From: Amycolatopsis balhimycina FH 1894
GTDB taxonomy: Bacteria; Actinomycetota; Actinomycetes; Mycobacteriales; Pseudonocardiaceae
Assembly (NCBI RefSeq): GCF_000384295.1
Contig: NZ_KB913037.1
Span: 3,086,649-3,150,648 of the forward strand
Reading direction: 5' to 3'
DNA length: 64,000 nucleotides
This document shows positions 1 through 64,000 of this stretch, piece after piece; within the stretch, counting starts at the first letter, position 1, and every line of letters begins with the position of its first letter. The translations under genes and the position numbers were made by a program. Below the pieces are notes generated by a model. The model was given only the letters and a program-made list of their open reading frames with translations. It was not told the origin of the DNA and did no database searches.

Positions 1-80
1 CTCCGCGACGTGCCGGTATTCGTGATGGCCGCTGGGTCAGGCGTTCAGCGGGAAAGGCAGGCGATGGCACGGTCGAGCCG

Positions 81-518
81 TTACTCGCCCTGCAGCGGCT
101 GGTCGGCCAGGCGGCCGTTCTGGTACGCGGCGATCTTCCAGCCCTCGCCGTTCTTGGCCATCACCCAGGTGGCCCGCAGGGCGCGCGCGGGGTGCGGCTC
201 GGTCTCCCCGTCGGTGAGCACGCCGCCCTCGGTGACCACCACGGCGGTCTCCGGCGACAGGAACCGGAGGTCGACGATGTTCTGCAGCAGGGTCGTGCCC
301 TTGTGCGCGGTCTTGAACTGGTGCACCGTCATCTTCCGGATGACCTCGAGGCCCTTGAAGTAGCGGTCGCCGGACAGGACCATGCTGGCGTCCTCGGCGT
401 AGGCGTCGGCGAACCCGTCGGGGTCGTTGGCGGCCCACGACTCGGCGATGCCGTCCACGACCGCACGCACCGCGGCCACCTCGGCCTCCGTCGCCATGTC
501 AGCAAAGTTGGTTGTCAT
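81..518 (-). CDS. SgcJ/EcaC-family (NTF2/SnoaL-like) protein
   Basis: A 145-residue protein with the cone-shaped NTF2-like pattern of the SgcJ/EcaC family: an N-terminal helix followed by the 'SWAANDPDGFADAYAEDAS' signature, and a C-terminal strand pair ending in 'WKIAAYQNGR'. Family members are often encoded in polyketide and enediyne clusters and called oxidoreductases, but their reaction is poorly defined. A close paralogue lies 190 bp upstream on the same strand, so the two probably arose by duplication. The ATG at 518 is preceded by a purine-rich GGGAGAAG stretch. No signal peptide or membrane segment is seen. The family call is firm; substrate and activity are unknown. Confidence 0.85.
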   Translation of the reverse strand: MTTNFADMATEAEVAAVRAVVDGIAESWAANDPDGFADAYAEDASMVLSGDRYFKGLEVIRKMTVHQFKTAHKGTTLLQNIVDLRFLSPETAVVVTEGGVLTDGETEPHPARALRATWVMAKNGEGWKIAAYQNGRLADQPLQGE

Positions 519-708
519 CGGTGAACTTCTCCCTTATTTCCGCTCCAGCATCCGCAGGCATGCGCTGCTGCCACCAATGTTGCCGCACCCCGACACCCGC
601 GTCATCTTCAAAATTGCCCTCAGAATCGGGAATAAACCTGCGAGGAACAACTGTGCGGATCCGTTTGTTCCCGGCAGGCATTACTATTTTCGGCGGCAAA
701 CCTGTCAT
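519..708. other. intergenic region with a locally AT-richer stretch
   Basis: These 190 bases separate the two SgcJ/EcaC paralogues. Around 600-715 the sequence is noticeably richer in A and T than the flanks, as expected of an actinomycete promoter driving the minus-strand gene at 81-518. I see no reliable -35/-10 pair, hairpin or open frame with coding character. Confidence 0.4.
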
Positions 709-1137
709 TTACGCTCCGGGCACCGGTAGCGGCCGGTACGCGGGGCTGTTCTGGTAGGCGGCGATCCACCACCGGACGTCCCGCTTGACCACCACCCAGG
801 ACGCGCGGATCGTCTGCTCCTCGGCGACCGCGCTCTCCCCCGGGGCCAGGCATCCGCCCTGCGTGATGAGGACGGCGCAGCCGTCGCCGAAGAACCGCAG
901 GTCCAGCGGCCGCCCGGTCACCTGGGTGTTCTTGTACTTGCTCTCGAACGCCTCCTTCATGTACAGCCGTATTTCCTCGCGCCCCTTCGCGAATGCGCCG
1001 GGCAGGATCATCGTCCCGTCCTCGATGAAAAGGTCGGCGAAACCGGCGGCATCTTGATGCGCCCAGGACGCGATGACCTTCTGGGTCAACGCCGCGATAT
1101 CGGCGGCATCGGCCGGGGACGTTTGTGAAGTGGTCAT
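709..1137 (-). CDS. SgcJ/EcaC-family (NTF2/SnoaL-like) protein, paralogue
   Basis: A 142-residue NTF2-like protein with the same architecture as the protein at 81-518: an N-terminal helix, the central 'QDAAGFADLFIEDGTMILPG' region and a C-terminal 'WWIAAYQNSP' strand aligning with 'WKIAAYQNGR'. No catalytic residue can be named with confidence. Its ATG overlaps the 3' end of the shifted reading frame of the hydroxylase pseudogene upstream, so the two were once translationally close. It may belong to the same lost oxidative pathway. Confidence in the fold is high and in function low. Confidence 0.85.
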   Translation of the reverse strand: MTTSQTSPADAADIAALTQKVIASWAHQDAAGFADLFIEDGTMILPGAFAKGREEIRLYMKEAFESKYKNTQVTGRPLDLRFFGDGCAVLITQGGCLAPGESAVAEEQTIRASWVVVKRDVRWWIAAYQNSPAYRPLPVPGA

Positions 1138-1552
1138 GAACTGTTTCCTTCGGCTAGACGGAGAGCGTGTTGACTGATGGCGTGGACGTCCCGGAAAATA
1201 CGCTGAATGGGCATGCCGGAATAGATCGAGGAACCGCCGGCGCCGTGGAGGATGTCACGGCCTGCCGCGCGAGACCGACCACGGCGCCCATGTCCGCCCG
1301 GGCCTTCGCCCGCTCCTCGGCGGCGCCGTCGCCCCGGCCGAGCTCGGCGGCGATTTCCACCAGCGTCCGCGTGCCGGCCTCGTAACCGCCGTACCGAATG
1401 GGAGTGCGCGACCGGAAGACGCCGGTTTCGGAAAGCGCGTCGATCACCTGCTCGCTCAGCCGCCGGTTCTCGTCCGACCGCCGCGCATTCTTGGCCAGGA
1501 ACGGAACCAGCTCCGCCACGCGACCCAGGACATCCCGCGCGTTTCCCACCAT
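1134..1552 (-). pseudogene. acyl-CoA-dehydrogenase-type flavin hydroxylase, internally deleted and frameshifted
   Basis: The first ~75 codons from the ATG at 1552 match the N-terminus of acyl-CoA-dehydrogenase-fold monooxygenases ('LSETGVFRSRTPIRYGGYEAG'). The frame then jumps directly to the C-terminal helix region ('LARQAV'), so roughly 250 residues, including the flavin site, are missing. A second lesion follows: near 1253-1258 one G appears lost ('gccgtgacatc' where GTG GAC ATC is expected). Restoring it gives 'DILHGAGGSSIYSGMPIQR' then 'FRDVHAISQHA', the classic C-terminus of the family. As it stands the open frame ends in unrelated residues. Non-functional as annotated; the family call is strong because both ends are recognisable. 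Confidence 0.85.
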
Positions 1553-1932
1553 GTTTCTCGCCCTCCCGGCACCGGCCGTTTACACGAGCGTGAAGCCGCC
1601 ACCCGGGGGAAGGCGTCTCTTCACGTGCGTGGGTTGTTCACCACATATCCGTGACGGCGTCATCGAGCACGCCGGGACAAGCACGAAAGAGCGGCCCGGT
1701 CACCGGTCCGCTCGCGCGCGCCGGTTACCGGACCGGCGCCGAGCAACGGGGAAGAAGGCGCTACCGGACGTGGTATCGGTCCCGACAGCGCAAACCGGAA
1801 GAAGATGGCCCGCTGGGCGGCCGTGATACTGGGACCCGACGCCGCAACGGGTCGCCACCGACGTGGATGCCGGCCGTGGTTCTGGGCGGTGGGGAAGTTT
1901 GTCCGCAGCCAGCGAAGCAGGAGGAATGCACG
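1553..1932. other. intergenic region between divergent genes
   Basis: About 380 bases between the hydroxylase pseudogene (minus strand) and the LLM oxidoreductase (plus strand). An open frame continues upstream of the LLM start, but it carries no family similarity and the ribosome site sits just before 1933, so I read this as untranslated promoter DNA. It is rich in CCGGT-type repeats with no clear single palindrome. Confidence 0.4.
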
Positions 1933-2895
1933 GTGTCCGTGGAAATTGGCATCGCACTGCCAGTCCGGGAGTTCGCAATACTTGGCGCGCGGGACGCCGA
2001 CCCCCTGCTCAATCTGTCCCGCCAGGTCGAGGAGCTCGGGTTCGACTCGGTGTGGGTCGGCGACTCGTTCGTCGCGCGGCACCGCCTCGAGCCGCTGACC
2101 CTGCTCGCCGCCATCGCCATGGTGACCAAGGAGATCACCGTGGGCACCGCGTCCCTGACCGCGGTGCTGCGCGATCCGCTGGCCCTCGGGCACATCATCG
2201 TGACCCTGGACCAGATCAGCAAGGGACGCTTGAAGCTGGGCATCGGCACCGGCGCCCCGCTGCCGGTGCAGTCCGAGTACGACGCGGTGACCATGACCTA
2301 CCGGGAGCGCCGCGAGCGGGTCGACGAGGCCGTGCAGGCCTGGAAAAAGGTGTGGCGGGACGAGGACGGCAGCCTGGTCGGCAAGTACCGCAACCTGTCC
2401 GGCCTGCGCGACCAGAGCGCGCCGGTCCGGCCCGGCGGTCCCGACCTCTGGCTGGCCAGCAACGGCAAGCCGCTCGCGGTCGAGCGGACCGGCTCGTTCT
2501 ACGACGGGTGGCTGCCGGTGCGCATCGACCCGGACGAGTACCGGCAGTCCCTCAAGCAGATCCGCGAGAGCGCGAAGGTCGCCGGCCGTGACCCGGAGAA
2601 GATCACCCCGGCGCTGTACGTGAACGTGAACGTCAACGCCGACCCCGCGGTGGCCGAGGTGGGGCTCAACGACTACACGATGCGCTACAACGAGCTGCCG
2701 CTGCCGGCGATGCTGCCCTACCAGATCTACTGGGGCGGACCGGAAAAGGAAATGGTCAAGTTCCTGCGCGAGTACGTCGAGGCCGGCGCGCGGCACATCA
2801 TCATCCGGATCAGCTCCTTCACCGACTACGAGCGGCACCTGCACGCCATCGCGGAGAACGTCTTACCCGCCATTCACTCGATTCAGGTGGACTGA
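1933..2895 (+). CDS. LLM-class flavin/F420-dependent oxidoreductase
   Basis: A 320-residue bacterial-luciferase-like TIM barrel. Visible family features are the N-terminal strand 'EIGIALPVREF', 'GFDSVWVGDSF' around residue 40, the 'TVGTASLTAVLRDP' strand near 75 and the 'LKLGIGTGAP' phosphate-binding strand. I chose the GTG at 1933 because AGGAGG lies about 8 bases upstream and the barrel begins right after it. Two bases separate its stop from the SDR gene, so they are probably co-transcribed. Cofactor (FMN or F420) cannot be fixed from sequence alone; an F420 role is plausible given the fgd gene 2 kb away. Confidence 0.85.
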   Translation: MSVEIGIALPVREFAILGARDADPLLNLSRQVEELGFDSVWVGDSFVARHRLEPLTLLAAIAMVTKEITVGTASLTAVLRDPLALGHIIVTLDQISKGRLKLGIGTGAPLPVQSEYDAVTMTYRERRERVDEAVQAWKKVWRDEDGSLVGKYRNLSGLRDQSAPVRPGGPDLWLASNGKPLAVERTGSFYDGWLPVRIDPDEYRQSLKQIRESAKVAGRDPEKITPALYVNVNVNADPAVAEVGLNDYTMRYNELPLPAMLPYQIYWGGPEKEMVKFLREYVEAGARHIIIRISSFTDYERHLHAIAENVLPAIHSIQVD

Positions 2896-2897
2896 AC

Positions 2898-3647
2898 ATG
2901 CGATTCGAAGGCAAGGTCGTCCTGGTCACCGGCGGCGGCACCGGCATCGGCCGGGCGGCGGCGAACGCCTTCGCCGGTGAGGGTGCCGCCGTGCTGGTCA
3001 CCGGTCCGGACGAGGAACCACTCCGGCAGACGGTCAAGGAGATCGAGACGCGCGGCGGAACGGCCGGCTACCTCGTCGGCGACATGACCGACGAGTCCGA
3101 CGTCCGGGCCGCGGTCGACGCCGCCGTGCACCAGCACGGCGGGCTGGACGTGGCGTTCAACAACGCCGGCATCATGGTGCCCGGGCCGCTGGCCGACCTG
3201 GAGCCGGAAACCTGGGCGAAGGCGCTGTCGGTGGCCACGATGACCTGGCTGTCGATGAAGCACGAGATCGCCCACATGCGCGCGCACGGCGGCGGGGTGA
3301 TCGTCAACATGTCGTCGATCATCGGCACCCGCCGGAGCATTCCCGGAACCGGCGCGTACGGTGCGGCGAAAGCGGCGATCAGCTCCATCACGCGCACCGC
3401 GGCGCTGGAGAACATCGGGGCCGGTGTGCGCATCAACAGTGTGAGTCCGGGCCCGGTGGCCACCCCGTTCTCGCTCATCCGCGGCGAGAACGAGGACGAG
3501 CAGGCGGCCCGGATGCGCAGCGCCCTGCCGATCGGCCGGGTCGGCAGCCTCGCCGAGGTGGTCGGCACCGTGCTCTGGCTCGCCTCGGAGGACTCCGGGT
3601 TCGCCGTCGGCACCGAGGTCGTCATCGACGGTGGCGCGACGGCATGA
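2898..3647 (+). CDS. SDR-family oxidoreductase
   Basis: A 249-residue classical short-chain dehydrogenase. The NAD(P) glycine motif TGGGTGIG is at residues 11-18, the structural NNAG near 90, the catalytic Ser in 'NMSSIIG' and the YxxxK pair in 'YGAAK' near 151-155; the C-terminus has the usual 'GTEVVIDGG'. Asp/Glu-rich residues after beta-2 do not settle NAD versus NADP. It starts two bases after the LLM oxidoreductase stop and is likely its operon partner. The substrate is unknown. It converges on the Ada-like gene with only 39 bp between stop codons. Confidence 0.9.
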   Translation: MRFEGKVVLVTGGGTGIGRAAANAFAGEGAAVLVTGPDEEPLRQTVKEIETRGGTAGYLVGDMTDESDVRAAVDAAVHQHGGLDVAFNNAGIMVPGPLADLEPETWAKALSVATMTWLSMKHEIAHMRAHGGGVIVNMSSIIGTRRSIPGTGAYGAAKAAISSITRTAALENIGAGVRINSVSPGPVATPFSLIRGENEDEQAARMRSALPIGRVGSLAEVVGTVLWLASEDSGFAVGTEVVIDGGATA

Positions 3648-3686
3648 TCCGCGGCGGTGCCTCGCCCGGGGCGTTCCGGGGACGGC

Positions 3687-4580
3687 TCAGGCGGAACACA
3701 CGCTGACCGCGGCGGCGGGTTCGGCGCGCATCGCCTGCCGAACCCGCTGCCGGAACGCGACGGTGAGGATGTCCGCCGGCAGCAGGTCGCGGCCTTGCTC
3801 CGGCGGATCCGCCGTGCCGAACGCCCGGACGGCGAGCGCGGCGAACGCCTCGTCGGTGCCGACCAGCCGGGCGTGCACGAACCGCCGGCTGAGCTGCTCG
3901 CGCAGGTCGCCCGGGCACTGGCCGACCAGGACCGCGCACACGCCGTCGTCGGTGGCGGCGACCAGGGCGTGCCCGAGCGCGCAGCCGGCCTCGGCGAAGC
4001 GGATCACGGTGCCCAGGCCGCCCGACCGGAACGACGAGGGCGTCATGCCGAGAATGTCCCGGATCACCGTGTAGAAATGCCCGTTGGACCGGAACCCCGA
4101 CCGGTAGATCGCCTCGGATATCGAGGGCGCGACGGCGAGCTCGTGCCGCACGCGGTTCTCCCGGGCGTCGGTGAGATAGGCGTGCGGCGTCACCCCGGTG
4201 TACAGCTTGAACATCCGGTGGAAATGGAACCGGCTCAGCCCGGCCTCGCGGGCCAGCTCGTCGAAGTTGGGCGACGAGCAGCCGTCGCGCTCGGCCAGCG
4301 AGCGGCAGATCCGGGTGATCGTTGCGGCATACCATTCCCGCAGCCCGGGCCGGTCCGGCTTGCAGCGGCCGCACGGGCGGTAACCTTCGCCCAGGGCCTG
4401 GGCGGCGGTGTCGTAGAAGGTGACGTTCTCCCGCCGCGCCGGCCGGGTGCCGCAGGACGGCCGGCTGTACCGGCCGGTGGTCCGGACCACGTAGTAGAAC
4501 GCGCCGTCGGCCCGGGAGTCCCGCTCCTGGACGGCTCGCCACCGCTGGTTCTCACTGACATACGGCCGTTCGTCGTGCAT
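3687..4580 (-). CDS. Ada-like AraC-type regulator lacking both methyl-acceptor cysteines
   Basis: A 297-residue relative of E. coli Ada. The order is an N-terminal Ada zinc domain (~10-75), an AraC helix-turn-helix pair (~85-185) and the start of the methyltransferase domain (~190-290). In a gapless alignment with Ada, the phosphotriester acceptor Cys38 is Ser39 here ('TGRYSRPSC'), while zinc ligands equivalent to Cys42, Cys69 and Cys72 remain (43, 70, 73). The C-terminal ~70 residues carrying the PCHR acceptor are absent; the protein stops 'VSVCSA', and only 39 bp remain before the convergent SDR stop. It should therefore be unable to repair or sense methylation as Ada does, yet keeps its DNA-binding domain. 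It lies 44 bp downstream of fgd on the same strand. Confidence 0.8.
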   Translation of the reverse strand: MHDERPYVSENQRWRAVQERDSRADGAFYYVVRTTGRYSRPSCGTRPARRENVTFYDTAAQALGEGYRPCGRCKPDRPGLREWYAATITRICRSLAERDGCSSPNFDELAREAGLSRFHFHRMFKLYTGVTPHAYLTDARENRVRHELAVAPSISEAIYRSGFRSNGHFYTVIRDILGMTPSSFRSGGLGTVIRFAEAGCALGHALVAATDDGVCAVLVGQCPGDLREQLSRRFVHARLVGTDEAFAALAVRAFGTADPPEQGRDLLPADILTVAFRQRVRQAMRAEPAAAVSVCSA

Positions 4581-4624
4581 CGTGCAACTCCGTCGATCGG
4601 ATTCCCGGGAGCGGTCTGCGCCGC

Positions 4625-5629
4625 TCAGCCGAGCTCGCGTAACGCGGGAACGACGTCCTCGCTGAACTGGACGAGGAAGCGCTCCTGGTCGTGACCGGGT
4701 CCGTGGAAGACCAGATGGGTGAATCCGGCGTCCACGTAGGGCTTTATTCCGGCCAGCGCGGTGTCCGGATCGGACGCGACGATCCACCGCTTGGCCACCT
4801 GCTCGATCGGGAGCTCGTCGGCCAGCCGCTCCATCTCCCGGGCGCTGTCGACGCTGTGCTTCTGCTCCGCGGTCAGCGACAGCGGCGCCCAGAACCTCGT
4901 GTTCTCCAGCGCCTGGCCGGGATCGCGGTCATAGGACAGCTTGATCTCGATCATCTTGTCGATCTGCGCGGGGTCGCGCCGCGCGGCCTGCGCGCCCTCG
5001 GCGACCGCCGGCATGAGCTGGTCGACGTAGAGCTCCATGCCCTTGCCGGAGGTGCAGATGAACCCGTCGCCGGCGCGACCGGCGTACTTGGCCACGACCG
5101 GGCCGCCGGCCGCGACGTAGACCGGGACCGTCCTCTTGGGACGGTCATAGATCTTCGCCCCGGCGAGCTTGTAGTACTCGCCGTCGAAGTCGACCTCTTC
5201 GCTGCACCACAGCTCGCGGATCAGCGCGATCGACTCCCGAAGCCGGGCGAAGCGCTCCTTGAACTCCGGCCAGGTGCGGCCGGAGACGGCGATCTCGTTG
5301 AGCGCCTCGCCGGTGCCGACGCCGAGCATGACCCGGTCCTCGTAGAGCAGCGCCATGGTCGCGAACGCCTGGGCGATGACCGCGGGGTTGTACCGGAAGG
5401 TCGGGGTCAGCACGCTGGTGCCGATCAGCACCCGGCTGGTCCGCTCGCCCACCGCGGTCATCCAGGACAGCGCGAACGAGGCGTGCCCACCCTCGTGCCG
5501 CCAAGGCAGGAAGTGGTCGGACACCACCACGCTGTCCAGGCCGGCCTCCTCGGCACGAACCGCGTACTCGACAAGGTCCCGCGGCCCGAACTGCTCCGCC
5601 GACGCCTTGTAGCCAATCGTCAAGCCCAT
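4625..5629 (-). CDS. fgd: F420-dependent glucose-6-phosphate dehydrogenase
   Basis: A 334-residue LLM-family TIM barrel matching mycobacterial Fgd1 along its whole length. It keeps 'GYKASAEQF', the catalytic His in 'SDHFLPWRH' (His39, with Trp43) and the Glu of '[10 protein letters not shown]'. The phosphate-binding Lys/Arg are in 'SGKGMELY', 'EQKHSVD' and '[11 protein letters not shown]'. Family members oxidise glucose 6-phosphate to 6-phosphogluconolactone and reduce coenzyme F420 in the cytoplasm. An AAGGAG site precedes the ATG. It sits between the P450 (104 bp upstream) and the Ada-like gene on one strand, so it may be co-transcribed with them. Its presence shows that the host makes F420. 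Confidence 0.95.
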
Positions 5630-5733
5630 TCCCGCTCCTTGTCGTCTACGAGCCCGGAAACCCGCTCAGCCGCCGATGCCGCCGATGGCGGTCTTCCCTC
5701 GCGAACCACTGCACGAGACGTGCCGGCCCTGAC

Positions 5734-7002
5734 TCAGGCCGCGACGGTGCGGTCCGCGCCGGATCGCGTCGCCGCAAGGCGAACCGGAAGCGAGCGGTAC
5801 CCGTTCATGATGAAGGTGGGCGTCGACTGCAGCTCCGTCCGGTCCACGGCCAGCTCCAGGTCGGGGAACCTGGCGAACAGCTTGCCCAGGCCGATCTTGA
5901 CCTCCTCGCGGGCGATCGCCCAGCCGAGGCAGAAATGCGGACCGACACCGAAGGCGAGGTGCGTCTTGTCGGTACGGTCCACATCGAACTCGCCGGCCGT
6001 GTCGCCGTGCACCTCCGGGTCGCGGCCGACACCGGCGTAGTTGACCAGAATCGCCTCGCCTTTGGGAATCGTGACGCCGTCGATGTCGATGTCCTCGACC
6101 GCGTAACGCAATGGCAGGTGTGCCACCGGGCCCTCGACCCGCAGCCCCTCCTCGATCGCCTCGTCCCAGGAGACCTCGCCGGCGAGCAGGCGGTCGAGCT
6201 GGTCGCGGTGGGTCAGCAGCTCCACCAGGAACTTGCCGAGGAAGTCGACCGTGGTCGAGGTGCCGGCACCGAGGATGGCGAAGAGCGTGCCCAGCAGCTC
6301 TTCCTGGGTCAGCTTGGAGTTCTCGTCGTCCCGGGCGAGGATCAGGTCGCTGGTGATGTCCTCGCCGGGGTCGTGCCGCTTGAGCTCGATGAGATCGGCG
6401 ATCGCGCTCTGCCACCCGATCAGCAGCGCCTGGGCCTGCTCCGGGCTCACCGTCGTGTTCACCATCATATCCATGACCTGGGCGGTCTTGGTCCGGGACT
6501 GCTCGGACATGCCCAGCATGTCGGCCATCAGCCGGGCCGGCAACGGGTAGCAGAACCGCTCCCGCAGGTCGACGACCTCGCCGGGGGCGACAGCGCCGAG
6601 GCTGTCGACCAGCTCGTCGACCAGCTCCTCGATCCGCGGCCGGAGCGCCTCGATCCGCTTGGGGCTGAACGCCTTGCTGACCAGGCGGCGCAGCCGTACC
6701 TGGTTCTTGCCGGTCGCGGTGGCCATGTTGTCCATGGTGATCCAGCTGATGAGCTCCCAGCCGGGCGGGATCTCGTTGTTGATGAAAGCGGGCCAGTGGT
6801 CCCGGGCGCTCTTGGTGACCAGCGGGTCCTTGAGGATCTGCTTGGCACCCGAGTAATGGTTGACCGACCAGACCACGACGCCGCCGGGCAGCTCGACCCG
6901 GGTGGCCGGACCTCGCAGGCGCAGCTCGTCGGCTTCGGCGTGAATGTCCGTACCTGCTGGGTCCAGTGCGAATGGGCACTGACCGGTCCCGTGATCGTCC
7001 AC
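5734..7002 (-). CDS. cytochrome P450
   Basis: A 422-residue soluble bacterial P450. The heme-ligand motif 'FGVGPHFCLG' carries the Cys; the K-helix ExxR is 'EGLR'. The I-helix reads 'GAGTSTT', so the acid of the usual AGx(D/E)TT is serine, suggesting altered proton delivery. The start is GTG 7002, chosen because GGGAGG lies six bases upstream and 'GQCPFALDPAG' follows; a longer in-frame extension is not P450-like. No dedicated ferredoxin is adjacent. It is the first gene of a minus-strand run with fgd and the Ada-like gene. The substrate is unknown. Confidence 0.9.
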   Translation of the reverse strand: MDDHGTGQCPFALDPAGTDIHAEADELRLRGPATRVELPGGVVVWSVNHYSGAKQILKDPLVTKSARDHWPAFINNEIPPGWELISWITMDNMATATGKNQVRLRRLVSKAFSPKRIEALRPRIEELVDELVDSLGAVAPGEVVDLRERFCYPLPARLMADMLGMSEQSRTKTAQVMDMMVNTTVSPEQAQALLIGWQSAIADLIELKRHDPGEDITSDLILARDDENSKLTQEELLGTLFAILGAGTSTTVDFLGKFLVELLTHRDQLDRLLAGEVSWDEAIEEGLRVEGPVAHLPLRYAVEDIDIDGVTIPKGEAILVNYAGVGRDPEVHGDTAGEFDVDRTDKTHLAFGVGPHFCLGWAIAREEVKIGLGKLFARFPDLELAVDRTELQSTPTFIMNGYRSLPVRLAATRSGADRTVAA

Positions 7003-7433
7003 TGTGGCCTCCCTTCTCGTCTGTGGTCCAGCATGTCCAAATGCGACCCTCCGCTCCACTCCGGTCGTGCTCTCCTGCTCGGGACTGATCGCGGCCCGGT
7101 CGTCGACGGAAGGCCAGGTAACGGTTCGCATCCGGCCGGGCACGCAGCGGGGGCGGGACCGGGCCGGCCTTCTTCGAGGTTGCTGATTCACCGGCACGGG
7201 GCCGGTCCGCGATGGCCGCGACCCGGCCCGCTCCTGGTCAGCGGTACCCCCTCTTCCATATTGCTGCATCCGTTCCGCCGATCTTCCAACGTGCTCCATC
7301 GCGCCGCGGCGATGGTCGGACTCATTCGGTCGTGGATAGCCTCAGCCGTGGTACGCGGGCCCCGGATCCGATTCGCGTTTTCGGGTCGGGTGGGAAATAC
7401 GCGGCCGGTAAACCGGTGCGCTGGAGGAGAGGA
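7003..7433. promoter_or_regulatory. divergent promoter region with a 19-bp direct repeat
   Basis: This 430-bp region separates the minus-strand P450 from the plus-strand ECF sigma gene and must hold both promoters. It contains two similar 19-mers, TCTTCCATATTGCTGCATC at 7252-7270 and TCTTCCAACGTGCTCCATC at 7282-7300, matching at 15 of 19 positions and spaced 30 bp start to start (about three helical turns). That is typical of tandem regulator sites, perhaps for the AraC-type Ada-like protein. No open frame here looks coding. Confidence 0.45.
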
Positions 7434-8153
7434 ATGATGACGACTCGAGCCGCCGCCGACTGCGAGGAATTCGTGCGGCATACCGAGCAGCTCCGGCGGC
7501 AGCTGTTCGCGCACTGCCACCGGCTGATGGGTTCGGTGGACGACGCTGAGGACGCCGTCCAGGAGACCTACCTGCGGGCCTGGCGCGCGTTCGGCAACTT
7601 CGAGGGCCGTTCCTCGGTACGGACGTGGCTGTTCCGGATCGCCACCAACACCTGCCTGACCGCGATGAGCCAGCGCCACCGCAACGTGCTGCCCGCGGGC
7701 CTCGCGGGACCCGATGACGAGGCGGCCATGGCCGTCCTGGCCGGGGACTGGCGCGGCCAGGAGGTGCCGCCCCAGCACGGCTTCGCCGATCCCGCGGAGA
7801 TCGTCGCGCTGCGCGAGAACCTGCGCCTGGCCCTCATGGCCAGCCTCGCCTACCTGCCCGCCCGGCAGCGGGTCGTGCTGATCCTGCGCGACGTCCTGGA
7901 CTGGCCGGCCAGCGAGGTCGCCGAACTGCTGGAGACCACCACCGACGCGGTCAAGAGCACCCTCAAACGCGCGCGTACCCGGATCCTGCAGCAGGCCCCG
8001 GTCGCCGAGGACGTGGCCGAGTTCGCCGAACCCGCCAGCCGCGCCCTCCTCGACCGGTACATCTCGGCTTTCCAGAACTCTGACGCCACGGCCCTGCGCA
8101 ACGTCCTCCGCCACGACGCCGTCCGCGAAACCCCCGCCATGGCCGTCGCCTAG
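7434..8153 (+). CDS. ECF sigma factor with shortened C-terminal domain
   Basis: A 239-residue sigma-70 family protein. Region 2 is recognisable in 'DDAEDAVQETYLRAWRAF' and region 4 in 'LPARQRVVLILRDVLDWPA' with 'TTTDAVKSTLKRAR'. This subtype (SigG/ECF-with-SnoaL) normally continues ~90 residues into a SnoaL-like domain; here only its first helix ('DRYISAFQNSDATALRNVL') survives before the stop. No anti-sigma gene is adjacent, and in this subtype the SnoaL domain usually modulates activity, so truncation could deregulate it. GGAGGAGAGG lies directly before the ATG. The stop is 29 bp before a dispersed repeat, which may mark the event that removed the tail. Confidence 0.8.
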   Translation: MMTTRAAADCEEFVRHTEQLRRQLFAHCHRLMGSVDDAEDAVQETYLRAWRAFGNFEGRSSVRTWLFRIATNTCLTAMSQRHRNVLPAGLAGPDDEAAMAVLAGDWRGQEVPPQHGFADPAEIVALRENLRLALMASLAYLPARQRVVLILRDVLDWPASEVAELLETTTDAVKSTLKRARTRILQQAPVAEDVAEFAEPASRALLDRYISAFQNSDATALRNVLRHDAVRETPAMAVA

Positions 8154-8182
8154 CGCCGCCCCGAGAACGGTCGGCGAACCTG

Positions 8183-8342
8183 GTGTTGCGCGTCGTGGGT
8201 TCGTTGACAGGGCGGCTGCGAGGGCAAGCGTCCTGAATGACTCATTCAGGTCTTCGGAGGTCCTGAATGAGTCATTCAAGACCTTTGGCCGGGGCCGGCG
8301 AGCCTCGCCGGGGCTGAGCGAGCGCCCCTGACTCCAGCGGCC
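8183..8342 (+). repeat. dispersed ~160-bp element, copy A
   Basis: This non-coding element recurs in inverted orientation at 26464-26622 with about five substitutions and one single-base indel. Its core holds two TCCTGAATGA(C/G)TCATTCA-type palindromes separated by 'ggtcttcggag', followed by a GC-rich 'GGCGAGCCTCGCC' hairpin. It begins 29 bp after the truncated sigma gene. It has no open reading frame and no obvious target-site duplication; it could be a MITE-like or REP-like family. Confidence 0.8.
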
Positions 8343-8451
8343 CGAGGATGGTGTGCGGCCCGGGGCGTGACGCGCGGCTGGGTGGGGGTGTTCTGCGGCG
8401 GCGTAGGTCGCGCGCGACGGGGATCGGGAGCGGGAGCCGCGGTCGGTCATT

Positions 8452-8492
8452 GAAAAAGCGTCCCTCCGCGCGCTGGGCGTGGGGAAGGACGC
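8452..8492 (-). terminator. Rho-independent terminator of the FAD oxidase gene
   Basis: The arms AAGCGTCC (8456-8463) and GGACGCTT (8485-8492) form a stem; read on the minus strand the stem is followed by a T-run (AAAAA at 8455 leftward on plus). It lies about 20 bp beyond the stop of the minus-strand FAD oxidase, where a terminator is expected. Confidence 0.65.
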
Positions 8493-8512
8493 TTCGTCAG
8501 GGGCCGCACGGC

Positions 8513-10189
8513 CTACGTGGTGCCGATGGACTGGCGGTGGCGGAAGAAGTTGAGCGGATCCCAGCGGCGCTTGGCCTGGAGCAGCCGGGCGTAGTTGTCC
8601 TTGTAGTACAGGGTGTACCAGGGAGTGGTGGACTTGTTGAAGTTCGGGTCGCTCAGGTCGCCGTCCGGGTAGTTGACGTAGCAGCCGTCAGTGACAGCGT
8701 TGGGCACGGGCACGCCGCCGGTGTCGGCGTAAGTGTCCGCGTAGCCGCGGCGCATCCAGTCGATGTGCTTGGCGTCGTCGGCGGGGTCGATCCACTGCGC
8801 GGACCAGAGCATCTTGAACGCCGCGCCACGGTGCGGAATCGCCGTCGCCGCCGGGTCCACGGCGCTGGCCTGCCCGCCGTACGGGGTGAACTGCACGCCC
8901 GCCAGGGGGTTGCTGATCGCGGTGCTGGTGAGGTGCCGGTACACCGCGGCGATCTGGTTGTCCGGGAAGTTGCCGCGCATGAACGTCGACTTGTACTCCG
9001 CCCGGTAGGTCGGGTCGTTCAGCGGCGGGTTCGTCGTGCCCAGCATGCGGGTCGCCTCGAGCCAGGGCAGCCGCCGCGCCTGGACCAGTTGCGGCATCGG
9101 GCTGATCTCGGCCATCCGGTTGGTGAGCGCGACGTGCTGGGCCGTGACACCGCTCTGCATGTAGGCGATGTAGTTGTCCAGGATCGTCTGGGCGTTGGGG
9201 ACCGTGGCGTCGACCTGGGTGATGAGCCCGATCTGGCCGTTGGACTGGTGGTTGAGCAGCAGGTAGCTCGTCACCACCCGGTTCGGGTTGTCCGCCGCGC
9301 GGTTGGCGACGTGCCAGCTCGCGTAGTTCCGCGCCAGCCGGGTGAACTGGTCCTGGGTGAGGGTGCTCCAGTTGTAGGCGATCGCGCTGATGAGCACGTC
9401 GTGCGGCGGGCGCGGCAGCATGGTCCGCGGATCGGAACCGGTGGCGCCGGGCGACTTGAACCAGTAACGGGTGATGACACCGAAGTTTCCGCCGCCGCCA
9501 CCGGTGTGTGCCCACCACAGGTCCCGGTTCGGGTCGTTCGGCTCCCGCGTCGCCACCACGGCGCGCGCCGTGCCGTTGGCGTCGACGACGACCACCTCGA
9601 CCGCGTAGAGGTGGTCCACGACAAGACCGTTGACCCGGACCAGCGGCCCCCACCCGCCGCCGGCGACGTGCCCGCCGGCGGCGACCGAGTAGCAGAAGCC
9701 GGCCGGGACCGTCACCCCCCACTGCTTGTACAGGGTCTTGTAGATCTCCAGCATCGTCGCGCCGGACTCGATGGCGACCGCGTTCATCGCCGGGTCGTAG
9801 TACACGTTGTTCATCATGGTGATGTCCACGACGACCTTCACGTCCGGGTTGAAGATGAAATCCTCGTAGCAGTGCCCGCTGGAAATGACGGTCAGCCGCT
9901 TCTTGTTCGTGACGGCCTCCTGGACGACCTGCACGACCTGATCCGTGCAGTTGACGATCCGCACGGATTCCGGCGTGCCGATGTACCGGGTGTTGAGACC
10001 GCGCACGCAGTCGGCGTACTGCGGATCATTCGCCGTCACGGCCACGGCTGATGGGACTGCACGCGTAGTCGCATTGTCGTTACCATCCTGAGCGGCCGAT
10101 GCCGCCATGAGCTCACCTCCGGCTAGCCCCGCGATTCCCACCACACCGGCTACGAGCACGGCGCGGCGCCCCAGATTACCGTCAGCCAT
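8513..10189 (-). CDS. exported berberine-bridge-type FAD-dependent oxidase
   Basis: A 558-residue PCMH/BBE-family oxidase. The N-terminus is a Tat-like signal ('GRRAVLVAGVVGIAGLAGG', residues 8-25). His106 in 'SSGHCYED' and Cys166 in 'PAGFCYSV' are 60 residues apart, exactly the spacing of the two covalent FAD attachment residues of bicovalent family members such as aclacinomycin oxidoreductase. The second FAD loop is 'GGHVAGGGWG' and the C-terminal BBE segment is 'RRWDPLNFFRHRQS'. It should oxidise an alcohol or sugar hydroxyl outside the membrane using O2. GGAGGA precedes the ATG closely. It is divergent from the LLM gene at 10559. The substrate is unknown. Confidence 0.88.
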   Translation of the reverse strand: MADGNLGRRAVLVAGVVGIAGLAGGELMAASAAQDGNDNATTRAVPSAVAVTANDPQYADCVRGLNTRYIGTPESVRIVNCTDQVVQVVQEAVTNKKRLTVISSGHCYEDFIFNPDVKVVVDITMMNNVYYDPAMNAVAIESGATMLEIYKTLYKQWGVTVPAGFCYSVAAGGHVAGGGWGPLVRVNGLVVDHLYAVEVVVVDANGTARAVVATREPNDPNRDLWWAHTGGGGGNFGVITRYWFKSPGATGSDPRTMLPRPPHDVLISAIAYNWSTLTQDQFTRLARNYASWHVANRAADNPNRVVTSYLLLNHQSNGQIGLITQVDATVPNAQTILDNYIAYMQSGVTAQHVALTNRMAEISPMPQLVQARRLPWLEATRMLGTTNPPLNDPTYRAEYKSTFMRGNFPDNQIAAVYRHLTSTAISNPLAGVQFTPYGGQASAVDPAATAIPHRGAAFKMLWSAQWIDPADDAKHIDWMRRGYADTYADTGGVPVPNAVTDGCYVNYPDGDLSDPNFNKSTTPWYTLYYKDNYARLLQAKRRWDPLNFFRHRQSIGTT

Positions 10190-10558
10190 GGGTCCTCCAA
10201 AGTTAGGCTTGACGAAGACGACTTCACCGGTGTCCACCACGGTTCATCCGTGCGGGGTGAAGCCACCGATTCGGTCACCGACGGTACCCGGCGTTCGTTC
10301 GGCGGGCGCTCAAAATGTTGCTGTCACTTTGGACCGGAGTAGCCCTTCCGAGCTGCTGCGTAATCGCGACGGCGCAGGCCTGCAGTCCACGAGAAATGAC
10401 GTGAAGCACTCCCGCTCCGGTAACCCATAGTGACAATAATTGGCCGCCGGTACGGCGGGAAAGAAAGTTGTTGACGGTGCGCCCCCTTTCGCCGCCCGCG
10501 CCGGTCTGTACATGGTGACAAGACCGACGACCCGACCGAAAAAGAAGAGGTGTGCACG
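10190..10558. promoter_or_regulatory. divergent promoter region
   Basis: About 370 bases between the minus-strand FAD oxidase and the plus-strand LLM oxidoreductase; both promoters must lie here. The centre (10310-10470) is richer in A and T. I see no convincing palindrome, RNA gene or coding frame. Confidence 0.4.
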
Positions 10559-11506
10559 TTGGCTATCAAGCATGGTGTGTTCCTGCCCCAGGGCTTCTCG
10601 CTGGAGCTCGCGGGCATGCAGGACCCAGCCGAGGCGTACCAGGCGCTGACCCGCGTGGCGAAGGCCGCGGACGAGAACGGCTACGAGACGGTGTGGGTGG
10701 CCGACCACTTCCACAACGCGATGAACACCCAGCACATGCTGTTCGAGTGCTGGACGACCAGCACCGCTCTGCTGACCGGGACCGAGCGGGTCCGCGTCGG
10801 CACCATGGTCACCGGCAACGGTTACCGCAATCCCGCACTGCAGGCCAAGATGGCCTCGACGCTGGACGTGATCTCGGGCGGCCGGTTCACCTTCGGCATC
10901 GGCGCCGGCTGGTGGGAGCCCGACTACGTGGGCTACGGGTACGAGTACCCGGACGCCGCCGAGCGGCTGCGCCGGCTCGACGAGTCGCTGCAGGTCATCC
11001 TCGCGATGTGGACCAAGGAGGAGGCCAAGTTCGACGGGCAGTACTACCAGGTCAACGGCGCGATCAACCAGCCGAAGGGCCTTCAGCAGCCGCACATTCC
11101 GCTGCTGATCGCCGGTGGTGGCGAGAAGGTGACGCTCAAGCTGGTGGCCAAGTACGGCGACCTGTGCAACGTCTCCGGTGACCCGGCCACGCTCGCGCAC
11201 AAGTTCGAGGTGCTGAAGAACCACTGCACCGCGGTCGGGCGCGACTTCGACAGCATTCACAAGACCGCGCTGACCCTGTGCATCATCGCCGACACCGACG
11301 AGGAGGCCGCGCAACAGGTTCCGCCGTGGGCGCCCAGCGTGTTCCCCGGTGACGTCGCCGAATACGGGTTGATCGGCACCATCGACACCGTCCGCGAGCG
11401 GCTCGCCGCCTACGAGGCCGCCGGCGTGGACGAGCTTGTGGTGACATTCGTCGACGCCCTGGAACTGACCACGATCCAGCGGTACGCGCAGGAATTCCTG
11501 CGGTAG
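10559..11506 (+). CDS. LLM-class F420-dependent oxidoreductase
   Basis: A 315-residue luciferase-like TIM barrel. Recognisable elements are 'KHGVFLPQGFSLE' at the N-terminus, 'GYETVWVADHFHN' near 40, 'RVRVGTMVTGNGYRNP' near 80, 'FTFGIGAGWWEPDY' near 110 and 'PLLIAGGGEKVTL' near 180, typical of F420-dependent LLM enzymes. I prefer the TTG at 10559, since AGAAGAGG ends eight bases before it; the GTG at 10550 overlaps that site. The substrate is unknown; reduced F420 could come from Fgd. An 82-bp gap leads to the RibD/DHFR-like gene, possibly in the same transcript. Confidence 0.88.
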   Translation: MAIKHGVFLPQGFSLELAGMQDPAEAYQALTRVAKAADENGYETVWVADHFHNAMNTQHMLFECWTTSTALLTGTERVRVGTMVTGNGYRNPALQAKMASTLDVISGGRFTFGIGAGWWEPDYVGYGYEYPDAAERLRRLDESLQVILAMWTKEEAKFDGQYYQVNGAINQPKGLQQPHIPLLIAGGGEKVTLKLVAKYGDLCNVSGDPATLAHKFEVLKNHCTAVGRDFDSIHKTALTLCIIADTDEEAAQQVPPWAPSVFPGDVAEYGLIGTIDTVRERLAAYEAAGVDELVVTFVDALELTTIQRYAQEFLR

Positions 11507-11588
11507 TAGCCTACCGAAGATTGGTCGGGTCAGTTCGTGGACCGCGCCCGCCGAAAGCGCGGGCGCGGTCCACCGGCATTAAGGAGGG

Positions 11589-12170
11589 ATGACATTGCGG
11601 AAGATCATCGTTTCGACCCTGGTCACGGCCGACGGCGTCGTCGAGGATCCGGGCGGAATGGCCGGTTTCGAGCACGGCGGCTGGGCGGACCGGTATTTCA
11701 ACCAAGAAGTCGGAAAACGGTCACTTGAACGCCTGCTGTCCTGTGACTACTTCCTGTGCGGCCGGCACACCTACGAGATGTTCTCCAAGGCGTGGCCGAA
11801 CAGCACCGGACCGTACGCCGACCGGCTGAACGCGATTCCGAAACTGGTCGCCTCGACGACACTGGCCGAGCCGCTCACTTGGAACGCGAGCCTGCTGAAA
11901 GGCGACGCGATCGGCGCGCTGAAGAAGATCAAGGAAGAGGACGGCCAGGACATCCTGATGTACGGCAGCGTCACGCTGATGCGCTCGCTGCTGCGCGACG
12001 GCCTGGTCGACCAGCTGGATCTCATGGTCTGCCCGGTCCTCCTCGGCACCGGGAAGCGGCTGTTCGGCGAGGGTGGTCCGGTGGTGGAACTGGAGCTCAC
12101 CGGGCACACCCGCCTCGACACCGGCATCGCCATCCAGAGCTACCACCCCCAGCCGCCCGCGACGAGCTGA
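11589..12170 (+). CDS. dihydrofolate-reductase/RibD-C-like protein
   Basis: A 193-residue protein of the RibD C-terminal/DHFR-like family: N-terminal 'RKIIVSTLVTADGVVEDPGG', the 'CGRHTYEMF' helix start near 57 and the NADPH-loop 'ILMYGSVTLMRSLL' near 120, ending 'LDQLDLMVCPVLLGTGKRLF'. These stand-alone proteins are NADPH-dependent reductases of unknown substrate and are usually not true folate reductases. AAGGAGG lies just upstream of the ATG. It follows the LLM oxidoreductase and precedes a strong hairpin, so it probably ends the transcript. Confidence 0.88.
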   Translation: MTLRKIIVSTLVTADGVVEDPGGMAGFEHGGWADRYFNQEVGKRSLERLLSCDYFLCGRHTYEMFSKAWPNSTGPYADRLNAIPKLVASTTLAEPLTWNASLLKGDAIGALKKIKEEDGQDILMYGSVTLMRSLLRDGLVDQLDLMVCPVLLGTGKRLFGEGGPVVELELTGHTRLDTGIAIQSYHPQPPATS

Positions 12171-12191
12171 GCACCCCGGCGGTCCCACAAC

Positions 12192-12235
12192 GGCCGATGC
12201 CTCGGATCCCTGCGCCACAGGGCATCCGAGGCATC
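12192..12235 (+). terminator. hairpin after the RibD/DHFR-like gene
   Basis: GATGCCTCGGAT and ATCCGAGGCATC form 12-bp arms around a short loop about 20 bp past the stop. There is no T-run, as is usual for high-GC actinomycete terminators. Confidence 0.6.
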
Positions 12236-12273
12236 AGTCCGTTGTGGACACCACATGCGCCGGAACGACGACG

Positions 12274-12305
12274 ACGGCACCGTCCCCCGCGGGGGACGGT
12301 GCCGT
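12274..12305. terminator. perfect hairpin between convergent genes
   Basis: ACGGCACCGTCCCCC pairs perfectly with GGGGGACGGTGCCGT around a 2-nt loop. It lies 11 bp from the stop of the minus-strand MFS gene and can serve both converging transcripts. Confidence 0.65.
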
Positions 12306-12316
12306 GCCATCCGCCG

Positions 12317-13783
12317 CTACGCGGCCTCGTCCAGCTCGGTCGCGGGCGGGTCGGCCGGGACGGCCGCCACGCCGCCGCGCCGGCGGAACGTGCCCGGTAG
12401 CACGACCAGGACGCCGAGTCCGGCAAGACCGATCGGGATGCTGATCGCCGGGACGAACCCGTCGATGAGCGAGGCCGCTCCCCCGCCGGTGCCACCGCTG
12501 GCCGTCAGCACCGCGGCGACCACGGCCAGCCCGATCGCGCCGCCGACCTGCAGCGAGGTGTTCAGCAGGCCGCCGGCCAGCCCCTGCTCGTGGTCGGCCA
12601 CGCCGGCGGTGGCCTGGATGTTGAACGAGGCGAACGCCATCAGGAAGCCGATGCCGAGCAGGACCATGCTCGGGAACACCGCGGCCCAGTAGCCGGAGTG
12701 CTCGTCGACGCGCAGGAACAGCGCGTACGCCAGCACGTGCGCGAGCAGCCCGCCGAAGATCATCCGCTCGGTGCCGACCTTGAAGATCAGCGGTCCGATC
12801 TTCGGCGAGCCGAACGCGACGAACACGGCGGAGGGCAGGAAGCCCAGCGCGGTCTGCAGCGGCGACCAGCCCAGGACCGACTGCAGGTAGAGCATCACCA
12901 CGAACTGGAAACCGAGGTAGGCGCCGAAGAATAGCGCGATACCGAGGTTCGCCGTGGCCAGCGACCGCGACCGCAGGATGCCCAGGCGCAGCAACGGGCT
13001 GCGGCTGCGCCGCTCGATCAGCACGAACGCGACCAGCAGCGCCACCGCACCGGCGAAGCCCAGGACCGTGCGGGGTGCGCCGAAACCGGCCTCCGGGGCC
13101 TGCACGATGGTGAACACCAGCAGCAGCGAGCCGGCGGCCCCGGTGATCGCGCCGGGCAGGTCGTAGCCGATGCCGCCGCGTTCCGGGCGGTGGCCGGGAA
13201 CCACCCTGGCGGACACCAGCAGCGCGACGAGCGCGATCGGCACCGGCAGGAAGAACGTCCAGCGCCAGCCGGCCTGGGTCAGCAGCCCGGAGAACACCAG
13301 GCCGGCGGCGAACCCGCTGGCGGCAAACACCGCGTAGATCCCGAGCGCCCGCCACCGGGCCGGGCCCTCCTGGAACGTCGTGGTGATGATCGACAGCGCG
13401 GCGGGCAGGGTGAACGCCGCGGCCACGCCCTTGATGAACCGGGTGGCGATCAGCAGCGCGCCGTCGTCGACGATGCCGCCGAGGAACGAGGCGATGATGA
13501 AGACCGTGACGGCGGCGAGGAAGACCCGGCGCCGGCCGAGCAGGTCCGCGGTGCGCCCACCGAGCAGCAGCAGGCCGCCGAACCCGAGCGCGTAGCCGCC
13601 GGCGACCCACTGCAGCGCGCTGGTGGACATGCCCAGGTCGGCCCGGATCGCCGGCAGTGCCACGCCGACCATCGAAACGTCGAGCGCGTCCAGGCCGACG
13701 ATCACGGACACGGTCAGCAGAATGGCCCACAGGCGGCCGTCCCACCGCGCCGAGGTGGTGGAAAGTGGTGTCGTAGCACTCAT
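12317..13783 (-). CDS. MFS transporter, DHA2 (EmrB/QacA) type
   Basis: A 488-residue hydrophobic protein with about 14 predicted membrane spans, the DHA2 pattern. Motif A appears as 'GGRTADLLGRRRVF' after the second span, and 'ALDVSMVGVALPAI' in the first span is typical of EmrB/QacA drug exporters. It should be a proton-driven exporter of a lipophilic compound in the cytoplasmic membrane. It converges on the RibD/DHFR-like gene; no regulator is directly adjacent. It may export the product of the oxidative island at 1-12 kb, or be a general efflux pump. Confidence 0.9.
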   Translation of the reverse strand: MSATTPLSTTSARWDGRLWAILLTVSVIVGLDALDVSMVGVALPAIRADLGMSTSALQWVAGGYALGFGGLLLLGGRTADLLGRRRVFLAAVTVFIIASFLGGIVDDGALLIATRFIKGVAAAFTLPAALSIITTTFQEGPARWRALGIYAVFAASGFAAGLVFSGLLTQAGWRWTFFLPVPIALVALLVSARVVPGHRPERGGIGYDLPGAITGAAGSLLLVFTIVQAPEAGFGAPRTVLGFAGAVALLVAFVLIERRSRSPLLRLGILRSRSLATANLGIALFFGAYLGFQFVVMLYLQSVLGWSPLQTALGFLPSAVFVAFGSPKIGPLIFKVGTERMIFGGLLAHVLAYALFLRVDEHSGYWAAVFPSMVLLGIGFLMAFASFNIQATAGVADHEQGLAGGLLNTSLQVGGAIGLAVVAAVLTASGGTGGGAASLIDGFVPAISIPIGLAGLGVLVVLPGTFRRRGGVAAVPADPPATELDEAA

Positions 13784-14015
13784 GCATCGACAGTACAGAC
13801 GCGATTACCCGCCGAGTTCTTCCAGAATGCGAATTCAGGACGCGTGCGGAAATGTGACCAGCGCGCCGGAACCGGCCGAGCCGAACGCGGGCGGACGGCA
13901 TGACGGCTCCCCGAAATCTGGCCAGTAATGGGCAACCTGAATTGGCGAACACCGAATGTCGGCGACAATTACCGAACAATTGTGCGACCCGGACACCGAG
14001 TGCCGGGTGGGCCGG

Positions 14016-15419
14016 TCAGTCCGGCCGGCGGTCGCGCACCGGGCTGAGGGACTCGAGCGCGGCGCCCAGACGCAGAACGGTCGCCTCGTCGTACCAGCGA
14101 GAGACGAGCTGAACACCGATCGGCAGGTTGCCGCCGCCGGCCCCGAACGGTAACGACAGTGCGGGGAGGCCGGTGAGGTTGAACGGCACAGTCGCGCGCA
14201 TGATGCCGCGCGCCGGCACGGTGACGTCTCCGATGCGGAACTTCGATTGCGCATGAGGCGGTGCGGGAATCGGGCACACCGGGCACAACAACGCGTCGTA
14301 GCTCTCGAAGTACCCGCTGAACATCGAGCTGAGCCAGTCGACCTGCTGCTGTGCACCGAGGTAATCGGCCAGCGTCACCTCCGGGGCGGTGAGCGTGCGC
14401 TGGACGACGGCGTGCAGGTCCGCCTCATGGCCGGCGGTGACCTGCCGGAAGTACGGCACGATCTCCGCGGTGAACAGCACCGCGCTCAACGCGGTCGCGT
14501 CAAGGGACTCCAGCCCCGGCGGGGGTGCTGGTTCGACGACACAACCCAGCGTCCTCAGGGCGTCGGCCGCGGCCTGGACGGTGGTCGCTACTTCGGCGTC
14601 CACCGGGCCGAAGGCCGGCGCGCTCGCCCAGCCGACCCGCAATCCGGTTACGTCCGCCGGCCGGTCGTCTTGTGGCGGGGAGTGCCGGACGTAACCGTCG
14701 ACGCCGTCGGGACCGGAAAGAAGCCTGGCCGCGGTCGTGATGTCCCGCACGCTGCGCGCCATCGGACCGACGTGCCAGTAGCGACGGGGAACCTCGGGCC
14801 AGTGCCCGGTGATCGGAATCCTCCCGCGGGTCGCTTTCAGCGCGACGATTCCCGTGTCATGGGCCGGGCCCCGCACCGAGATGGCGACATCGCTGCCCAG
14901 CCCCAGCGGCGACATCCCGGCGGCGATCGCGGCGGACTCGCCGCCGCTGGAGCCGCCCGGAGTGCGGTCACCGTCCCAGGGATTGCGGGACCGGCCGACG
15001 AGCAGGTTGTCGGTCTCGGTCCAGTAGGAGAACTCCGGCAGGTTCGTCTTGGCCAGGGGGATTCCGCCGGCCGCCCGGAGGCGGGCCACCGCGGTCGCGT
15101 CCACCTCCGCGACACGATCCCGGAACACCGTCGAGCCGCGTGTGGTCACCACGCCTGCCACGTCCAACGCGTCCTTGACCGTGAACGGCACACCGTGCAA
15201 CGGGCCGAGCGCCTCGCCTGACGCCACCGCGGCGTCCGCCGCACGCGCCGCGGCGAGCGCGGACTCGGCCGGCACCGCCAGGACCGCGTTGACCTTCGGA
15301 TTCATTTCCTCGATGCGCTCCAGGTGGGCCCGCACCACCTCCTCCGCCGACACTTGCCGGGTGCTGATCATGGCCGCCAGCTCGGTCGCGTCGCGGTAAA
15401 CGATCTCGATCCCGCTCAT
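14016..15419 (-). CDS. amidase-signature hydrolase
   Basis: A 467-residue amidase-signature enzyme. The Ser-cisSer-Lys triad is visible: Lys82 in 'FTVKDAL', cis-Ser157 in '[10 protein letters not shown]' and nucleophile Ser181 in '[10 protein letters not shown]', 24 residues after Ser157 as in fatty-acid amide hydrolase. The usual 'GGS' before the nucleophile is 'AIS', a mild deviation. The ATG at 15419 is chosen because GAGAGGG lies about ten bases upstream; a GTG at 15425 is possible. It abuts the broken end of an SDR gene, whose codons supply its ribosome site. Substrate (carboxamide or aryl-amide) is unknown. Confidence 0.88.
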
Positions 15420-15966
15420 GGACACACCCTCTCACTACGGCCTGGGCGATCTCCTCGGCGGTTCCGAGCCGGTTGATGGGCTGGCCGGCTTCGGCTTCGG
15501 CGCGGTCGAGGTTGCCCGTGGCGAACATGTCGCTGACCATGGGGGTGTCGATGATGCCGGGACAGAGGGCGTTGATGCGGATGCCGCGCGGGGCGTATTC
15601 GAGTGCGGCGCTGGTCGTCAGGCCGATCACACCGTGTTTGGAGGCGTGGCAGGAGGCGCGGCCGGGCAGGCCGCCGAGGGAGGAACAGTTGACGATCGCG
15701 CCGCTGCCCTGGGCGCGCAGGTAGCGCAGTTCGTGCTTCATGCAGGCCCAGATGCCACGAAGGTTGACCGCGTGGACACGGTCGAACATCTCGGCGCCTT
15801 CGTCGGCCGCATCGCAGGGCGGGATCTGGATGCCGGCGTTGTTGTAGGCCATGTCGAGGCGGCCGAAGGTTCCGACCGTGCGGTCGACGGCGGCGGCCAG
15901 GCCCATCCCGGAGCCGGCTCCGGTGACGAAGGCGACCTGGCCGGTGAAGTCGTAGGTGGGGTTCAT
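15420..15966 (-). pseudogene. SDR oxidoreductase, internally deleted and C-terminally truncated
   Basis: The start is a normal SDR ('TGQVAFVTGAGSGMGLA'), but the frame passes straight from the first Rossmann helix into 'TFGRLDMAYNNAGIQ', so about 50-55 residues (beta-2 to beta-3) are missing in frame. NNAG, 'NCSSLGG' and catalytic 'HASKHG' follow. In that last motif the YxxxK Tyr is His (C-HASK). At the end 'EEIAQAV' is cut and runs into the amidase start, losing the final ~25 residues ('DGG' region). It is almost certainly inactive. It is divergent from the MmyB-type regulator at 16119, the usual regulator-target layout for this pair. Confidence 0.8.
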
Positions 15967-16066
15967 CTCGGGTGTTCTCCAGGTTCAGGGTGCGGAGGAC
16001 GACCACGGTCGGGCCCGGGTTCCGAGGGAACCAGAAGCCATCGTGACCTGGGAGGTTCTCCCGAAA

Positions 16067-16085
16067 GGTGTACTGGCAGAGCACC
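16067..16085. promoter_or_regulatory. putative MmyB-regulator operator (site 1)
   Basis: GGTGTAC-TGGCA-GAGCACC is an imperfect copy of the palindrome GGTGTAC-N5-GTACACC. It lies 34 bp upstream of the GTG of the regulator at 16119 and about 100 bp from the divergent SDR pseudogene start. Confidence 0.6.
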
Positions 16086-16118
16086 CCACCCCGTCGTGGT
16101 CACGCGTACGGTCGCACC

Positions 16119-17072
16119 GTGGACAATCGTCAGGAAGTCCGCGAGTTCCTCGTCTCGCGGCGGGCCAGGATCACGCCGGAGCAGGCCGGGCTCCCCACCG
16201 CGAGCAACCGACGGGTGCCGGGACTGCGCCGCAGCGAAGTCGCCGCGCTGGCCGACGTCAGCGTCGAGTACTACGCCAAGCTCGAACGGGGAAACCTCGC
16301 CGGCGCGTCCCCTTCTGTACTGGACTCGGTGGCCCGGGCCCTCCGGCTCGACGACGCGGAACGGGCGCACCTGCTCGCCCTCGCCCGCGCCGCGGACGGC
16401 ACCAGCGCGATCCTGCGGCGGCCGAAGGGCAAGCAGTGGAGCCCGCACCGCAGTCTGCAGTGGGTCCTCGACGCGGTCACCGAAGGACCCGCGTTCGTCC
16501 GCAACGGGCGGATGGACCTGCTGGCCGCGAACCGCTTGGCGCGGGCGTTCTATTCCGAGGTCTACGCGAGCCCGCAGCAGCCACCCAACCTCGCCCGCTT
16601 CCAGTTCCTCGACCCGGCGGCCCGCCGGTTCTACCCCGACTGGGGCTTCTTCGCCGACGTCTGCGTCGAGATCGTGCACATCGAAGCCGGCCGAAACCCG
16701 CACGACAAGGGCTTGCACGACCTGGTCGGCGAGTTGTCGACCCGCAGCGACGAGTTCCGCACCCGGTGGGGCGCCCGCAACGTCCGCCACCACGGCACCG
16801 GGTCGAAGACCTTCCACCACCCGGTCGTCGGAGACCTCACCCTCGCCTACGAGGGCCTCGAACTGACCGCCGAGCCCGGCCTGACCCTCACCGTCTACAC
16901 CGCCGAGCCGGACTCACCGTCGGACGAAGCCCTCCGGCTGCTCTCCTCCTGGGCGGCCGCGCAAGAGGAGTCCATCATGGACAGTCACTCCCCCGCCCGC
17001 CGTGGCGAAGCGGCCCAGGACGCCAGGAGCTCCAAGCCTTCGGCGGAAGCCGAACCGGGCTCGGCGGTGTAG
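16119..17072 (+). CDS. XRE-type regulator with MmyB-like ligand domain (1)
   Basis: A 317-residue regulator with an N-terminal helix-turn-helix (~10-70, 'RRSEVAALADVSVEYYAKLERG') and a C-terminal MmyB-like ligand-binding domain (~100-285), including 'NRLARAFYSEVYA' and 'FLDPAARRFYPDWG'. GTG 16119 is chosen because upstream codons are the operator region, conserved between paralogues as DNA rather than protein. The last ~30 residues run antisense into the convergent paralogue and resemble no family C-terminus, so the original stop was probably lost. It is divergent from an SDR pseudogene that was likely its target. Confidence 0.88.
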   Translation: MDNRQEVREFLVSRRARITPEQAGLPTASNRRVPGLRRSEVAALADVSVEYYAKLERGNLAGASPSVLDSVARALRLDDAERAHLLALARAADGTSAILRRPKGKQWSPHRSLQWVLDAVTEGPAFVRNGRMDLLAANRLARAFYSEVYASPQQPPNLARFQFLDPAARRFYPDWGFFADVCVEIVHIEAGRNPHDKGLHDLVGELSTRSDEFRTRWGARNVRHHGTGSKTFHHPVVGDLTLAYEGLELTAEPGLTLTVYTAEPDSPSDEALRLLSSWAAAQEESIMDSHSPARRGEAAQDARSSKPSAEAEPGSAV

Positions 17073-17854
17073 ACCACGAGAGTGAGCCCCGGTTCGGCCG
17101 CCATCGCCATCGCCTCCCACGAGAGAGTGACATCACCCACGACCGGGTGACGAAAGCGTTTCACGCCCCTTCCGTGCCGACGGACGTTGTGGGCGCCCCA
17201 GCGTCCGCGGAACTCCTCGCTGCGAGTGCTGAGCTCCCCGACCAGGTCGTGCAAGCCCCTGTCATGCGGGTTGCGGCCGGCTTCGGTGCGCAGGACATCG
17301 ACCGTGATGTCGGCGGCCAGTTCCCAGTCGGCGTAGAAGCGGCGGGCCGCGGGATCGAGGAACTGGTAGCGGGCCATGTTCGGTGGCAGGGAAGCACCAC
17401 CGTACATGCCGCTGTAAAACGCGCGGGCGAGCTGGTTCTCGGCCAGCAGGTCCAGGCGGCCGTTGTTGACGAACGCCGGACCGGCGGTGATCGCGTCCAG
17501 TGTCCACTGCAGACTCCGGTGCGGCGTCCATCGCTTGCCGGAGCGCCGGCGGGGCCGGACGAGCACGTCCGCGCCCTCGGCGGTCCGAGCCAGGTGCAGC
17601 AGGTGGGCGCGCTCGGCATCGTCCAGCTGGAGCGCGCGGGCGACGGCTTCGAGAACGGCGGGCGAGGCACCGGCGAGATTCCCGCGTTCGAGCTTGGCGT
17701 AGTACTCGACGCTGACGTCGGCCAGCGCGGCGACTTCGCTGCGCCGCAGCCCCGGGACGCGACGCCGGGCTCCGCCCGGCAGCCCGGCCTGCTCCGGCGT
17801 GATCTTGGCCCGCCGCGAGACGAGAAACTCGCGCACTTCGTCACGGTTGTCCAC
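16985..17854 (-). CDS. XRE-type regulator with MmyB-like ligand domain (2)
   Basis: A 289-residue paralogue of the protein at 16119-17072, nearly identical in helix-turn-helix residues ('RRSEVAALADVSVEYYAKLERG') and closely similar in the MmyB-like domain. It ends at the natural family C-terminus 'LLASWAA' plus a few residues. Its 3' end overlaps the convergent paralogue by 88 bp. GTG 17854 is chosen by analogy; codons upstream lie in the operator. It is divergent from the zinc alcohol dehydrogenase, which it probably controls through the palindrome at 17888-17906. Confidence 0.88.
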   Translation of the reverse strand: MDNRDEVREFLVSRRAKITPEQAGLPGGARRRVPGLRRSEVAALADVSVEYYAKLERGNLAGASPAVLEAVARALQLDDAERAHLLHLARTAEGADVLVRPRRRSGKRWTPHRSLQWTLDAITAGPAFVNNGRLDLLAENQLARAFYSGMYGGASLPPNMARYQFLDPAARRFYADWELAADITVDVLRTEAGRNPHDRGLHDLVGELSTRSEEFRGRWGAHNVRRHGRGVKRFRHPVVGDVTLSWEAMAMAAEPGLTLVVYTAEPGSASAEGLELLASWAASPRRAGE

Positions 17855-17887
17855 AGCGCGACCGTACGCGCCGTCACCCGGCGGTGG

Positions 17888-17906
17888 GGTGTACTGCCGG
17901 TACACC
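17888..17906. promoter_or_regulatory. perfect MmyB-regulator operator (site 2)
   Basis: GGTGTAC-TGCCG-GTACACC is a perfect palindrome with 7-bp arms. It lies 33 bp upstream of the minus-strand regulator start and 96 bp upstream of the alcohol dehydrogenase ATG, so it can control both. Confidence 0.7.
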
Positions 17907-18002
17907 CTTCACCAGTGACTCGCTGCCCACGCGAAAACGCGGTTGCCTGGAAGCCCAGGGGCCGTCCGGCCCCCGCAACCACCACCGCCAGAGGAGTCAC
18001 CC

Positions 18003-19019
18003 ATGCGCGGAGCCGTCATCCACGCTCCCGGCGACGTACGCTTCGAGCAGCTCGACGACCCGAAGATCCAGCAGCCGACCGACGCGATCATCCGCACCGT
18101 CGCCACCTGCGTCTGCGGCTCGGACCTGTGGCCCTACCGCGGCCTCGAACCGATCGGCGACCCGCACCCGATGGGCCACGAGTACGTCGGCGTCGTCGAA
18201 GAGGTCGGCAGCGAGGTGACCGCGGTCAAGCCCGGCCAGTTCGTGGTCGGCTCCTTCGCCACGTCGGACAACACCTGCGCGAACTGCCGCAACGGCTGGC
18301 AGTCCTCCTGCCTGCACCGCGAGTTCATGAGCACCTGCCAGGCCGATCACGTCCGCATCCCCCACGCCCAGGGCACGCTCGTCGCCACCCCCGAGCACCC
18401 GGACGACGAGTACGTGCCCAGCCTGCTCGCCGTGTCCGACGTCATGGGCACCGGCTGGTACGCGGCCCTCGCCGCCGAGGTGAAGCCCGGCTCCACCGCC
18501 GTCGTAGTCGGCGATGGCGCGGTCGGGCTGTGCGGCGTCATCGCCGCCAAGGAACTCGGCGCCGAACGCATCATCGCCATGAGCCGCCACGAGTCCCGGC
18601 AGAAGCTGGCCACCGAGTTCGGCGCGACCGACGTCGTCACCGAACGCGGTGACGAGGGCGTCGCCGCCATCAAGGACCTCACCGGCGGCATCGGCGCCGA
18701 CTCGGTCCTGGAGTGCGTCGGCACCGCCGAATCCATGAAGCAGGCCCTGCACTCGGCCCGCCCGGGCGGCAACGTCGGGTTCGTCGGCGTCCCGCACGAC
18801 GTGCGGATCGCGGGCGAGGAGCTGTTCTTCTCCCACGTCGGCCTGCGCGGCGGCCCCGCGCCCGTGCGCCGCTTCCTGCCCGACCTGATCGACCGGGTCC
18901 TGACCGGCCACATCAACCCGGGACTGGTCTTCGATCTCACCCTGCCCCTGGACCAGGTCGCCGAGGGCTACCGGGCCATGGACGAGCGGCGCGCCATCAA
19001 GACCCTGCTCACCCCCTGA
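18003..19019 (+). CDS. zinc-dependent alcohol dehydrogenase
   Basis: A 338-residue medium-chain dehydrogenase. Catalytic zinc ligands appear in 'CVCGSDLWP' and 'GHEYVGVVEEVG', structural zinc cysteines in 'CANCRNGWQSSC' and the NAD(P) motif in 'VVVGDGAVGLCG' near residue 168. It should interconvert an alcohol and aldehyde or ketone in the cytoplasm. GAGGAG lies eight bases before the ATG. It is divergent from the second MmyB-type regulator with the palindrome between them. The downstream Mo-hydroxylase operon carries a half-matching site, so alcohol-to-aldehyde-to-acid oxidation could be co-regulated (inference). Confidence 0.9.
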   Translation: MRGAVIHAPGDVRFEQLDDPKIQQPTDAIIRTVATCVCGSDLWPYRGLEPIGDPHPMGHEYVGVVEEVGSEVTAVKPGQFVVGSFATSDNTCANCRNGWQSSCLHREFMSTCQADHVRIPHAQGTLVATPEHPDDEYVPSLLAVSDVMGTGWYAALAAEVKPGSTAVVVGDGAVGLCGVIAAKELGAERIIAMSRHESRQKLATEFGATDVVTERGDEGVAAIKDLTGGIGADSVLECVGTAESMKQALHSARPGGNVGFVGVPHDVRIAGEELFFSHVGLRGGPAPVRRFLPDLIDRVLTGHINPGLVFDLTLPLDQVAEGYRAMDERRAIKTLLTP

Positions 19020-19216
19020 TCGAAGACCGGCACACCCGGTCCGGGTCGCAGCGACGGCGGTGCGGCCCGGACCGGCGATGCCCTCTGCGAAGGAGAGATT
19101 TCCCTGCGTCCCGGCAAGCTTCCCGCCGTCGTGTGGGTGCTCGCGAGACCGAGGAGGTCGCCGTACCGTGTTGACCGAGCCAACCGGCCAAGATATCGGC
19201 AATTTGCCCGCTTTAC

Positions 19217-19235
19217 GACGCACTGCCAGTACACC
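19217..19235. promoter_or_regulatory. putative MmyB-regulator half-operator (site 3)
   Basis: The spacer TGCCA and right arm GTACACC match the perfect site at 17888-17906, while the left arm GACGCAC matches 4 of 7 bases. It is 50 bp upstream of the Tat-signal iron-sulfur subunit gene, linking this operon to the MmyB-type regulators. Confidence 0.5.
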
Positions 19236-19284
19236 TCTCGTCAGGGACTCCCACACCTCGCGAACGCCTGGTGGGGTCGACTCC

Positions 19285-19920
19285 ATGTCCCCCGAGTCCC
19301 CCGAAAGTTCCCTGCCGCCCGGTGGCACCGAGGCGGAGCCGCCCACGGCCCACTCCCGGCGGACGTTCATCGCGGCGTCGGCGGTGACCGGCGCTGTCGC
19401 CGTGGCCGGCCCAGCGCTCCTCGGCGCCGAGCCCGCGACCGCCGCCGGCGACGCGTCGAGCAGCCGGGTCTCGGTGACCGTGAACGGAACGCGGCACACC
19501 GTCACCGTCGACAACCGGACCTCGCTGCTGGACCTGCTGCGTGAACACGTCGGCCTGACCGGCACCAAGAAGGGGTGCGACGCCGGTGCCTGCGGCGCGT
19601 GCACGGTCCTCGTCGACGGCCGACGCGTCAACGGGTGCCTGACCCTGGCGGTGCGGCTGGACGGCGCGCAGGTCACCACCATCGAGGGCCTGACGCGCGG
19701 CGACGACGGGCCGTTGCACCCGTTGCAGCAGGCGTTCGTCGACCAGGACGCGTTCCAGTGCGGGTACTGCACCCCCGGGCAGATCATGTCCGGCATCGGC
19801 TGCGCTCGGGAAGGCCATACCGGTTCGCCAGAAGAGATCCGGGAGTGGATGAGCGGCAACATCTGCCGCTGCGGCTGCTACGTCAAGATCGTCAAAGCCA
19901 TCCAGCAGGCGGGGAGCTGA
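19285..19920 (+). CDS. Mo-hydroxylase [2Fe-2S] subunit with Tat signal (PaoA-like)
   Basis: A 211-residue iron-sulfur subunit. A Tat-type leader is present ('SRRTFIAASAVTGAVAVAG', about 24-42). The plant-type [2Fe-2S] cysteines are in 'GCDAGACGACTV', the second cluster in 'CGYCTPGQ' and 'CRCGCY'. This matches PaoA/YagT of the periplasmic aldehyde oxidoreductase PaoABC, where only this subunit carries the Tat leader and the complex is exported folded. The FAD and molybdenum subunit genes follow 6 bp downstream. The ATG at 19285 lacks a strong ribosome site. No PaoD/XdhC-type insertion chaperone is seen nearby. Confidence 0.9.
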   Translation: MSPESPESSLPPGGTEAEPPTAHSRRTFIAASAVTGAVAVAGPALLGAEPATAAGDASSSRVSVTVNGTRHTVTVDNRTSLLDLLREHVGLTGTKKGCDAGACGACTVLVDGRRVNGCLTLAVRLDGAQVTTIEGLTRGDDGPLHPLQQAFVDQDAFQCGYCTPGQIMSGIGCAREGHTGSPEEIREWMSGNICRCGCYVKIVKAIQQAGS

Positions 19921-19926
19921 CGACCG

Positions 19927-20907
19927 ATGGAGTCCTTCTCCTACACCGAAGTTCCCGACATCCGGGCCGCCGTCGCGGCCGGACAGCGCGGCGGCCGGTA
20001 CATCGCCGGCGGCACGACGCTGGTCGACCTGATGCGCGAGACCGTGGAACGCCCCGGCACGCTGGTCGACATCGCCCGGCTGCCGCTCACCGGCATCTCC
20101 CCCGCTCCGGACGGCGGCCTGCGGATCGGGGCGCTGGTGCGGATGGCCGACGCCGCCGCGGACCCTCGGGTGCGGTCCGCCTTTCCGGTGGTCTCGGAGG
20201 CGCTGGAGCTGAGCGCGTCCGCGCAGCTGCGCAACATGGCCACCATCGGCGGCAACATCATGCAGCGCACCCGGTGCCCCTACTTCCGGGACGTCACCGC
20301 GCGCTGCAACAAGCGCGAACCGGGCTCGGGATGCGCCGCCCTCGACGGCTACAACCGCGGTCACGCCATCCTCGGCGGCTCCGAGGCGTGCGTCGCCACG
20401 CACCCGTCGGACGTCGCGGTCGCCTTCGCTGCCCTGGAAGCGGTCGTGCGCCTGCAGGGTCCGAGCGGTGAGCGCACCCTCCCGTTCGCCGGCTTCCACC
20501 TGCGGCCCGGCAGCACCCCGGACCGGGAACAGGCCCTGCGGCCGGGCGAGCTCATCACCGCCGTCGAGATCCCGGCACTCCCGCCCCCGGCGCGGTCGGG
20601 CTACCTCAAGGTGCGGGACCGGCAGAGCTATGAATTCGCCCTCACCTCGGCCGCGGTGGCCCTGCAGATCCAGGGCGGGGTGATCCGCGCGGCGAAGGTC
20701 GCGGCCGGTGGTGTCGGCACCGTCCCGTGGAAACTGCCCGCCGTCGAGCAGCACCTGCTCGGCAGACGGCCGTCGGACGCGCTGTGGGCCGAGGCCGCAC
20801 AACGAGCCGCGGACGGGGCCCGTCCCCTGCGGCACAACGGATTCAAGGTCGAACTGCTCAAGCGCACGGTCGAACGCCAGCTGCGCGTCGTGGGAGGCAC
20901 CCGGTGA
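19927..20907 (+). CDS. Mo-hydroxylase FAD subunit (PaoB-like)
   Basis: A 326-residue FAD subunit of the xanthine dehydrogenase family. The FAD loops are '[12 protein letters not shown]' and '[15 protein letters not shown]'. Cysteines at 'RTRCPYF', 'ARCNKR' and 'GSGCAA' are the extra set that in PaoB binds a [4Fe-4S] cluster, placing it in the YagS/PaoB subgroup. It would transfer electrons from the molybdenum site via the iron-sulfur subunit to an acceptor. Its stop overlaps the next gene's GTG by 4 bp, indicating translational coupling. Confidence 0.92.
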
Positions 20908-23102
20908 CACTCCAGCCCCGAACCGCCGTCGGCACCCCGCAGTCCCGGGTGGACGGACGGCTCAAGGTGACCGGACAAGCCCGCTACGCCGCCGACCACC
21001 CGACGGACGGCGTCCTCTACGCGGCCGTGGTCGACAGCAGCGTCGGACGTGGCCGCGTCACGAGCGTCGACGACAGCGCCGCCCGCGCCCACCCGGGCGT
21101 CCTGCGCGTGATCAGCCACCTCAACGCCCCGCGCCTGCCCTATGTGGACAACCCGGGGTCGAACAACCCCGCGCCGAACTCACGGCTGCGCGTCTTCCAG
21201 GACGACCGGGTCCGGTTCTTCGGCCAGCCGGTCGCCGTCGTGGTCGCCACCACTCACGAGGCCGCCCAGCAAGGCGCACGCCTGGTGAAGGTGTCCTACG
21301 CCGCCGAGCAGCCCGTCACCGACCTGGCCACCGCACCCGCCGACGAGCCCACGACCTACGCGCGAGGCGACGCCGACCGCGCACTGGCCGCCGCGCCGGT
21401 CCGGCTGGACCTGACCTACCGGACCGCCCGCAACCACCACAACCCGATGGAGCCACACGCCACCATCGCCCGCTGGGACGGCGACCGCCTCACCGTGTGG
21501 GACAAGACCCAGTGGGTCGTGGGCGGTACCCAGCAGGAGCTCGCCGCCGTGTTCGGCATCCCGCAGACGTCGATCCGGGTCATCTCGCCCTTCGTCGGCG
21601 GCGCGTTCGGCAGCGGGCTGCGGGCCTGGCCGCACACCACGATCGCCGCGCTCGCCGCCCGCGAGACCGGGCGTCCGGTCAAGCTCGTCCTCGCCCGGCG
21701 GCAGCTGTACTTCGGCACCGGCTTCCGGCCCGCCTACTCCTACCGGCTCCGGGCGGGCAGCGACCGCACCGGGCGGCTCACCGCGATGACGCACGAGATC
21801 CGCAGCGAGACTTCCCGCTACGAGACGTTCACCGAGGCCGTGCTGGCGCCCGGCCAGATGCTCTACTCCATGCCGAACGTCCGCCAGGCGTACTCCACCG
21901 TGCCGCTGGACGTGAACACCCCGATCTGGATGCGCGGACCCGGCTACGCCTCCGCCGCGCTCGTCATCGAATCCGCGATGGACGAGCTCGCGCACCAGCT
22001 CGGCATCGACCCCATCGAACTGCGCAAGCGCAACGAACCGGCGGCCGACGAATCCAGCGGTCAGCCGTTCTCCACCCGCCGGCTGCGCGAATGCTACGAC
22101 GTCGGCGCCCGCGAGTTCGGCTGGCGCCGCCGCACCCCGAAGCCGGCGTCCACCAGGGACGGCGACTGGCTGATCGGCACCGGCATGGCGGCCGCGGTCT
22201 ACGACACCGCCCGCGCCCCGGCACAGGCCCACGTCCGGCTCAACGCCGACGGCACCGCCCTGGTCCAGTCGGCGACCAGCGACATGGGCCTCGGCACCTA
22301 CACCTCGATGCCCCAGGTCGCCGCCGACGCACTCGGCCTGACCATGGACACCGTCGAGTTCCGGCTCGGCGACTCGCTCATGCCGCCGACCCCGCCCCAC
22401 GGCGGATCCATGACCATGGCCAGCGTCGGTTCCGCCGTCCAGGACGGCTGCGACAAGGTCCGCCGCCAGGCCATCACCCTGGCCGTCAACGACCCTCGCT
22501 CCCCTTTGCGCGGCATCAACCCCGACGACATCATCGTCCGAAAAGGACGGATGCACGCGAAGAACGACCCGACGCGCGGCGAAACCTACCGCCAAGTCCT
22601 CGCGCGCAACGGCCGCGACCACCTCGAGGTGATCGGGTCCTGGGCACCGCCGGAGCAGAACCGGTTCTCGATGTACGGCTACGGCGCCGTCTTCGCCGAA
22701 GTCGCCGTCGACGCGCGCCTCGGCCTGGTCCGGCTCCGGCGCATGCTGGGCGTCTACGACGCGGGCCGGATCGTCAACCCCAAGCTCGCCGACAGCCAGG
22801 CCCTCGGCGGCATGGTCGGCGGCATCGGCGCCGCCCTGCTGGAGCACACCGTCACCGACCCGCGCGACGGCCGCATCGTCAACGCCAACCTCGCCGACTA
22901 CCTCGTCCCCGTCAACGCCGACATCCGCGACCTTCGCGCGATCTACCTGGATGGCGAAGACCGCGAAGCCGACCCTCTCGGCGTCAAGGGCCTCGCCGAG
23001 CTCGTGCTTGTCGGCGTGGCCCCGGCGATCGCCAACGCGGTCTTCCACGCGACCGGACGGCGCATCCGTGAGTTTCCGATCACCGCTGATGCCCTGCTGT
23101 GA
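20904..23102 (+). CDS. Mo-hydroxylase molybdenum-cofactor subunit (PaoC-like)
   Basis: A 732-residue molybdopterin-binding subunit with the family hallmarks 'FVGGAFGSG' near 225, 'MEPHATIA' near 180, an Arg-containing '[11 protein letters not shown]' loop and the catalytic Glu region '[12 protein letters not shown]' near 690. The last is less conserved than in the second copy ('GVGEVGITG'). It should oxidise aldehydes or N-heterocycles with water-derived oxygen. GTG 20904 overlaps the FAD subunit stop (GTGA). It probably forms an exported heterotrimer with the two preceding products. Confidence 0.92.
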
Positions 23103-23115
23103 GCGTGGCCGAGGG

Positions 23116-23334
23116 TCAGGCTTTGCGGACGCGGGTCACTCGGAAGCGGAAGCTGTCCTGCTGGGCTGCTTCGTAGTCGAACTCGACCGGGTCACCGGCT
23201 TCCAGGGCGCGGAAGCCGTCCATCTCGATCGCGCTGAAGTGGACCCACGCGTCGCAGCCCGCCGGCAGGTCGGGCGAGGCGATCGCTCCCCAGCCCTTCT
23301 CGGGTTTGAAGAACTTGACAGTGCCATGCGCCAT
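23116..23334 (-). CDS. cold-shock-domain protein (or C-terminal domain of the fused ORF)
   Basis: A 72-residue cold-shock domain starting at an internal ATG. It has RNP1-like 'KGWGAI' and RNP2-like 'AWVHFS', variants of KGFGFI and VFVHFS typical of an actinobacterial CSD subgroup, and ends 'FRFRVTRVRKA'. Such domains normally stand alone and bind single-stranded RNA or DNA. Here the frame is open from the upstream DUF2218 protein, so it may be made alone from ATG 23334 (ribosome site weak), as the end of a fusion, or both. Confidence 0.7.
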   Translation of the reverse strand: MAHGTVKFFKPEKGWGAIASPDLPAGCDAWVHFSAIEMDGFRALEAGDPVEFDYEAAQQDSFRFRVTRVRKA

Positions 23335-24045
23335 GCCGGCAGCATGGCGGACGGCTACCGGTGGGGCAATCGAGTCCGGGCGCGTGGCGGGCCTGGCGAT
23401 GCTGGCCGTGTGGCTGTCACGAGCGGTGGGCGTGCCGGCTGAGGGTGCAGGCGGGTGGCGGTGCGAGTGAGCTGCGAAACCGACGCGGTGCGGTCGAAAG
23501 CGCTTCCGGGCGAACAGGGCCACGATGACGATCTTCAGGACCACCAGCGCGAGGAGGATGTCGGCGACCACGCTCGTCCAGCGCCAAGCCGCCAGCGCCG
23601 CACCACCGAAGGCGATGTGCGCGGCGATGGCCAGCACCACAGCCACCACGACCGCGATCGTGGTCCCCCGCGCTCGCCGAACCACCTCGCCGTCGCGGCT
23701 GGGTCCCGAGGGACCTTCCCAGCTCACCTTCAGGCCGTCGCGCCGGCCGAACCTTTCCAGGTCCGCGCCCAGAATGCCCTGGAGCCGCGCCAGCTGATCC
23801 AAGTCGCCGGCCTCGACCCGCACCGTCAAAGTGTCCGATGTGGACCGGAGCGCGCAGTCACCCCAGCTGAATCTGATCTTGCCTTCGTTCTCGGCATATT
23901 CGACGTCCACCACCTGGGGGCGTGCCTGACCGTCCCCGCCGTGCAGGTGCCCGGCCTTCTCGCCCATGGCTTGGGCGTGGCGGCACAACTGCACGAGGAA
24001 CCGCTCAGCTCGCCGCGTGGCGATGTGTGCTTCGGCGACCGGCAT
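23116..24045 (-). CDS. DUF2218 membrane protein fused in frame to a cold-shock domain
   Basis: One open frame of 309 residues: DUF2218 (~1-110), two membrane spans (~129-151 and 157-179), a basic, Pro/His-rich linker (~180-237) and a cold-shock domain (238-309). No stop separates the parts. DUF2218 proteins are usually ~95-100 residues and soluble, so the membrane extension is unusual. If translated through, the RNA-binding domain is tethered at the membrane. The ATG follows the methyltransferase stop by 2 bp, with GAGGAT upstream, so the two are one operon. Function is unknown. Confidence 0.6.
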   Translation of the reverse strand: MPVAEAHIATRRAERFLVQLCRHAQAMGEKAGHLHGGDGQARPQVVDVEYAENEGKIRFSWGDCALRSTSDTLTVRVEAGDLDQLARLQGILGADLERFGRRDGLKVSWEGPSGPSRDGEVVRRARGTTIAVVVAVVLAIAAHIAFGGAALAAWRWTSVVADILLALVVLKIVIVALFARKRFRPHRVGFAAHSHRHPPAPSAGTPTARDSHTASIARPATRPDSIAPPVAVRHAAGMAHGTVKFFKPEKGWGAIASPDLPAGCDAWVHFSAIEMDGFRALEAGDPVEFDYEAAQQDSFRFRVTRVRKA

Positions 24046-24047
24046 GC

Positions 24048-24668
24048 TCAGATCCTCGTCAGGGCGGCGAACCACGCGCGGACGCCGTCCGGGTCAGGGG
24101 TGATCTCGATGGTGGCGGGCTCGATCGAGTCGACCCGCCACCCGTCGGCGAAGGCGGTGGTGATCTCCGTCTGCGTCACGCGGTGCACCCAGGGCCAGTC
24201 GCCGCCGGACTGGCGGTCGCCGAAGCAGAGCATGAAGTACCGGCCGCCCGGATTCACCACGATCCGCAAGCCCTGGACGAAGGCCGCGCGATCGTCGGTG
24301 TCGAAGCTGTGGAACAGGCCGCAGTCGAGGACGGTGTCGAACGACTCGTCCAGCTCGGCCAGCTTCCGGGCGTCGTGGCGGAGGAACCGCGCGCTTCGCT
24401 CGCGCTCGCGTGCCTTCTCCTCGGCACGGTGCAGTGCCGCCGACGCGAGGTCGACGCCGGTGGCGTCCAGGCCGAGCCCGGCGCACATCAGCACGTGTTC
24501 ACCGGTGCCGCACCCGACGTCGAGGACCCGGCCCCGGATCGCGCCCGCGTCGGCCAGCGCGCGGAACACCCCCTGCGGCCGTCCGATGTCCCACGGCGGC
24601 GGGCTTCGGTACAGGTCGCCGGGGCCGCCAGGGCGGTGGGAACGGGAGTAGTGCGGCGATGCGGTCAT
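24048..24668 (-). CDS. class I SAM-dependent methyltransferase
   Basis: A 206-residue Rossmann methyltransferase. Motif I is 'VLDVGCGTGEH' (48-58), the acidic motif II 'ATGVDLAS' near 70 and motif post-I 'FDTVLDCGLFHSF' near 112, ending 'GGRYFMLCFGDR', a pattern seen in thiol/small-molecule methyltransferases resembling TehB/TPMT. It acts on an unknown small substrate. It is divergent from a TetR-type regulator with a palindrome between them, so it is the likely regulated target; the DUF2218 gene follows in the same transcript. Confidence 0.88.
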   Translation of the reverse strand: MTASPHYSRSHRPGGPGDLYRSPPPWDIGRPQGVFRALADAGAIRGRVLDVGCGTGEHVLMCAGLGLDATGVDLASAALHRAEEKARERERSARFLRHDARKLAELDESFDTVLDCGLFHSFDTDDRAAFVQGLRIVVNPGGRYFMLCFGDRQSGGDWPWVHRVTQTEITTAFADGWRVDSIEPATIEITPDPDGVRAWFAALTRI

Positions 24669-24681
24669 CGGTCCAGTTTTA

Positions 24682-24719
24682 TCGAGACACTCTGTCGCTG
24701 TCAATGCTGACTGTCTCGA
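24682..24719. promoter_or_regulatory. inverted repeat between methyltransferase and TetR genes
   Basis: TCGAGACA (24682-24689) and TGTCTCGA (24712-24719) form perfect 8-bp arms 22 bp apart in the short divergent promoter. This is a likely operator for the TetR-type protein encoded at 24730. Confidence 0.55.
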
Positions 24720-24729
24720 CGGTGCCGCT

Positions 24730-25350
24730 GTGTATGCTCCAGACGTGCCGAAGCTGTGGACCGACACGATCGAGGCGCACCGGGAGGCGGTGCGCGAAGC
24801 CGCCCTGGACGCGACCGCGGCCTTGGTGGCCGAGCACGGGCTGACCGGCGTGAAGATGTCGCAGATCGCCACGAAAGCCGGGATCGGCCGGGCGACGCTG
24901 TACAAGTACTTCCCCGACGTCGAAGCGATCCTGTCGGCCTGGCACGAACGCCAGATCCGCAGCCATCTGACGCAGCTCACCGAGATCCGGGACCAGGACG
25001 GCGACGCCGGCGACCGCCTCGAGAAGGTGCTCAACGCCTACGCGGCGATCCAGTTCCAGCGGGCTCGGCACCACCGGCACGAACCGCACGGCGCCGAACT
25101 GGCGGCGCTCCTGCACCCCGGCGAACACGTCGCCCAGGCCCAGCACCACCTGCACGCGATGTTCCGCGATCTCCTCTCAGAAGCCGCGGACGCCGGCGAC
25201 ATCCGGGACGACGTGTCCCCCGGCGAACTCGCGAGCTACTGCCTCCACGCGTTGACCGCCGCGGGCAGCCTGCCGTCCGACGCCGCGGCCCACCGGCTGG
25301 TGGCCGTCACCCTGGCCGGCCTGCGCCGCCCAGCTGATCCGGCCCACTGA
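24730..25350 (+). CDS. TetR-family transcriptional regulator
   Basis: A protein of about 206 residues (201 if the GTG at 24745 is used). The N-terminal helix-turn-helix is 'VKMSQIATKAGIGRATLYKYFPD' shape at ~38-60, followed by a variable helical ligand domain. The true start is ambiguous: ATG 24730 lies close to the operator, GTG 24745 fits the usual TetR N-terminus better. It is divergent from the methyltransferase/DUF2218 operon, which it probably represses through the inverted repeat upstream. The ligand is unknown. Confidence 0.88.
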   Translation: MYAPDVPKLWTDTIEAHREAVREAALDATAALVAEHGLTGVKMSQIATKAGIGRATLYKYFPDVEAILSAWHERQIRSHLTQLTEIRDQDGDAGDRLEKVLNAYAAIQFQRARHHRHEPHGAELAALLHPGEHVAQAQHHLHAMFRDLLSEAADAGDIRDDVSPGELASYCLHALTAAGSLPSDAAAHRLVAVTLAGLRRPADPAH

Positions 25351-25480
25351 TCCCGTCAGGCATATCCGTCGCCACGGCGGCGGCACACAACCGCGACTCG
25401 GTGATGGATCTCGTGCCCAGGCGCAATTCGCCGGAATGCCGGGGACCGGGTTTGCCTGCGCCCCCACTGCGAGCGGAATA

Positions 25481-26371
25481 TCAGCTGAGTGCTTGAATCT
25501 CGGTCGCCGGCCTCTCCTGGCCGGCCGCCCACGACGCCAACAGGGCCAGACCGTCCGCGGTCGCCGTGCCGGCGAGCGCGGTGTAGACGGTCAGGAGCAG
25601 GCCGGGTTCGGCAGGCAGCTCCATCGACTCGACGTCCAGGTCGAGCCGGCCCACTACCGGATGGTGCAAACGCTTGCGTCCGGACCGGTGGAGCCGAACG
25701 TCCCGAGATGCCCACCGCCGCCGAAATAGTTCACTGCGTGTTGACAATTCACCGACCAGGGCGATCAGCTCCTCGTCGTGCGGACTGCGGCCGGCTTCCA
25801 TGCGTAGCTTCGCGGCCACATCGCAGGCGATTCGGTCATAGTCGACGAAGAACGTTTTCGCCGCCTCGGGATCCAGATACACGAACCGCGCGGTGTTCGC
25901 CGGCCGTCGCGTGTCGGCCAGCACCGGGGAATACAGCGCGCGGGCAAGTTGATTCATGGCCAGCACGTCATAACGGCCGTTGCAAATCCAAGCCGGCGCA
26001 TCGGTGATGGCGTCGAGCACCTGCTGAAGCGCCGGACGCACCGTCACGGCGGGTCGCCGTCGGCGTGGACCACTGGGCGGCCTGGACTGCCGCGCAAGGT
26101 GGAACAGGTGATCGCGCTCGGCCTCGTCAAGGTGCAAGGCAGCGGCCACCGCGTCGAGCACCCCGTCGGAGGCGCCGGTGAGACCGCCGCGCTCCATACG
26201 CACGTAGTAGTCGACCGATACCCCTGCCAGTAGAGCTACCTCTTCGCGACGCAGACCTTTGACCCGGCGGTTGCCGCCGTAGGCGGGCAGTCCGGCCCGC
26301 TCTGGGGTGATCCGCGCGCGACGCGAGCTCAGGAATTCCTTGATCTCAGTGCGCAGATCGATCGTGGCCAC
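25481..26371 (-). CDS. XRE-type regulator with MmyB-like ligand domain (3)
   Basis: A 296-residue third member of the MmyB-type family: helix-turn-helix 'RREEVALLAGVSVDYYVRMERG' at ~38-60 and a ligand domain with 'NQLARALYSPVLAD' and 'LDPEAAKTFFVDYD'. It is more diverged than the other two in this window. GTG 26371 is chosen from the family N-terminus ('LRTEIKEFLSSRRARITPE'). The operator-like GAGGTAC-TGCTG-GTACCCC lies 34 bp upstream. The neighbouring SDR at 26622 is on the same strand, separated by the dispersed repeat, so the target is unclear. Confidence 0.87.
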   Translation of the reverse strand: MATIDLRTEIKEFLSSRRARITPERAGLPAYGGNRRVKGLRREEVALLAGVSVDYYVRMERGGLTGASDGVLDAVAAALHLDEAERDHLFHLARQSRPPSGPRRRRPAVTVRPALQQVLDAITDAPAWICNGRYDVLAMNQLARALYSPVLADTRRPANTARFVYLDPEAAKTFFVDYDRIACDVAAKLRMEAGRSPHDEELIALVGELSTRSELFRRRWASRDVRLHRSGRKRLHHPVVGRLDLDVESMELPAEPGLLLTVYTALAGTATADGLALLASWAAGQERPATEIQALS

Positions 26372-26404
26372 CCCTTCACCGTAGTCCGTGTCCGCAGGCG
26401 AAGG

Positions 26405-26423
26405 GAGGTACTGCTGGTACCCC
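26405..26423. promoter_or_regulatory. putative MmyB-regulator operator (site 4)
   Basis: GAGGTAC-TGCTG-GTACCCC matches the GGTGTAC-N5-GTACACC pattern in its core (TAC-N5-GTA) and sits at the same distance (about 34 bp) from its regulator start as sites 1 and 2. Confidence 0.55.
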
Positions 26424-26463
26424 CGTCGCCTAGTGTCGCGCGTCGCAAGTTGTTCGACGCTCA

Positions 26464-26622
26464 GGCCGCCGGAGTCAGGGCGCTCGCTCAGCCCCGGCGA
26501 GGCTCGCCAGCCCCGGCCAAAGGTCTTGAATGACTCATTCAGGACCTCCGAAGACCTGAATGAGTCATTCAGGACGCTCGCCCTCGCAGCTGCGCTGTCA
26601 ACGAACCCACGACGCGCAACAC
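26464..26622 (-). repeat. dispersed ~160-bp element, copy B (inverted relative to copy A)
   Basis: The reverse complement of this stretch matches 8183-8342 with about five substitutions and one indel, including both TGAATGA(C/G)TCATTCA palindromes. Its boundary coincides with the stop codon of the SDR gene at 26622-27422, whereas copy A begins 29 bp after a truncated sigma gene. Confidence 0.8.
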
Positions 26623-27422
26623 TAGGTACCTGTTGCGGTCGTGGCGATGCCACCGTCGACCGGGATGATGGTGCCCGTGAGGTAAGATGCGGCCCGGCCG
26701 GCGAGGAACACGGCGATACCTGCCATGTCGTCGTCGCGGCCGAGCCGGCGCAGAGGGGCCTTCGCCGTGATCATGTCGCCGACGGCATCGAGCGTGGACG
26801 CCATCATCTGCGACGGGAACGGTCCAGGGGCTACCGCGTTCACCGTGACGTGCTGTGGGCCCAGTTCCCTGGCCAGCACCCTGGTGAGTTGATGGAGTCC
26901 CGCTTTGCTGCTGGCGTAGGAGTAGTTGGGCGACTCGGCGACGTGAATGGCGGCGATACTGCCGATGTTGATGATCCGCGCGGGATCATCGGCGGTGCCC
27001 GCCCTGCGAAGTGCGGGGAGCAGCGCCTGCACCAGCCAGAACGGCGACTTGAGGTTGAGGTCGATCACCGCGTCCCAGGCCTCGTCCGGGAACGTCTCCA
27101 GCGGCTCGCGCCACATCGCTCCCGCGTTGTTGACGAGGATGTCCAGGCGTTCCGATTCGGCCTTGACAAGATCAGCGAGGCGCTGACACTCGTCGTGCCT
27201 GGACAGGTCAGCGGGGATTGCTTGCACGTCGCCGAATTCGGACAGCAGATGCTGTGCCTCCGCGCACGCGTCTGCCTTGCGCGAGCTGATAATGACGCGG
27301 GCGCCCGCCTGCAGAAGGCCGCGCGCTATCATCATCCCAATACCCCTGGTGCCGCCAGTGACAAGTGCGTACTTCCCACTCAGATCGAAAAGGTCTGCGT
27401 GAGTGGTGAATTGGTCGTCCAC
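26622..27422 (-). CDS. SDR-family oxidoreductase
   Basis: An intact 266-residue classical SDR: TGGTRGIG near 21-28, NNAG near 100, Ser in 'NIGSIAA' and YxxxK in 'YASSK' near 170, C-terminal 'GTIIPVDGG'. Arg and Ser after beta-2 ('SSRKAD') favour NADPH. The stop lies at the edge of the dispersed repeat. The gene is alone on its strand apart from the MmyB-type regulator downstream. Substrate unknown. Confidence 0.9.
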   Translation of the reverse strand: MDDQFTTHADLFDLSGKYALVTGGTRGIGMMIARGLLQAGARVIISSRKADACAEAQHLLSEFGDVQAIPADLSRHDECQRLADLVKAESERLDILVNNAGAMWREPLETFPDEAWDAVIDLNLKSPFWLVQALLPALRRAGTADDPARIINIGSIAAIHVAESPNYSYASSKAGLHQLTRVLARELGPQHVTVNAVAPGPFPSQMMASTLDAVGDMITAKAPLRRLGRDDDMAGIAVFLAGRAASYLTGTIIPVDGGIATTATGT

Positions 27423-27787
27423 TATTGGCCTTCGTCCCTTTTGTCGTGGAAGCAGGTGCTGATTATCGGGCGGCCGCCGTGTGCGCCTCCCGTGGATCCA
27501 GGTTGACAGGCGTCCTGGACGGCTGGGAGACCCTGGCGATCAAGGTACTGCGAGAGCCCGTCTTGGCACGCACGAACAGACGCCGGAGCACTCGGCTTCC
27601 TCACCGAGCCGTTCGTCGCCGCGAAACTCCCTCACGCGGTCCGGACGCGGCTGCGGAACCGGGCTCGACCCGCCCGGGGCACGCTCCGGCCGCGGACGGC
27701 CTCCCGCGAGCATTCTCAACCAGAAGGTTGACCTCCACCGGGTCGCCGGTCTATCTTCTTGCTCAACCGAAGGGTTGAGGACGACAA
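27423..27787. other. intergenic region with twin ArsR operators at its end
   Basis: About 365 bases between the minus-strand SDR and the ArsR operon. The first 280 bases contain open frames but nothing I recognise as a protein family. The last 75 bases hold the two TCAACC-N4-GGTTGA sites described separately. Confidence 0.4.
27716..27778. promoter_or_regulatory. twin ArsR operators TCAACC-N4-GGTTGA
   Basis: The same palindrome occurs twice: TCAACC-AGAA-GGTTGA at 27716-27731 and TCAACC-GAAG-GGTTGA at 27763-27778, 47 bp centre to centre. The second ends 9 bp before the GTG of the ArsR gene. Identical arms and 4-bp spacers make autoregulation by the ArsR protein very likely. Confidence 0.75.
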
Positions 27788-28144
27788 GTGGACGAAAGCA
27801 CCGAGCAGCTCAACCGGGTGTTCGCGGCATTGGCCGACCCGACCCGCCGCGCCCTGGTAGCCCGGCTCACCGGCGCGGACGCGACCGTGGGCGAGCTCGC
27901 GGAACCGCACGAGATGAGCCTGCAGGCCATCTCGAAGCACGTGAAGGTGCTCGAGGAGGCCGGCCTGGTGACGCGCAGCAAGGACGCTCAGCGCCGGCCG
28001 GTCCACCTGAACGCGGAGACGTTCGACCTGATGACGAAATGGATCGAGCGCTACCGCCGGCAGGCCGAGGCACGCTACCGGCGCCTGGACACCCTGCTCG
28101 ACCGGACAGCCGACGACGAACACACCCGCAAGGACGCATCATGA
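27788..28144 (+). CDS. ArsR-family transcriptional regulator
   Basis: A 118-residue winged-helix ArsR protein: 'VFAALADPTRRALVARL' at ~11-27 and recognition helix 'MSLQAISKHVKVLEEAGLV' at ~43-61. No metal-binding CxC or His pair is seen, typical of the ArsR subgroup paired with AHA1/SRPBCC proteins. The GTG at 27788 has GAGG seven bases upstream. Its stop overlaps the SRPBCC start (ATGA), and two identical palindromes lie in its promoter. Confidence 0.9.
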   Translation: MDESTEQLNRVFAALADPTRRALVARLTGADATVGELAEPHEMSLQAISKHVKVLEEAGLVTRSKDAQRRPVHLNAETFDLMTKWIERYRRQAEARYRRLDTLLDRTADDEHTRKDAS

Positions 28145-28623
28145 CCAAGCACGAAACCGAGATCACGGCGGACGAGAAGGTCCCGACGATCGAAATCGTC
28201 CGGGAGTTCGACGCTGCTCCCGAACGGGTATTCCGCGCGCACGTCGACCCCGAGCTCTACGCACAATGGGTCGGGCCGCACTCGGTCACCACGCGGATCA
28301 CCCGATGGGACGCCCGCACGGGCGGTGCGTGGTCCTTTGCCAACGACCGGGATGGCGAGGAGATCGCCGCGTTTTACGGCAGCTTCCACGAGGTACGGCC
28401 GCACGAGCGGATCGTGTGGACGTTCACCTACGACGGCGAACCCGACGGAGTCGCGCTGGAAACGCTGACCCTCGAAGAAATCGAGAACGGCCGCACCCGG
28501 CTGAAGGTCCTGAGCGTGGTGCCGGACTTCGGAACTCGCGACGGCATGCTGTCCGGCGGCATGGACGTCGGAGTCAAGCAGGGTTACGAAAAGCTGGACG
28601 AACTGCTCGCGAAGGGGATTTGA
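28141..28623 (+). CDS. SRPBCC/AHA1-domain protein
   Basis: A 160-residue START-like/AHA1 protein: 'IEIVREFDAAPERVFRAHVDPELYAQW' begins the helix-grip fold and the C-terminal helix is 'GVKQGYEKLDELLAKG'. These bind hydrophobic ligands; a function beyond pairing with ArsR regulators is not established. The ATG overlaps the ArsR stop by 4 bp, and the next gene starts one base after its stop, so three genes form one operon. Confidence 0.9.
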   Translation: MTKHETEITADEKVPTIEIVREFDAAPERVFRAHVDPELYAQWVGPHSVTTRITRWDARTGGAWSFANDRDGEEIAAFYGSFHEVRPHERIVWTFTYDGEPDGVALETLTLEEIENGRTRLKVLSVVPDFGTRDGMLSGGMDVGVKQGYEKLDELLAKGI

Positions 28624-28624
28624 A

Positions 28625-29191
28625 ATGCCATCGACTCCGATGAGCCCGGCCGAGCACCACGCGCGTGAGGCCACTCGCATCACCGAGCTGGTCGAATCCG
28701 CCGCTGCCGGAGACTGGGCGCGGCCCAGTCCGGTGGCGGAGTGGACCGCTCTCGACGTCGTGAAACACTTGATCGAGTGGCCCCGCGGCTTCCTCCAGGG
28801 TGCCGGGATCGAACTCCCGGCCCTGGACGTCGAGGCCGGCCCGAGCGCCGCCTGGAAGCAGCACGTCACCGACATCCAGGCCATTCTCGACGACCCTGCC
28901 GGGCGAACGCTCAGCAACCCGCACACCGGCACCAAGCCCGTGGAAGAGGCGATCGACCAGTTCTACACCGGCGACGTCTGGATGCATTCCTGGGATCTCG
29001 CCAAAGCCCTCGGCCGCGAGCCCGATCTGGACCAGGAACGCTGCGCCGCCGCACTGGCCGCCATGACGCCGATCGAACAGTTGCTGCGCGACAGCGGGCA
29101 GTTCGGTCCCGCCGTGCCCGTCACCCCCGACGCGTCCCCCCAGGACAAGCTGGTCGCGTTCATCGGCCGCGACCCGGCCTGGCAAGCATGA
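28625..29191 (+). CDS. TIGR03086-type (DinB/mycothiol-dependent isomerase-like) protein
   Basis: A 188-residue four-helix DinB-fold protein of the TIGR03086/maleylpyruvate-isomerase-like group. Motifs are 'VAEWTALDVVKHLIEWP' near 38-54 and 'FYTGDVWMHSWDLAKALG' near 113-130; the histidines would bind a metal, and members often use mycothiol as thiol cofactor. It is the third gene of the ArsR operon. Reaction unknown, perhaps detoxification. Confidence 0.85.
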   Translation: MPSTPMSPAEHHAREATRITELVESAAAGDWARPSPVAEWTALDVVKHLIEWPRGFLQGAGIELPALDVEAGPSAAWKQHVTDIQAILDDPAGRTLSNPHTGTKPVEEAIDQFYTGDVWMHSWDLAKALGREPDLDQERCAAALAAMTPIEQLLRDSGQFGPAVPVTPDASPQDKLVAFIGRDPAWQA

Positions 29192-29205
29192 GTCTCGCCC
29201 GTTCC

Positions 29206-29565
29206 TCATGCCGGTGTGACTATTTCCGCCGACAACGGTGCGATGGCTCCGATGATGGCCTCCGTGGTCTCCTCCGGCACCCCGGCGGCCAGGAGGGAGT
29301 CCGTGAGGTACTTCGCCACGAGGTCGAAGTGGTGCTGGGCGATGCCCCGGCCGCGGTGGACGTCGTTCATGGACCGCCCGCGGTACTCGTCAGGACCGCC
29401 GAGGGCCGCCGCGAAGAACTCGACCTGCATCCCCTTCAGGCGGGGCATGCTCGTCCCCGTGAAGAACGGGGCCAGCGCCGCATCGGCCATGACCCGTTCG
29501 TAGAAGTCGTCGACCACGGCCACCAGCGCTTCCTGGCCGCCGATCTGCTGGTAGATGCTCGTCAT
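29206..29565 (-). CDS. glbN: group 1 truncated hemoglobin (trHbN)
   Basis: A 119-residue truncated hemoglobin very similar to mycobacterial GlbN, including '[17 protein letters not shown]' (B10 Tyr22), '[17 protein letters not shown]' with the E-helix Gln and the proximal His in '[11 protein letters not shown]'. In that family the heme protein oxidises NO to nitrate with bound O2. It converges on the ArsR operon, 14 bp stop to stop. A GGGAGG site precedes the ATG. Confidence 0.93.
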
Positions 29566-29696
29566 GTCGCCTCCCGGTCGTGGTGGTCACCGTGGAGACC
29601 AGAAAACCGCCGGGAGGTTTCTCGCGGGTAAGAACGCGATCAATCGCGCGTTAGGTGATCCTCACCGCGGGGCACGGCTCGGTGAAGCGAGTGGCA

Positions 29697-29734
29697 CCAG
29701 CCGGTGGGCGATGGCGCCATCGCCCACCGGCTGG
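29697..29734. repeat. 38-bp perfect palindrome
   Basis: CCAGCCGGTGGGCGATGGC is followed immediately by its exact reverse complement, giving 19-bp arms with no spacer. It sits about 130 bp upstream of glbN and 250 bp past the secreted-protein gene. It could be a cruciform, a terminator or a regulator site. Confidence 0.7.
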
Positions 29735-29922
29735 CGCGCGAGCGCCTCGCGCGAGAACTCCGACAACCGGAGAATTCCCATGTCCACCAAGCGTTCCGAC
29801 CGCCCATCGCGCTCGCGGAACTGCGACGCCCGGATCAGATCCAGCGCCTGGTCGTCACCTGGCAGCTGAAGCAGGCTTGAAACTCGTTTCCCAGACTCGC
29901 ATTGTCCACCCCCTTCCGTTTC

Positions 29923-29963
29923 GCGCGTGGTGCGGCCGGCGGCGAGCCGGCCGCACCACGCGC
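29923..29963 (-). terminator. hairpin terminator of the secreted-protein gene
   Basis: GCGCGTGGTGCGGCCGGC pairs perfectly with GCCGGCCGCACCACGCGC around a 5-nt loop, 20 bp past the stop of the minus-strand secreted-protein gene. Confidence 0.7.
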
Positions 29964-29982
29964 ACCCCTCGGTCCGTTCGGG

Positions 29983-31404
29983 CTAGCGGTTGTCGCCGTC
30001 CTGCGGGATGGACGCCTGCACGGACGGGCTCACCCGGGCGATGTCGCCGCTCAGCACCCATGCGCGCTGACTGGGCGCGAAACGGGGTGAAAGCAGGCCG
30101 TCGTTGATCTCCCGGGTCACCGCGACGCGGTTGTAGGCGGTCGCGGGCAGGAACAGCCGGTCGTTGGACTGACCGCCGTCGGAGGTGTCCTCGAGGTCAG
30201 CCTCGACAGCGTCGAGGATGCCGTCGTGGTTGCCGTCGACCCGCGCGACCTCGGCCGCGTAGGCGTCGAAGATCCGCTGGCTCAGGTTGTGCTCGTACGG
30301 CTCGAAGGACGCGGTCCGCAGGTACACGTCCAGCATCACTTCGTTGCCCAGCCCGCTCGGGACGAACCGGAGCCGCTTCTCCTTGTGGTCGTCGTTGTTC
30401 GGCATCGGGCGGTCCGGGTCGTCCGGGCTCGTGTTGAGCAGCCGGTCCGGGTCACGCGGGATGTTCGGGTTGTCGCCGTCGACCGGTGGCTTGTTCTTCA
30501 CGCCCGACGGGCCCGAACCCGGCACGATCGACGACAGCGCACCGATCTTGCCCTTCTCGAACGTGCCGGGGATCCCGCCGGTGAACGGCAGCTCGTACGT
30601 GGGCGGCACCCAGTTCGTGTACTGGTTGAGCTCCCAGTACGAGTGGATGTCGCTCTGCTGCGTGGCGTTGTAGGCGCCCAGCGAAAGCTGGATCGGCACC
30701 AGGTTGGACACCTTGTCCGGCCAGTGGTCGTTCGCGGACGGCTCACGCGGTGCCTTGCCGTCGGTCGTGAAGACCGCGCCCGGTTTGTCGTGGTGGTCCC
30801 CCAGCTTCGCCAGTGCCGCGGCGTCCGCGGCGGTGATCGTCCCGAAGGCGGCGTGGCCGTCGGTGCGCGGAGCGGCGACGTCCGGCACCGTCACGTCGTG
30901 GATCATCCAGCCCTCGTACCAGCCAGACTCGTTGTTGATGACGAACAACCCCGAGATGTCGGTGAACATGTCCACGAACGAACCGGGGTCGTCCGGATCC
31001 GCCGGCAGGCCGGGCTTGGGTTCGACGACGACCCGGAGCCCGCCCAGCGTGGGCAGGTCGTGGTTCGGCCCGGTGGCCGTCGGCGCGACACCGTCGTTGA
31101 TCCCCGGAATGGTCGTCGTGAACACATTCGGTTGGAAATTCTTCGTGTCCAGCAGGTAGTACTGGAATAACTGACTCGGCGACGGCGCTTCGGAAAACGC
31201 CGTCATCGGCGGAAAGGTCGACGGTCTGCCGGCCAGCAACGCGAGGCGGTCCTTCAGCGGCTGTGGCAGAAAACGGATGTCGCCCCGGTCGGGGAAACCT
31301 CCTCCCTGCCGCGTAACGGCTTCAGCTCCGCCGGAGAGCGCGGCGGTCGCCCCCAGCGTCAATGCCGCGGCCACCGCGGTCGCGGTCTTGCGCTTGCTCA
31401 TCAT
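29983..31404 (-). CDS. secreted protein with EF-hand calcium loop, function unknown
   Basis: A 473-residue protein with a Sec signal peptide (residues 1-29, 'ATAVAAALTLGATAALSGG', likely cut after AEA). It is Asp- and Pro-rich. Near the C-terminus 'DGNHDGILDAVE' is a canonical 12-residue EF-hand loop (D1, N3, D5, D9, E12). I do not recognise the main domain. The first of two adjacent ATGs (31404) has GAGGAG six bases upstream. It is divergent from the ECF sigma/Rieske pair, which may control it. Confidence 0.7.
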   Translation of the reverse strand: MMSKRKTATAVAAALTLGATAALSGGAEAVTRQGGGFPDRGDIRFLPQPLKDRLALLAGRPSTFPPMTAFSEAPSPSQLFQYYLLDTKNFQPNVFTTTIPGINDGVAPTATGPNHDLPTLGGLRVVVEPKPGLPADPDDPGSFVDMFTDISGLFVINNESGWYEGWMIHDVTVPDVAAPRTDGHAAFGTITAADAAALAKLGDHHDKPGAVFTTDGKAPREPSANDHWPDKVSNLVPIQLSLGAYNATQQSDIHSYWELNQYTNWVPPTYELPFTGGIPGTFEKGKIGALSSIVPGSGPSGVKNKPPVDGDNPNIPRDPDRLLNTSPDDPDRPMPNNDDHKEKRLRFVPSGLGNEVMLDVYLRTASFEPYEHNLSQRIFDAYAAEVARVDGNHDGILDAVEADLEDTSDGGQSNDRLFLPATAYNRVAVTREINDGLLSPRFAPSQRAWVLSGDIARVSPSVQASIPQDGDNR

Positions 31405-31588
31405 GATTGCTCCTCGCATGAACGGGCAGTCCCCGCGCTCGCCGGCGGCGCGGAGGAGAAATCAAGGTGGCCCCCTCCACCAGAGATAGGCACGAGGGTT
31501 ACATCCGGCGCGCGACTTGATCGGCTGTACGGTCCCGGGGCTCGCCGAGTATGGTCGGTACCGGCGGAGCCACGGATATGGAGTCCCG

Positions 31589-32113
31589 ATGGAGGGGAAG
31601 TCCGAGCCGGACTGGGAAACCGTTTACCGAGAGAATGTCGTCTGGGTTTACCGGCTGATGGTGAAAAAGGTGGGAAACCCGGCGGACGCCGAGGATCTCA
31701 CCGGTGAGGTCTTCCTCGCCGCGCTGAAACCGTTGCGCGCGAACGCGCGCAGGGAGGAGGTCCGCGCCTACCTGCTGGCGACGGCGCGCACCGTGCTCGC
31801 GGCCCATTGGCGGCGCCTGTTCGGCCGCGAGATCACCACGATCGGCCTCGACGAAACGATGGAAATACCCGACGGCAGCCCCCGAATGACGAACGGCACG
31901 ACAGTTCCAGCGACGGACCGGCGGGTCGCCGCGATCCTCGCCGAATTGCCCGAGCGCGCCCGGAGAGTCCTGCAGTTACGATTTCTGGAGTCCTACTCAC
32001 TGCAGGACGCCGCCGACGAGCTGGGGGTCAGCCTCGCCAACGTCAAGGTGATCCAGCACCGGGCCCTGCGGCTCGCCGCCCAAGCCGCGGAACGGATCGA
32101 GGAGCAGGCATGA
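31589..32113 (+). CDS. ECF-type sigma factor
   Basis: A 174-residue sigma factor containing only regions 2 and 4: 'NPADAEDLTGEVFLAALKP' (~32-50) and 'ESYSLQDAADELGVSLANVK' (~133-152). No extra domain is present. GGAG lies five bases before the ATG. Its stop overlaps the start of the Rieske protein gene (ATGA), so the two are translationally coupled, the normal layout for an ECF sigma and its anti-sigma factor. The divergent secreted-protein promoter is a candidate target. Confidence 0.88.
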   Translation: MEGKSEPDWETVYRENVVWVYRLMVKKVGNPADAEDLTGEVFLAALKPLRANARREEVRAYLLATARTVLAAHWRRLFGREITTIGLDETMEIPDGSPRMTNGTTVPATDRRVAAILAELPERARRVLQLRFLESYSLQDAADELGVSLANVKVIQHRALRLAAQAAERIEEQA

Positions 32114-32772
32114 ACGACGTCGACCGCTTCGCCGACAGCCTCCTCGGGCAGCGCACGCCGGAGCCGTTCCGGCCGGACGACGAGCAGGTGGCCCAGATGC
32201 GCGCGGCCATCGAGCTGCAGGCCGTCCGGCTCGGCGCGGCCGACGCCCACCCGCCCGCCGGCTTCCTCGCGCGGCTCGAGCGCGAGCTGGCGGCCGAGCT
32301 CACGACGCCTGCCACGCCCCTGGACCGGCGCGCAACCCGCCGCCGCGTGGTCCGGACCGCCGGGATCGCCGCCGCCTCCCTTGCCGCGGGCGTCGGGATC
32401 GACCGCCTGGTCCGCGGCCCGGCCGCGGCACCACCGGAGCAGGAACCGGGCGAGTGGCGAACGGTAGCGGCGAGCAAGGACGTGCCGGAGGGCGGCCTGC
32501 GGGAGTTCGAGCTGGACACCGTGACCGGCTTCGTCCAGCGAACCCCGGACGGCCTGCAAGCCGTGTCCTCGACCTGCACCCACCTGGGCTGCCGCCTGCG
32601 CCTGGCGAACCCCGAGCGTCGGCTGGTCTGCCCTTGCCACGGCGCGACCTTCGCGCTGACCGGGGAGATCGTGCGTTACGACCTCCCGGTGGAGATCCCG
32701 CCATTGCCCGTGTTCGAGGCCCGCGACCAGGACGGCGACATCCAGATCTACACCCCCTTCAAACGGGACTGA
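32110..32772 (+). CDS. membrane-anchored Rieske [2Fe-2S] protein, possible redox anti-sigma factor
   Basis: A 220-residue protein with an acidic/helical N-terminal cytosolic segment (1-70), an Arg-rich stretch and one hydrophobic span ('TAGIAAASLAAGVGI', ~83-98), then a Rieske domain. Its ligands are in 'CTHLGC' and 'CPCHGATF'. The start overlaps the ECF sigma gene. The position and N-terminus fit an anti-sigma factor, with the Rieske cluster as a possible extracytoplasmic redox sensor; alternatively it is an electron carrier. The Rieske call is firm, the anti-sigma role is inference. Confidence 0.85.
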   Translation: MNDVDRFADSLLGQRTPEPFRPDDEQVAQMRAAIELQAVRLGAADAHPPAGFLARLERELAAELTTPATPLDRRATRRRVVRTAGIAAASLAAGVGIDRLVRGPAAAPPEQEPGEWRTVAASKDVPEGGLREFELDTVTGFVQRTPDGLQAVSSTCTHLGCRLRLANPERRLVCPCHGATFALTGEIVRYDLPVEIPPLPVFEARDQDGDIQIYTPFKRD

Positions 32773-33241
32773 CGTTCCCGAGGCCGAGGAAGAGATCACC
32801 GCCCCCATCGCACGACGTTGTCGTCGAATTCCAGGCGCCCGGCTGGGGATTCCGAGACACAGCGGATCAGGACCTGGACGGCGAATAAGAACTCGCCAAG
32901 AGGTTCCGTGGCAACATCGGCGGCTACGCCGAACGGCCCCACACCGGTTCCGCCGGAATGTGGCGTCTCTCGTCGCACCAGATACCGGATACGCGCCGAC
33001 GTCAACGGGATGAGATCAACCCAGACCTGCACCGAATCATCGAGATCGGCAAAGCACACAACGGAAATTTGCCCGTTCGCACCACCGGTCACGGGAAGCG
33101 GGCACCGGATTTGCTGCGCCGATGAGGGGGTGAATTTTCCTTTCCGGCCTGGTTGTGGATACACTCAGTCAGAGAACATCGCACATTGTGCAACCCGTGA
33201 CAGTCCACGTTCTTGCCGCACATCCACCCCGAGGAGCATCA
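32773..33241. other. intergenic region upstream of lsr2; possible small gene
   Basis: About 470 bases with lower GC than the flanks. A 122-codon minus-strand frame (32796-33164, from an ATG) reads smoothly ('GANGQISVVCFADLDDSVQ') but matches no family I know and lacks a clear ribosome site, so I list it only as possible. The lsr2 promoter should lie near 33150-33230. Confidence 0.3.
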
Positions 33242-33640
33242 ATGGCCCAGAAAGTACTCGTCGAGATCCTCGACGACATCGACGGCAGCGCCGCCACCCA
33301 GACGGTTCAGTTCGGCCTCGACGGCGTGACCTACGAAATCGACCTTTCCGACGAGAACGCCACGACCCTGCGCGACGAACTCGCCCGGTTCGTCGGCGCC
33401 GGCCGTCGCGTCGGCGGCCGCAAGGTCCGCGTCGCCACCGGCCAGTCGACGACCACCACCGTGTCCGATCGCGAGCGCAATCAGCAGATCCGTGCCTGGG
33501 CGAACGCGAACGGCTACGCGGTCTCCGAGCGAGGACGCCTCTCCTCCGAAGTGGTCTCCGCCTTCGAGCAGGCTCAAGTCGCCGAAACAGAGACACCGGC
33601 GCCGCGGAAGCGTTCTTCGCGCAAGAAGGCCGCTGCCTGA
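33242..33640 (+). CDS. lsr2: Lsr2 nucleoid-associated protein
   Basis: A 132-residue Lsr2 protein: the N-terminal dimerisation domain 'MAQKVLVEILDDIDGSAA' with 'TVQFGLDGVTYEIDLS', and the C-terminal DNA-binding domain 'IRAWANANGYAVSERGRLSS' containing the RGR minor-groove hook. The Lys/Arg-rich tail 'RKRSSRKKAAA' is longer than in mycobacterial Lsr2 (112 residues). It binds AT-rich, often foreign DNA and silences it. Actinomycetes of this group usually have more than one copy; this one lies in accessory DNA. Confidence 0.92.
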   Translation: MAQKVLVEILDDIDGSAATQTVQFGLDGVTYEIDLSDENATTLRDELARFVGAGRRVGGRKVRVATGQSTTTTVSDRERNQQIRAWANANGYAVSERGRLSSEVVSAFEQAQVAETETPAPRKRSSRKKAAA

Positions 33641-33760
33641 CGCTGAGACGGTGGCCGGCAGATCACTGGGGAGAGATCATCGCTGTCGTCCCGTCGGTGG
33701 CGAGGACACATCACCCTCGCCGCCGGCGGAGAACACTTCACCAGCGGACGCCGAGCGTCG

Positions 33761-34300
33761 TCAGGGGACGAGCAGGTCGACCGCGGTGGTCATGCGGCCG
33801 AGATACGCCTCCCGGGTCTCGACCTGGTGCTTCACCCCGACCGACGCGCTGATCAAGGTCTGCGCGACACCGGTTGCCGCCTCCCCGCCCACCGCGGCGA
33901 CGACGAGTGCTTCGAAACGCTTGGGAGCCGTGCGGGTGATCGGCCCGAGCAGGTCCGGGTTCTGCTCGATGACCTCCGGGACGTCGCGGCTCATCGGTCC
34001 GACATAGCGGCCGGCCCAGCGGTCGAACGCGCCGATCAGCCGTGCCCGCAACGGTTCGCCGGTGTCGGTGAGAATCTCCTCGACCGCGGCGAGGTCCTGC
34101 TCGAGTGCCCGGGTGACCGCCGCGCGGAACAGGTCCTGTTTGGACGCGAACAGGAAGTACAGCCCGGGTCGCGAAATCCGGGCCGTCCGCGCGACTTCCT
34201 CCATAGAGGTCTTGCGGTACCCGTGCCGGGCGAACGTCAGCAGCGCCGACTCGAGCACCGCGTCACGGCGACCGGCTTCGGAGGCTTCGGGAACGGCCAT
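33761..34300 (-). CDS. TetR-family transcriptional regulator
   Basis: A 179-residue TetR protein with helix-turn-helix 'TSMEEVARTARISRPGLYFLF' (~31-51) and a short ligand domain. It is divergent from the SDR at 34364; a CTATACA-N14-TGTATAG palindrome lies between the starts, so it very likely represses itself and the SDR gene. The inducer is unknown. Confidence 0.9.
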   Translation of the reverse strand: MAVPEASEAGRRDAVLESALLTFARHGYRKTSMEEVARTARISRPGLYFLFASKQDLFRAAVTRALEQDLAAVEEILTDTGEPLRARLIGAFDRWAGRYVGPMSRDVPEVIEQNPDLLGPITRTAPKRFEALVVAAVGGEAATGVAQTLISASVGVKHQVETREAYLGRMTTAVDLLVP

Positions 34301-34326
34301 ACGACGACTCTACGGGCTCCGATCCT

Positions 34327-34356
34327 ACTATACAAGTTCTGTTCAGTCTGTATAGT
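34327..34356. promoter_or_regulatory. TetR operator ACTATACA-N14-TGTATAGT
   Basis: Perfect 8-bp arms separated by 14 bp lie between the divergent TetR and SDR starts, 7 bp before the SDR ATG. The arms are much more AT-rich than the surrounding DNA and may overlap a -10 element. Confidence 0.7.
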
Positions 34357-34363
34357 TCGCGGC

Positions 34364-35296
34364 ATGACCGCACGTCAGCTCATCACCACGCCGTTCACCG
34401 CCGCCGGCACCGCGGACGACGTCCTGGCGGGCGTCGACCTCGCCGGCGTCCGCGTGATCGTCACCGGCGCGTCCTCCGGGATCGGCGCGGAAACCGCTCG
34501 CGCACTGGCCGCCGCCGGTGCCGAGGTGACCCTCGCGGTCCGCAACATCGCCGCGACGCCTCGCTCGCGGGTCGCCCGGCTCGACCTCGCCGACCAGACC
34601 TCGGTCCGCCGGTTCACGCAAGCGTGGGACGGCCCCTTGCACATCCTGGTGAACAACGCGGGCATCGTCACCGGCGGACCGGCCCACACCGCGGAGGGCT
34701 GGGAACTGCAGTTCGCGACGAACCACCTCGGCCATTTCGCCCTGGCCACCGGCTTGCACGCGGCGCTGGCCCGCGGCGCCGCCGACCGCGGCGAGTCGCG
34801 GATCGTCTCGGTCAGCTCGACAGCGCACATGCGGGCCGGCATCGACTTCGCCGACCTGCACTTCGAACGCCGCCCCTACGATCCCCAAATCGCCTACGCG
34901 CAATCGAAAACGGCGAACTCGCTGTTCGCGGTGGAAGCAACCCGCCGCTGGGCGGCCGACGGGATCTACGCGAACACCGCCAACCCCGGCGGAGTCGCGA
35001 CCGGACTGCAACGGAACTTCACCCCGGCCCAGAAGCAATCCCTCGCCGCAGCCGAAGCGGCGGGAGTCTTCGCCTACAAGACGGTCGAACAAGGAGCAGC
35101 GACGAGCGTCGTCGCAGCCGTCGCACCACAGTTCGCCCACACCGGCGGCCACTACCTCGACGACGCACAGGAGGCGTACACCGTGCCGGACGACGCCGAA
35201 CTCGCCGACCACCCGCACGGCGTCAAGGCATGGGCCCTCGACCCGGCCACCGCGGAACGCCTCTGGGAGGTGTCGGCCGAACTGACCCGCGGCTGA
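34364..35296 (+). CDS. SDR-family oxidoreductase (retinol-dehydrogenase-like)
   Basis: A 310-residue extended-classical SDR resembling retinol dehydrogenase/WWOX-type proteins: 'VIVTGASSGIGAETARAL' (~31-48), NNAG near 101, 'NHLGHFALATGL' near 124, 'VSVSSTAH' and YxxxK in 'YAQSK' near 180. The start ATG 34364 follows the operator directly with almost no leader. It is controlled by the divergent TetR protein. Substrate unknown. Confidence 0.9.
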   Translation: MTARQLITTPFTAAGTADDVLAGVDLAGVRVIVTGASSGIGAETARALAAAGAEVTLAVRNIAATPRSRVARLDLADQTSVRRFTQAWDGPLHILVNNAGIVTGGPAHTAEGWELQFATNHLGHFALATGLHAALARGAADRGESRIVSVSSTAHMRAGIDFADLHFERRPYDPQIAYAQSKTANSLFAVEATRRWAADGIYANTANPGGVATGLQRNFTPAQKQSLAAAEAAGVFAYKTVEQGAATSVVAAVAPQFAHTGGHYLDDAQEAYTVPDDAELADHPHGVKAWALDPATAERLWEVSAELTRG

Positions 35297-35318
35297 CGCA
35301 GTCAGCCAGTGGTGCAGG

Positions 35319-35894
35319 TCAAGCACCGGGCGGCCGGAGGCCGTCCATGAGGAGGTTCAGCAGGCGGCTCGCCTTGGCTTCGTGCTCGGGGCGGGGGGCC
35401 ACGGTGAAGATGCCGATGAGGGAAGCGGCGATGTCTTCGGCGGTGACGTCGGAGCGGAGGTCGCCCGCTGCCCGGCCGGCGTCGAGGATCGTGGTGATGG
35501 CCGCCAGCAGCTCGGCCCGGGTCTGCGCATGGGCGATCTCGCCCGACTCGATCATCGCGAGCAGCGTGTCGAGCATGCCGTTCTTGGTCGCGATCCAGTC
35601 CCCGAACAAGTCCGTCCAGCGCCGCATCGCCGCAGCCGGGGGCAGCCGGCCGAGCAGCTCGCGGGCGCCGGTCGTCAGCCGCACGACCTGGTCCCGGTAG
35701 ACCGCGTCGACCAGCGACTCGCGGGTCGGGAAGTGCCGGTAGAGCGTGGCGATGCCGACCCCGGCCTCGCGGGCGATCGCCCGCATCGACGGCTCGGCCT
35801 CAGCCGAGACGAACATGCGGGTCGCCACCGCGAGCAACTGGTCGCGGTTACGGGTGGCGTCCGCCCGTGGCGCGCGCGTCTCCGCCTCAGTCAA
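35319..35894 (-). CDS. TetR-family transcriptional regulator
   Basis: A 191-residue TetR protein: 'PSMRAIAREAGVGIATLYRHFPTRE' shape in the helix-turn-helix (~34-57) and a C-terminal SBP-type helical domain. It converges on the preceding SDR (22 bp) and diverges from the quinone-oxidoreductase-like mini-gene at 35987. GAAACGGA-N6-TCCGTTTC lies 36 bp upstream of its start and is its likely operator. Confidence 0.9.
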   Translation of the reverse strand: MTEAETRAPRADATRNRDQLLAVATRMFVSAEAEPSMRAIAREAGVGIATLYRHFPTRESLVDAVYRDQVVRLTTGARELLGRLPPAAAMRRWTDLFGDWIATKNGMLDTLLAMIESGEIAHAQTRAELLAAITTILDAGRAAGDLRSDVTAEDIAASLIGIFTVAPRPEHEAKASRLLNLLMDGLRPPGA

Positions 35895-35930
35895 AACGGA
35901 TCACGCTCCGGTTGCGTTAGAGTCGGTCAT

Positions 35931-35952
35931 GAAACGGAGCATAGTCCGTTTC
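35931..35952. promoter_or_regulatory. TetR operator GAAACGGA-N6-TCCGTTTC
   Basis: A perfect 8-bp-arm palindrome between divergent TetR and quinone-oxidoreductase-like genes. A further AAACGGA half-site lies at 35894-35900 next to the regulator start. Confidence 0.7.
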
Positions 35953-35986
35953 AGCGGGTTCCTCGACCTCGAAGAAACAGGCGTAC

Positions 35987-36394
35987 ATGCAGGAACAAAA
36001 CAGGGCGGTCCGGCTCGATGCGTTCGGCGGTCCCGAAGTCCTGGACGTCCGTGAGGTTCCCGCTCCGCGTGCAGGCCCGGGTCAGGTCCGGGTGCGGGTC
36101 ACCGCGGCCGGCCTCAACCCGATGGACTGGATCATGACCGCCGACGCGGACACCGCCGCGCGGTTCGGCTTGAGCCTCCCGGCCGGGTTCGGGACCGACT
36201 ACGCGGGCGTGGTCGACCAGGTCGGTGCCGGGGTGAGCGGCTTCGCCCCCGGCGACCGGGTGTTCGGCGGCGCCCTGTCCCGTGCGGTGCCTGTCGCGGC
36301 GAGCTTCCCGGTCGGGCAAATCCGCCGCGCGGCCGAACTTCAGGCCGGCCGGCACGTGCACGGCAAGGTCGTCATCGACCTCCAGGGTGGTTGA
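35987..36394 (+). pseudogene. zinc-type quinone oxidoreductase with large in-frame internal deletion
   Basis: The frame is open for 135 codons. Residues 1-100 are the GroES-like N-terminal domain ('VRLDAFGGPEVLDVREVPAP', 'GTDYAGVVDQVGAGV', 'GDRVFGGAL'), and the last ~27 are the family C-terminus ('FPVGQIRRAAELQAGRHVHGK'). The whole NADPH-binding Rossmann domain, roughly 175 residues, is missing between them. An active oxidoreductase is therefore very unlikely, although the reading frame is intact. The divergent TetR gene and its operator are preserved. Confidence 0.8.
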
Positions 36395-36400
36395 CGGCTT

Positions 36401-37180
36401 TCACAGCTGCCTGACGCGCAGGACGCCGGTCAGCATCGGGAGGGTGAATTCGCCGCTGGTGGTCTCTGGTCTGCTCGCGAGGAAAGCGCGGATCCGGCCG
36501 AGCGTGGCAGCTCGTTCCTGTTCCGGCATGACCAGCATCCCCGCGCGGGTGGCGAGTGTCGCGACGAGGGAGCCGGCGGTGCGACGCTGCCCGTGCGGGA
36601 ACTCGTCCTGTTCGGGCGAGCCGAACCGAGCGACCAGGCCGGTCTTGGGGAGGTGCGAGCCCGCAGTCGCGGCGCGCCAGCTGCCGAACGTGTCACGCGG
36701 GCCGATGGCCGCGCCTCCGCCGACCTGCTCGAGGGCGGCAACCCAGCCGACCCGGTTGTCCATGACGTTCCACAGGCCGGCCAGGATGCCGCCGGGTGCG
36801 AGGACCCTGGCGATCTCGGGTCCTGCGACAACCATGTCGAACCAGTGCAGAGCGTTGCCGGCCAGTACGGCATCGACGGACGCGTCAGGCAGCGGTATCG
36901 CCTCGGCACTGCCGGGCAGGGCACGGACATCCGGCAGCGCGCGGCGCAGCTCGGTCAGCATCGCCGGGTCGGGCTCGGCCGCGACGACGTCGACGCCCAG
37001 CGCGACCAGCGTGCCGGTCAGCTTGCCGGTTCCAGCGCCGAGGTCGAGCACTCGCGGGCCGGGCGCGGGTTCCAGCGCCCAGCGCACCGCGGCCGGCGCG
37101 TAGTCCGGGCGGTGCTCGGCATAGGCGACCGCGGCCGCGCCGAACGACGAGGCATGAAGGCGCCGTGCGTCCCGTTCCAT
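36401..37180 (-). CDS. class I SAM-dependent methyltransferase
   Basis: A 259-residue methyltransferase: motif I 'VLDLGAGTGKLTG' (~44-56), motif II 'VVAAEPDPAM' near 66, 'DAVLAGNALHWF' near 105 and 'VLAPGGILAGLWN' near 127, typical of the UbiE/Coq5-like small-molecule group with an 'HWF' aromatic loop. Stop codons of this gene and the quinone-oxidoreductase remnant are 6 bp apart. Substrate unknown. Confidence 0.88.
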   Translation of the reverse strand: MERDARRLHASSFGAAAVAYAEHRPDYAPAAVRWALEPAPGPRVLDLGAGTGKLTGTLVALGVDVVAAEPDPAMLTELRRALPDVRALPGSAEAIPLPDASVDAVLAGNALHWFDMVVAGPEIARVLAPGGILAGLWNVMDNRVGWVAALEQVGGGAAIGPRDTFGSWRAATAGSHLPKTGLVARFGSPEQDEFPHGQRRTAGSLVATLATRAGMLVMPEQERAATLGRIRAFLASRPETTSGEFTLPMLTGVLRVRQL

Positions 37181-37233
37181 GCGGGCACTTTATCGGCCGC
37201 GGGGTTCGCTTGCCGCGGAAACCACAGGGGGTC

Positions 37234-37284
37234 TCATGAGGGGCACCCTCATGGACTTTACGTCCATGAGGGTGCCCCTCATGA
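37234..37284. repeat. large palindrome with TCATGAGGGGCACCCTCATG core
   Basis: TCATGAGGGGCACCCTCATG plus GAC pairs perfectly over 23 bp with the right arm, around the loop TTTAC. Each arm contains a smaller palindrome (ATGAGGG/CCCTCAT). It sits between the methyltransferase start and the DUF418 pseudogene stop and probably acts as a terminator; its form suggests a dispersed intergenic repeat family. Confidence 0.75.
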
Positions 37285-37288
37285 CAAA

Positions 37289-38225
37289 TCACGCCGGCTT
37301 CCGGCCCAGGCGCAGAGCCGGTTTCGTGGCCGTGTGCAGCAGGAACTCCAGCGGGCCGCGCCGGAAGAACCGGGACCAGGCCAGCGCGAAGACGATCGCG
37401 GCCACGATGAACCCGACAAGAACCGCAGGCGGCTCGCCTTGCGCCCCGCTGAGCCCGAGCACCGCGATCGCGATGACGTGGCCGGTGTAGGCGGTCAAGG
37501 ACATCGAGCCGACCGCGGTCACCGGGCTCCCAAGCCGGGGCAGCTTGTCGGTCAGGACCAGTGCGCAGACCAGCACCGTGATCGCCACGCCCACGGAGCC
37601 GACGATCTCGAACGGCGTACCGCTGTGCGGTGACGACACGAGCAGCCACGCGGGCGTGCCGGTGTTCACCGCGCCCGAGGCCACCCAGCGGTCCCCGTCC
37701 TGGTATCCGAGTTCGAGTACCCCGCCGGGGCCGGACAGCTTGCCGCTTCCCGGCACCGCGTCGTTCCCGACCAGGTCCGTCACCCCGAAGAGGCGGATCG
37801 CCGTCCAGGATCCACCGTAACCGGCGAGGGCGAGCACCGGGCCGAGGACCGCCAGCCGGACCCTGGTCACGGCGGCGGTGAGGTCGAGCCGGCCGAGAGC
37901 CATGCCCGCGAACACGAACGGCAGCCACGTGGCGACCGGGTAGCTGCCGGTGAACAGCAGCCGCACGATGCCCTCCCCGCCGGTCGCCTCGACGGGGTCG
38001 TGGGAGGTGATCGCCTGTCCCCAGCCGCTGCCGGTCCAGGGTCGCGAACAACGCCGACGAGCGGCCCTGCACGAAGTCCATCAGCACTCCGGTGACCCCG
38101 CCGACTGCGGGATCCGGGCCGACGTGCGCGCCGAACATGCCGAAGACGGCGAGGCCGCGTGCCAGGTCGATGCCCGCGAGGCGCGCGACACCCGGCCTTG
38201 TTGTCGTACTTTCGGTACCGATCAC
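37289..38225 (-). pseudogene. DUF418-family membrane protein, internally deleted and frameshifted
   Basis: The N-terminus from 38225 ('AGIDLARGLAVFGMFGAH', 'DFVQGRSSALFATL') is a normal DUF418/acyltransferase-like start. Near 38040 the reading jumps to another frame at 'SGWGQAITSHDP', followed by 'RLLFTGSYPVATWLPFVFAG' and the remaining spans to 37289. Roughly 80-100 residues are missing at the junction and the frame changes, so only a fragment could be made. Both halves are clear members of the same family, which supports a deletion rather than two genes. Confidence 0.8.
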
Positions 38226-38305
38226 GATTCTCAGCGTTGCGAACCGCGGCGGGACAGTGCATCCGCCGGTGAGCGGGAAACCGCCCGCCGCCCGGCTGGA
38301 ACTCG

Positions 38306-39442
38306 CTATCCGCGCGGCCGTGCGAAGACGCCGGCGGCGAACGCCAGCAGGTACGGCAGTGACGCCCGGGCCGTGCGCCAGGTGTGGCCGAAGCCTTCCT
38401 CGGTGCGGACGGCCGCCTGCTGGCCGCGGACACGCAACGCGTCCGCGATGCTCCGCGCCGTGGTGACGTCGCCGGGCGCCTCCGACCCGGCCGTGAGGAT
38501 GGCGGCGACCGGTTGCGGGAACGACATCCTGGACAGGTAGTCCCGTGGCGTGTTCGCGGCGAGCAGGGCCGGATCCTCGCTGAGCCGCCTGCGGTTGTCC
38601 GGGACGTCGTAGGGCATCGCCAGCAGCAGCGCGCCGAACGCGTCGAGCCGGTGCAGGCCGATGTTCAGCGCGGCGAACGCGCCGCCGGACATGCCGCCGA
38701 GCGCGCGGTGCCCCCGGTCGGCGACGGTGCGGTAGCGCCGATCGATGGCCGGCACCACGCTGCCGGCCAGGTAACTCTCCAGCTTCGGGCCACCGGGGAC
38801 GTCGAGGCCTTCCCAGTCACGACCGGGGTGTCCGGCGGTCAGGTCGACGCTGACCACGATCATCGGCGGGAGCGCCCGGAGCCGGGAGAACCGCTGCAGC
38901 GTGCCGGGTGCGTCGCCGGCGGTGAGCCAGTCCTCGGGTCCGCCGGGGTTGCCGTGCACCAGGTAGACGACCGGATAGCGCCGGTTCGCGTTCGCCGCGT
39001 CGGTGTAGCCGGGCGGGAGCAGGACGAAGTTGCGCCCGCCCGGCACGCCGTTGCCGGGATCGGCGATGACCATCCGCTCCACGGCCGGGCCGCCCGCGCC
39101 ACCGAGCCGGATCTGCCGGGTTCCGGGCGTCGAACCCTCGTCTTCGAACAGCTTCCCGAGGTCGCGCAGCGGCCCGCCGCCGCGCTGGAGCAGCAGCACG
39201 AGATCCGTGCCCGACCGGACGTACCCGACGCCGGCGTTGGCCCCGGCGGTCGTGGCCAGCAGCACGAACACGACCGCCAGCGCGATCCCGCACCGGCGCG
39301 CGCCCTTGCGCCGTCGCACCAGGATCGTGCCCACCACGCACGCGACGGCCAGGGCGGCGAACGTGAGCCAGAGCCACGGCGACTCCAGCGGGCCCGCCGC
39401 CCTGGCCTGGCCGGCCACCTCGGCCGGAACCGGATAGCTCAT
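38306..39442 (-). CDS. membrane-anchored alpha/beta hydrolase (esterase-D/mycolyltransferase-like)
   Basis: A 378-residue protein with two N-terminal membrane spans (~23-43, ~50-70) and an extracytoplasmic alpha/beta hydrolase domain of the esterase D/antigen-85-like group. Evidence: 'RRYPVVYLVHGNPGGPEDW' (oxyanion region), nucleophile Ser in 'GGMSGGAFAALN', and a late His in 'EGFGHTWRTAR'. It may act on envelope esters or lipids. The next gene upstream on the same strand (DUF2076-like) ends 13 bp before its start, so they may be an operon. Confidence 0.85.
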   Translation of the reverse strand: MSYPVPAEVAGQARAAGPLESPWLWLTFAALAVACVVGTILVRRRKGARRCGIALAVVFVLLATTAGANAGVGYVRSGTDLVLLLQRGGGPLRDLGKLFEDEGSTPGTRQIRLGGAGGPAVERMVIADPGNGVPGGRNFVLLPPGYTDAANANRRYPVVYLVHGNPGGPEDWLTAGDAPGTLQRFSRLRALPPMIVVSVDLTAGHPGRDWEGLDVPGGPKLESYLAGSVVPAIDRRYRTVADRGHRALGGMSGGAFAALNIGLHRLDAFGALLLAMPYDVPDNRRRLSEDPALLAANTPRDYLSRMSFPQPVAAILTAGSEAPGDVTTARSIADALRVRGQQAAVRTEEGFGHTWRTARASLPYLLAFAAGVFARPRG

Positions 39443-39455
39443 CGTGGCGCCCGGC

Positions 39456-39992
39456 TCACCACTGCTCGCCGTCGTCCCAGCCGCCCTGGTCCCCCCAGCC
39501 TTCGTGGCCCGCGTCGCCGTGGTGCTCGCCCGCCGAGGCTTCGTGGCCGCCGAACGCCCCGTTCAGGCCCTGGAACAGCAACGCGCCACCGGCGACACCC
39601 GCGGCCGCGGCGGCGGCCGTCTTCAGGAAACCGCCACCGGAACGGCCCTGCGGCGCGGCCGCCGGCGCGGCCTGGTCCCGGTTCTGGCCGAACACACGGG
39701 ACATGAACCCGCCACCCCCGGCCTGCGCGGGCGGCGGTGCAGAAGCCGAGGCCGGTGCAGCCCCGAAGGCCGGCGCGGGCGCGGCGGCTTGCAACTCGGC
39801 GATCCGCGCCTGGGCCGTGCGCAGCGCGTCCTCCTGCACCAGCACCGCCTGCACGAGCAGGTAAAGCGCGTCCGGCTGGGCCCCGACGTGGTGGGCGATC
39901 AGCTCGGCGGCCTGCGGGTCCTTCTGCACCGGCTGGGCCTGCCGCAGCCGGTTCGCCAGCCCGAGGATCAGCTCGCGGTCCTGGTTCTCCAT
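39456..39992 (-). CDS. DUF2076-family protein
   Basis: A 178-residue protein of the DUF2076 type: an N-terminal helical segment 'QDRELILGLANRLRQAQP' with 'YLLVQAVLVQEDALR', an Ala/Pro-rich middle, a Gly/Ala-rich hydrophobic stretch ('TAAAAAAGVAGGALLFQGL', ~125-143) and an acidic Gly/Trp tail. DUF2076 proteins are cell-envelope associated and of unknown function. It is divergent from the two-component system at 40162 and co-directional with the esterase. Confidence 0.8.
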   Translation of the reverse strand: MENQDRELILGLANRLRQAQPVQKDPQAAELIAHHVGAQPDALYLLVQAVLVQEDALRTAQARIAELQAAAPAPAFGAAPASASAPPPAQAGGGGFMSRVFGQNRDQAAPAAAPQGRSGGGFLKTAAAAAAGVAGGALLFQGLNGAFGGHEASAGEHHGDAGHEGWGDQGGWDDGEQW

Positions 39993-40161
39993 GGGAACTC
40001 CCTTCGTCGGGCTCCATCCTCGATGCGCGCCGCCACCTGCGGACACCGGTGAACCGGCCCGAACCCACCGCCGACCGGCTGCCGATCTCCAGCCGATCGG
40101 CCGGCGCCGGCCGCCGGGTCCCGGCTGGCACACCGGTGCCCGTTCCGGCGAGACTGCTCCC

Positions 40162-40815
40162 ATGGTTCGAGTGATCGTCGTCGACGACGAGGAACTGGTG
40201 CGCTCCGGATTCCGCCTCATCCTCCAGGCGGCGGGCGACATCGAGGTCGTGGCGACCGTCACCGGCGCGCACGCGGTCAAGGAAGTCAGCCTGCTGCGCC
40301 CCGACGTCGTGCTGCTCGACATCCGGATGCCCGACGTCGACGGCCTGACCGTCCTGCGGCAGTTGCGCGGCCTGCAGAACCCGCCGGTCGTGGCGATGCT
40401 CACCACCTTCGACTCCGACGAATACATCGCCACCGCCCTACGCTCCGGCGCCGCCGGATTCATCCTCAAAGACACCGCACCCGAACAACTCGCCCAGCTC
40501 GTCCGCACCCTCGCCGCCGGCGGCGTCGTCCTCTCCCCCAAAGTCACCCGCACCGTCGTCGACGGCTACCTCGACTCCGGCGCCGGCTCCGCCGCGGCCA
40601 CCCAGGTCGACCAGCTGTCCGACCGCGAACGCGCCGTGCTCGTCCTCATCGCCGACGGACTGTCCAATGCCGACATCGCCGGCCGGATCCACGTCAGCGT
40701 CGGCACGGTCAAGGACCACGTGTCCGCGCTCCTCACCAAACTCGGCGTCGGCAGCCGCGTGCAGGCCGCGCTCGTCGCCCAACGCGCCGGCCTGCTCGAG
40801 AACCGGCCGACGTGA
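40162..40815 (+). CDS. two-component response regulator, NarL/LuxR type
   Basis: A 217-residue regulator. Receiver domain: acidic pair in 'VIVVDDEELV', phospho-acceptor Asp in 'VVLLDIRMPD' (~53), Lys in 'FILKDTAPE'. Output: LuxR helix-turn-helix 'LSDRERAVLVLIADGLSNADIA' start with 'HVSVGTVKDHVSALLTKLGV'. The histidine kinase gene overlaps its stop by 4 bp. The divergent DUF2076/esterase pair or the membrane protein at 42064 could be targets; this is not shown by sequence. Confidence 0.93.
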   Translation: MVRVIVVDDEELVRSGFRLILQAAGDIEVVATVTGAHAVKEVSLLRPDVVLLDIRMPDVDGLTVLRQLRGLQNPPVVAMLTTFDSDEYIATALRSGAAGFILKDTAPEQLAQLVRTLAAGGVVLSPKVTRTVVDGYLDSGAGSAAATQVDQLSDRERAVLVLIADGLSNADIAGRIHVSVGTVKDHVSALLTKLGVGSRVQAALVAQRAGLLENRPT

Positions 40816-41903
40816 ACCGGACGCAGGCCCTGCTCGCCGACGCCGGGCTGCTCGCCCTCGCCGCCCTCGACGCCGGATTCAACCAACCCGGCCGGGCCTG
40901 GGAAATCGGCACAGCGGTCCTCGCCGTCGCCGCGCTACTCCTCCGGCGGCGATGGCCGGTCGCGGCCTTCGCGCTGACCCTGCCCGCGCTCGCGCTCGTG
41001 GGCTCGGTGATCGCGACCCTCATCGCGCTCTACGCCGTGGCCCTCCGGTATTCGAACCGGTATCTGCTCACCGGCTGCGGGATCCTCGCCGCAGCCGGGT
41101 ATCTCTTCCCCGGCCTGGAATACCAGTACCCACGCGCCGACCTGGTGCTCACCGGCATCTACGCGACCATGACCGCGGCCGCCCCCATCTTCTTCGGCCG
41201 GCTCGTCCACGCCCAGCGGGAACTCGCGCTGCGGCTGGAAGACATCCGGGCCGCCCGCGAGCACGAACGGCTCCTCGACGCCCAGGCGACCCTCGCCAAG
41301 GAACGCAACCAGCTCGCCCGCGAAATGCACGACGTCGTCTCCCACCAGGTCAGCCTGATCGCCGTCCAAGCCGGCGCACTCAGCGTCTCCACCACCGACC
41401 CCGGTGTGAAATCCGTCGCCGACAACGTCCGCACACTCTCCGTCGACACCCTCGACGAACTCCGCCACATGGTCAACCTGCTCCGCGCCTCCGGCAGCAC
41501 CGCCACCGAACTCACCCCGCAGCCGACACTGTCCGACCTGGACCGCCTGATCACCGGCAGCGGCATCGAAACCCGCCTGACCGGCACCGCACCCGACGGC
41601 ATCGACACCGCCGTCCAGCGCACCATCTACCGCACCATCCAGGAAGCCCTCACCAACGTCCGCAAACACGCCCCCGGCAGCACCGCCACGATCGAACTCG
41701 CTCACGACGACACCGACTTCACGGTCGCGGTGACCAACACCCCGCCGACCCGCCCGACGCTCGCCCTGCCCAGCGCCCGCCACGGACTCGTCGGCATCCA
41801 GGAACGCGCCGCACTGCTCGGCGGAACCGTCAAAGCCGCAGCGACCGGCGACGGCGGGTTCCGGCTCGAACTCCGCCTGCCCCGCACGAACCCCAGCCGG
41901 TAG
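40812..41903 (+). CDS. two-component sensor histidine kinase (HisKA_3 type)
   Basis: A 363-residue NarL-type kinase. The first ~130 residues hold about four membrane spans with very short loops, so sensing is probably within the membrane. The HisKA_3 phospho-acceptor is His in 'REMHDVVSHQVSLIAVQ' (~175). The ATPase domain has 'IYRTIQEALTNVRKHAPG' (N-box) and 'HGLVGIQERAALLGG' (G-box). GTG 40812 overlaps the response-regulator stop. Confidence 0.93.
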   Translation: MNRTQALLADAGLLALAALDAGFNQPGRAWEIGTAVLAVAALLLRRRWPVAAFALTLPALALVGSVIATLIALYAVALRYSNRYLLTGCGILAAAGYLFPGLEYQYPRADLVLTGIYATMTAAAPIFFGRLVHAQRELALRLEDIRAAREHERLLDAQATLAKERNQLAREMHDVVSHQVSLIAVQAGALSVSTTDPGVKSVADNVRTLSVDTLDELRHMVNLLRASGSTATELTPQPTLSDLDRLITGSGIETRLTGTAPDGIDTAVQRTIYRTIQEALTNVRKHAPGSTATIELAHDDTDFTVAVTNTPPTRPTLALPSARHGLVGIQERAALLGGTVKAAATGDGGFRLELRLPRTNPSR

Positions 41904-41990
41904 CCGTCCGGACCGGTTCCGAGGTCGCGCTGATTCCGAGTCGGCGTTGCAGCACCCCGACTTGACAAGGCTCCACGCTCACCGCACTCT

Positions 41991-42005
41991 GTTAGAGCCT
42001 CTAAC
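41991..42005. promoter_or_regulatory. short perfect palindrome GTTAGAG-C-CTCTAAC
   Basis: Seven-bp perfect arms lie 58 bp upstream of the small membrane-protein gene; a TTGACA -35-like hexamer is at 41962-41967. No regulator of a matching type is adjacent, so the binding protein is encoded elsewhere or is the HTH protein at 42683. Confidence 0.5.
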
Positions 42006-42063
42006 TACAAGAACAGGCCCTAACAACTCGGTCATCGAACAGCCTTGAAAGGAAACACCCGCC

Positions 42064-42519
42064 ATGACACGTCAAACCGACGTTCCCGCCACCGCCGACA
42101 AGCCCACCTCGCTGGCAGACCGGATCGGACGCGGACTGCTTGCCCTCTGCGGGATAGCCACGCTCGGCGCGTTCGCGAACGGGATCTCCATCATGGCGAC
42201 CGTGGCACCCGAACGCCTGATGTCGGAAGCCTGGCGCACGTTCGCCTACCTCGTGTTCGCCGGCCTGTTCGTCATGCTCGCCGTGGCGCCGCGCACACAG
42301 CGAGGCGCGTGGGAACTCGTGTTCGCCCACAAGATCGCGATCACGGCGTTCGCCATCGCGGCAGGCGACACACCCGACGCGAACGCAACCTGGCCGATCG
42401 ACCTGACCCTCGTACTGGCCACCGCGGTGGCCTACGTGCTGTGCCGCGGCTGGTACGGGTGGCGATCCGCCACCCTTGCACCGGTCCAGCGTCGCGCTCG
42501 CCGGCCCGCCATCGTCTAG
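42064..42519 (+). CDS. small membrane protein, unknown function
   Basis: A 151-residue protein with about four hydrophobic spans: 'LLALCGIATLGAFANGI', 'FAYLVFAGLFVMLAVA', 'KIAITAFAIAAGD' and 'LVLATAVAYVLC'. No catalytic motif is visible. GAAAGGA lies eight bases before the ATG. A 15-bp palindrome upstream suggests single-gene regulation. I do not recognise the family. Confidence 0.65.
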   Translation: MTRQTDVPATADKPTSLADRIGRGLLALCGIATLGAFANGISIMATVAPERLMSEAWRTFAYLVFAGLFVMLAVAPRTQRGAWELVFAHKIAITAFAIAAGDTPDANATWPIDLTLVLATAVAYVLCRGWYGWRSATLAPVQRRARRPAIV

Positions 42520-42682
42520 AGCACGAAGCGCCCTATTCACGCGCTGACCACGCTGGGTGGGTCCTGCCGCGTTCGCCGCCTGTCCGACCCGGCCGTCAAG
42601 CGGTTGTCTCGGTGTCCGGGCTGCCGGTGAACGCCCGGACGAACGAGGACACGCACTCCGCGGCACCGAGGCCCGCCCCAGC

Positions 42683-43237
42683 TCAGTCGCCGGGCTCGGC
42701 ATCGACGTCCGGCTTGGGTTTGTCCGGCACGGCGACGAGGCTGATGACGCGGCGGATCCGGCCGTCCCTGGCGTTGCCGACCCGCGAGACGACCGCCCGC
42801 TCGATCTCCTCGATCATCACGGCGAACTCTTCTTCGGTCAGCCACACCGCCGCCTGCCGGTACACCACGCCGTCCGCGTGCGGGTCGGCGTGCTCGTGGG
42901 CGAGGTAGCGGTCGAAATCGCCCATCAACGAGGCCGCGAACGTCGTGTACGCCCGGAGGTGGTCCTCCCGGGTCATCGCCGTGCGCGCCGCGGGGTCGAC
43001 CACCGCCTCCTCCTTGCGCACGCGGTAGCTGCGCTCCGTCGTGCCGCGTACCCGGCGCTCTTCCGCCACCTCCAGCACACCCGCCTCGGCCAGCACCGCG
43101 ATCTGCCGGTACATCGTCGCCGGCGCGATGTCGGGGATGCGCTCCCGGAGCTGGGCGGTGGTCAGCGGATCGGCGTCGAACAGCGCTTGCAGGATGCGCA
43201 TCCGGACGGGGTGCAGGAGAAGGTCCGCGGTAGCCAT
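42683..43237 (-). CDS. winged-helix (ArsR-like) transcriptional regulator
   Basis: A 184-residue regulator: 'LLLHPVRMRILQALFDAD' (~6-23) and recognition helix 'IAPATMYRQIAVLAEAGVL' (~37-55), followed by a ~110-residue helical domain often found in this HTH group. It is divergent from the alpha/beta hydrolase/CPBP genes. GAATGTTCTCA and its exact inverse lie between the starts, so autoregulation and control of the hydrolase are likely. Confidence 0.85.
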   Translation of the reverse strand: MATADLLLHPVRMRILQALFDADPLTTAQLRERIPDIAPATMYRQIAVLAEAGVLEVAEERRVRGTTERSYRVRKEEAVVDPAARTAMTREDHLRAYTTFAASLMGDFDRYLAHEHADPHADGVVYRQAAVWLTEEEFAVMIEEIERAVVSRVGNARDGRIRRVISLVAVPDKPKPDVDAEPGD

Positions 43238-43241
43238 GGAC

Positions 43242-43285
43242 GAATGTTCTCACATGCGATACTGTTCCCACCGTTGAGAACATTC
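43242..43285. promoter_or_regulatory. operator with 11-bp arms, GAATGTTCTCA
   Basis: GAATGTTCTCA (43242-43252) and TGAGAACATTC (43275-43285) are perfect inverse copies 22 bp apart, starting 5 bp from the regulator ATG. They probably bind the winged-helix protein and overlap both divergent promoters. Confidence 0.7.
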
Positions 43286-43313
43286 CCATGATCGATAATG
43301 ATGGAGGGCGGAC

Positions 43314-44231
43314 ATGCGGGACGTCGACCTGACGGTCACCGCGGACGACGGACTGCGCCTGGCCGGCACCCTGACCTTGCCCGCGGGCCCCGGCCCGCAC
43401 CCGGCCGTCCTGCTGCTGCACGCATCCGGGCGCTTGGACCGCGACGCCAACACCGCCCGGCTCCGCATGGAGTACGGATCACCGATGGCCGCCGCGCTCG
43501 CGAAGGACGGGATCGCCACGTTCCGCTACGACCGGCGCGGTGTCGGTGCCACGCCGGGCGACTGGCGCGCGACCGGGTTCACCGACAACCGCCGCGACGC
43601 GGGCGCCGCCCTGCGCGCGCTGGCCGCACGCCCCGACATCCGCGCGGACGCCGTCGGCCTGATCGGGCACAGCGAAGGCGCCGTCCACGCCATGTCCCTC
43701 GGCGCGCGCCCGGAGGTCGCGGCGGTGGTGCTGCTGGCCGGATTCGCCCGCCTGGGTGAAAAAGCACTGCGCTGGCAGGCCGGGATGATTGCCCGCGATC
43801 TCCCCTCGGTCGTGCGGCCGTTCCTGCGGGCGTTCGCCGTGCGGCAGCTGGCCCGGATCAAGGCGACCGGCACGGACGTCACCCGCGTCGCGGGGATGCC
43901 GGTGAACGCCCGGTGGCTGCGCGAGCTGCTCGCCCACGATCCGCGCCCGGACCTGGCGAACATCCGGGTCCCCGTCCTGGCGATCACCGGCGGCAAGGAC
44001 ATCCAGGTCGACCCCGCGGACCTGGACGAGATCCGCCGGCTGGTGCCCGGCGACGTCGAAGCCCACCGGATCGCCGACCTGACCCACCTGCTGCGCCGCG
44101 ACCCCGGCCGTCCGTCACTGCGGTCCTATCGCCGCCAGCTGCGCCGCCCGGTCGACGCCGAACTGCTCGCCCAGGTGTCCGGCTGGCTCGCCCACCGGCT
44201 CCGGGAAACCGAGCCCGCCGACCGGCACTGA
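43314..44231 (+). CDS. alpha/beta hydrolase
   Basis: A 305-residue hydrolase: nucleophile Ser in 'GLIGHSEGAVHAMSL' (~118), acid in 'VLAITGGKDIQVDPADL' (~225) and His in 'IADLTHLLRRD' (~258); the oxyanion region is 'AVLLLHASGRLDRDAN'. This resembles dienelactone-hydrolase-like/YfhR-type serine hydrolases. It is divergent from the winged-helix regulator and 62 bp upstream of the CPBP protease gene. Confidence 0.88.
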   Translation: MRDVDLTVTADDGLRLAGTLTLPAGPGPHPAVLLLHASGRLDRDANTARLRMEYGSPMAAALAKDGIATFRYDRRGVGATPGDWRATGFTDNRRDAGAALRALAARPDIRADAVGLIGHSEGAVHAMSLGARPEVAAVVLLAGFARLGEKALRWQAGMIARDLPSVVRPFLRAFAVRQLARIKATGTDVTRVAGMPVNARWLRELLAHDPRPDLANIRVPVLAITGGKDIQVDPADLDEIRRLVPGDVEAHRIADLTHLLRRDPGRPSLRSYRRQLRRPVDAELLAQVSGWLAHRLRETEPADRH

Positions 44232-44293
44232 CGAAACAGCTCCGAATTGTTCCCAGGCTCAATTCTGCCCATTTTCGAAAGAAAGGCCCAACA

Positions 44294-45115
44294 ATGTCCC
44301 TCGCATCCCCGGTTCGCCAGAAAAGTGGTCTCGCTCTTTTCTGGGCCGTCACCTTCACGACGAGCTGGGCTTTCTGGCTCGTCGCGATTCTGCTCGGCGG
44401 ACCGCCGACGAGTTCTCCCACCGTCATTCCCTATCTGCTCGGCGGCTTCGGCCCGGTGATCGGCGCGATCGTGCTCCGGGTACACCGTGCCCGCCGCCGG
44501 GAACCCGCCCCCGCGCACGCGGTGAGTTCCCGGCCGAGCGCGCGGTGGTTCTGGACAGTGCCCCTGCTGGTCCTGGCATCGGCGACCGTGGTGGCGGCCG
44601 CGCTGCTCGCGGAGGTCCTCGGCGGTCCCGCGCTGAACCTGACGACCGGGCGGAACCTGATCGCGACCGTCGGCGGACCTGTTCCGTTCCTGGTCAGCAT
44701 GCTGATCGGCGGCCCGCTGGCCGAGGAGCCCGGCTGGCGCGGGACGGCGTACCCGCGCCTGCGCTCGTCGATGACCCGCCTGCGGGCCGGCCTGCTGCTG
44801 GGTGTCGTGTGGGCCGGGTGGCACCTGCCGCTGTTCTTCATCCCCGGGACCCTCCAGGCCGGGTTCGGCCTGCTCAGCTGGAGCGGGCTGCTCTTCATAC
44901 TCAACGTCATCCCGATGGCGCTGCTGACCGGCTACGCCTACGACCGCGGCGGCGTCCCGGCGTCCATCGCGGTCCATTTCGGCGTCAACACGACAATCGC
45001 ATTGCTGACCATCAATTCACCGGTGACGCAGGCGCTCGTTTTGGTCGTGCAGGCCGTTGTCGGATTCGGGCTCCTCGGCCGCCGTTCACTGGTTCGCCCA
45101 CCGGTAACCGATTGA
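44294..45115 (+). CDS. CPBP-family intramembrane metalloprotease
   Basis: A 273-residue membrane protein with about eight spans. The CPBP/Abi motifs are 'LAEEPGWRG' (EExxxR, ~140) and 'WAGWHLPLFFI' (~175), plus 'HFGVNTT' near 235. Family members cleave membrane substrates or act in self-immunity to peptides. It is the second gene after the HTH-controlled hydrolase. Its ribosome site (AAAGG) is modest. Confidence 0.87.
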   Translation: MSLASPVRQKSGLALFWAVTFTTSWAFWLVAILLGGPPTSSPTVIPYLLGGFGPVIGAIVLRVHRARRREPAPAHAVSSRPSARWFWTVPLLVLASATVVAAALLAEVLGGPALNLTTGRNLIATVGGPVPFLVSMLIGGPLAEEPGWRGTAYPRLRSSMTRLRAGLLLGVVWAGWHLPLFFIPGTLQAGFGLLSWSGLLFILNVIPMALLTGYAYDRGGVPASIAVHFGVNTTIALLTINSPVTQALVLVVQAVVGFGLLGRRSLVRPPVTD

Positions 45116-46001
45116 TTCTCCTGGACCTGCCGGGCACGAGCGGGTCGACACCGAGGAACCGCTCGATCCGCATCGCCGGGGGCCGGCCGCCGTGGTTCGG
45201 GCAGCCGGCCGCTCCGCACCCGCGTGGCCGGCGCCCAGGGACCGCGTCGGCGCCCGGCGCCCGGCCTGACGGGTGCGCAGCGCGGCGGAGCCTGGCCGGC
45301 TCGGGCCTCCTGGCCACTGCCGTCGACCACTCCTCGAAAATGGTCAACGGCCGGCCACGACCGATCACGCGCACCGGAACGACCGGATTTGATCAAGCAC
45401 TTCGAAGGCCGCCACAATCGGCAATGTCTCTGCTCACGAGCACCTGAACCGGCAGCTCGCAGCAGGAATCAGCCGCAGGACAGCTGTCCGGACATTCCGG
45501 GGCGCCTCAAGCTGCCCGGTCAGCCCCGTGACGAGTCGTTCGATCGCGACCCGGCTGCCGGCGATCCGTTGGGAGAACACGACTTTCCCGGCCTGGCGGT
45601 CCACCGCGCGGGCGTGGTGAGCAGTCCTGCCGACGTCGATGCCGACCCGGACGGCGTGGCCGGCACCGCCACCAACGGGGACCACGCGCCGCGGCCGGGC
45701 TTCCCATGATCGGCAACTCGTGAAGATCACCGGCGACAGCAGATTGTTCGAATTCCCGGCCAGCCCGAGTGAATGATATTCGACGACGTTTCGGCAGCAA
45801 TAAGTCCGCCAAATACAGAATTCATATCCACCCATGCCGACCTCGGCGGCGCCGACACCCGAATAGAGCAACCTAGGCCGACTATGGCCTGCCACTATTG
45901 TGATCATGCGGGGACCAGCCCTAACATACTCGAGGTCGGGGTTCGTACCGCACCGGCGCGGTGCACCAAAGGGGTTTGGCGTCATCCGCTGGGGGATGTG
46001 C
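45116..46001. other. non-coding region with transposase remnant, left border of the biosynthetic operon
   Basis: Nearly 890 bases without an intact gene. The centre (45507-45690) is an IS110 transposase fragment; 45120-45500 has open but unrecognisable frames. From 45700 to 45960 the GC content drops markedly, a probable promoter zone for the operon that starts at 46002. Confidence 0.5.
45507..45690 (-). pseudogene. IS110-family transposase, N-terminal fragment
   Basis: The minus-strand frame reads 'VRVGIDVGRTAHHARAVDR' followed by 'GKVVFSQRIAGSR', the N-terminal DEDD RuvC-like core of IS110 transposases with the first catalytic Asp in GIDVG. The match ends after about 60 codons and the rest of the ~400-residue protein is absent. 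It marks past insertion-sequence activity beside the lysine-aminotransferase operon. Confidence 0.75.
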
Positions 46002-47012
46002 ATGTCTACGGTTGATCACACGTGGTCTGATCCGCGTTCGCGGGCGACGGAATATCGCGCCCGATCCGGCAGCGCACTGGACACGATCGGTAACACGCCA
46101 TTGGTTCCTATGACTCGGCTCACCGCCGACACAGGAGTCACTATTCTCCTCAAACTCGAGTACTTCAATCCGACCGGCAGCTACAAGGACCGCATGGCGC
46201 TGGCCATGGTCGAGCAGGCCGAGCGACGCGGTGAGATCACGCCCGGTAGCACCACGATCGTGGAGTACACCGGGGGCAGCACCGGTTCCTCGTTGAGCTT
46301 TGTGTGTGCTGTCAAGGGATACCGGCTGCTGATCGTCACGTCGGACGCGTTCAGCGAGGAGAAGATCCGCACCATGACCTCGATGGGCGCGGAGGTGGTC
46401 ATCGAGCCGAGCGTCGGCGGGAAGATCACGCCGGACCTGATGCCGCGCATCATCGACCGGACGCGGAAACTCGCCGAGCAACCGGGCACTTACTGGACGG
46501 ATCAGTTCAACAATCCGGACAACGCCCTCGGCCAGCAGACGATGGGGCAGGAGATCCTCGCGCAGACCGAAGGCCGCGTCGCCGCGTTCGTCGCCAGCGT
46601 CGGCACCGCCGGCTGCGCGATGGGTGTCGCGACCGTGCTCAAGGCGCATGACCGCGCCATCGAGGTCCACGTCGTGGAACCGGATACGTCCGCCGTGATC
46701 AGCGGCGGACCGGCGGGTACCCACGGCATCGAAGGCATCGCCCTCGGATTCGTCCCGCCGCTGCTGGACCGCGAGCTCGTCGACGACGTCATCGTGGTCG
46801 ACGAGGCGGACGCCCGGGCGATGGCGAACCGGCTGGCCACCGAGGAGGGCATCTTCGCCGGCACCTCGACCGGCGCCAACGTGGTGGCGGCGCTGCGGTT
46901 GGCCGCGGCACGCCCGGACCTGGGCACGATCGTGGTGCCCGCCGTCGACTCCGGGCTGAAGTACATCTCCACCGATCTCTACCCCAAGCCGTCCCTGACC
47001 ATCGGGAATTGA
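46002..47012 (+). CDS. cysteine-synthase-family PLP enzyme
   Basis: A 336-residue fold-type II PLP enzyme. The Schiff-base Lys is in 'NPTGSYKDRMAL' (~58), the substrate loop in 'EYTGGSTGSSLS' (~89) and the phosphate-binding Gly loop in 'ASVGTAGCAMG' (~200). Relatives make cysteine, diaminopropionate or other beta-substituted amino acids. In the substrate loop, 'TGGSTG' replaces 'TSGNTG' of housekeeping CysK, suggesting a different acceptor. GGGGGAT precedes ATG 46002. It is the first gene of a seven-gene operon and probably makes a building block or acts on the lysine-derived product. Confidence 0.88.
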   Translation: MSTVDHTWSDPRSRATEYRARSGSALDTIGNTPLVPMTRLTADTGVTILLKLEYFNPTGSYKDRMALAMVEQAERRGEITPGSTTIVEYTGGSTGSSLSFVCAVKGYRLLIVTSDAFSEEKIRTMTSMGAEVVIEPSVGGKITPDLMPRIIDRTRKLAEQPGTYWTDQFNNPDNALGQQTMGQEILAQTEGRVAAFVASVGTAGCAMGVATVLKAHDRAIEVHVVEPDTSAVISGGPAGTHGIEGIALGFVPPLLDRELVDDVIVVDEADARAMANRLATEEGIFAGTSTGANVVAALRLAAARPDLGTIVVPAVDSGLKYISTDLYPKPSLTIGN

Positions 47013-47013
47013 G

Positions 47014-47934
47014 GTGAAGCCGGGGCACATCGCGCTCGGGCTCGCCATCGCGATCGTCTGGGGTTTCAATTTCGTCGTCGCGGACGCCGCCGTGGGACAC
47101 CTGCCACCGTTTTTGCTGGTGGTGTTGCGCTACGCGGTCGTCGCCCTGCTGTTTCTCCCCTTCACCCGCCGCGGCGGCCTGCCGTGGCGCTACATCATCC
47201 CGGTCGGACTGCTCTACGGCGTCGTCCAGTTTTCCGGGCTCTTCCTGGGATTGCGGCTCGGCGTCAGCGCGGGTGTCGCGGCGACGCTGATCCAGAGCCA
47301 GGCCGCGATCACCATCGTGCTGGCACGACTGGTGCTCAAGGAGAAATTCACGGCAGTCCAATGGGCGGGGCTCACGGTCGGCGCGGCCGGCCTGGTGCTG
47401 ATCGCCGCGTCCGGGGGCGCCAGCGCGCCACTGCTCGGCGTGCTGTGCGTGCTGATCGGGGCCGGGGGCTGGGCCGCCTCGAACATCGTGCTCAAGCGGG
47501 CCAAGAACGTCTCGGCCTGGACCATGACGGTCTGGCAGTCGGTCGCGGTCATCCCGCCGATGTTGCTGCTGTCCGGCGTCTTCGAGACCGGCCAGGTGCC
47601 GGCCGTCACCGGCATGGCGCCGCTGACGATCCTGGCCGTGCTCTACATCGCCTTGGTGGCCACGGGTTTCGGCAACTACGCGTGGTACCGGCTGATGCAG
47701 CAGGTCGGCCCGGCCAAGGGAGCGCCGTTCTCGCTGCTGATCCCGGTGGTCGGCATCGTGTCCGGCTGGCTCGTGCTCGGCGAGCGGCTGACCGGGCCGC
47801 AGATTCTCGGCGTGGTATTCACGCTGGCCGGGCTCGCCGTCATCATCTTCGCGCCGCAACTCATCGGTGTGCTCCGACGACTGATCCGCCGGCCTGCGGT
47901 GTCCGCGGAATCCACGGAATCCACATCCGCGTAA
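47014..47934 (+). CDS. EamA/DMT-family exporter
   Basis: A 306-residue protein with ten predicted spans in two EamA repeats ('AIVWGFNFVVADAAV' begins the first, 'GAGGWAASNIVLKRA' the second). Such proteins export amino acids and small metabolites. The GTG lies one base after the PLP-enzyme stop, so it is translationally coupled. It is the natural exporter, or self-resistance pump, for the operon's product. Confidence 0.9.
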   Translation: MKPGHIALGLAIAIVWGFNFVVADAAVGHLPPFLLVVLRYAVVALLFLPFTRRGGLPWRYIIPVGLLYGVVQFSGLFLGLRLGVSAGVAATLIQSQAAITIVLARLVLKEKFTAVQWAGLTVGAAGLVLIAASGGASAPLLGVLCVLIGAGGWAASNIVLKRAKNVSAWTMTVWQSVAVIPPMLLLSGVFETGQVPAVTGMAPLTILAVLYIALVATGFGNYAWYRLMQQVGPAKGAPFSLLIPVVGIVSGWLVLGERLTGPQILGVVFTLAGLAVIIFAPQLIGVLRRLIRRPAVSAESTESTSA

Positions 47935-47971
47935 AACGCAGCGAACCGCGCATCCGGAGGAGAACAGCTCC

Positions 47972-49291
47972 ATGAATGCTGCCGAAGTTCTGTCACGCCT
48001 TGGTCGTCACGTACTGGTCGATGGCTACGATTTCGTCCTCGACCTGGACGCCAGTAATGGAAGTTATCTGGTGGACAGCCTCACGAAAACTCGCTATCTG
48101 GACTTCTTTTCGTTCTTTTCGTCCGCACCGCTGGGCATGAATCATCCCGCCCTGCGCGAGGATCGCGAATTCCTCCACGAGCTGGCCAGGGCCGCCGTTC
48201 ACAAGCCCGCCAACCCGGACGTCTACACGGTCGAGTACGCCACGTTCGTGGAACGGTTCGCCGCCGTGCTGGGCGACCCGGCACTTCCCCGGCTGTTCTT
48301 CATCGACGGTGGCACCCTCGCCGTGGAGAACGCGCTCAAGGCCGCTTTCGACTGGAAAGCGCGCCGGGCCGGCCTGGCCGAGGGCGACGGATCACCGCCG
48401 CTGGTCGCCATGCACCTCACCGGCGCGTTCCACGGCCGCAGCGGCTACGCGTTGTCGATGACCAACACCGATCCGCGCAAGACCGACCTGTTCCCGAAGT
48501 TCGACTGGCCACGGATCACCGCGCCCGTCATCACGTTCCCGGACGACGTCGATGATCCGACGGCGTTGCGGGCCAGGGAAGCCGCCGCGCTGGCCCAGGC
48601 CGAGGCCGCGTTCGCCGACCCACGGTGGACCGTGGCGTGCTTCGTCGCGGAGGTGATCCAGGGCGAGGGTGGCGACCGGCACCTGAGCGCCGAGTTCCTG
48701 CTGGCCATGCAACGGCTGTGCCACCAGGCGGACGCGTTGTTCGTGGTGGACGAGGTGCAGACCGGTGGCGGGACGACCGGTACCGCCTGGGCCTACGAGC
48801 AACTGGGTCTCGAACCGGACCTGGTCGCGTTCGGCAAGAAGACCCAGGTGTGCGGCGTGATGGCCGGACGCCGGATCGACTGGGTGCCCGACAACGTGTT
48901 CCGGGTGTCGTCCCGGATCTCGTCGACGTGGGGCGGCAATCTCGTCGACATGGTCCGCGCCACCCGGATCTTCGACGTGATGGAGCGCGACCAGCTCATC
49001 CCGGCCGCGGCCAAGCTCGGTGATCGCCTGCTGCTCGGCCTGCGCGAGATCGGCGTCGCGTACACCGACGTGATCAGCAATGTCCGCGGCCGTGGCCTGC
49101 TGTGCGCCTTCGACCTGCCCGACCCGGCCGGGCGGGACGCCGTGATCGACACGCTACGGACCAGGTGCGGCGTCCTGGTGCTGCCATCGGGCGAGCGCAG
49201 TGTCCGGTTCCGCCCGCCGTTGACCGTGTCCGAGGAGGACATCGACCGCGGGCTGACCGCGGTCGCCGACGTGCTGGAGAGATACCCGTGA
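47972..49291 (+). CDS. lat: L-lysine 6-transaminase
   Basis: A 439-residue class III aminotransferase aligning closely with mycobacterial LAT (Rv3290c). Features: 'SYLVDSLTKTRYLDFFSFFSS', 'HLTGAFHGRSGYALSMTNT', the Glu gate in 'IQGEGGDRHLS', the PLP Asp in 'LFVVDEVQTGGGTTGTAW' and the Schiff-base Lys in 'AFGKKTQVCG'. The family converts L-lysine and 2-oxoglutarate to aminoadipate semialdehyde, which cyclises to piperideine-6-carboxylate. GGAGGAG lies just upstream. Here no beta-lactam genes follow; two oxygenases do, so the product is probably a different lysine derivative. Confidence 0.93.
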   Translation: MNAAEVLSRLGRHVLVDGYDFVLDLDASNGSYLVDSLTKTRYLDFFSFFSSAPLGMNHPALREDREFLHELARAAVHKPANPDVYTVEYATFVERFAAVLGDPALPRLFFIDGGTLAVENALKAAFDWKARRAGLAEGDGSPPLVAMHLTGAFHGRSGYALSMTNTDPRKTDLFPKFDWPRITAPVITFPDDVDDPTALRAREAAALAQAEAAFADPRWTVACFVAEVIQGEGGDRHLSAEFLLAMQRLCHQADALFVVDEVQTGGGTTGTAWAYEQLGLEPDLVAFGKKTQVCGVMAGRRIDWVPDNVFRVSSRISSTWGGNLVDMVRATRIFDVMERDQLIPAAAKLGDRLLLGLREIGVAYTDVISNVRGRGLLCAFDLPDPAGRDAVIDTLRTRCGVLVLPSGERSVRFRPPLTVSEEDIDRGLTAVADVLERYP

Positions 49292-50052
49292 CACACCAGA
49301 CGACACACCCGACGACAGACCAGACGACACAGCTCAACCGCATCGGCTTCGACGACATCGACACCCCCGTCCTCTCCGCGACACTGGACGAAGTGGGCTA
49401 CGTGTACGTCGACGGCATACCGGAGAGCTTCGACCACGCCGAATTCCTGCGGACCCGCCTCGGTCCGCTGCTGCCGCAGTACGACGGGCAGACGGTCTGG
49501 TCGATCCGGCCGGACCAGCGGTTCGAGGGCACCTACCACTCGCTGAACAGCCGGCGGCTGACCCCGCACACCGAATGCTACGAGTGGCAGGACGCGCCAC
49601 CGAAGTACCTCGCGCTGTGGTGCCTCGTGCCCAACAGCGACGCGGGCGGTCAGACCACGCTCGCGGACGGTGGCGCGTTCGTCGCTTCGCTCGACGCGGA
49701 CGAACGCGAGCGGCTCAGCCAGGTCGAATACCACTTCGTGTCCTCCGCCGGGCTGCAGGAAATGCAGCTGGGCCGCACCGCCCGTCATCCGGTCCTGGAA
49801 CAGCGACCCGGCCGCAGTCCGATTCTCCGGTTCAGCTGCCAGTGCATCGCCGACGCCGACGAGTTCTGCCAGGACATCGGTGATCGCCTGCAGCGGTTCT
49901 TCGACCGGACGAAGGTGTCGGTCGAGTTCACCGCGCAGTCGCTGCTGATTTGGGACAACCACCGATTCCTGCACTCCCGGAACGCCTTCACCGATCCACG
50001 GCGGCACCTACGCCGCGTCTGGATCGCCGAACAGGAGAGGACCGAACAGTGA
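49288..50052 (+). CDS. 2-oxoglutarate/Fe(II) oxygenase, TauD-like (1)
   Basis: A 254-residue clavaminate-synthase/TauD-like oxygenase. Iron ligands are His-x-Glu in 'TPHTECYEW' and a distal His in 'WDNHRFLHSRNAF', with the 2-oxoglutarate Arg in 'RRHLRRVWI'. An HxE rather than HxD triad is the mark of AsnO/VioC-type enzymes that hydroxylate free amino acids (family knowledge). GTG 49288 overlaps the lat stop. The N-terminus is a Thr-rich, low-complexity tail. It and the next gene are diverged tandem paralogues. Confidence 0.9.
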   Translation: MTHQTTHPTTDQTTQLNRIGFDDIDTPVLSATLDEVGYVYVDGIPESFDHAEFLRTRLGPLLPQYDGQTVWSIRPDQRFEGTYHSLNSRRLTPHTECYEWQDAPPKYLALWCLVPNSDAGGQTTLADGGAFVASLDADERERLSQVEYHFVSSAGLQEMQLGRTARHPVLEQRPGRSPILRFSCQCIADADEFCQDIGDRLQRFFDRTKVSVEFTAQSLLIWDNHRFLHSRNAFTDPRRHLRRVWIAEQERTEQ

Positions 50053-50777
50053 CCACGGCACAGCACGCGGCGACCAGCCGGCTGAACTACCAGGACCTGA
50101 GCGTCCCGGCACTGCGCGATCTGCTGGACACCAACGGATACGCCTACGTCGACGGAATCCCCGGCGATTTCGACCACGTCGCCTTCCTGACCCGGATCGG
50201 CCCGCTGATGCCGCAGTACGACGGCGAGCTGATCTGGTCGATCCGCGCCGAGGAGCGCTTCGCCGAGCTCTACCATTCACTGAACACCAAGCCGCTGTTC
50301 CCGCACAGCGAGTGCTACGAGTTCACCGGCCGGCCACCGAAGTATCTGGCGTTGTGGTGCCTGGTCCCCAGCGACGACGGCGGCGGGCACACCACCCTCG
50401 CGGACATGTACCGGTTCGTCGACGGCCTGTCCGAGGCCGAGCGCACGCACATCTCGACGCGGACCTACCGGTTCTTCTCCAGCGCCGGCGTGCAGGACAT
50501 GCAGCTGGGCCGGGTCGCCGAGCATCCGTTCATCGAATACCGGGACGGCCGGCCGCCGATCGTCCGGTTCAGCCTGAACAACGTGGACAAGTCGGACGAC
50601 GAGGTGCTGCCGGGTGTGCTGAACCGGGCGGTGGAGTACTTCGACCAGGAGCACATCGCGGTGAACTACGCCACGAACTCGCTGCTGATCTGGGACAACC
50701 ACCGCATGACGCACTCCCGGACCGGCTACACCAACCACGGCCGGCACCTGCGCCGGGTATGGCTCGACGAGACATGA
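50049..50777 (+). CDS. 2-oxoglutarate/Fe(II) oxygenase, TauD-like (2)
   Basis: A 242-residue paralogue of the preceding oxygenase, sharing 'YVDGIPGDFDH', 'PLMPQYDGELIWSIRAEERF' and 'PPKYLALWCLVP'. Iron ligands: His-x-Glu in 'FPHSECYEF' and the distal His in 'WDNHRMTHSRTGY'; the co-substrate Arg is in 'RHLRRVWL'. GTG 50049 overlaps the previous stop. Because both copies keep all ligands, two successive oxidations of the same scaffold are plausible. Confidence 0.9.
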   Translation: MTTAQHAATSRLNYQDLSVPALRDLLDTNGYAYVDGIPGDFDHVAFLTRIGPLMPQYDGELIWSIRAEERFAELYHSLNTKPLFPHSECYEFTGRPPKYLALWCLVPSDDGGGHTTLADMYRFVDGLSEAERTHISTRTYRFFSSAGVQDMQLGRVAEHPFIEYRDGRPPIVRFSLNNVDKSDDEVLPGVLNRAVEYFDQEHIAVNYATNSLLIWDNHRMTHSRTGYTNHGRHLRRVWLDET

Positions 50778-51895
50778 CGCTCGAGGCCGGGGCGCGGGCG
50801 CCGGTCGCCGATCTCGCTGCCGGCCGGTGGAACGCTGCCGTGGATTCGTTGGACGGCAGCGTGTTCCTGCGAGACGAGTGGCTGCGGGCGATCGCCGGTG
50901 GCGGGTTGGTGGACGCGGACGCGGCGCATGTGGTGCTCGACGCCGATGGCGAAATCACCGCGTTGGCGGCCTGCCTGCTGACCCGCCGCTGCCCGAAGCT
51001 GGAGATGTTCCGCGAATACTACCTGAGTTCCCCGTTCGCGGGCCAGACCGTGGGTGTGGTGCACAGCATGTACGCGCAGCGCAGCCAGCTGCTGGCCCGC
51101 AGCGAGGCCGACCGTGCCCGGCTGCTGACCGAACTGGAGGACCGGTGCCGCGACGCGGCCGGGTTGTTCCTGCCCATGGTGGCCGCCGGCGATCCGTTGC
51201 TGGATCTGGTGCGGGATCGCGGGTATGCGGTCGGCCTGCTGTCGTGTACGAATGTCCTGCCGATCCACTGGGCCAGTTTGGACGAATACCTGGCCAGCCG
51301 TCCCAGCCGGAAGCGCAACAACATCCGGCACGTCCTGCGGACGGTGGAACGGGAGGGTGTCACCGTCGAAGTCCGGCGGGACGCCGAGGCCGTGGATACG
51401 CTCGCCCGCATGGTGGAACGCACCGCGCGCCGGCACGGGAGCCCGCTGTTCTTCGACGGCCGGTTCCTGCGGTCGGTGGTCACCGCACTGGGTGCGAAGG
51501 CATCGGTCTTCGTGGTGACGGCCGGAGAGCGCGTGCTGCTCAGCTGCCTGGCACTGCACCACGGTGGCGAGCTCGTGCCGTGGTGCATCGGACTGGACTA
51601 CGACGCACTGCCGCAGTACGACCAGTACAACGCGCTGTACATCGCGATCATCCGCTACGCCATCGAGCACGGTGTACGTGAGGTGAACTTCGGGCGCAGC
51701 ACGTATCTGATCAAGCGCAAGTTCGGCTGTGTGCAGCGGCCGGTGTACGCCGCGATGACGGGCCCGCCGCACCACGCGGCCGATCGCCGGGAGTGGATCG
51801 ACGCGATCGATCGCCGGGCCCGCCGGGAACTGGCCGAGGTGAGCCTGGCGGTGACGGACGGGGACGAGTACGCACGCAAGGTTGGGGAGCGGTGA
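50774..51895 (+). CDS. FemAB/GNAT-like aminoacyl- or acyltransferase
   Basis: A 373-residue protein of the FemAB-like GNAT group (Acetyltransf_6 type). Typical elements are 'SRKRNNIRHVLRTVEREGV' (basic helix, ~178-196), 'RTARRHGSPLFFDGRFLRS' and the late 'REVNFGRSTYLIKRKFGC'. Relatives form amide bonds, some using aminoacyl-tRNA. ATG 50774 overlaps the oxygenase stop. Together with the adjacent adenylating enzyme it could assemble an amide or dipeptide without an NRPS; the exact substrate is unknown. Confidence 0.85.
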   Translation: MTLEAGARAPVADLAAGRWNAAVDSLDGSVFLRDEWLRAIAGGGLVDADAAHVVLDADGEITALAACLLTRRCPKLEMFREYYLSSPFAGQTVGVVHSMYAQRSQLLARSEADRARLLTELEDRCRDAAGLFLPMVAAGDPLLDLVRDRGYAVGLLSCTNVLPIHWASLDEYLASRPSRKRNNIRHVLRTVEREGVTVEVRRDAEAVDTLARMVERTARRHGSPLFFDGRFLRSVVTALGAKASVFVVTAGERVLLSCLALHHGGELVPWCIGLDYDALPQYDQYNALYIAIIRYAIEHGVREVNFGRSTYLIKRKFGCVQRPVYAAMTGPPHHAADRREWIDAIDRRARRELAEVSLAVTDGDEYARKVGER

Positions 51896-53223
51896 TGACA
51901 GAGGCCACCGACGCGTTGCTGGCCGCCGGCGTCGCGCTGCAGCGCGACCATCGTGCCCGGCTGGCGAAGCTGCCGCCCGCCGACCGGCGGGCGGAGCTGA
52001 CGGAACGGATGCTGGTGCTGGCCCGGACGTTGCGGGCGTCGCACCGTGGCTACGCCGAACACTACCGGGACGTCGAAGAGCTGACCCCCGGCACCGTGCC
52101 CGCCATCGACAAGACGGCGTTGTTCGCGACGCCGGCCGCGTTCTGTGGCGCCTGCGGGATCGAACCCGATGCGGCACAACGATTCCTGGCCGGATCGTTC
52201 GAGCTGGGCAGCCGGTTCGACGACCAGCGGGTGCTGTTCGGCTCGTCCGGCTCGACCGGCGACCGGCTGCCCGTGCCGTACCACCTGCTCGACCTCGGCC
52301 GCAGCCTGGCCGCGTTCGTCGACCGGGCGGTCCACGCGGAGCGCCCGGCCGCCGCCCGCATGCTCTACATCGGACTGATGGACCGGCACAACGGCGGCAA
52401 CGCCTGGATGTACCACCTGCGGTCGATGCTCGACGTCCGGCTCGCCAGCCTCTTCGATCCGGTGCCCGACCTGCTGGCCCTCGTCCGCGACTTCACCCCC
52501 GACGTCATCCTCACCCGGCCCCACCTCCTGCTGGCGCTGGGCACGCTCGCCGAGCGGCAGGGCCACCGCCTGCCGCCGGCCCACCTGCTCAGCGTCGGCG
52601 ACCCGTTGACCGCGTCCGCCGCCGAGGAGATCGCCCAGCACTGGGGAACCGAGCCGCACAACAGCTACTCCACGGTGGAAACCGGGCCACTGGCCTACCA
52701 GGCCGACGCCGGCCGGCCGAGCCTGACCGTCTACGACGACCTGCACCTGCTCGAGCTGATCGACGCCGGCGGCCGGCCGATCACGGAGCCCGGTGTCACC
52801 GGCCGGATCGCGGTGACCACGCTGTACCGGTGCCAGTTCCCGCTGGTCCGTTACCTGGTGGGCGACAGCGCGGTGTGGCTGGACACGGACCTGACCCACA
52901 TCGGATTCCCGACGCGCGCCACCCCGACGACGTGGTCCATCGGCGGGCAGTCCATCGAACTGCACGAGGCCGACCTGATCTCCGCGATCCCCGCGCCGGC
53001 CCGCGATGTCCAAATGGTGCGATCGGCGAACGACACGCTCTTGTTCCGGTACGCCCTCACCCGGCACCAACCAGCCGGCGACCTGGAACAACGGCTGCGC
53101 GAGGCCATGACGACCCTCCTGCGCACCCATGGCCTGACCGCCCCCGTCACGATCTCGACCGAACGCGTCGACGTCCTGGCCCCCGACCACGCGACCGGCA
53201 AGATCCGCCGATTCGTCCGCTGA
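51895..53223 (+). CDS. adenylate-forming ligase (phenylacetate-CoA-ligase-like)
   Basis: A 442-residue ANL-type enzyme resembling PaaK/CapK proteins. Motifs: the phosphate loop 'LFGSSGSTGDRLPV' (~116), the 'NSYSTVETGPLAY' aromatic motif (~258), 'LVRYLVGDSAVW' (~318) and a terminal Lys in 'ATGKIRRF'. Such enzymes activate a carboxylate as acyl-AMP, then pass it to CoA or an amine. Stop and start overlap the preceding gene by one base (TGATG). It ends the operon, 7 bp from the convergent HxlR gene. Confidence 0.87.
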   Translation: MTEATDALLAAGVALQRDHRARLAKLPPADRRAELTERMLVLARTLRASHRGYAEHYRDVEELTPGTVPAIDKTALFATPAAFCGACGIEPDAAQRFLAGSFELGSRFDDQRVLFGSSGSTGDRLPVPYHLLDLGRSLAAFVDRAVHAERPAAARMLYIGLMDRHNGGNAWMYHLRSMLDVRLASLFDPVPDLLALVRDFTPDVILTRPHLLLALGTLAERQGHRLPPAHLLSVGDPLTASAAEEIAQHWGTEPHNSYSTVETGPLAYQADAGRPSLTVYDDLHLLELIDAGGRPITEPGVTGRIAVTTLYRCQFPLVRYLVGDSAVWLDTDLTHIGFPTRATPTTWSIGGQSIELHEADLISAIPAPARDVQMVRSANDTLLFRYALTRHQPAGDLEQRLREAMTTLLRTHGLTAPVTISTERVDVLAPDHATGKIRRFVR

Positions 53224-53229
53224 ACGCCG

Positions 53230-53610
53230 TCAGCCGGCCGCTGCCCGCGGGGCCGGATCGTGCCGGCGACGTGCCTCGGCGATGTCGCCGACGTGCTGCT
53301 CGGCCCATTCCCGCACGGGGGTGAGCACCTCGAGCAGCGAGCGTCCGAGCGGGGTGAGCGAGTAGTCCACCCTCGGCGGCACCGCCGAGGGGGTCTCGAT
53401 CCGGTCGACGATCCCGTCGTACTCCAGGGCGCGCAGCGTCTCGGTCAGCGCCTTGGCGGTCACCCCGTCGACGACCTTCTTCAGCTCGGTGAACCGCAGC
53501 GGACCCGGGTCCAGGGCGTTGAGCACGGTCGGCACCCAGCGCCCGCCGATCCGGTTGAGCACGTCCCGGCTCGGGCACCGGGCGGCGAGCAGGTCGTGAG
53601 CGGCGCGCAT
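53230..53610 (-). CDS. HxlR-family transcriptional regulator
   Basis: A 126-residue winged-helix HxlR protein: 'DVLNRIGGRWVPTVLNAL' (~16-33), 'GPLRFTELKKVVDGVTAKAL' (~36-55) and wing 'VDRIETPSAVPPRVDYSLT'. The conserved N-terminal redox-type Cys is at residue 12 ('ARCPSRD'). It is divergent from the SDR at 53698. GAAGATACC direct repeats lie between them. Confidence 0.9.
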   Translation of the reverse strand: MRAAHDLLAARCPSRDVLNRIGGRWVPTVLNALDPGPLRFTELKKVVDGVTAKALTETLRALEYDGIVDRIETPSAVPPRVDYSLTPLGRSLLEVLTPVREWAEQHVGDIAEARRRHDPAPRAAAG

Positions 53611-53634
53611 CGCTTGGCCTCTCCTGGTTTCGTT

Positions 53635-53660
53635 GAAGATACCGACATCTCGAAGATACC
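53635..53660. promoter_or_regulatory. direct repeats GAAGATACC, probable HxlR sites
   Basis: Two exact 9-bp repeats (53635-53643, 53652-53660), offset 17 bp, lie in the 87-bp divergent promoter between the HxlR and SDR genes. Confidence 0.55.
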
Positions 53661-53697
53661 TTCGCCGCATGAGAGAGCGGACTGGCGGAGGATCGCC

Positions 53698-54441
53698 ATG
53701 GACCTGGAACTGAAGGGCAAAACCGCCCTCGTCAGCGGCTCGTCGTCCGGAATGGGCTTGGGTATCGCGGAAGTCCTGGCGGCGGAGGGCGCCAACGTCG
53801 TCATGGCCGCCCGGCGCGGGGACGTGCTGGCGGAGCGAGCGGCGAGGATCGGCGCGCACGCGGTTCCCGCGGACCTGAGCCTGCCGGACGAGCCCGCGCG
53901 AGTGGTCGCGGAAACCGTCGAGCGGTTCGGCGGACTGGACATCGTGCTGTGGAACAGCGGCGGGCCACGCCCGGTCAGCGCACTCGGCTTGACGGCCCAG
54001 CACGTGGTCGAAGCCGCCGAACTGGTGCTGCTCCCGCTCGTCCGCCTCGTCCAGGCCGGCGTCGCGCACCTGCGCCGGAGTTCGAGCGGGCGGATCCTGG
54101 CCATCACGACGAACGGGGTCCGCGAGCCCACCCCGCACATGGCGGCCTCCAACGCGGTCCGCCCGGGGATCCACGGCTACCTGAAAACGCTGGCGACCGA
54201 GCTGGGACCCGACGGGATCACCGTCAACACCCTGGCACCGGGCCGGATCGCCACCCCGCGCCGGGACGCCCTGTACCCGGACGGGGTGCCGCACCACCTC
54301 GCCGCGGAGATTCCGTTGCGGCGCTGGGGAACCGTCCGCGAGTTCGCCGACGTCGCCGCGTTCCTGGCCTCACCCCGAGCCTCGTACCTGACGGGCACAA
54401 CCACCTACGTCGACGGCGGCCTGACGAGGAGTGCGTCCTGA
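53698..54441 (+). CDS. atypical SDR protein lacking Tyr/Lys catalytic pair
   Basis: A 247-residue SDR fold. The nucleotide motif 'SGSSSGMGLGIA' (~14-25) and C-terminal 'TYVDGG' are present, but NNAG is 'WNSG' and the YxxxK site reads 'MAASN', so both the catalytic Tyr and Lys are replaced. A subgroup of SDRs naturally carries this 'xASN..R' form, so it may be a real non-classical enzyme or a binding protein. GGAGGAT precedes ATG 53698. Controlled by the divergent HxlR protein. Confidence 0.85.
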   Translation: MDLELKGKTALVSGSSSGMGLGIAEVLAAEGANVVMAARRGDVLAERAARIGAHAVPADLSLPDEPARVVAETVERFGGLDIVLWNSGGPRPVSALGLTAQHVVEAAELVLLPLVRLVQAGVAHLRRSSSGRILAITTNGVREPTPHMAASNAVRPGIHGYLKTLATELGPDGITVNTLAPGRIATPRRDALYPDGVPHHLAAEIPLRRWGTVREFADVAAFLASPRASYLTGTTTYVDGGLTRSAS

Positions 54442-54448
54442 CGGTCCG

Positions 54449-55093
54449 TCAGCGCAGGGACGGCAATCCGGCGGCCAAGGCGGCGAGCGCACGCTTCAGC
54501 GTCGGGACGAGCGGCACGCACGCCGCGGCGAGGTCCGGGTTCTGGGCGTAGACCTCGAGCAGCGTCGGCGGCGGGTTCGCGGCCGGGTAGAGCATCCCGG
54601 CCAGGCCGCTGGCCACCGCGACCAGCTCGAATCCTTCGCCCTCGGTCAGGTCCGGGCCCGCCTGGGCGACCGCCACGCCGAGTTCGGTGATGGTGCCCAG
54701 CACCACTCGCTTGAAGTCGCGGGCGGCCTCGACCGAGACGTTGTGCTCCAGCGACGTCGCGGTGTGGCCCAGCAGGTCGCAGAACAGCGTCCGTTCGGCG
54801 AGCGTCTCGGCCAGCACGTCGACGACGTCGTTCCCGGCCGTGAGCCGGCGGGCGACCTCGTCCGCCCAGTCACGCCAGCACGCGGACGCCAGCTCGAGGT
54901 AGATCTCCTCGCGGGTGCCGAAGTAGCGGGTGACGTTGGACTTGGCCAGCCCCACGGCGTTGGCCACGCTGCCCAAGGTCACGTTGCGCACGCCGGATTC
55001 GAGGGCCAGCTCGCGGGCCGCCGCGAGGATGGCCGCGCGCCGCTGCTCCTTCTGCTCCGGCCGCCTGGCCCGCATGAACATCGACTGAGACAT
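54449..55093 (-). CDS. TetR-family transcriptional regulator
   Basis: A 214-residue TetR protein: helix-turn-helix 'VTLGSVANAVGLAKSNVTRYF' (~38-58). The '...EQKEQRRAAILAAARELA' start is typical. It is divergent from the second Mo-hydroxylase operon, with TTAACAGAAC inverted repeats between the starts. It probably represses that operon. Its stop is 8 bp from the convergent SDR stop. Confidence 0.9.
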   Translation of the reverse strand: MSQSMFMRARRPEQKEQRRAAILAAARELALESGVRNVTLGSVANAVGLAKSNVTRYFGTREEIYLELASACWRDWADEVARRLTAGNDVVDVLAETLAERTLFCDLLGHTATSLEHNVSVEAARDFKRVVLGTITELGVAVAQAGPDLTEGEGFELVAVASGLAGMLYPAANPPPTLLEVYAQNPDLAAACVPLVPTLKRALAALAAGLPSLR

Positions 55094-55116
55094 ATCTCAG
55101 CCATCATACGGTCCAC

Positions 55117-55161
55117 TTAACAGAACAACGATCTCTTGTTAAGAGTACGACGTTCTGTTAA
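55117..55161. promoter_or_regulatory. TetR operator TTAACAGAAC/GTTCTGTTAA
   Basis: Perfect 10-bp arms at 55117-55126 and 55152-55161 flank 25 bp that include a further CTTGTTAAG. The site lies 24 bp from the TetR start and 35 bp from the iron-sulfur subunit GTG and is AT-rich relative to its surroundings. Confidence 0.7.
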
Positions 55162-55196
55162 CTTGGCGAGCACCGTCACGAGCGAAGGGGATCCAC

Positions 55197-55685
55197 GTGG
55201 TCGAGGTGCGATTGCGGGTCAACGGGGTCGACGAGCTGCTCGATCTCCCTCCACAGGTCAGCCTGCTCGACGCGCTGCGCGAACGGTTGGGGCTGACCGG
55301 CACGAAGAAGGGCTGCGACCAGGGCGCCTGCGGTGCGTGCACGGTTCTCGCCGACGGCGAGCGGATCAACTCCTGCCTCGCACTGGCCGTCCAGTACACC
55401 GGCCGTGAGATCACCACCATCGAGGGCGTCGACGACCCGCTGCAGCGGGCTTTCGTCCGCAACGACGGCTTCCAGTGCGGTTACTGCACTTCCGGCCAGA
55501 TCTGCTCGGCGATCGGGATGCTGGCCGAGCACAAGAACGGCGCGCCGAGCGCGGTCACCGAACACCTCGCCGCCACCGGCGGCGAACTGACGGACGCGGA
55601 GATCCGGGAGCGCATGAGCGGCAACCTGTGCCGCTGCGGTGCCTACAACGGGATCGTCCACGCGATCCAGGAGGTCGCGAGATGA
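55197..55685 (+). CDS. Mo-hydroxylase [2Fe-2S] subunit, no signal peptide
   Basis: A 162-residue iron-sulfur subunit with the four plant-type cysteines in 'GCDQGACGACTV' and the second cluster in 'CGYCTSGQ' and 'CRCGAY'. Unlike its counterpart at 19285 it has no Tat leader and starts directly with the ferredoxin fold, so this complex should stay in the cytoplasm. A 28-residue insertion lies before the last cluster ('TEHLAATGGELTDAE'). Its stop overlaps the FAD subunit ATG by 4 bp. Confidence 0.93.
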   Translation: MVEVRLRVNGVDELLDLPPQVSLLDALRERLGLTGTKKGCDQGACGACTVLADGERINSCLALAVQYTGREITTIEGVDDPLQRAFVRNDGFQCGYCTSGQICSAIGMLAEHKNGAPSAVTEHLAATGGELTDAEIRERMSGNLCRCGAYNGIVHAIQEVAR

Positions 55686-56677
55686 GGTCGTTCACCTACC
55701 TGAGCGCGCCGGACGTCGAGACGGCGGTCCGCGCGATCGCCACCGAACCGAACGCGAAGTTCCTCGGCGGCGGGACGAACCTCGTCGACCTGATGCGCGA
55801 GGACATCGAGCAGCCCGACGTGGTCGTCGACATCACCCGGCTGCCGCTGACCGGGATCGAAGAGCTGCCCGGCGGCGGCCTGCGGATCGGCGCGCTCGTC
55901 CGCAACAGCAGGCTGGCGGCCCATCCCCTGGTCCGGACCCGCTACCCGGTGCTCGCCCAGGCCGTCCTCAACGGCGCTTCGGCCCAGCTGCGGAACATGG
56001 CGACCGTCGGCGGCAACCTGCTGCAGCGCACCCGGTGCCTGTACTTCTACGACGGGGCGGCCGCGTGCAACAAACGCGAGCCGGGCAGCGGCTGCGCCGC
56101 GATCGGCGGGTTCGCCCGCAACGCCGGCGTCCTCGGCGTCAGCGACCACTGCATCGCCACCCACCCCTCCGACATGGCCGTCGCGCTGGCCGCGCTCGAC
56201 GCAGAAGTCGAGGTGGAGAGCACCCGCGGCGTCCGCCGCCTCCCGCTGACCGAGCTGCACCGCCTGCCCGGCAGCACTCCGCAGGTCGAGACCGCGCTGG
56301 CCGCGGACGAGCTGATCACCGCCGTCGAGCTGCCCGCCCTGCCGGTGGCCGCGCACTCCCGCTACCGCAAGGTGCGCGACCGCGCGTCCTACGCCTTCGC
56401 CCTCGTCTCCGTCGCGGCCGCGATGGAGACCGAAGACGGCGTCGTGACCGACGTCCGCCTGGCGCTGGGCGGCGTCTCCGCGAAACCGTGGCGGGCCCGC
56501 GAGGCCGAGCGGATCCTGCTCGGCGCGCCGGCGACCGAAGAGTCCTTCCGCCGGGCGGCCGCGGCCGAGCTCGCGCCCGCGGTGGGCCGGCCGGACAACA
56601 CCTTCAAGATCGAGCTGGCGCAGCGCACGATCGTCGCGACACTGCGACAGCTGCTCACCGACGGGAGTGCCGCATGA
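55682..56677 (+). CDS. Mo-hydroxylase FAD subunit (PaoB/YagS-like)
   Basis: A 331-residue FAD subunit: FAD loops 'FLGGGTNLVDLM' and 'MATVGGNLLQRTRC', and the extra cysteines 'RTRCLYF', 'AACNKR', 'GSGCAA' that bind [4Fe-4S] in PaoB-type proteins. Sequence is close to the copy at 19927-20907, so the two operons share ancestry. The stop overlaps the next ATG by 4 bp. Confidence 0.93.
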   Translation: MRSFTYLSAPDVETAVRAIATEPNAKFLGGGTNLVDLMREDIEQPDVVVDITRLPLTGIEELPGGGLRIGALVRNSRLAAHPLVRTRYPVLAQAVLNGASAQLRNMATVGGNLLQRTRCLYFYDGAAACNKREPGSGCAAIGGFARNAGVLGVSDHCIATHPSDMAVALAALDAEVEVESTRGVRRLPLTELHRLPGSTPQVETALAADELITAVELPALPVAAHSRYRKVRDRASYAFALVSVAAAMETEDGVVTDVRLALGGVSAKPWRAREAERILLGAPATEESFRRAAAAELAPAVGRPDNTFKIELAQRTIVATLRQLLTDGSAA

Positions 56678-58893
56678 CCAGGACCCTGCCCGCGACGGAG
56701 ACCGGCGGCCCCGTCGTCGGCCGGCCGATCGACCGGGTCGACGGCACGGCGAAGACCACCGGCGCCGCGCTCTTCTCGGCCGAATACCCCCTCCCCGACC
56801 TGGCGCACGCGGCACTGGTGCACTCGACGATCAGCCGCGGCCGGATCACCGCGATCGGGACCGAGGCCGCGGCGGCCGTCCCCGGCGTCGTCGCGGTGCT
56901 CACCCACCTGAACGCTCCCCCGCTGAAACCGGCCCCGAAGGTGAGCCCGCTCAACCTCGCCACCCTGGTCTCCGGCACTTCGGTCGACTACCTCAACACC
57001 GACGAGGTCCACTGGGACGGCCAGCCGGTGGCGGTCGTCGTCGCCGACACCCTCGACGCCGCTCGCGAAGCCGCCGGGCTGGTCACCGTGACCTACGAAA
57101 CGTGGCCATCCACTGTGGACTTCGCCGCCGAAGAGAAGAACGCCAAGCCGCAGAAGAGCACCATGATCATGTCCGGCGGAGCGAAGAAGGGCGACGCCGA
57201 GGCCGCGCTCGCCGCGGCACCGGTGTCGCTCGATCTGCGGTTCACCACGCCGACGCACCACCACAACGCGATCGAGCCGCACGCGACCACCGCGGCCTGG
57301 GACGGCGACCGGCTGACCGTCCACGACGGCACGCAGAACATCGACTGGGTCCGCACGCACCTCGCCCTGCGGTTCGGTGTCCCGGCCGCGAACGTGCGGG
57401 TCATCGCGCCCTTCGTCGGCGGCGGCTTCGGCGGCAAAGGCATGGTCTGGCCCGGCACGATCCTCGCCGCGCTGGCGGCCCGCGCGACCGGCCGGCCGGT
57501 CCGGCTGATGCTCACCCGGGAAGGCGTCTACCGCACGGTCGGCGGGCGCACGCCGTCCACGCAGCGAGTCGCCCTCGGCGCCGGCACCGACGGCAGGCTG
57601 ACCGCGCTCATCCACACCAGCGTGACGCGCACCGGGCGGGTCGGTGGCGGACCCGAGCAGGTGACGTCGCAGTCGAAACACCTCTACGCCGCCGAAAACA
57701 TCCTGGTCCAGCAGAACCTGGTCGAGCTGGACCTGATCTCGAACACCTCGATGCGCGCGCCCGGCGAGTCGATCGGGACCTACGCGCTGGAGGCGTCGAT
57801 CGACGAGCTCGCCTACCGGGTCGGGGTCGACCCGATCGAGCTGCGCATGCGGAACGAACCGGCGACGAATCCCATCGACGGCAAGAAGTTCGCGCACCGG
57901 ATGCTGCGCGAGGCCTACGCGCAGGGTGCCGAGCGGTTCGGCTGGGCCGACCGGACGCCGGAACCGGGGTCGATGCGCGACGGGCGGTGGCTGGTCGGGA
58001 TGGGCGTCGCGTCGGCGTACCACCCGGCCTGGCAGTTCGCCGCCAGTGTCACGGTCCGGCTTTCGGTGGACGGCACCGTCCTGGTGCGGTGCGGCTTCCA
58101 CGAAATGGGCATGGGCGGCGCGACGGCGCAAGCGCAGATCGCCGCCGACGCGCTCGGGGTGCCGTTCGAAGCGGTCCGGGTCGAGTACGGCGATTCCACG
58201 CTGCCGGTGAGCCCGGGTGCCGGCGGGTCCATGCAGACGGCGAGCATCGCCAACAGCCTGCTGGCCGCGTGCGAGAAGCTGAAGAAAGAACTGGACGCAC
58301 TGGCGAAACGCTCGGGTTCGGCCGGGATGAGCCCGACGACGATCCTGGCCAAGGCCGGCGTGCCGTCGGTCGAAGCCGCCATCGGCTCCGACACGCGGTT
58401 CGGCCGGGTGGCCGGCCAGCTGAAGTTCATGGCGAAGTTCGTGCGCGATCAGCGGCGCTGGATGAAGGCCGCCTGCGGAGCCCAGTTCTGCGAGGTGCGC
58501 GTCGACCCGGACACCGGCGAGGTCCGGGTGTCGCGGTGGGCCGGGGTGTTCGACGTCGGCCGGGTGATCAACGCGAAGACCGCGTCGAGCCAGCTGCGCG
58601 GCGGGATCGTGATGGGCATCGGCATGGCACTGGCCGAGGAGACCCTGGTCGACCCGCGCACCGGGCGGATCATGAACCCGAGCCTCGCCGAGTACCACGT
58701 CCCGGTGCACGCCGACATCCCGCCGATCGACGTCGGCTACCTCGACGACCCGGACCCGACGATGCCGCTCGGCCTGATCGGCGTGGGCGAGGTGGGCATC
58801 ACCGGCGTCGCGGCAGCGATCGCGAACGCGGTCCACCACGCGACCGGCAAGCGGATCTACGACCTGCCCATCACCCTCGACAAGCTGCTGTAA
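56674..58893 (+). CDS. Mo-hydroxylase molybdenum-cofactor subunit
   Basis: A 739-residue molybdopterin subunit: 'FVGGGFGGKGMVWPG' (~250), 'IEPHATTAAWD' (~205), the cofactor loop 'SMRAPGESIGTYA' (~363) and the catalytic Glu in 'GVGEVGITG' (~707). A relatively long insertion around 530-590 ('KFMAKFVRDQRRWMKAACG') is not in the first copy. It would oxidise aldehydes or heteroaromatic substrates. Operon of three; no maturation chaperone gene is near. Confidence 0.92.
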   Translation: MTRTLPATETGGPVVGRPIDRVDGTAKTTGAALFSAEYPLPDLAHAALVHSTISRGRITAIGTEAAAAVPGVVAVLTHLNAPPLKPAPKVSPLNLATLVSGTSVDYLNTDEVHWDGQPVAVVVADTLDAAREAAGLVTVTYETWPSTVDFAAEEKNAKPQKSTMIMSGGAKKGDAEAALAAAPVSLDLRFTTPTHHHNAIEPHATTAAWDGDRLTVHDGTQNIDWVRTHLALRFGVPAANVRVIAPFVGGGFGGKGMVWPGTILAALAARATGRPVRLMLTREGVYRTVGGRTPSTQRVALGAGTDGRLTALIHTSVTRTGRVGGGPEQVTSQSKHLYAAENILVQQNLVELDLISNTSMRAPGESIGTYALEASIDELAYRVGVDPIELRMRNEPATNPIDGKKFAHRMLREAYAQGAERFGWADRTPEPGSMRDGRWLVGMGVASAYHPAWQFAASVTVRLSVDGTVLVRCGFHEMGMGGATAQAQIAADALGVPFEAVRVEYGDSTLPVSPGAGGSMQTASIANSLLAACEKLKKELDALAKRSGSAGMSPTTILAKAGVPSVEAAIGSDTRFGRVAGQLKFMAKFVRDQRRWMKAACGAQFCEVRVDPDTGEVRVSRWAGVFDVGRVINAKTASSQLRGGIVMGIGMALAEETLVDPRTGRIMNPSLAEYHVPVHADIPPIDVGYLDDPDPTMPLGLIGVGEVGITGVAAAIANAVHHATGKRIYDLPITLDKLL

Positions 58894-58946
58894 GACCGGC
58901 GGGTCGGCCCCTCGGCGTCAGACCTCGATGATCGCTTGCTTCGCTA

Positions 58947-58978
58947 ACCTGACAGTCGTAAGGTGACGTATGTCAGGT
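58947..58978. promoter_or_regulatory. operator ACCTGACA-N16-TGTCAGGT
   Basis: Perfect 8-bp arms (58947-58954, 58971-58978) lie 26 bp upstream of the ferredoxin ATG in the only gap before the ferredoxin-P450 operon. The TetR protein encoded within that operon (62450) is the likely binder. Confidence 0.65.
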
Positions 58979-59004
58979 CAAAAACTCACGAAGCGAGCCG
59001 AGTC

Positions 59005-59202
59005 ATGAAGGTTGTTGTCGACGAAGAGAAATGCTGTGCCGGCGGTCAGTGTGTGCTGGCCGCGCCGGAGGTGTTCGACCAGCGTGACGAGGACGGCGTC
59101 GTCGTGCTGCTGACCGCGAACCCCGGGCCGGAGCTGCACGAAGGTGTGCGAGAAGCCGCCCTGATCTGCCCCGCCGCCGCCATCGCCCTCGAAGAGGCCT
59201 GA
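59005..59202 (+). CDS. P450-type ferredoxin ([3Fe-4S]/[4Fe-4S])
   Basis: A 65-residue ferredoxin with 'CCAGGQC' and 'CPAAAI' cysteine motifs; in the first the middle position is Gly-Gly instead of Cys, favouring a [3Fe-4S] cluster, as in ferredoxins that feed CYP105-like P450s. ATG 59005 is chosen; the longer upstream frame overlaps the operator. The reductase GTG follows its stop at once, and the P450 is two genes on: a full electron-transfer chain. Confidence 0.92.
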   Translation: MKVVVDEEKCCAGGQCVLAAPEVFDQRDEDGVVVLLTANPGPELHEGVREAALICPAAAIALEEA

Positions 59203-59203
59203 G

Positions 59204-60409
59204 GTGCCGGCGGCCACGCGGGTCGTGATCGTGGGAGCCGCGGCCGCCGGGCTGGCGGTCGCCGAAGCGGCACGATCGGCCGGCTACGGCGGTCAGCTCG
59301 TCATGGTGGGCGAGGAAGAGCACCGGCCCTACGACCGGCCGCCGCTGTCCAAGCAGGTCCTCCTCGGGGAGTGGTCCGCCGAGCGGATCGCGCTTCGCGG
59401 CGACGCCGATCTCGGCAAGCTCGGGCTCGACCTGCGGCTGGGCGTGCCCGCCTCGGGGCTGGACACCGATGCCCGGGAACTGGCGCTGGCCGACGATTCC
59501 CGGATCGCCTTCGACGCGCTGGTCGTCTCGACGGGCGTGCGGGCGCGGAGGCTGCCCGGCGCACCTGACGCGCGCAACGTGCACGTCCTGCGCGGGCTGG
59601 ACGACGCGGTCGCGTTGCGCGAACAGCTGACGCCCGGCGCCCGGCTCGTGGTGATCGGTGCGGGTGTCCTCGGCGCCGAGGTCGCCGCCGTCGCCACCCG
59701 GCTGCGGGCCACCGTCACGCTGGTGGATCCGCTGCCCGTGCCGATGACCAGGGTCGTGGGCGCGGAGGTCGGCGAGTTCGTCGCGGATCTGCATCGTGAG
59801 CACGGCGTCGACGTGCGCTGCGGCGTGGGCGTGCGGCAGCTGCGCAAGACCGGCGCGCAGGTCGACGCGGTCGAACTCGAAGACGGCACGCTGGTTCCCG
59901 CCGACGTCGTGCTGGTCGCGATCGGCGCTGTTCCGGCGGTGGACTGGCTGCGCGGGTCCGCGGTGCCGCTGGGCGGCCGCCGGCCCGGGGAGGGCGCGGG
60001 CGGAGTCCTGTGCGCGGCCGGTGGCCGGGCGATCGAGGGCGTTTACGCGGCCGGGGACGTGGCGGCCTGGCGCACCCCGGACGGTGACGGCCACCTGCGC
60101 GTCGAGCACCGTCTCAATGCGACGGAACAGGGCCGCGCGGTGGCGAAGTCCATTGTGGACCCCGCGTTCCGGCACGTTCCCGCCGTGCCCTACTTCTGGT
60201 CCGACCAGTACGACGTGAAGATCCAGTCCTTCGGGCTGCCCGCCCCGGAGGACGAGTTCGTCGTCGTCGACGGCTCACTCGCCGAGCGTCGCTTCGTCGG
60301 GGCGTATCTGCGGGCCGGGGTGGTGACCGGCGCACTGGGCGTCGGCATGCCCCGTCAGCTCCGCGCGTGGCGAACCCGGGTCGGCGAACCCGTGCCACGC
60401 ACCATTTGA
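59204..60409 (+). CDS. NAD(P)H-ferredoxin reductase (putidaredoxin-reductase type)
   Basis: A 401-residue FAD/NAD reductase: FAD motif 'VVIVGAAAAGLAVAEAA' (7-23), 'HRPYDRPPLSKQVL' (~44), NAD motif 'LVVIGAGVLGAEVAAV' (~147) and 'EGVYAAGDVAAW' (~282) near the FAD end. It carries electrons from NAD(P)H to the ferredoxin encoded just upstream. Overlapping gene spacing and order show it belongs to the downstream P450. Confidence 0.94.
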   Translation: MPAATRVVIVGAAAAGLAVAEAARSAGYGGQLVMVGEEEHRPYDRPPLSKQVLLGEWSAERIALRGDADLGKLGLDLRLGVPASGLDTDARELALADDSRIAFDALVVSTGVRARRLPGAPDARNVHVLRGLDDAVALREQLTPGARLVVIGAGVLGAEVAAVATRLRATVTLVDPLPVPMTRVVGAEVGEFVADLHREHGVDVRCGVGVRQLRKTGAQVDAVELEDGTLVPADVVLVAIGAVPAVDWLRGSAVPLGGRRPGEGAGGVLCAAGGRAIEGVYAAGDVAAWRTPDGDGHLRVEHRLNATEQGRAVAKSIVDPAFRHVPAVPYFWSDQYDVKIQSFGLPAPEDEFVVVDGSLAERRFVGAYLRAGVVTGALGVGMPRQLRAWRTRVGEPVPRTI

Positions 60410-60433
60410 CCATCGAACCGCAGGAGATTCCCC

Positions 60434-61639
60434 ATGACCGAGACCCTCGCCGACGACCCGCTGTTCTTCCCCGCTCCCCGGAGCTGCCCCTTCAGCGCGC
60501 CCCCGGCGTACACCGAGCTGCGCGAGACCGGCGGCCTGCACAAGGTGAAGATCTGGGACGGCTCGCAGCACTGGCTCGCCACCCGGCACGAGGACATCCG
60601 CGCGGTGCTGGGCAATCCGGCGTTCAGTGCGGACGTGCGCGCCGACGGGTACCCGCTGGTACACGCCGGTCAGGAAGAGCAGCAGGGCGGCTTGTTCCTC
60701 CGGCTCGACGATCCCGAGCACGCCCGGCTGCGGCGCCTGCTGACCCGGGAGTTCAGCGTGAAAGCCACCCACGCCCTGCGGGACGAGCTGCTGGCCATCA
60801 CCGACGAGCTGATCGACGCGATGCAGGAGCACGGCGGCCCCGTCGACTTCATCAAGCACTTCGCGCTCCCGCTGCCTTCGCGGGCGATCTGCCTCATCCT
60901 CGGCGTCCCGTACGAGGACCGGGAGATCTTCCAGGGCCACGCCGACGTCGGCACGGACCTGTCGATCTCGCACGAGGACCGGATCACCGCGCACCGGGAA
61001 ACCGGCCTGTACTACCGGGAACTGATCGAGCGCAAGCGCCGCGAGCCCGGCGACGACATGATCAGCAGGCTGCTGGCCGAAGACGGGTTCACGGCCGAGG
61101 ACCTGCCCCGGCTCGTGGGGATCCTGGTGGGTGCCGGGCACGAGACCACGGCCAACATGCTGGGTCTCGGCACGCTGGCGTTGCTGCTGAACGACACCGA
61201 GCGCGAGCGGCTGCGGGCACACCCGGAGCTGGCTCCCACCACGGCGGAGGAGATGCTGCGGTACTGGAGCATCGTCTCCACCGACCCGCGCCGGGTCGCC
61301 CTTGACGACGTCGAGATCGGCGGGCAGCTCGTCCGCCGCGGCGAAGGGGTGATCGTTTCCCTGATCGCGGGCAACCGGGACCAGCGCGTGTTCGGCGACA
61401 CCGCCGACCAGGTCGACATCGGCCGCAACGCGCGTCAGCACGTCGCTTTCGGGTTCGGTACCCACCAGTGCCTCGGGCAGAACCTCGCGCGCGTGGAGAT
61501 GCAGGTGGCGTGGCCGCGGTTGTTCGAGCGGATCCCGGACCTGCGGCTCGCGATCGGCGAGGACGAGGTTCCGTTCAAGCGGAACTCGATCGTCTACGGC
61601 GTCAAGGAGCTGCCGGTCACGTGGGGCACGGAGAAATGA
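60434..61639 (+). CDS. cytochrome P450
   Basis: A 401-residue P450 with a canonical I-helix 'VGAGHETTANML' (~236), ExxR in 'EEMLRYWS' and heme motif 'FGFGTHQCLGQNLAR' (Cys ~350). CAGGAG precedes the ATG. It lies directly after ferredoxin and reductase genes and overlaps the SDR gene by 4 bp. The hydroxylated product is probably oxidised further by that SDR. Substrate unknown; the CMD-family protein at the operon end hints at aromatic or lactone chemistry. Confidence 0.94.
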   Translation: MTETLADDPLFFPAPRSCPFSAPPAYTELRETGGLHKVKIWDGSQHWLATRHEDIRAVLGNPAFSADVRADGYPLVHAGQEEQQGGLFLRLDDPEHARLRRLLTREFSVKATHALRDELLAITDELIDAMQEHGGPVDFIKHFALPLPSRAICLILGVPYEDREIFQGHADVGTDLSISHEDRITAHRETGLYYRELIERKRREPGDDMISRLLAEDGFTAEDLPRLVGILVGAGHETTANMLGLGTLALLLNDTERERLRAHPELAPTTAEEMLRYWSIVSTDPRRVALDDVEIGGQLVRRGEGVIVSLIAGNRDQRVFGDTADQVDIGRNARQHVAFGFGTHQCLGQNLARVEMQVAWPRLFERIPDLRLAIGEDEVPFKRNSIVYGVKELPVTWGTEK

Positions 61640-62439
61640 CCTCGACGGCACCAGGCGGCCACCTGGCCGGCCGCGGCACCCGGCTCGCCGGGCTCGGCGC
61701 ACTGGTCTCCGGGGCCGGGAGCGCCGGTGACCTGCTCGGCACCGGCGCGGCCACGGCGGCACTGTTCGCGGCCCAGGGCGCGGTCACCGGAGTGCTGGAC
61801 GTGTCCCCCGAGCGGGCGGCGGCCACCTGTGACCTGATCGAACGGCACGGTGGCACCGCGATCGCGCTGACCGCGGACATCACCGACGCCGACGCGGTGC
61901 GGACGGTCGTGGCGGAGTTCGCCGCCGAGGCGGGCCGGCTCGACGTGGTCGTGAACAACACCGGCATCAGCGCCGGCGAGTGGGACCAGGTGTTCGCCGT
62001 CAACGCGAAGGGCACGATGCTGGTCAGCGAAGCCGCGTATCCGCACCTCGTCCGCAGTCCCGCCGCCTCGGTGATCAACGTTTCCACGATCGCGGCGCTC
62101 CGGGGCTTCGGCAGCGGGGCCTACGCGGCCAGCAAGGGCGCGGTCGTCTCGATGACCACCGACTACGCCTACCGGTGGGGACCGGACGGCATCCGGGTCA
62201 ACTGCCTCGTGCCGGGGCACCTGAACACCCCCATCGGGAACCAGGGCGGAGCGGGAGCAAAGGAAGCCCGCCGCAAGGCCAACCTGCTCGGCACGGACGG
62301 GGACGCCTGGGACCTCGCGTGGGCGGCGCTGTTCCTCGCCGGTCCGGAGTCCCGGTTCGTCACCGGCGTGACGTTGCCCGTCGACGCCGGCACGACGATG
62401 GCCACCGGGCTCGCCATGGTGGGCCGGATGACGTCGTGA
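61636..62439 (+). CDS. SDR-family oxidoreductase
   Basis: A 267-residue SDR. The nucleotide motif is stretched ('SGAGSAGDLLGTGAATA'), unlike the compact GxxxGxG. 'VVNNTGIS' replaces NNAG, Ser is in 'NVSTIAA' and YxxxK in 'YAASK' (~160). An ~15-residue N-terminal tail precedes the fold. It overlaps the P450 stop, so it likely oxidises the P450 product. Confidence 0.9.
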   Translation: MTSTAPGGHLAGRGTRLAGLGALVSGAGSAGDLLGTGAATAALFAAQGAVTGVLDVSPERAAATCDLIERHGGTAIALTADITDADAVRTVVAEFAAEAGRLDVVVNNTGISAGEWDQVFAVNAKGTMLVSEAAYPHLVRSPAASVINVSTIAALRGFGSGAYAASKGAVVSMTTDYAYRWGPDGIRVNCLVPGHLNTPIGNQGGAGAKEARRKANLLGTDGDAWDLAWAALFLAGPESRFVTGVTLPVDAGTTMATGLAMVGRMTS

Positions 62440-62449
62440 CCGGTGACCG

Positions 62450-63133
62450 ATGATGGTGCCCATGAACACCAGCCGGACCGGTGACGACGAGAGTTCGCCG
62501 GAAGCACGCAGGTCACGCAGTCCCCGGGGCCAGGGCGAGCGGTTGCGCGCGGAGATCCTGGGCGCGGTGGCGCGCCTGCTCGACGAGCAGGTGCGCCACC
62601 CCGACCTGAGCCTGTCGCTGCGTGAGGTGGCGAGGGAGACCGGGATCGCCACCCAGAGCGTCTACCTGCATTTCGCGAGCAAGGAATCCCTGGCCTGGGC
62701 GGTCGCGGCCGACGGGTACGACCGGCTCGTCGCGGCGATGCGCGAGGCCGAGCGCACCACGGCGGGGAGCGCGGCCGACCGGCTCCGCGTCCAGGCGCAC
62801 GTGTTCTGGCGGTTCGCCAAGGACAACCGCGGCGTGTTCCGGCTGATGTTCGGCCACGACCTGACCCGGCTGGACCCGGACGACGCCCAGAAGCACCCCG
62901 GCGGCCTGCTCTGGCACCAGTGGATCGACGCGGTGCGGGCGTGCGAGGCCGAGGGCCACGTCCGGCCGGAGGAGGCCGAACAGGTCGCCCTGCACCTCTG
63001 GTCGGGACTGCTGGGCCGGTTCGCGCTGTGGTCGACGACGTTCGGCCGCGACGACGCCGCCGACCCGGCGGCGTTCACCGACTACCTCGTCGACCGGACC
63101 CTGGCCGGGAGCACGACGAAAGGGCCACGATGA
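62450..63133 (+). CDS. TetR-family transcriptional regulator
   Basis: A 227-residue TetR protein (start could be 62450, 62453 or 62462; no clear ribosome site). The helix-turn-helix is 'LSLREVARETGIATQSVYLHF' (~54-74) after a long basic N-terminus, and the C-terminal helices match TetR_C type ('FWRFAKDNRGVFRLMFGHD'). It sits inside the ferredoxin-P450 operon and probably represses it through ACCTGACA-N16-TGTCAGGT. Confidence 0.88.
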   Translation: MMVPMNTSRTGDDESSPEARRSRSPRGQGERLRAEILGAVARLLDEQVRHPDLSLSLREVARETGIATQSVYLHFASKESLAWAVAADGYDRLVAAMREAERTTAGSAADRLRVQAHVFWRFAKDNRGVFRLMFGHDLTRLDPDDAQKHPGGLLWHQWIDAVRACEAEGHVRPEEAEQVALHLWSGLLGRFALWSTTFGRDDAADPAAFTDYLVDRTLAGSTTKGPR

Positions 63134-63606
63134 CGAACGACAGCGGTGACAACCGGGGCTCCGCCCCGGGCCGGGGGCTCCGCCACCCGGAACCCCCAAA
63201 ATGCAGCTCCGGCCGCACGACAGCGGCACGGCGCTCGGATGGCGCGGAGGTCGTCCGCCGGATGTTCGGCCAGGCGTTCCTGGACCGCACGATGGGCGGA
63301 CTCTCGCAGGGCGAAGGCGCACCCGCCGCGATGGCCGGTCTCGCACTCGAACAGTGCTACGGCGACGTGTGGACCCGGCCGGGTTTGAGCCCGCGCGAGC
63401 GCAGCCTGATCACGCTGGGCATCCTCATCGCCGCCGGGCATCCCGACGAGCTGGCCAACCACGTGCTGGGCGCCCGCGGCAACGGCCTCACGCGCGACGA
63501 ACTGGCCGAGCTGGCCCTGCACTCGGTGCCCTACGTCGGCTTCCCCGCGGCGGGCCAGGCGATGGGCAAGATCCTCGAGGCGTGGGCCGACGCGGAGAAA
63601 CCGTGA
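63130..63606 (+). CDS. carboxymuconolactone-decarboxylase-family protein
   Basis: A 158-residue CMD-fold protein: 'LEQCYGDVWTRPGLSPRERSL' shape (~74-94) followed by 'ILIAAGHPDELANHVLGARGNG', where the His is the conserved CMD residue. It lacks the CxxC of AhpD peroxidases, so it is closer to PcaC-type decarboxylases or lactone isomerases. The N-terminal ~30 residues are encoded by a GGGGGCTCC-type repeat and look foreign to the fold. ATG 63130 overlaps the TetR stop. Confidence 0.85.
   Translation: MTNDSGDNRGSAPGRGLRHPEPPKCSSGRTTAARRSDGAEVVRRMFGQAFLDRTMGGLSQGEGAPAAMAGLALEQCYGDVWTRPGLSPRERSLITLGILIAAGHPDELANHVLGARGNGLTRDELAELALHSVPYVGFPAAGQAMGKILEAWADAEKP
63152..63200 (+). repeat. REP-like GGGGCTCCGCC repeat inside a coding region
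   Basis: Two copies of a GGGGCTCCGCC-type unit (63155-63165 and 63174-63184) are followed by 'acccggaaccccc', giving hairpin-forming DNA of the kind usually intergenic in actinomycetes. Here it lies in frame in the first 25 codons of the CMD gene. Confidence 0.6.
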
Positions 63607-63639
63607 CGGCGAAGCACGGGTAGCCGATCGGAGCCCCTG

Positions 63640-64000
63640 CTCGGTGACGGCATCCGTGCGATCGCCTACGACCAGCGCGATTCCGGAGCGTCGGTCACCC
63701 CGCCCGGCCCCTACGGCATCCCCGACCTGGCCGCGGACTGCGCCGCGCTCATCCGGGGGCTCGGGTACGAACGAGCGCACGTCTTCGGATCCTCGTACGG
63801 CGGCTTCATCGCCCTGCAGGTCGCGGTCTCGGTGCCCGACGTCGTGCAGTCGCTGACGGTATGCACTCGGCGGTGCGGCGGCTCGTGTTCGGTCCGGAGC
63901 GGGACTGGATCCGGCATCTCGCTCTGTACGTCGCCATCACCGACATGCCCGGTGAGGCCGATGCCGGAGCCGAGCGGATCAATCCCCTGTACAGCTATCC
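63640..64000 (+). pseudogene. alpha/beta hydrolase, 5'-truncated and frameshifted, running off the window
   Basis: From about 63640 a frame without a start codon reads 'DGIRAIAYDQRDSGAS', 'DCAALIRGLGYERAHVFG' and the nucleophile elbow 'FGSSYGGFIALQ', the core of a proline-iminopeptidase/haloalkane-dehalogenase-like hydrolase. Near 63860 it breaks; another frame continues 'RRLVFGPERDWIRHLALY' and 'GAERINPLYSY' to the window edge. The N-terminal ~40 residues are missing as well. Non-functional as seen; the 3' end lies outside. Confidence 0.75.

What the first reader, a model, noticed from the sequence alone, without database searches (positions are those of the whole stretch)
46002..53223. Undescribed-looking lysine-aminotransferase biosynthetic operon without NRPS or PKS
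Seven genes are packed on one strand with overlaps of 1-4 bp: cysteine-synthase-like PLP enzyme, EamA exporter, lysine 6-aminotransferase, two HxE 2-oxoglutarate oxygenases, FemAB/GNAT-like transferase, adenylate-forming ligase. Known lat clusters (cephamycin type) feed a tripeptide NRPS; none is here. Inference: lysine becomes piperideine-6-carboxylate or its acyclic aldehyde, is hydroxylated or desaturated, joined to an activated acid by an amide bond and exported. The PLP enzyme could add a beta-substituent or make a partner amino acid.
Basis: partly seen in the sequence, partly recalled or inferred. Interest (0 to 1): 0.82.

Follow-up and report, generated by a model that had tools for sequence, protein, structure and literature searches.

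The report
NRPS-free lysine-derived amide biosynthetic operon
A rare, tightly packed cluster of seven actinomycete genes, whose gene set recurs with one gene fewer in two related genomes, is predicted to turn lysine into a small amide that is likely exported, and no gene for the giant peptide-making enzymes (NRPSs) that such lysine chemistry usually feeds was found within 145 kb of it.

Summary
The cluster is real (46002-53223, + strand): a cysteine-synthase-like PLP enzyme, an EamA exporter, lysine 6-aminotransferase (LAT, 632 bits, cut-off 520.8), two HxE 2-oxoglutarate oxygenases, a FemAB-like transferase and a PaaK-like ligase. Four junctions overlap; two do not. The nearest NRPS condensation domain found is about 146 kb away.
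The same genes, with one oxygenase and LAT first, lie in two other genomes. Oxygenase, FemAB and ligase homologues share contig lengths on 17 more contigs, two of them near-copies of known loci. The ligase is rare: 2 of 80 genomes of the genus, 1 of 394 of the class.
The LATs of both relatives group with that of a cephamycin-type cluster, and one relative carries piperideine-6-carboxylate dehydrogenase, so its lysine product may be alpha-aminoadipate. The transferase's predicted fold is closest to aminoacyl-tRNA-dependent FemX and Sbb17, so one amide donor is probably an aminoacyl-tRNA. The PLP enzyme lacks the TSGNTG loop of cysteine synthases.
Best reading: an undescribed NRPS-independent route to an exported lysine-derived amide. 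Product and every reaction are inferred. A new variant of a known kind.

The parts
46002..47012 (+). cysteine-synthase-like PLP enzyme (PALP), 336 aa, substrate loop TGGSTG instead of TSGNTG
   Evidence: PF00291 234 bits; cysKM TIGR01136 291 bits, under its 344 cut-off; 78% identical to the copies in L039/L040 but 37-40% to the two nearest own-genome paralogues
47014..47934 (+). EamA/DMT-family exporter, 306 aa; nearest curated name is the O-acetylserine/cysteine exporter, at family level only
   Evidence: PF00892 123 bits; NF008523 137 bits, cut-off 472
47972..49291 (+). L-lysine 6-aminotransferase (LAT), 439 aa
   Evidence: TIGR03251 632 bits, cut-off 520.8; PDB 2cin 518 bits; residues matching Mtb R170, E243, K300, T330, R422 kept, N328 is Ser
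49288..50052 (+). 2-oxoglutarate oxygenase 1 (TauD/clavaminate-synthase-like, HTE...H), 254 aa
   Evidence: PF02668 87 bits; alignment A2; in a clade of 5 rows, 100/99
50049..50777 (+). 2-oxoglutarate oxygenase 2 (HSE...H), 242 aa
   Evidence: PF02668 94 bits; alignment A2; in a separate clade of 4 rows, 100/99
50774..51895 (+). FemABX-type tandem-GNAT transferase, 373 aa, probably aminoacyl-tRNA-dependent
51892..53223 (+). PaaK-family adenylate-forming ligase, 442 aa from ATG 51895 (GTG 51892 possible)

Best explanation
This is a tightly packed seven-gene cluster, with no NRPS condensation domain found within 145 kb and with the same gene set (one oxygenase instead of two) in two other genomes, that likely makes and exports a small lysine-derived amide by a route independent of NRPS. 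Predicted steps: LAT removes the epsilon-amino group of lysine to give alpha-aminoadipate semialdehyde / piperideine-6-carboxylate, the same first step as in cephamycin biosynthesis; in one relative a linked dehydrogenase would carry this to alpha-aminoadipate. The two HxE oxygenases hydroxylate or desaturate this amino acid or the finished amide. The cysteine-synthase-like enzyme, with its altered substrate loop, makes a beta-substituted alanine partner. The FemX-like transferase forms an amide by moving an aminoacyl group from a charged tRNA. The PaaK-like ligase adenylates a carboxyl group for the second bond. The EamA protein exports the product. Shown: the genes, their families, conserved motifs, co-occurrence, no NRPS found nearby. 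Inferred: every substrate, the order of steps and the product.
For: Families. LAT active-site residues kept. Same gene set in two further genomes. Oxygenase/FemAB/ligase homologues share a contig length on 17 contigs. Controls: 0 of 11 other LAT loci match any of the other six genes at E 1e-4; 0 of 12 loci with related oxygenases in one other genus match the PLP enzyme, EamA or ligase at E 1e-4. No NRPS C domain within 145 kb. L039+L040 LATs group with the LAT of a cephamycin-type cluster, 99/96. Pcd next to the ligase in L040, 778.6 bits against a 730 cut-off. FemX-like fold. PaaK-like fold. PLP loop change in 3 of 3 copies.
Against: The own genome has no canonical Pcd (best 263 bits, cut-off 730), nor has the L039 genome, a MAG (best 271 bits), so alpha-aminoadipate is not general. 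The window LAT's place in the tree is unresolved and on a long branch. N328 is Ser and might alter substrate use, though 7 of 41 other LATs have Ser there too. Gene content and order were read in only three loci, and LAT, PLP enzyme and exporter were never searched for on the 17 contigs. The tRNA reading rests on a predicted fold with 18% identity to FemX; a profile of the transferase matches no solved FemX by sequence, and in Foldseek a CoA-type tandem GNAT of clavulanic acid biosynthesis (rank 25) stands before FemA (rank 28). No product, expression or activity data.
Confidence: 0.55

Rival explanations
1. One reading: P6C or its open aldehyde is oxidised and joined to an acid activated by the PaaK-like ligase as AMP ester or CoA thioester, and the FemAB-like protein is an ordinary acyl-CoA-dependent N-acyltransferase; no tRNA is involved.
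For: Many PaaK-family ligases make acyl-CoA (recalled) and the transferase's Pfam name is acetyltransferase; ligase and transferase occur together; Pcd over the cut-off is missing in two of three genomes; some CoA-type tandem GNATs match by Foldseek too.
Confidence: 0.25
2. A modified-amino-acid cluster: the enzymes make a free non-protein amino acid (hydroxylated or unsaturated pipecolate/aminoadipate family, or a beta-substituted alanine), and FemAB and ligase only cap or protect it, so the final product is an exported amino acid or dipeptide antimetabolite.
For: An EamA/DMT exporter whose nearest curated name is an amino-acid exporter, small gene number, two amino-acid-type enzymes and HxE oxygenases.
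Against: Transferase and ligase are kept in 3 of 3 loci read and share contig lengths on 6 more contigs, so bond formation looks central; this is weak, as only oxygenase, transferase and ligase were searched that widely.
Confidence: 0.13
3. Lysine catabolism or stress operon: LAT feeds P6C to alpha-aminoadipate and central metabolism, as LAT does in other actinomycetes (recalled), the rest being passengers.
For: LAT is common in the class (88 of 394 genomes over the cut-off, own included) and Pcd adjoins in L040.
Against: 0 of 11 other LAT loci match the partner genes; the gene set is kept in three genomes while its order changed; an adenylate-forming ligase, exporter and FemX-like transferase do not fit a catabolic role.
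Confidence: 0.05

Closest known systems
Cephamycin-type cluster start (lat-pcd) in actinomycetes
   Same: Same lysine 6-aminotransferase step; L039/L040 LATs group with the LAT of L085, whose neighbours are a Pcd (798 bits), a DAOCS-like protein (name recalled) and an NRPS right after lat. L040 also has Pcd, 66% identical to that of L085. PMC9854754 (passages) describes LAT then Pcd as the alpha-aminoadipate route.
   Different: No NRPS and no IPNS/DAOCS-type gene among the seven; adds a PLP enzyme, FemX-like transferase, PaaK-like ligase and TauD-type oxygenases.
Aminoacyl-tRNA-dependent GNAT-fold transferases of natural products (VlmA, PacB, DhpH/DhpK, Orf11, Sbb17/Sba18)
   Different: 14-15% identity to Sbb17/Sba18 and 18% to FemX; partner enzymes and likely substrates differ; tRNA use untested.
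PaaK-like stand-alone ligases NatL2, AjiA1, ClxA
   Different: NatL2 and ClxA were solved with aromatic acids (titles of 6tm4 and 9s45); this cluster has no aromatic-acid genes, and identity is 16-18%.
Clavaminate synthase-like HxE oxygenases
   Same: HxE...H iron site, as described for CAS in PMC6097109 (one passage); distant profile hits to CAS 1 and gamma-butyrobetaine dioxygenase.
   Different: A far relative: 23 and 18 bits against a 450-bit equivalog cut-off; shorter (242-254 aa).

Membership tests
L-lysine 6-aminotransferase (TIGR03251) | score over the curated cut-off | tested here: met
   632 bits, cut-off 520.8
L-lysine 6-aminotransferase (TIGR03251) | PLP lysine and substrate residues of the Mtb enzyme (R170, E243, K300, T330, R422; their roles recalled) | tested here: met
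   all kept, also in 41 of 41 other LATs aligned; N328 is Ser here
L-lysine 6-aminotransferase (TIGR03251) | transaminates the epsilon-amino group of L-lysine | not testable with these tools
   needs an assay
Cephamycin / beta-lactam gene cluster | ACV synthetase (NRPS) linked to lat | tested here: not met
   nearest C domain about 146 kb away; no NRPS seen by eye among the translated genes of the stretches read around L039/L040
Cephamycin / beta-lactam gene cluster | IPNS/DAOCS-type oxygenase in the cluster | tested here: not met
   the two oxygenases match only TauD in Pfam
Cephamycin / beta-lactam gene cluster | linked piperideine-6-carboxylate dehydrogenase | tested here: not met
   not among the seven genes, and none over the cut-off in the own genome; present in the L040 copy
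FemABX aminoacyl-tRNA-dependent transferase | tandem GNAT fold closest to FemX/Sbb17 | tested here: met
FemABX aminoacyl-tRNA-dependent transferase | lysine equivalent to FemX Lys305 | tested here: inconclusive
   K314 and K316 are invariant in 25 aligned sequences at about the right place, but residue pairing was not obtained
FemABX aminoacyl-tRNA-dependent transferase | uses charged tRNA | not testable with these tools
   needs an assay
PaaK-family adenylate-forming ligase | fold and the C-terminal catalytic lysine (role recalled) | tested here: met
phenylacetate-CoA ligase PaaK (TIGR02155) | score over the curated cut-off | tested here: not met
   28 bits, cut-off 646
Cysteine synthase (TIGR01136/TIGR01139) | score over the curated cut-off | tested here: not met
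   291 of 344 and 279 of 351 bits
Cysteine synthase (TIGR01136/TIGR01139) | TSGNTG substrate loop | tested here: not met
   TGGSTG in 3 of 3 copies; TSGNTG in the two nearest own-genome paralogues and in the three PDB matches shown as alignments
Clavaminate synthase-like oxygenases | HxE...H iron-binding motif | tested here: met
   HTE and HSE in the two window proteins; 30 of 32 rows HxE, 2 rows HxD
Clavaminate synthase (NF043003) | score over the curated cut-off | tested here: not met
   23.4 and 17.5 of 450 bits

The most novel reading that the evidence does not exclude
Nature has an NRPS-free counterpart of the opening of beta-lactam biosynthesis: cephamycin-type LAT (with Pcd where present) supplies a lysine-derived aminoadipate unit, the cysteine-synthase-like enzyme supplies a cysteine-type partner, a tRNA-dependent FemX-like enzyme and a PaaK-like ligase join them in place of ACV synthetase, and clavaminate-synthase-like HxE oxygenases close or oxidise the ring system.
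Probability: 0.06. Interest if true: 0.92.

Novelty: new variant of a known kind. Interest (0 to 1): 0.6.

Why it matters
Cluster finders that key on NRPS/PKS genes would probably pass over these genes. If the reading is right, the lysine 6-aminotransferase chemistry of cephamycin biosynthesis is used here with a quite different, tRNA- and ligase-based way of making amide bonds, and it points to an untested compound class spread at low frequency through actinomycetes and metagenomes. The gene set is small enough (about 7.2 kb, one strand) to test by expression in a laboratory Streptomyces.

Tried and rejected
Rejected: cephamycin-cluster fragment (no NRPS or IPNS-type gene); 2,3-diaminopropionate (SbnA-type) reading (205 of 350 bits and no SbnB-type partner among the seven); plain cysteine synthase; lysine catabolism. 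A profile of the transferase found no FemX by sequence, so the FemX link is by fold only.

Led nowhere: plasmid searches with ligase and transferase (no match); the 15-genome genus g69 (0 of 15); 150 genomes of the unnamed genus g71 gave only far PaaK relatives (12 of 150 at E 1e-20, best 89 bits); 392 genomes of that genus gave 19 with related oxygenases, in other contexts where read. Hits named Streptomyces sp. NPDC088354 and Frankia sp. CiP3 could not be read as DNA, so their gene order is unknown. Paper searches returned nothing; of 28 (260 papers), 61 (8), 62 (240) and 89 (5) I saw listings only (20, 8, 20 and 5 titles), none on this gene set, apart from passages of three papers named in the report; 77 was on the cysteine synthase loop (passages of one paper).

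Limits: contig co-occurrence rests on equal 'longest contig' lengths, not on contig names. I entered 24 of 24 other ligase hits, 24 of 24 transferase hits and 61 of 81 oxygenase hits; the 20 left out share no length with the other lists by eye. Of the 17 contigs, the one of 43,788 bases carries an oxygenase and a transferase nearly identical to those of L039, and the one of 6,994 bases carries a transferase 97% identical to the window's, so not all are independent. The protein searches with ligase and transferase scored only about 8,000 candidates each. Genome searches scored only part of their first-look candidates (e.g. 4 per genome, 20). Alignment A1 used 22 of 25 ligase hits (three shorter ones left out), A2 28 of 81 oxygenase hits plus L039, L040 and the two window proteins, A3 22 of 24 transferase hits plus window, L039 and L040. 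The LAT tree had 44 rows: three cluster copies and 41 of the 89 other matches listed. LAT neighbourhoods were read for 11 of those.
Full report
Observation. The window is part of a 10.86 Mb single-contig genome. The tool's grouping puts it in one genus with a genome (G1110) whose ligase hit lies at the same contig position as locus L039, a MAG titled Amycolatopsis, so the host is probably Amycolatopsis. Seven genes run on the + strand from 46002 to 53223 with the boundaries given under parts. Four of six junctions overlap by 1-4 bp; cysK/eamA has a 1 bp gap and eamA/lat a 37 bp gap.

No NRPS found nearby. A condensation-domain search of the own genome gave 91 matches; the nearest lies at 2,985,705-2,987,044, about 146 kb upstream of the first gene (genome position 3,132,650), and the next downstream is at 8.27 Mb.

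LAT. The protein scores 632 bits on the lysine 6-transaminase model (cut-off 520.8), 518 bits to the M. tuberculosis enzyme 2cin, and is the only one of 17 matches over the cut-off in its genome. Residues corresponding to Mtb R170, E243, K300, T330 and R422 are kept in the window, L039, L040 and 41 of 41 other LATs; N328 is Ser in all three cluster LATs and in 7 of 41 others. That these residues matter is recalled from the Mtb LAT structures, not read here. In a 44-row tree the L039 and L040 LATs group with L085 at 99/96; the window LAT is on a long branch whose place is unresolved. L085 holds a Pcd (798 bits), a DAOCS-like protein (recalled name; no NCBIfam match at 1e-20), LAT, and an NRPS starting just after lat, i.e. 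a cephamycin-type cluster.

Conservation of the unit. The ligase has 25 matches, itself included, in a database of about 5.8 billion proteins of which the 7,996 best word-sharing candidates were scored. A pattern-based scan of 84,980 species genomes found two loci: L039 and L040. Both hold LAT, the PLP enzyme, EamA, one oxygenase, the transferase and the ligase in that order, so the content is kept while order and oxygenase number differ. Identities to the window: PLP enzyme 78%, EamA 66-69%, LAT 60-62%, oxygenase 49-58%, transferase 46-49%, ligase 46%. Close ligase relatives, own genome counted: 2 of 297 genomes of the family over 300 bits (248 of 297 have a match at E 1e-3, the rest of them weaker, general PaaK-type ones), 2 of 80 of the genus at E 1e-40 (own and probably the L039 genome), 1 of 394 of the class at E 1e-40; 0 of 15 and 0 of 150 in two other genera at E 1e-40. 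Homologues of oxygenase, transferase and ligase share contig lengths on 17 contigs: transferase with ligase on 6, transferase with oxygenase on 10, ligase with oxygenase on 5, all three on 2. One of the 17 is nearly identical to L039 and one nearly identical to the window. LAT, PLP enzyme and exporter were not searched for at that scale.

Controls. Of 11 other LAT loci read with several kb of flank, 0 match the PLP enzyme, EamA, oxygenase, transferase or ligase at E 1e-4. Of 12 loci with related oxygenases in one other genus, 0 match the PLP enzyme, EamA or ligase at E 1e-4; 3 have weak transferase matches of 27-28% and one a distant aminotransferase of 29%; one of them (L120) has an EamA-type protein by eye that this comparison did not catch. 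So the association as a whole is specific, though an oxygenase with an exporter or a GNAT recurs elsewhere.

Pcd. The gene after the ligase in L040 is L-piperidine-6-carboxylate dehydrogenase (778.6 bits, cut-off 730), 66% identical to that of the cephamycin-type locus L085. The own genome's best is 263 bits and the L039 MAG's best 271. So alpha-aminoadipate is likely in one host, and P6C/semialdehyde, or a general dehydrogenase, in the other two. PMC9854754 (passages) supports LAT followed by Pcd as the route to alpha-aminoadipate.

Oxygenases. Both have the HxE...H pattern, which PMC6097109 (one passage) describes for clavaminic acid synthase. By profile they lie near an unnamed TauD dioxygenase (7tcl), gamma-butyrobetaine dioxygenase, clavaminate synthase and others, all distantly. 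The two window oxygenases fall in two separate clades, each 100/99, and two metagenome contig lengths (5113 and 2875) occur once in each clade, so the pair looks like an old, kept duplication and not a recent copy.

PLP enzyme. It misses both cysteine-synthase cut-offs. Its loop reads TGGSTG where the own genome's two closest paralogues and three solved cysteine synthases shown as alignments read TSGNTG. Ser69, Asn71 and Thr72 of that loop line the ligand-binding groove in PMC3805590 (passages). A change of substrate is likely, its nature unknown.

Literature. No paper on this gene set appeared in the listings; that is a statement about open-licence papers under those terms only.

Judgement. 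Product and chemistry remain unproven.

Noticed in passing
window 45434-46003, - strand: Possible remnant of an IS110-type transposase just upstream of the first gene (PF01548, 23.5 bits, under the 29-bit cut-off; residues 120-164 only), which may mark how the cluster arrived.
   Followed up: partly
L119 9483-16597 and L120 1-4469: Related HxE oxygenases in one other actinomycete genus sit, in L119, beside a DUF6002 protein (669 bits), a FemAB-like GNAT (32 bits) and an asparagine-synthase-like protein; in L120 beside a protein with a weak saccharopine-dehydrogenase match and, by eye, a DUF6002-like protein and an EamA-type exporter: other possibly NRPS-free clusters.
   Followed up: partly
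   Followed up: partly
window 53230-54441: Downstream lie an HxlR-type regulator on the - strand and then a short-chain dehydrogenase on the + strand; neither was noticed by eye beside the L039/L040 copies.
   Followed up: partly
window 55197-58893: Three + strand frames that look like the small, medium and large subunits of a xanthine-dehydrogenase/CO-dehydrogenase-type enzyme (read by eye), apparently unrelated to the cluster.
   Followed up: no
L085: A genome of a large, unnamed genus holds a cephamycin-type cluster (Pcd, DAOCS-like, LAT, NRPS).
   Followed up: partly
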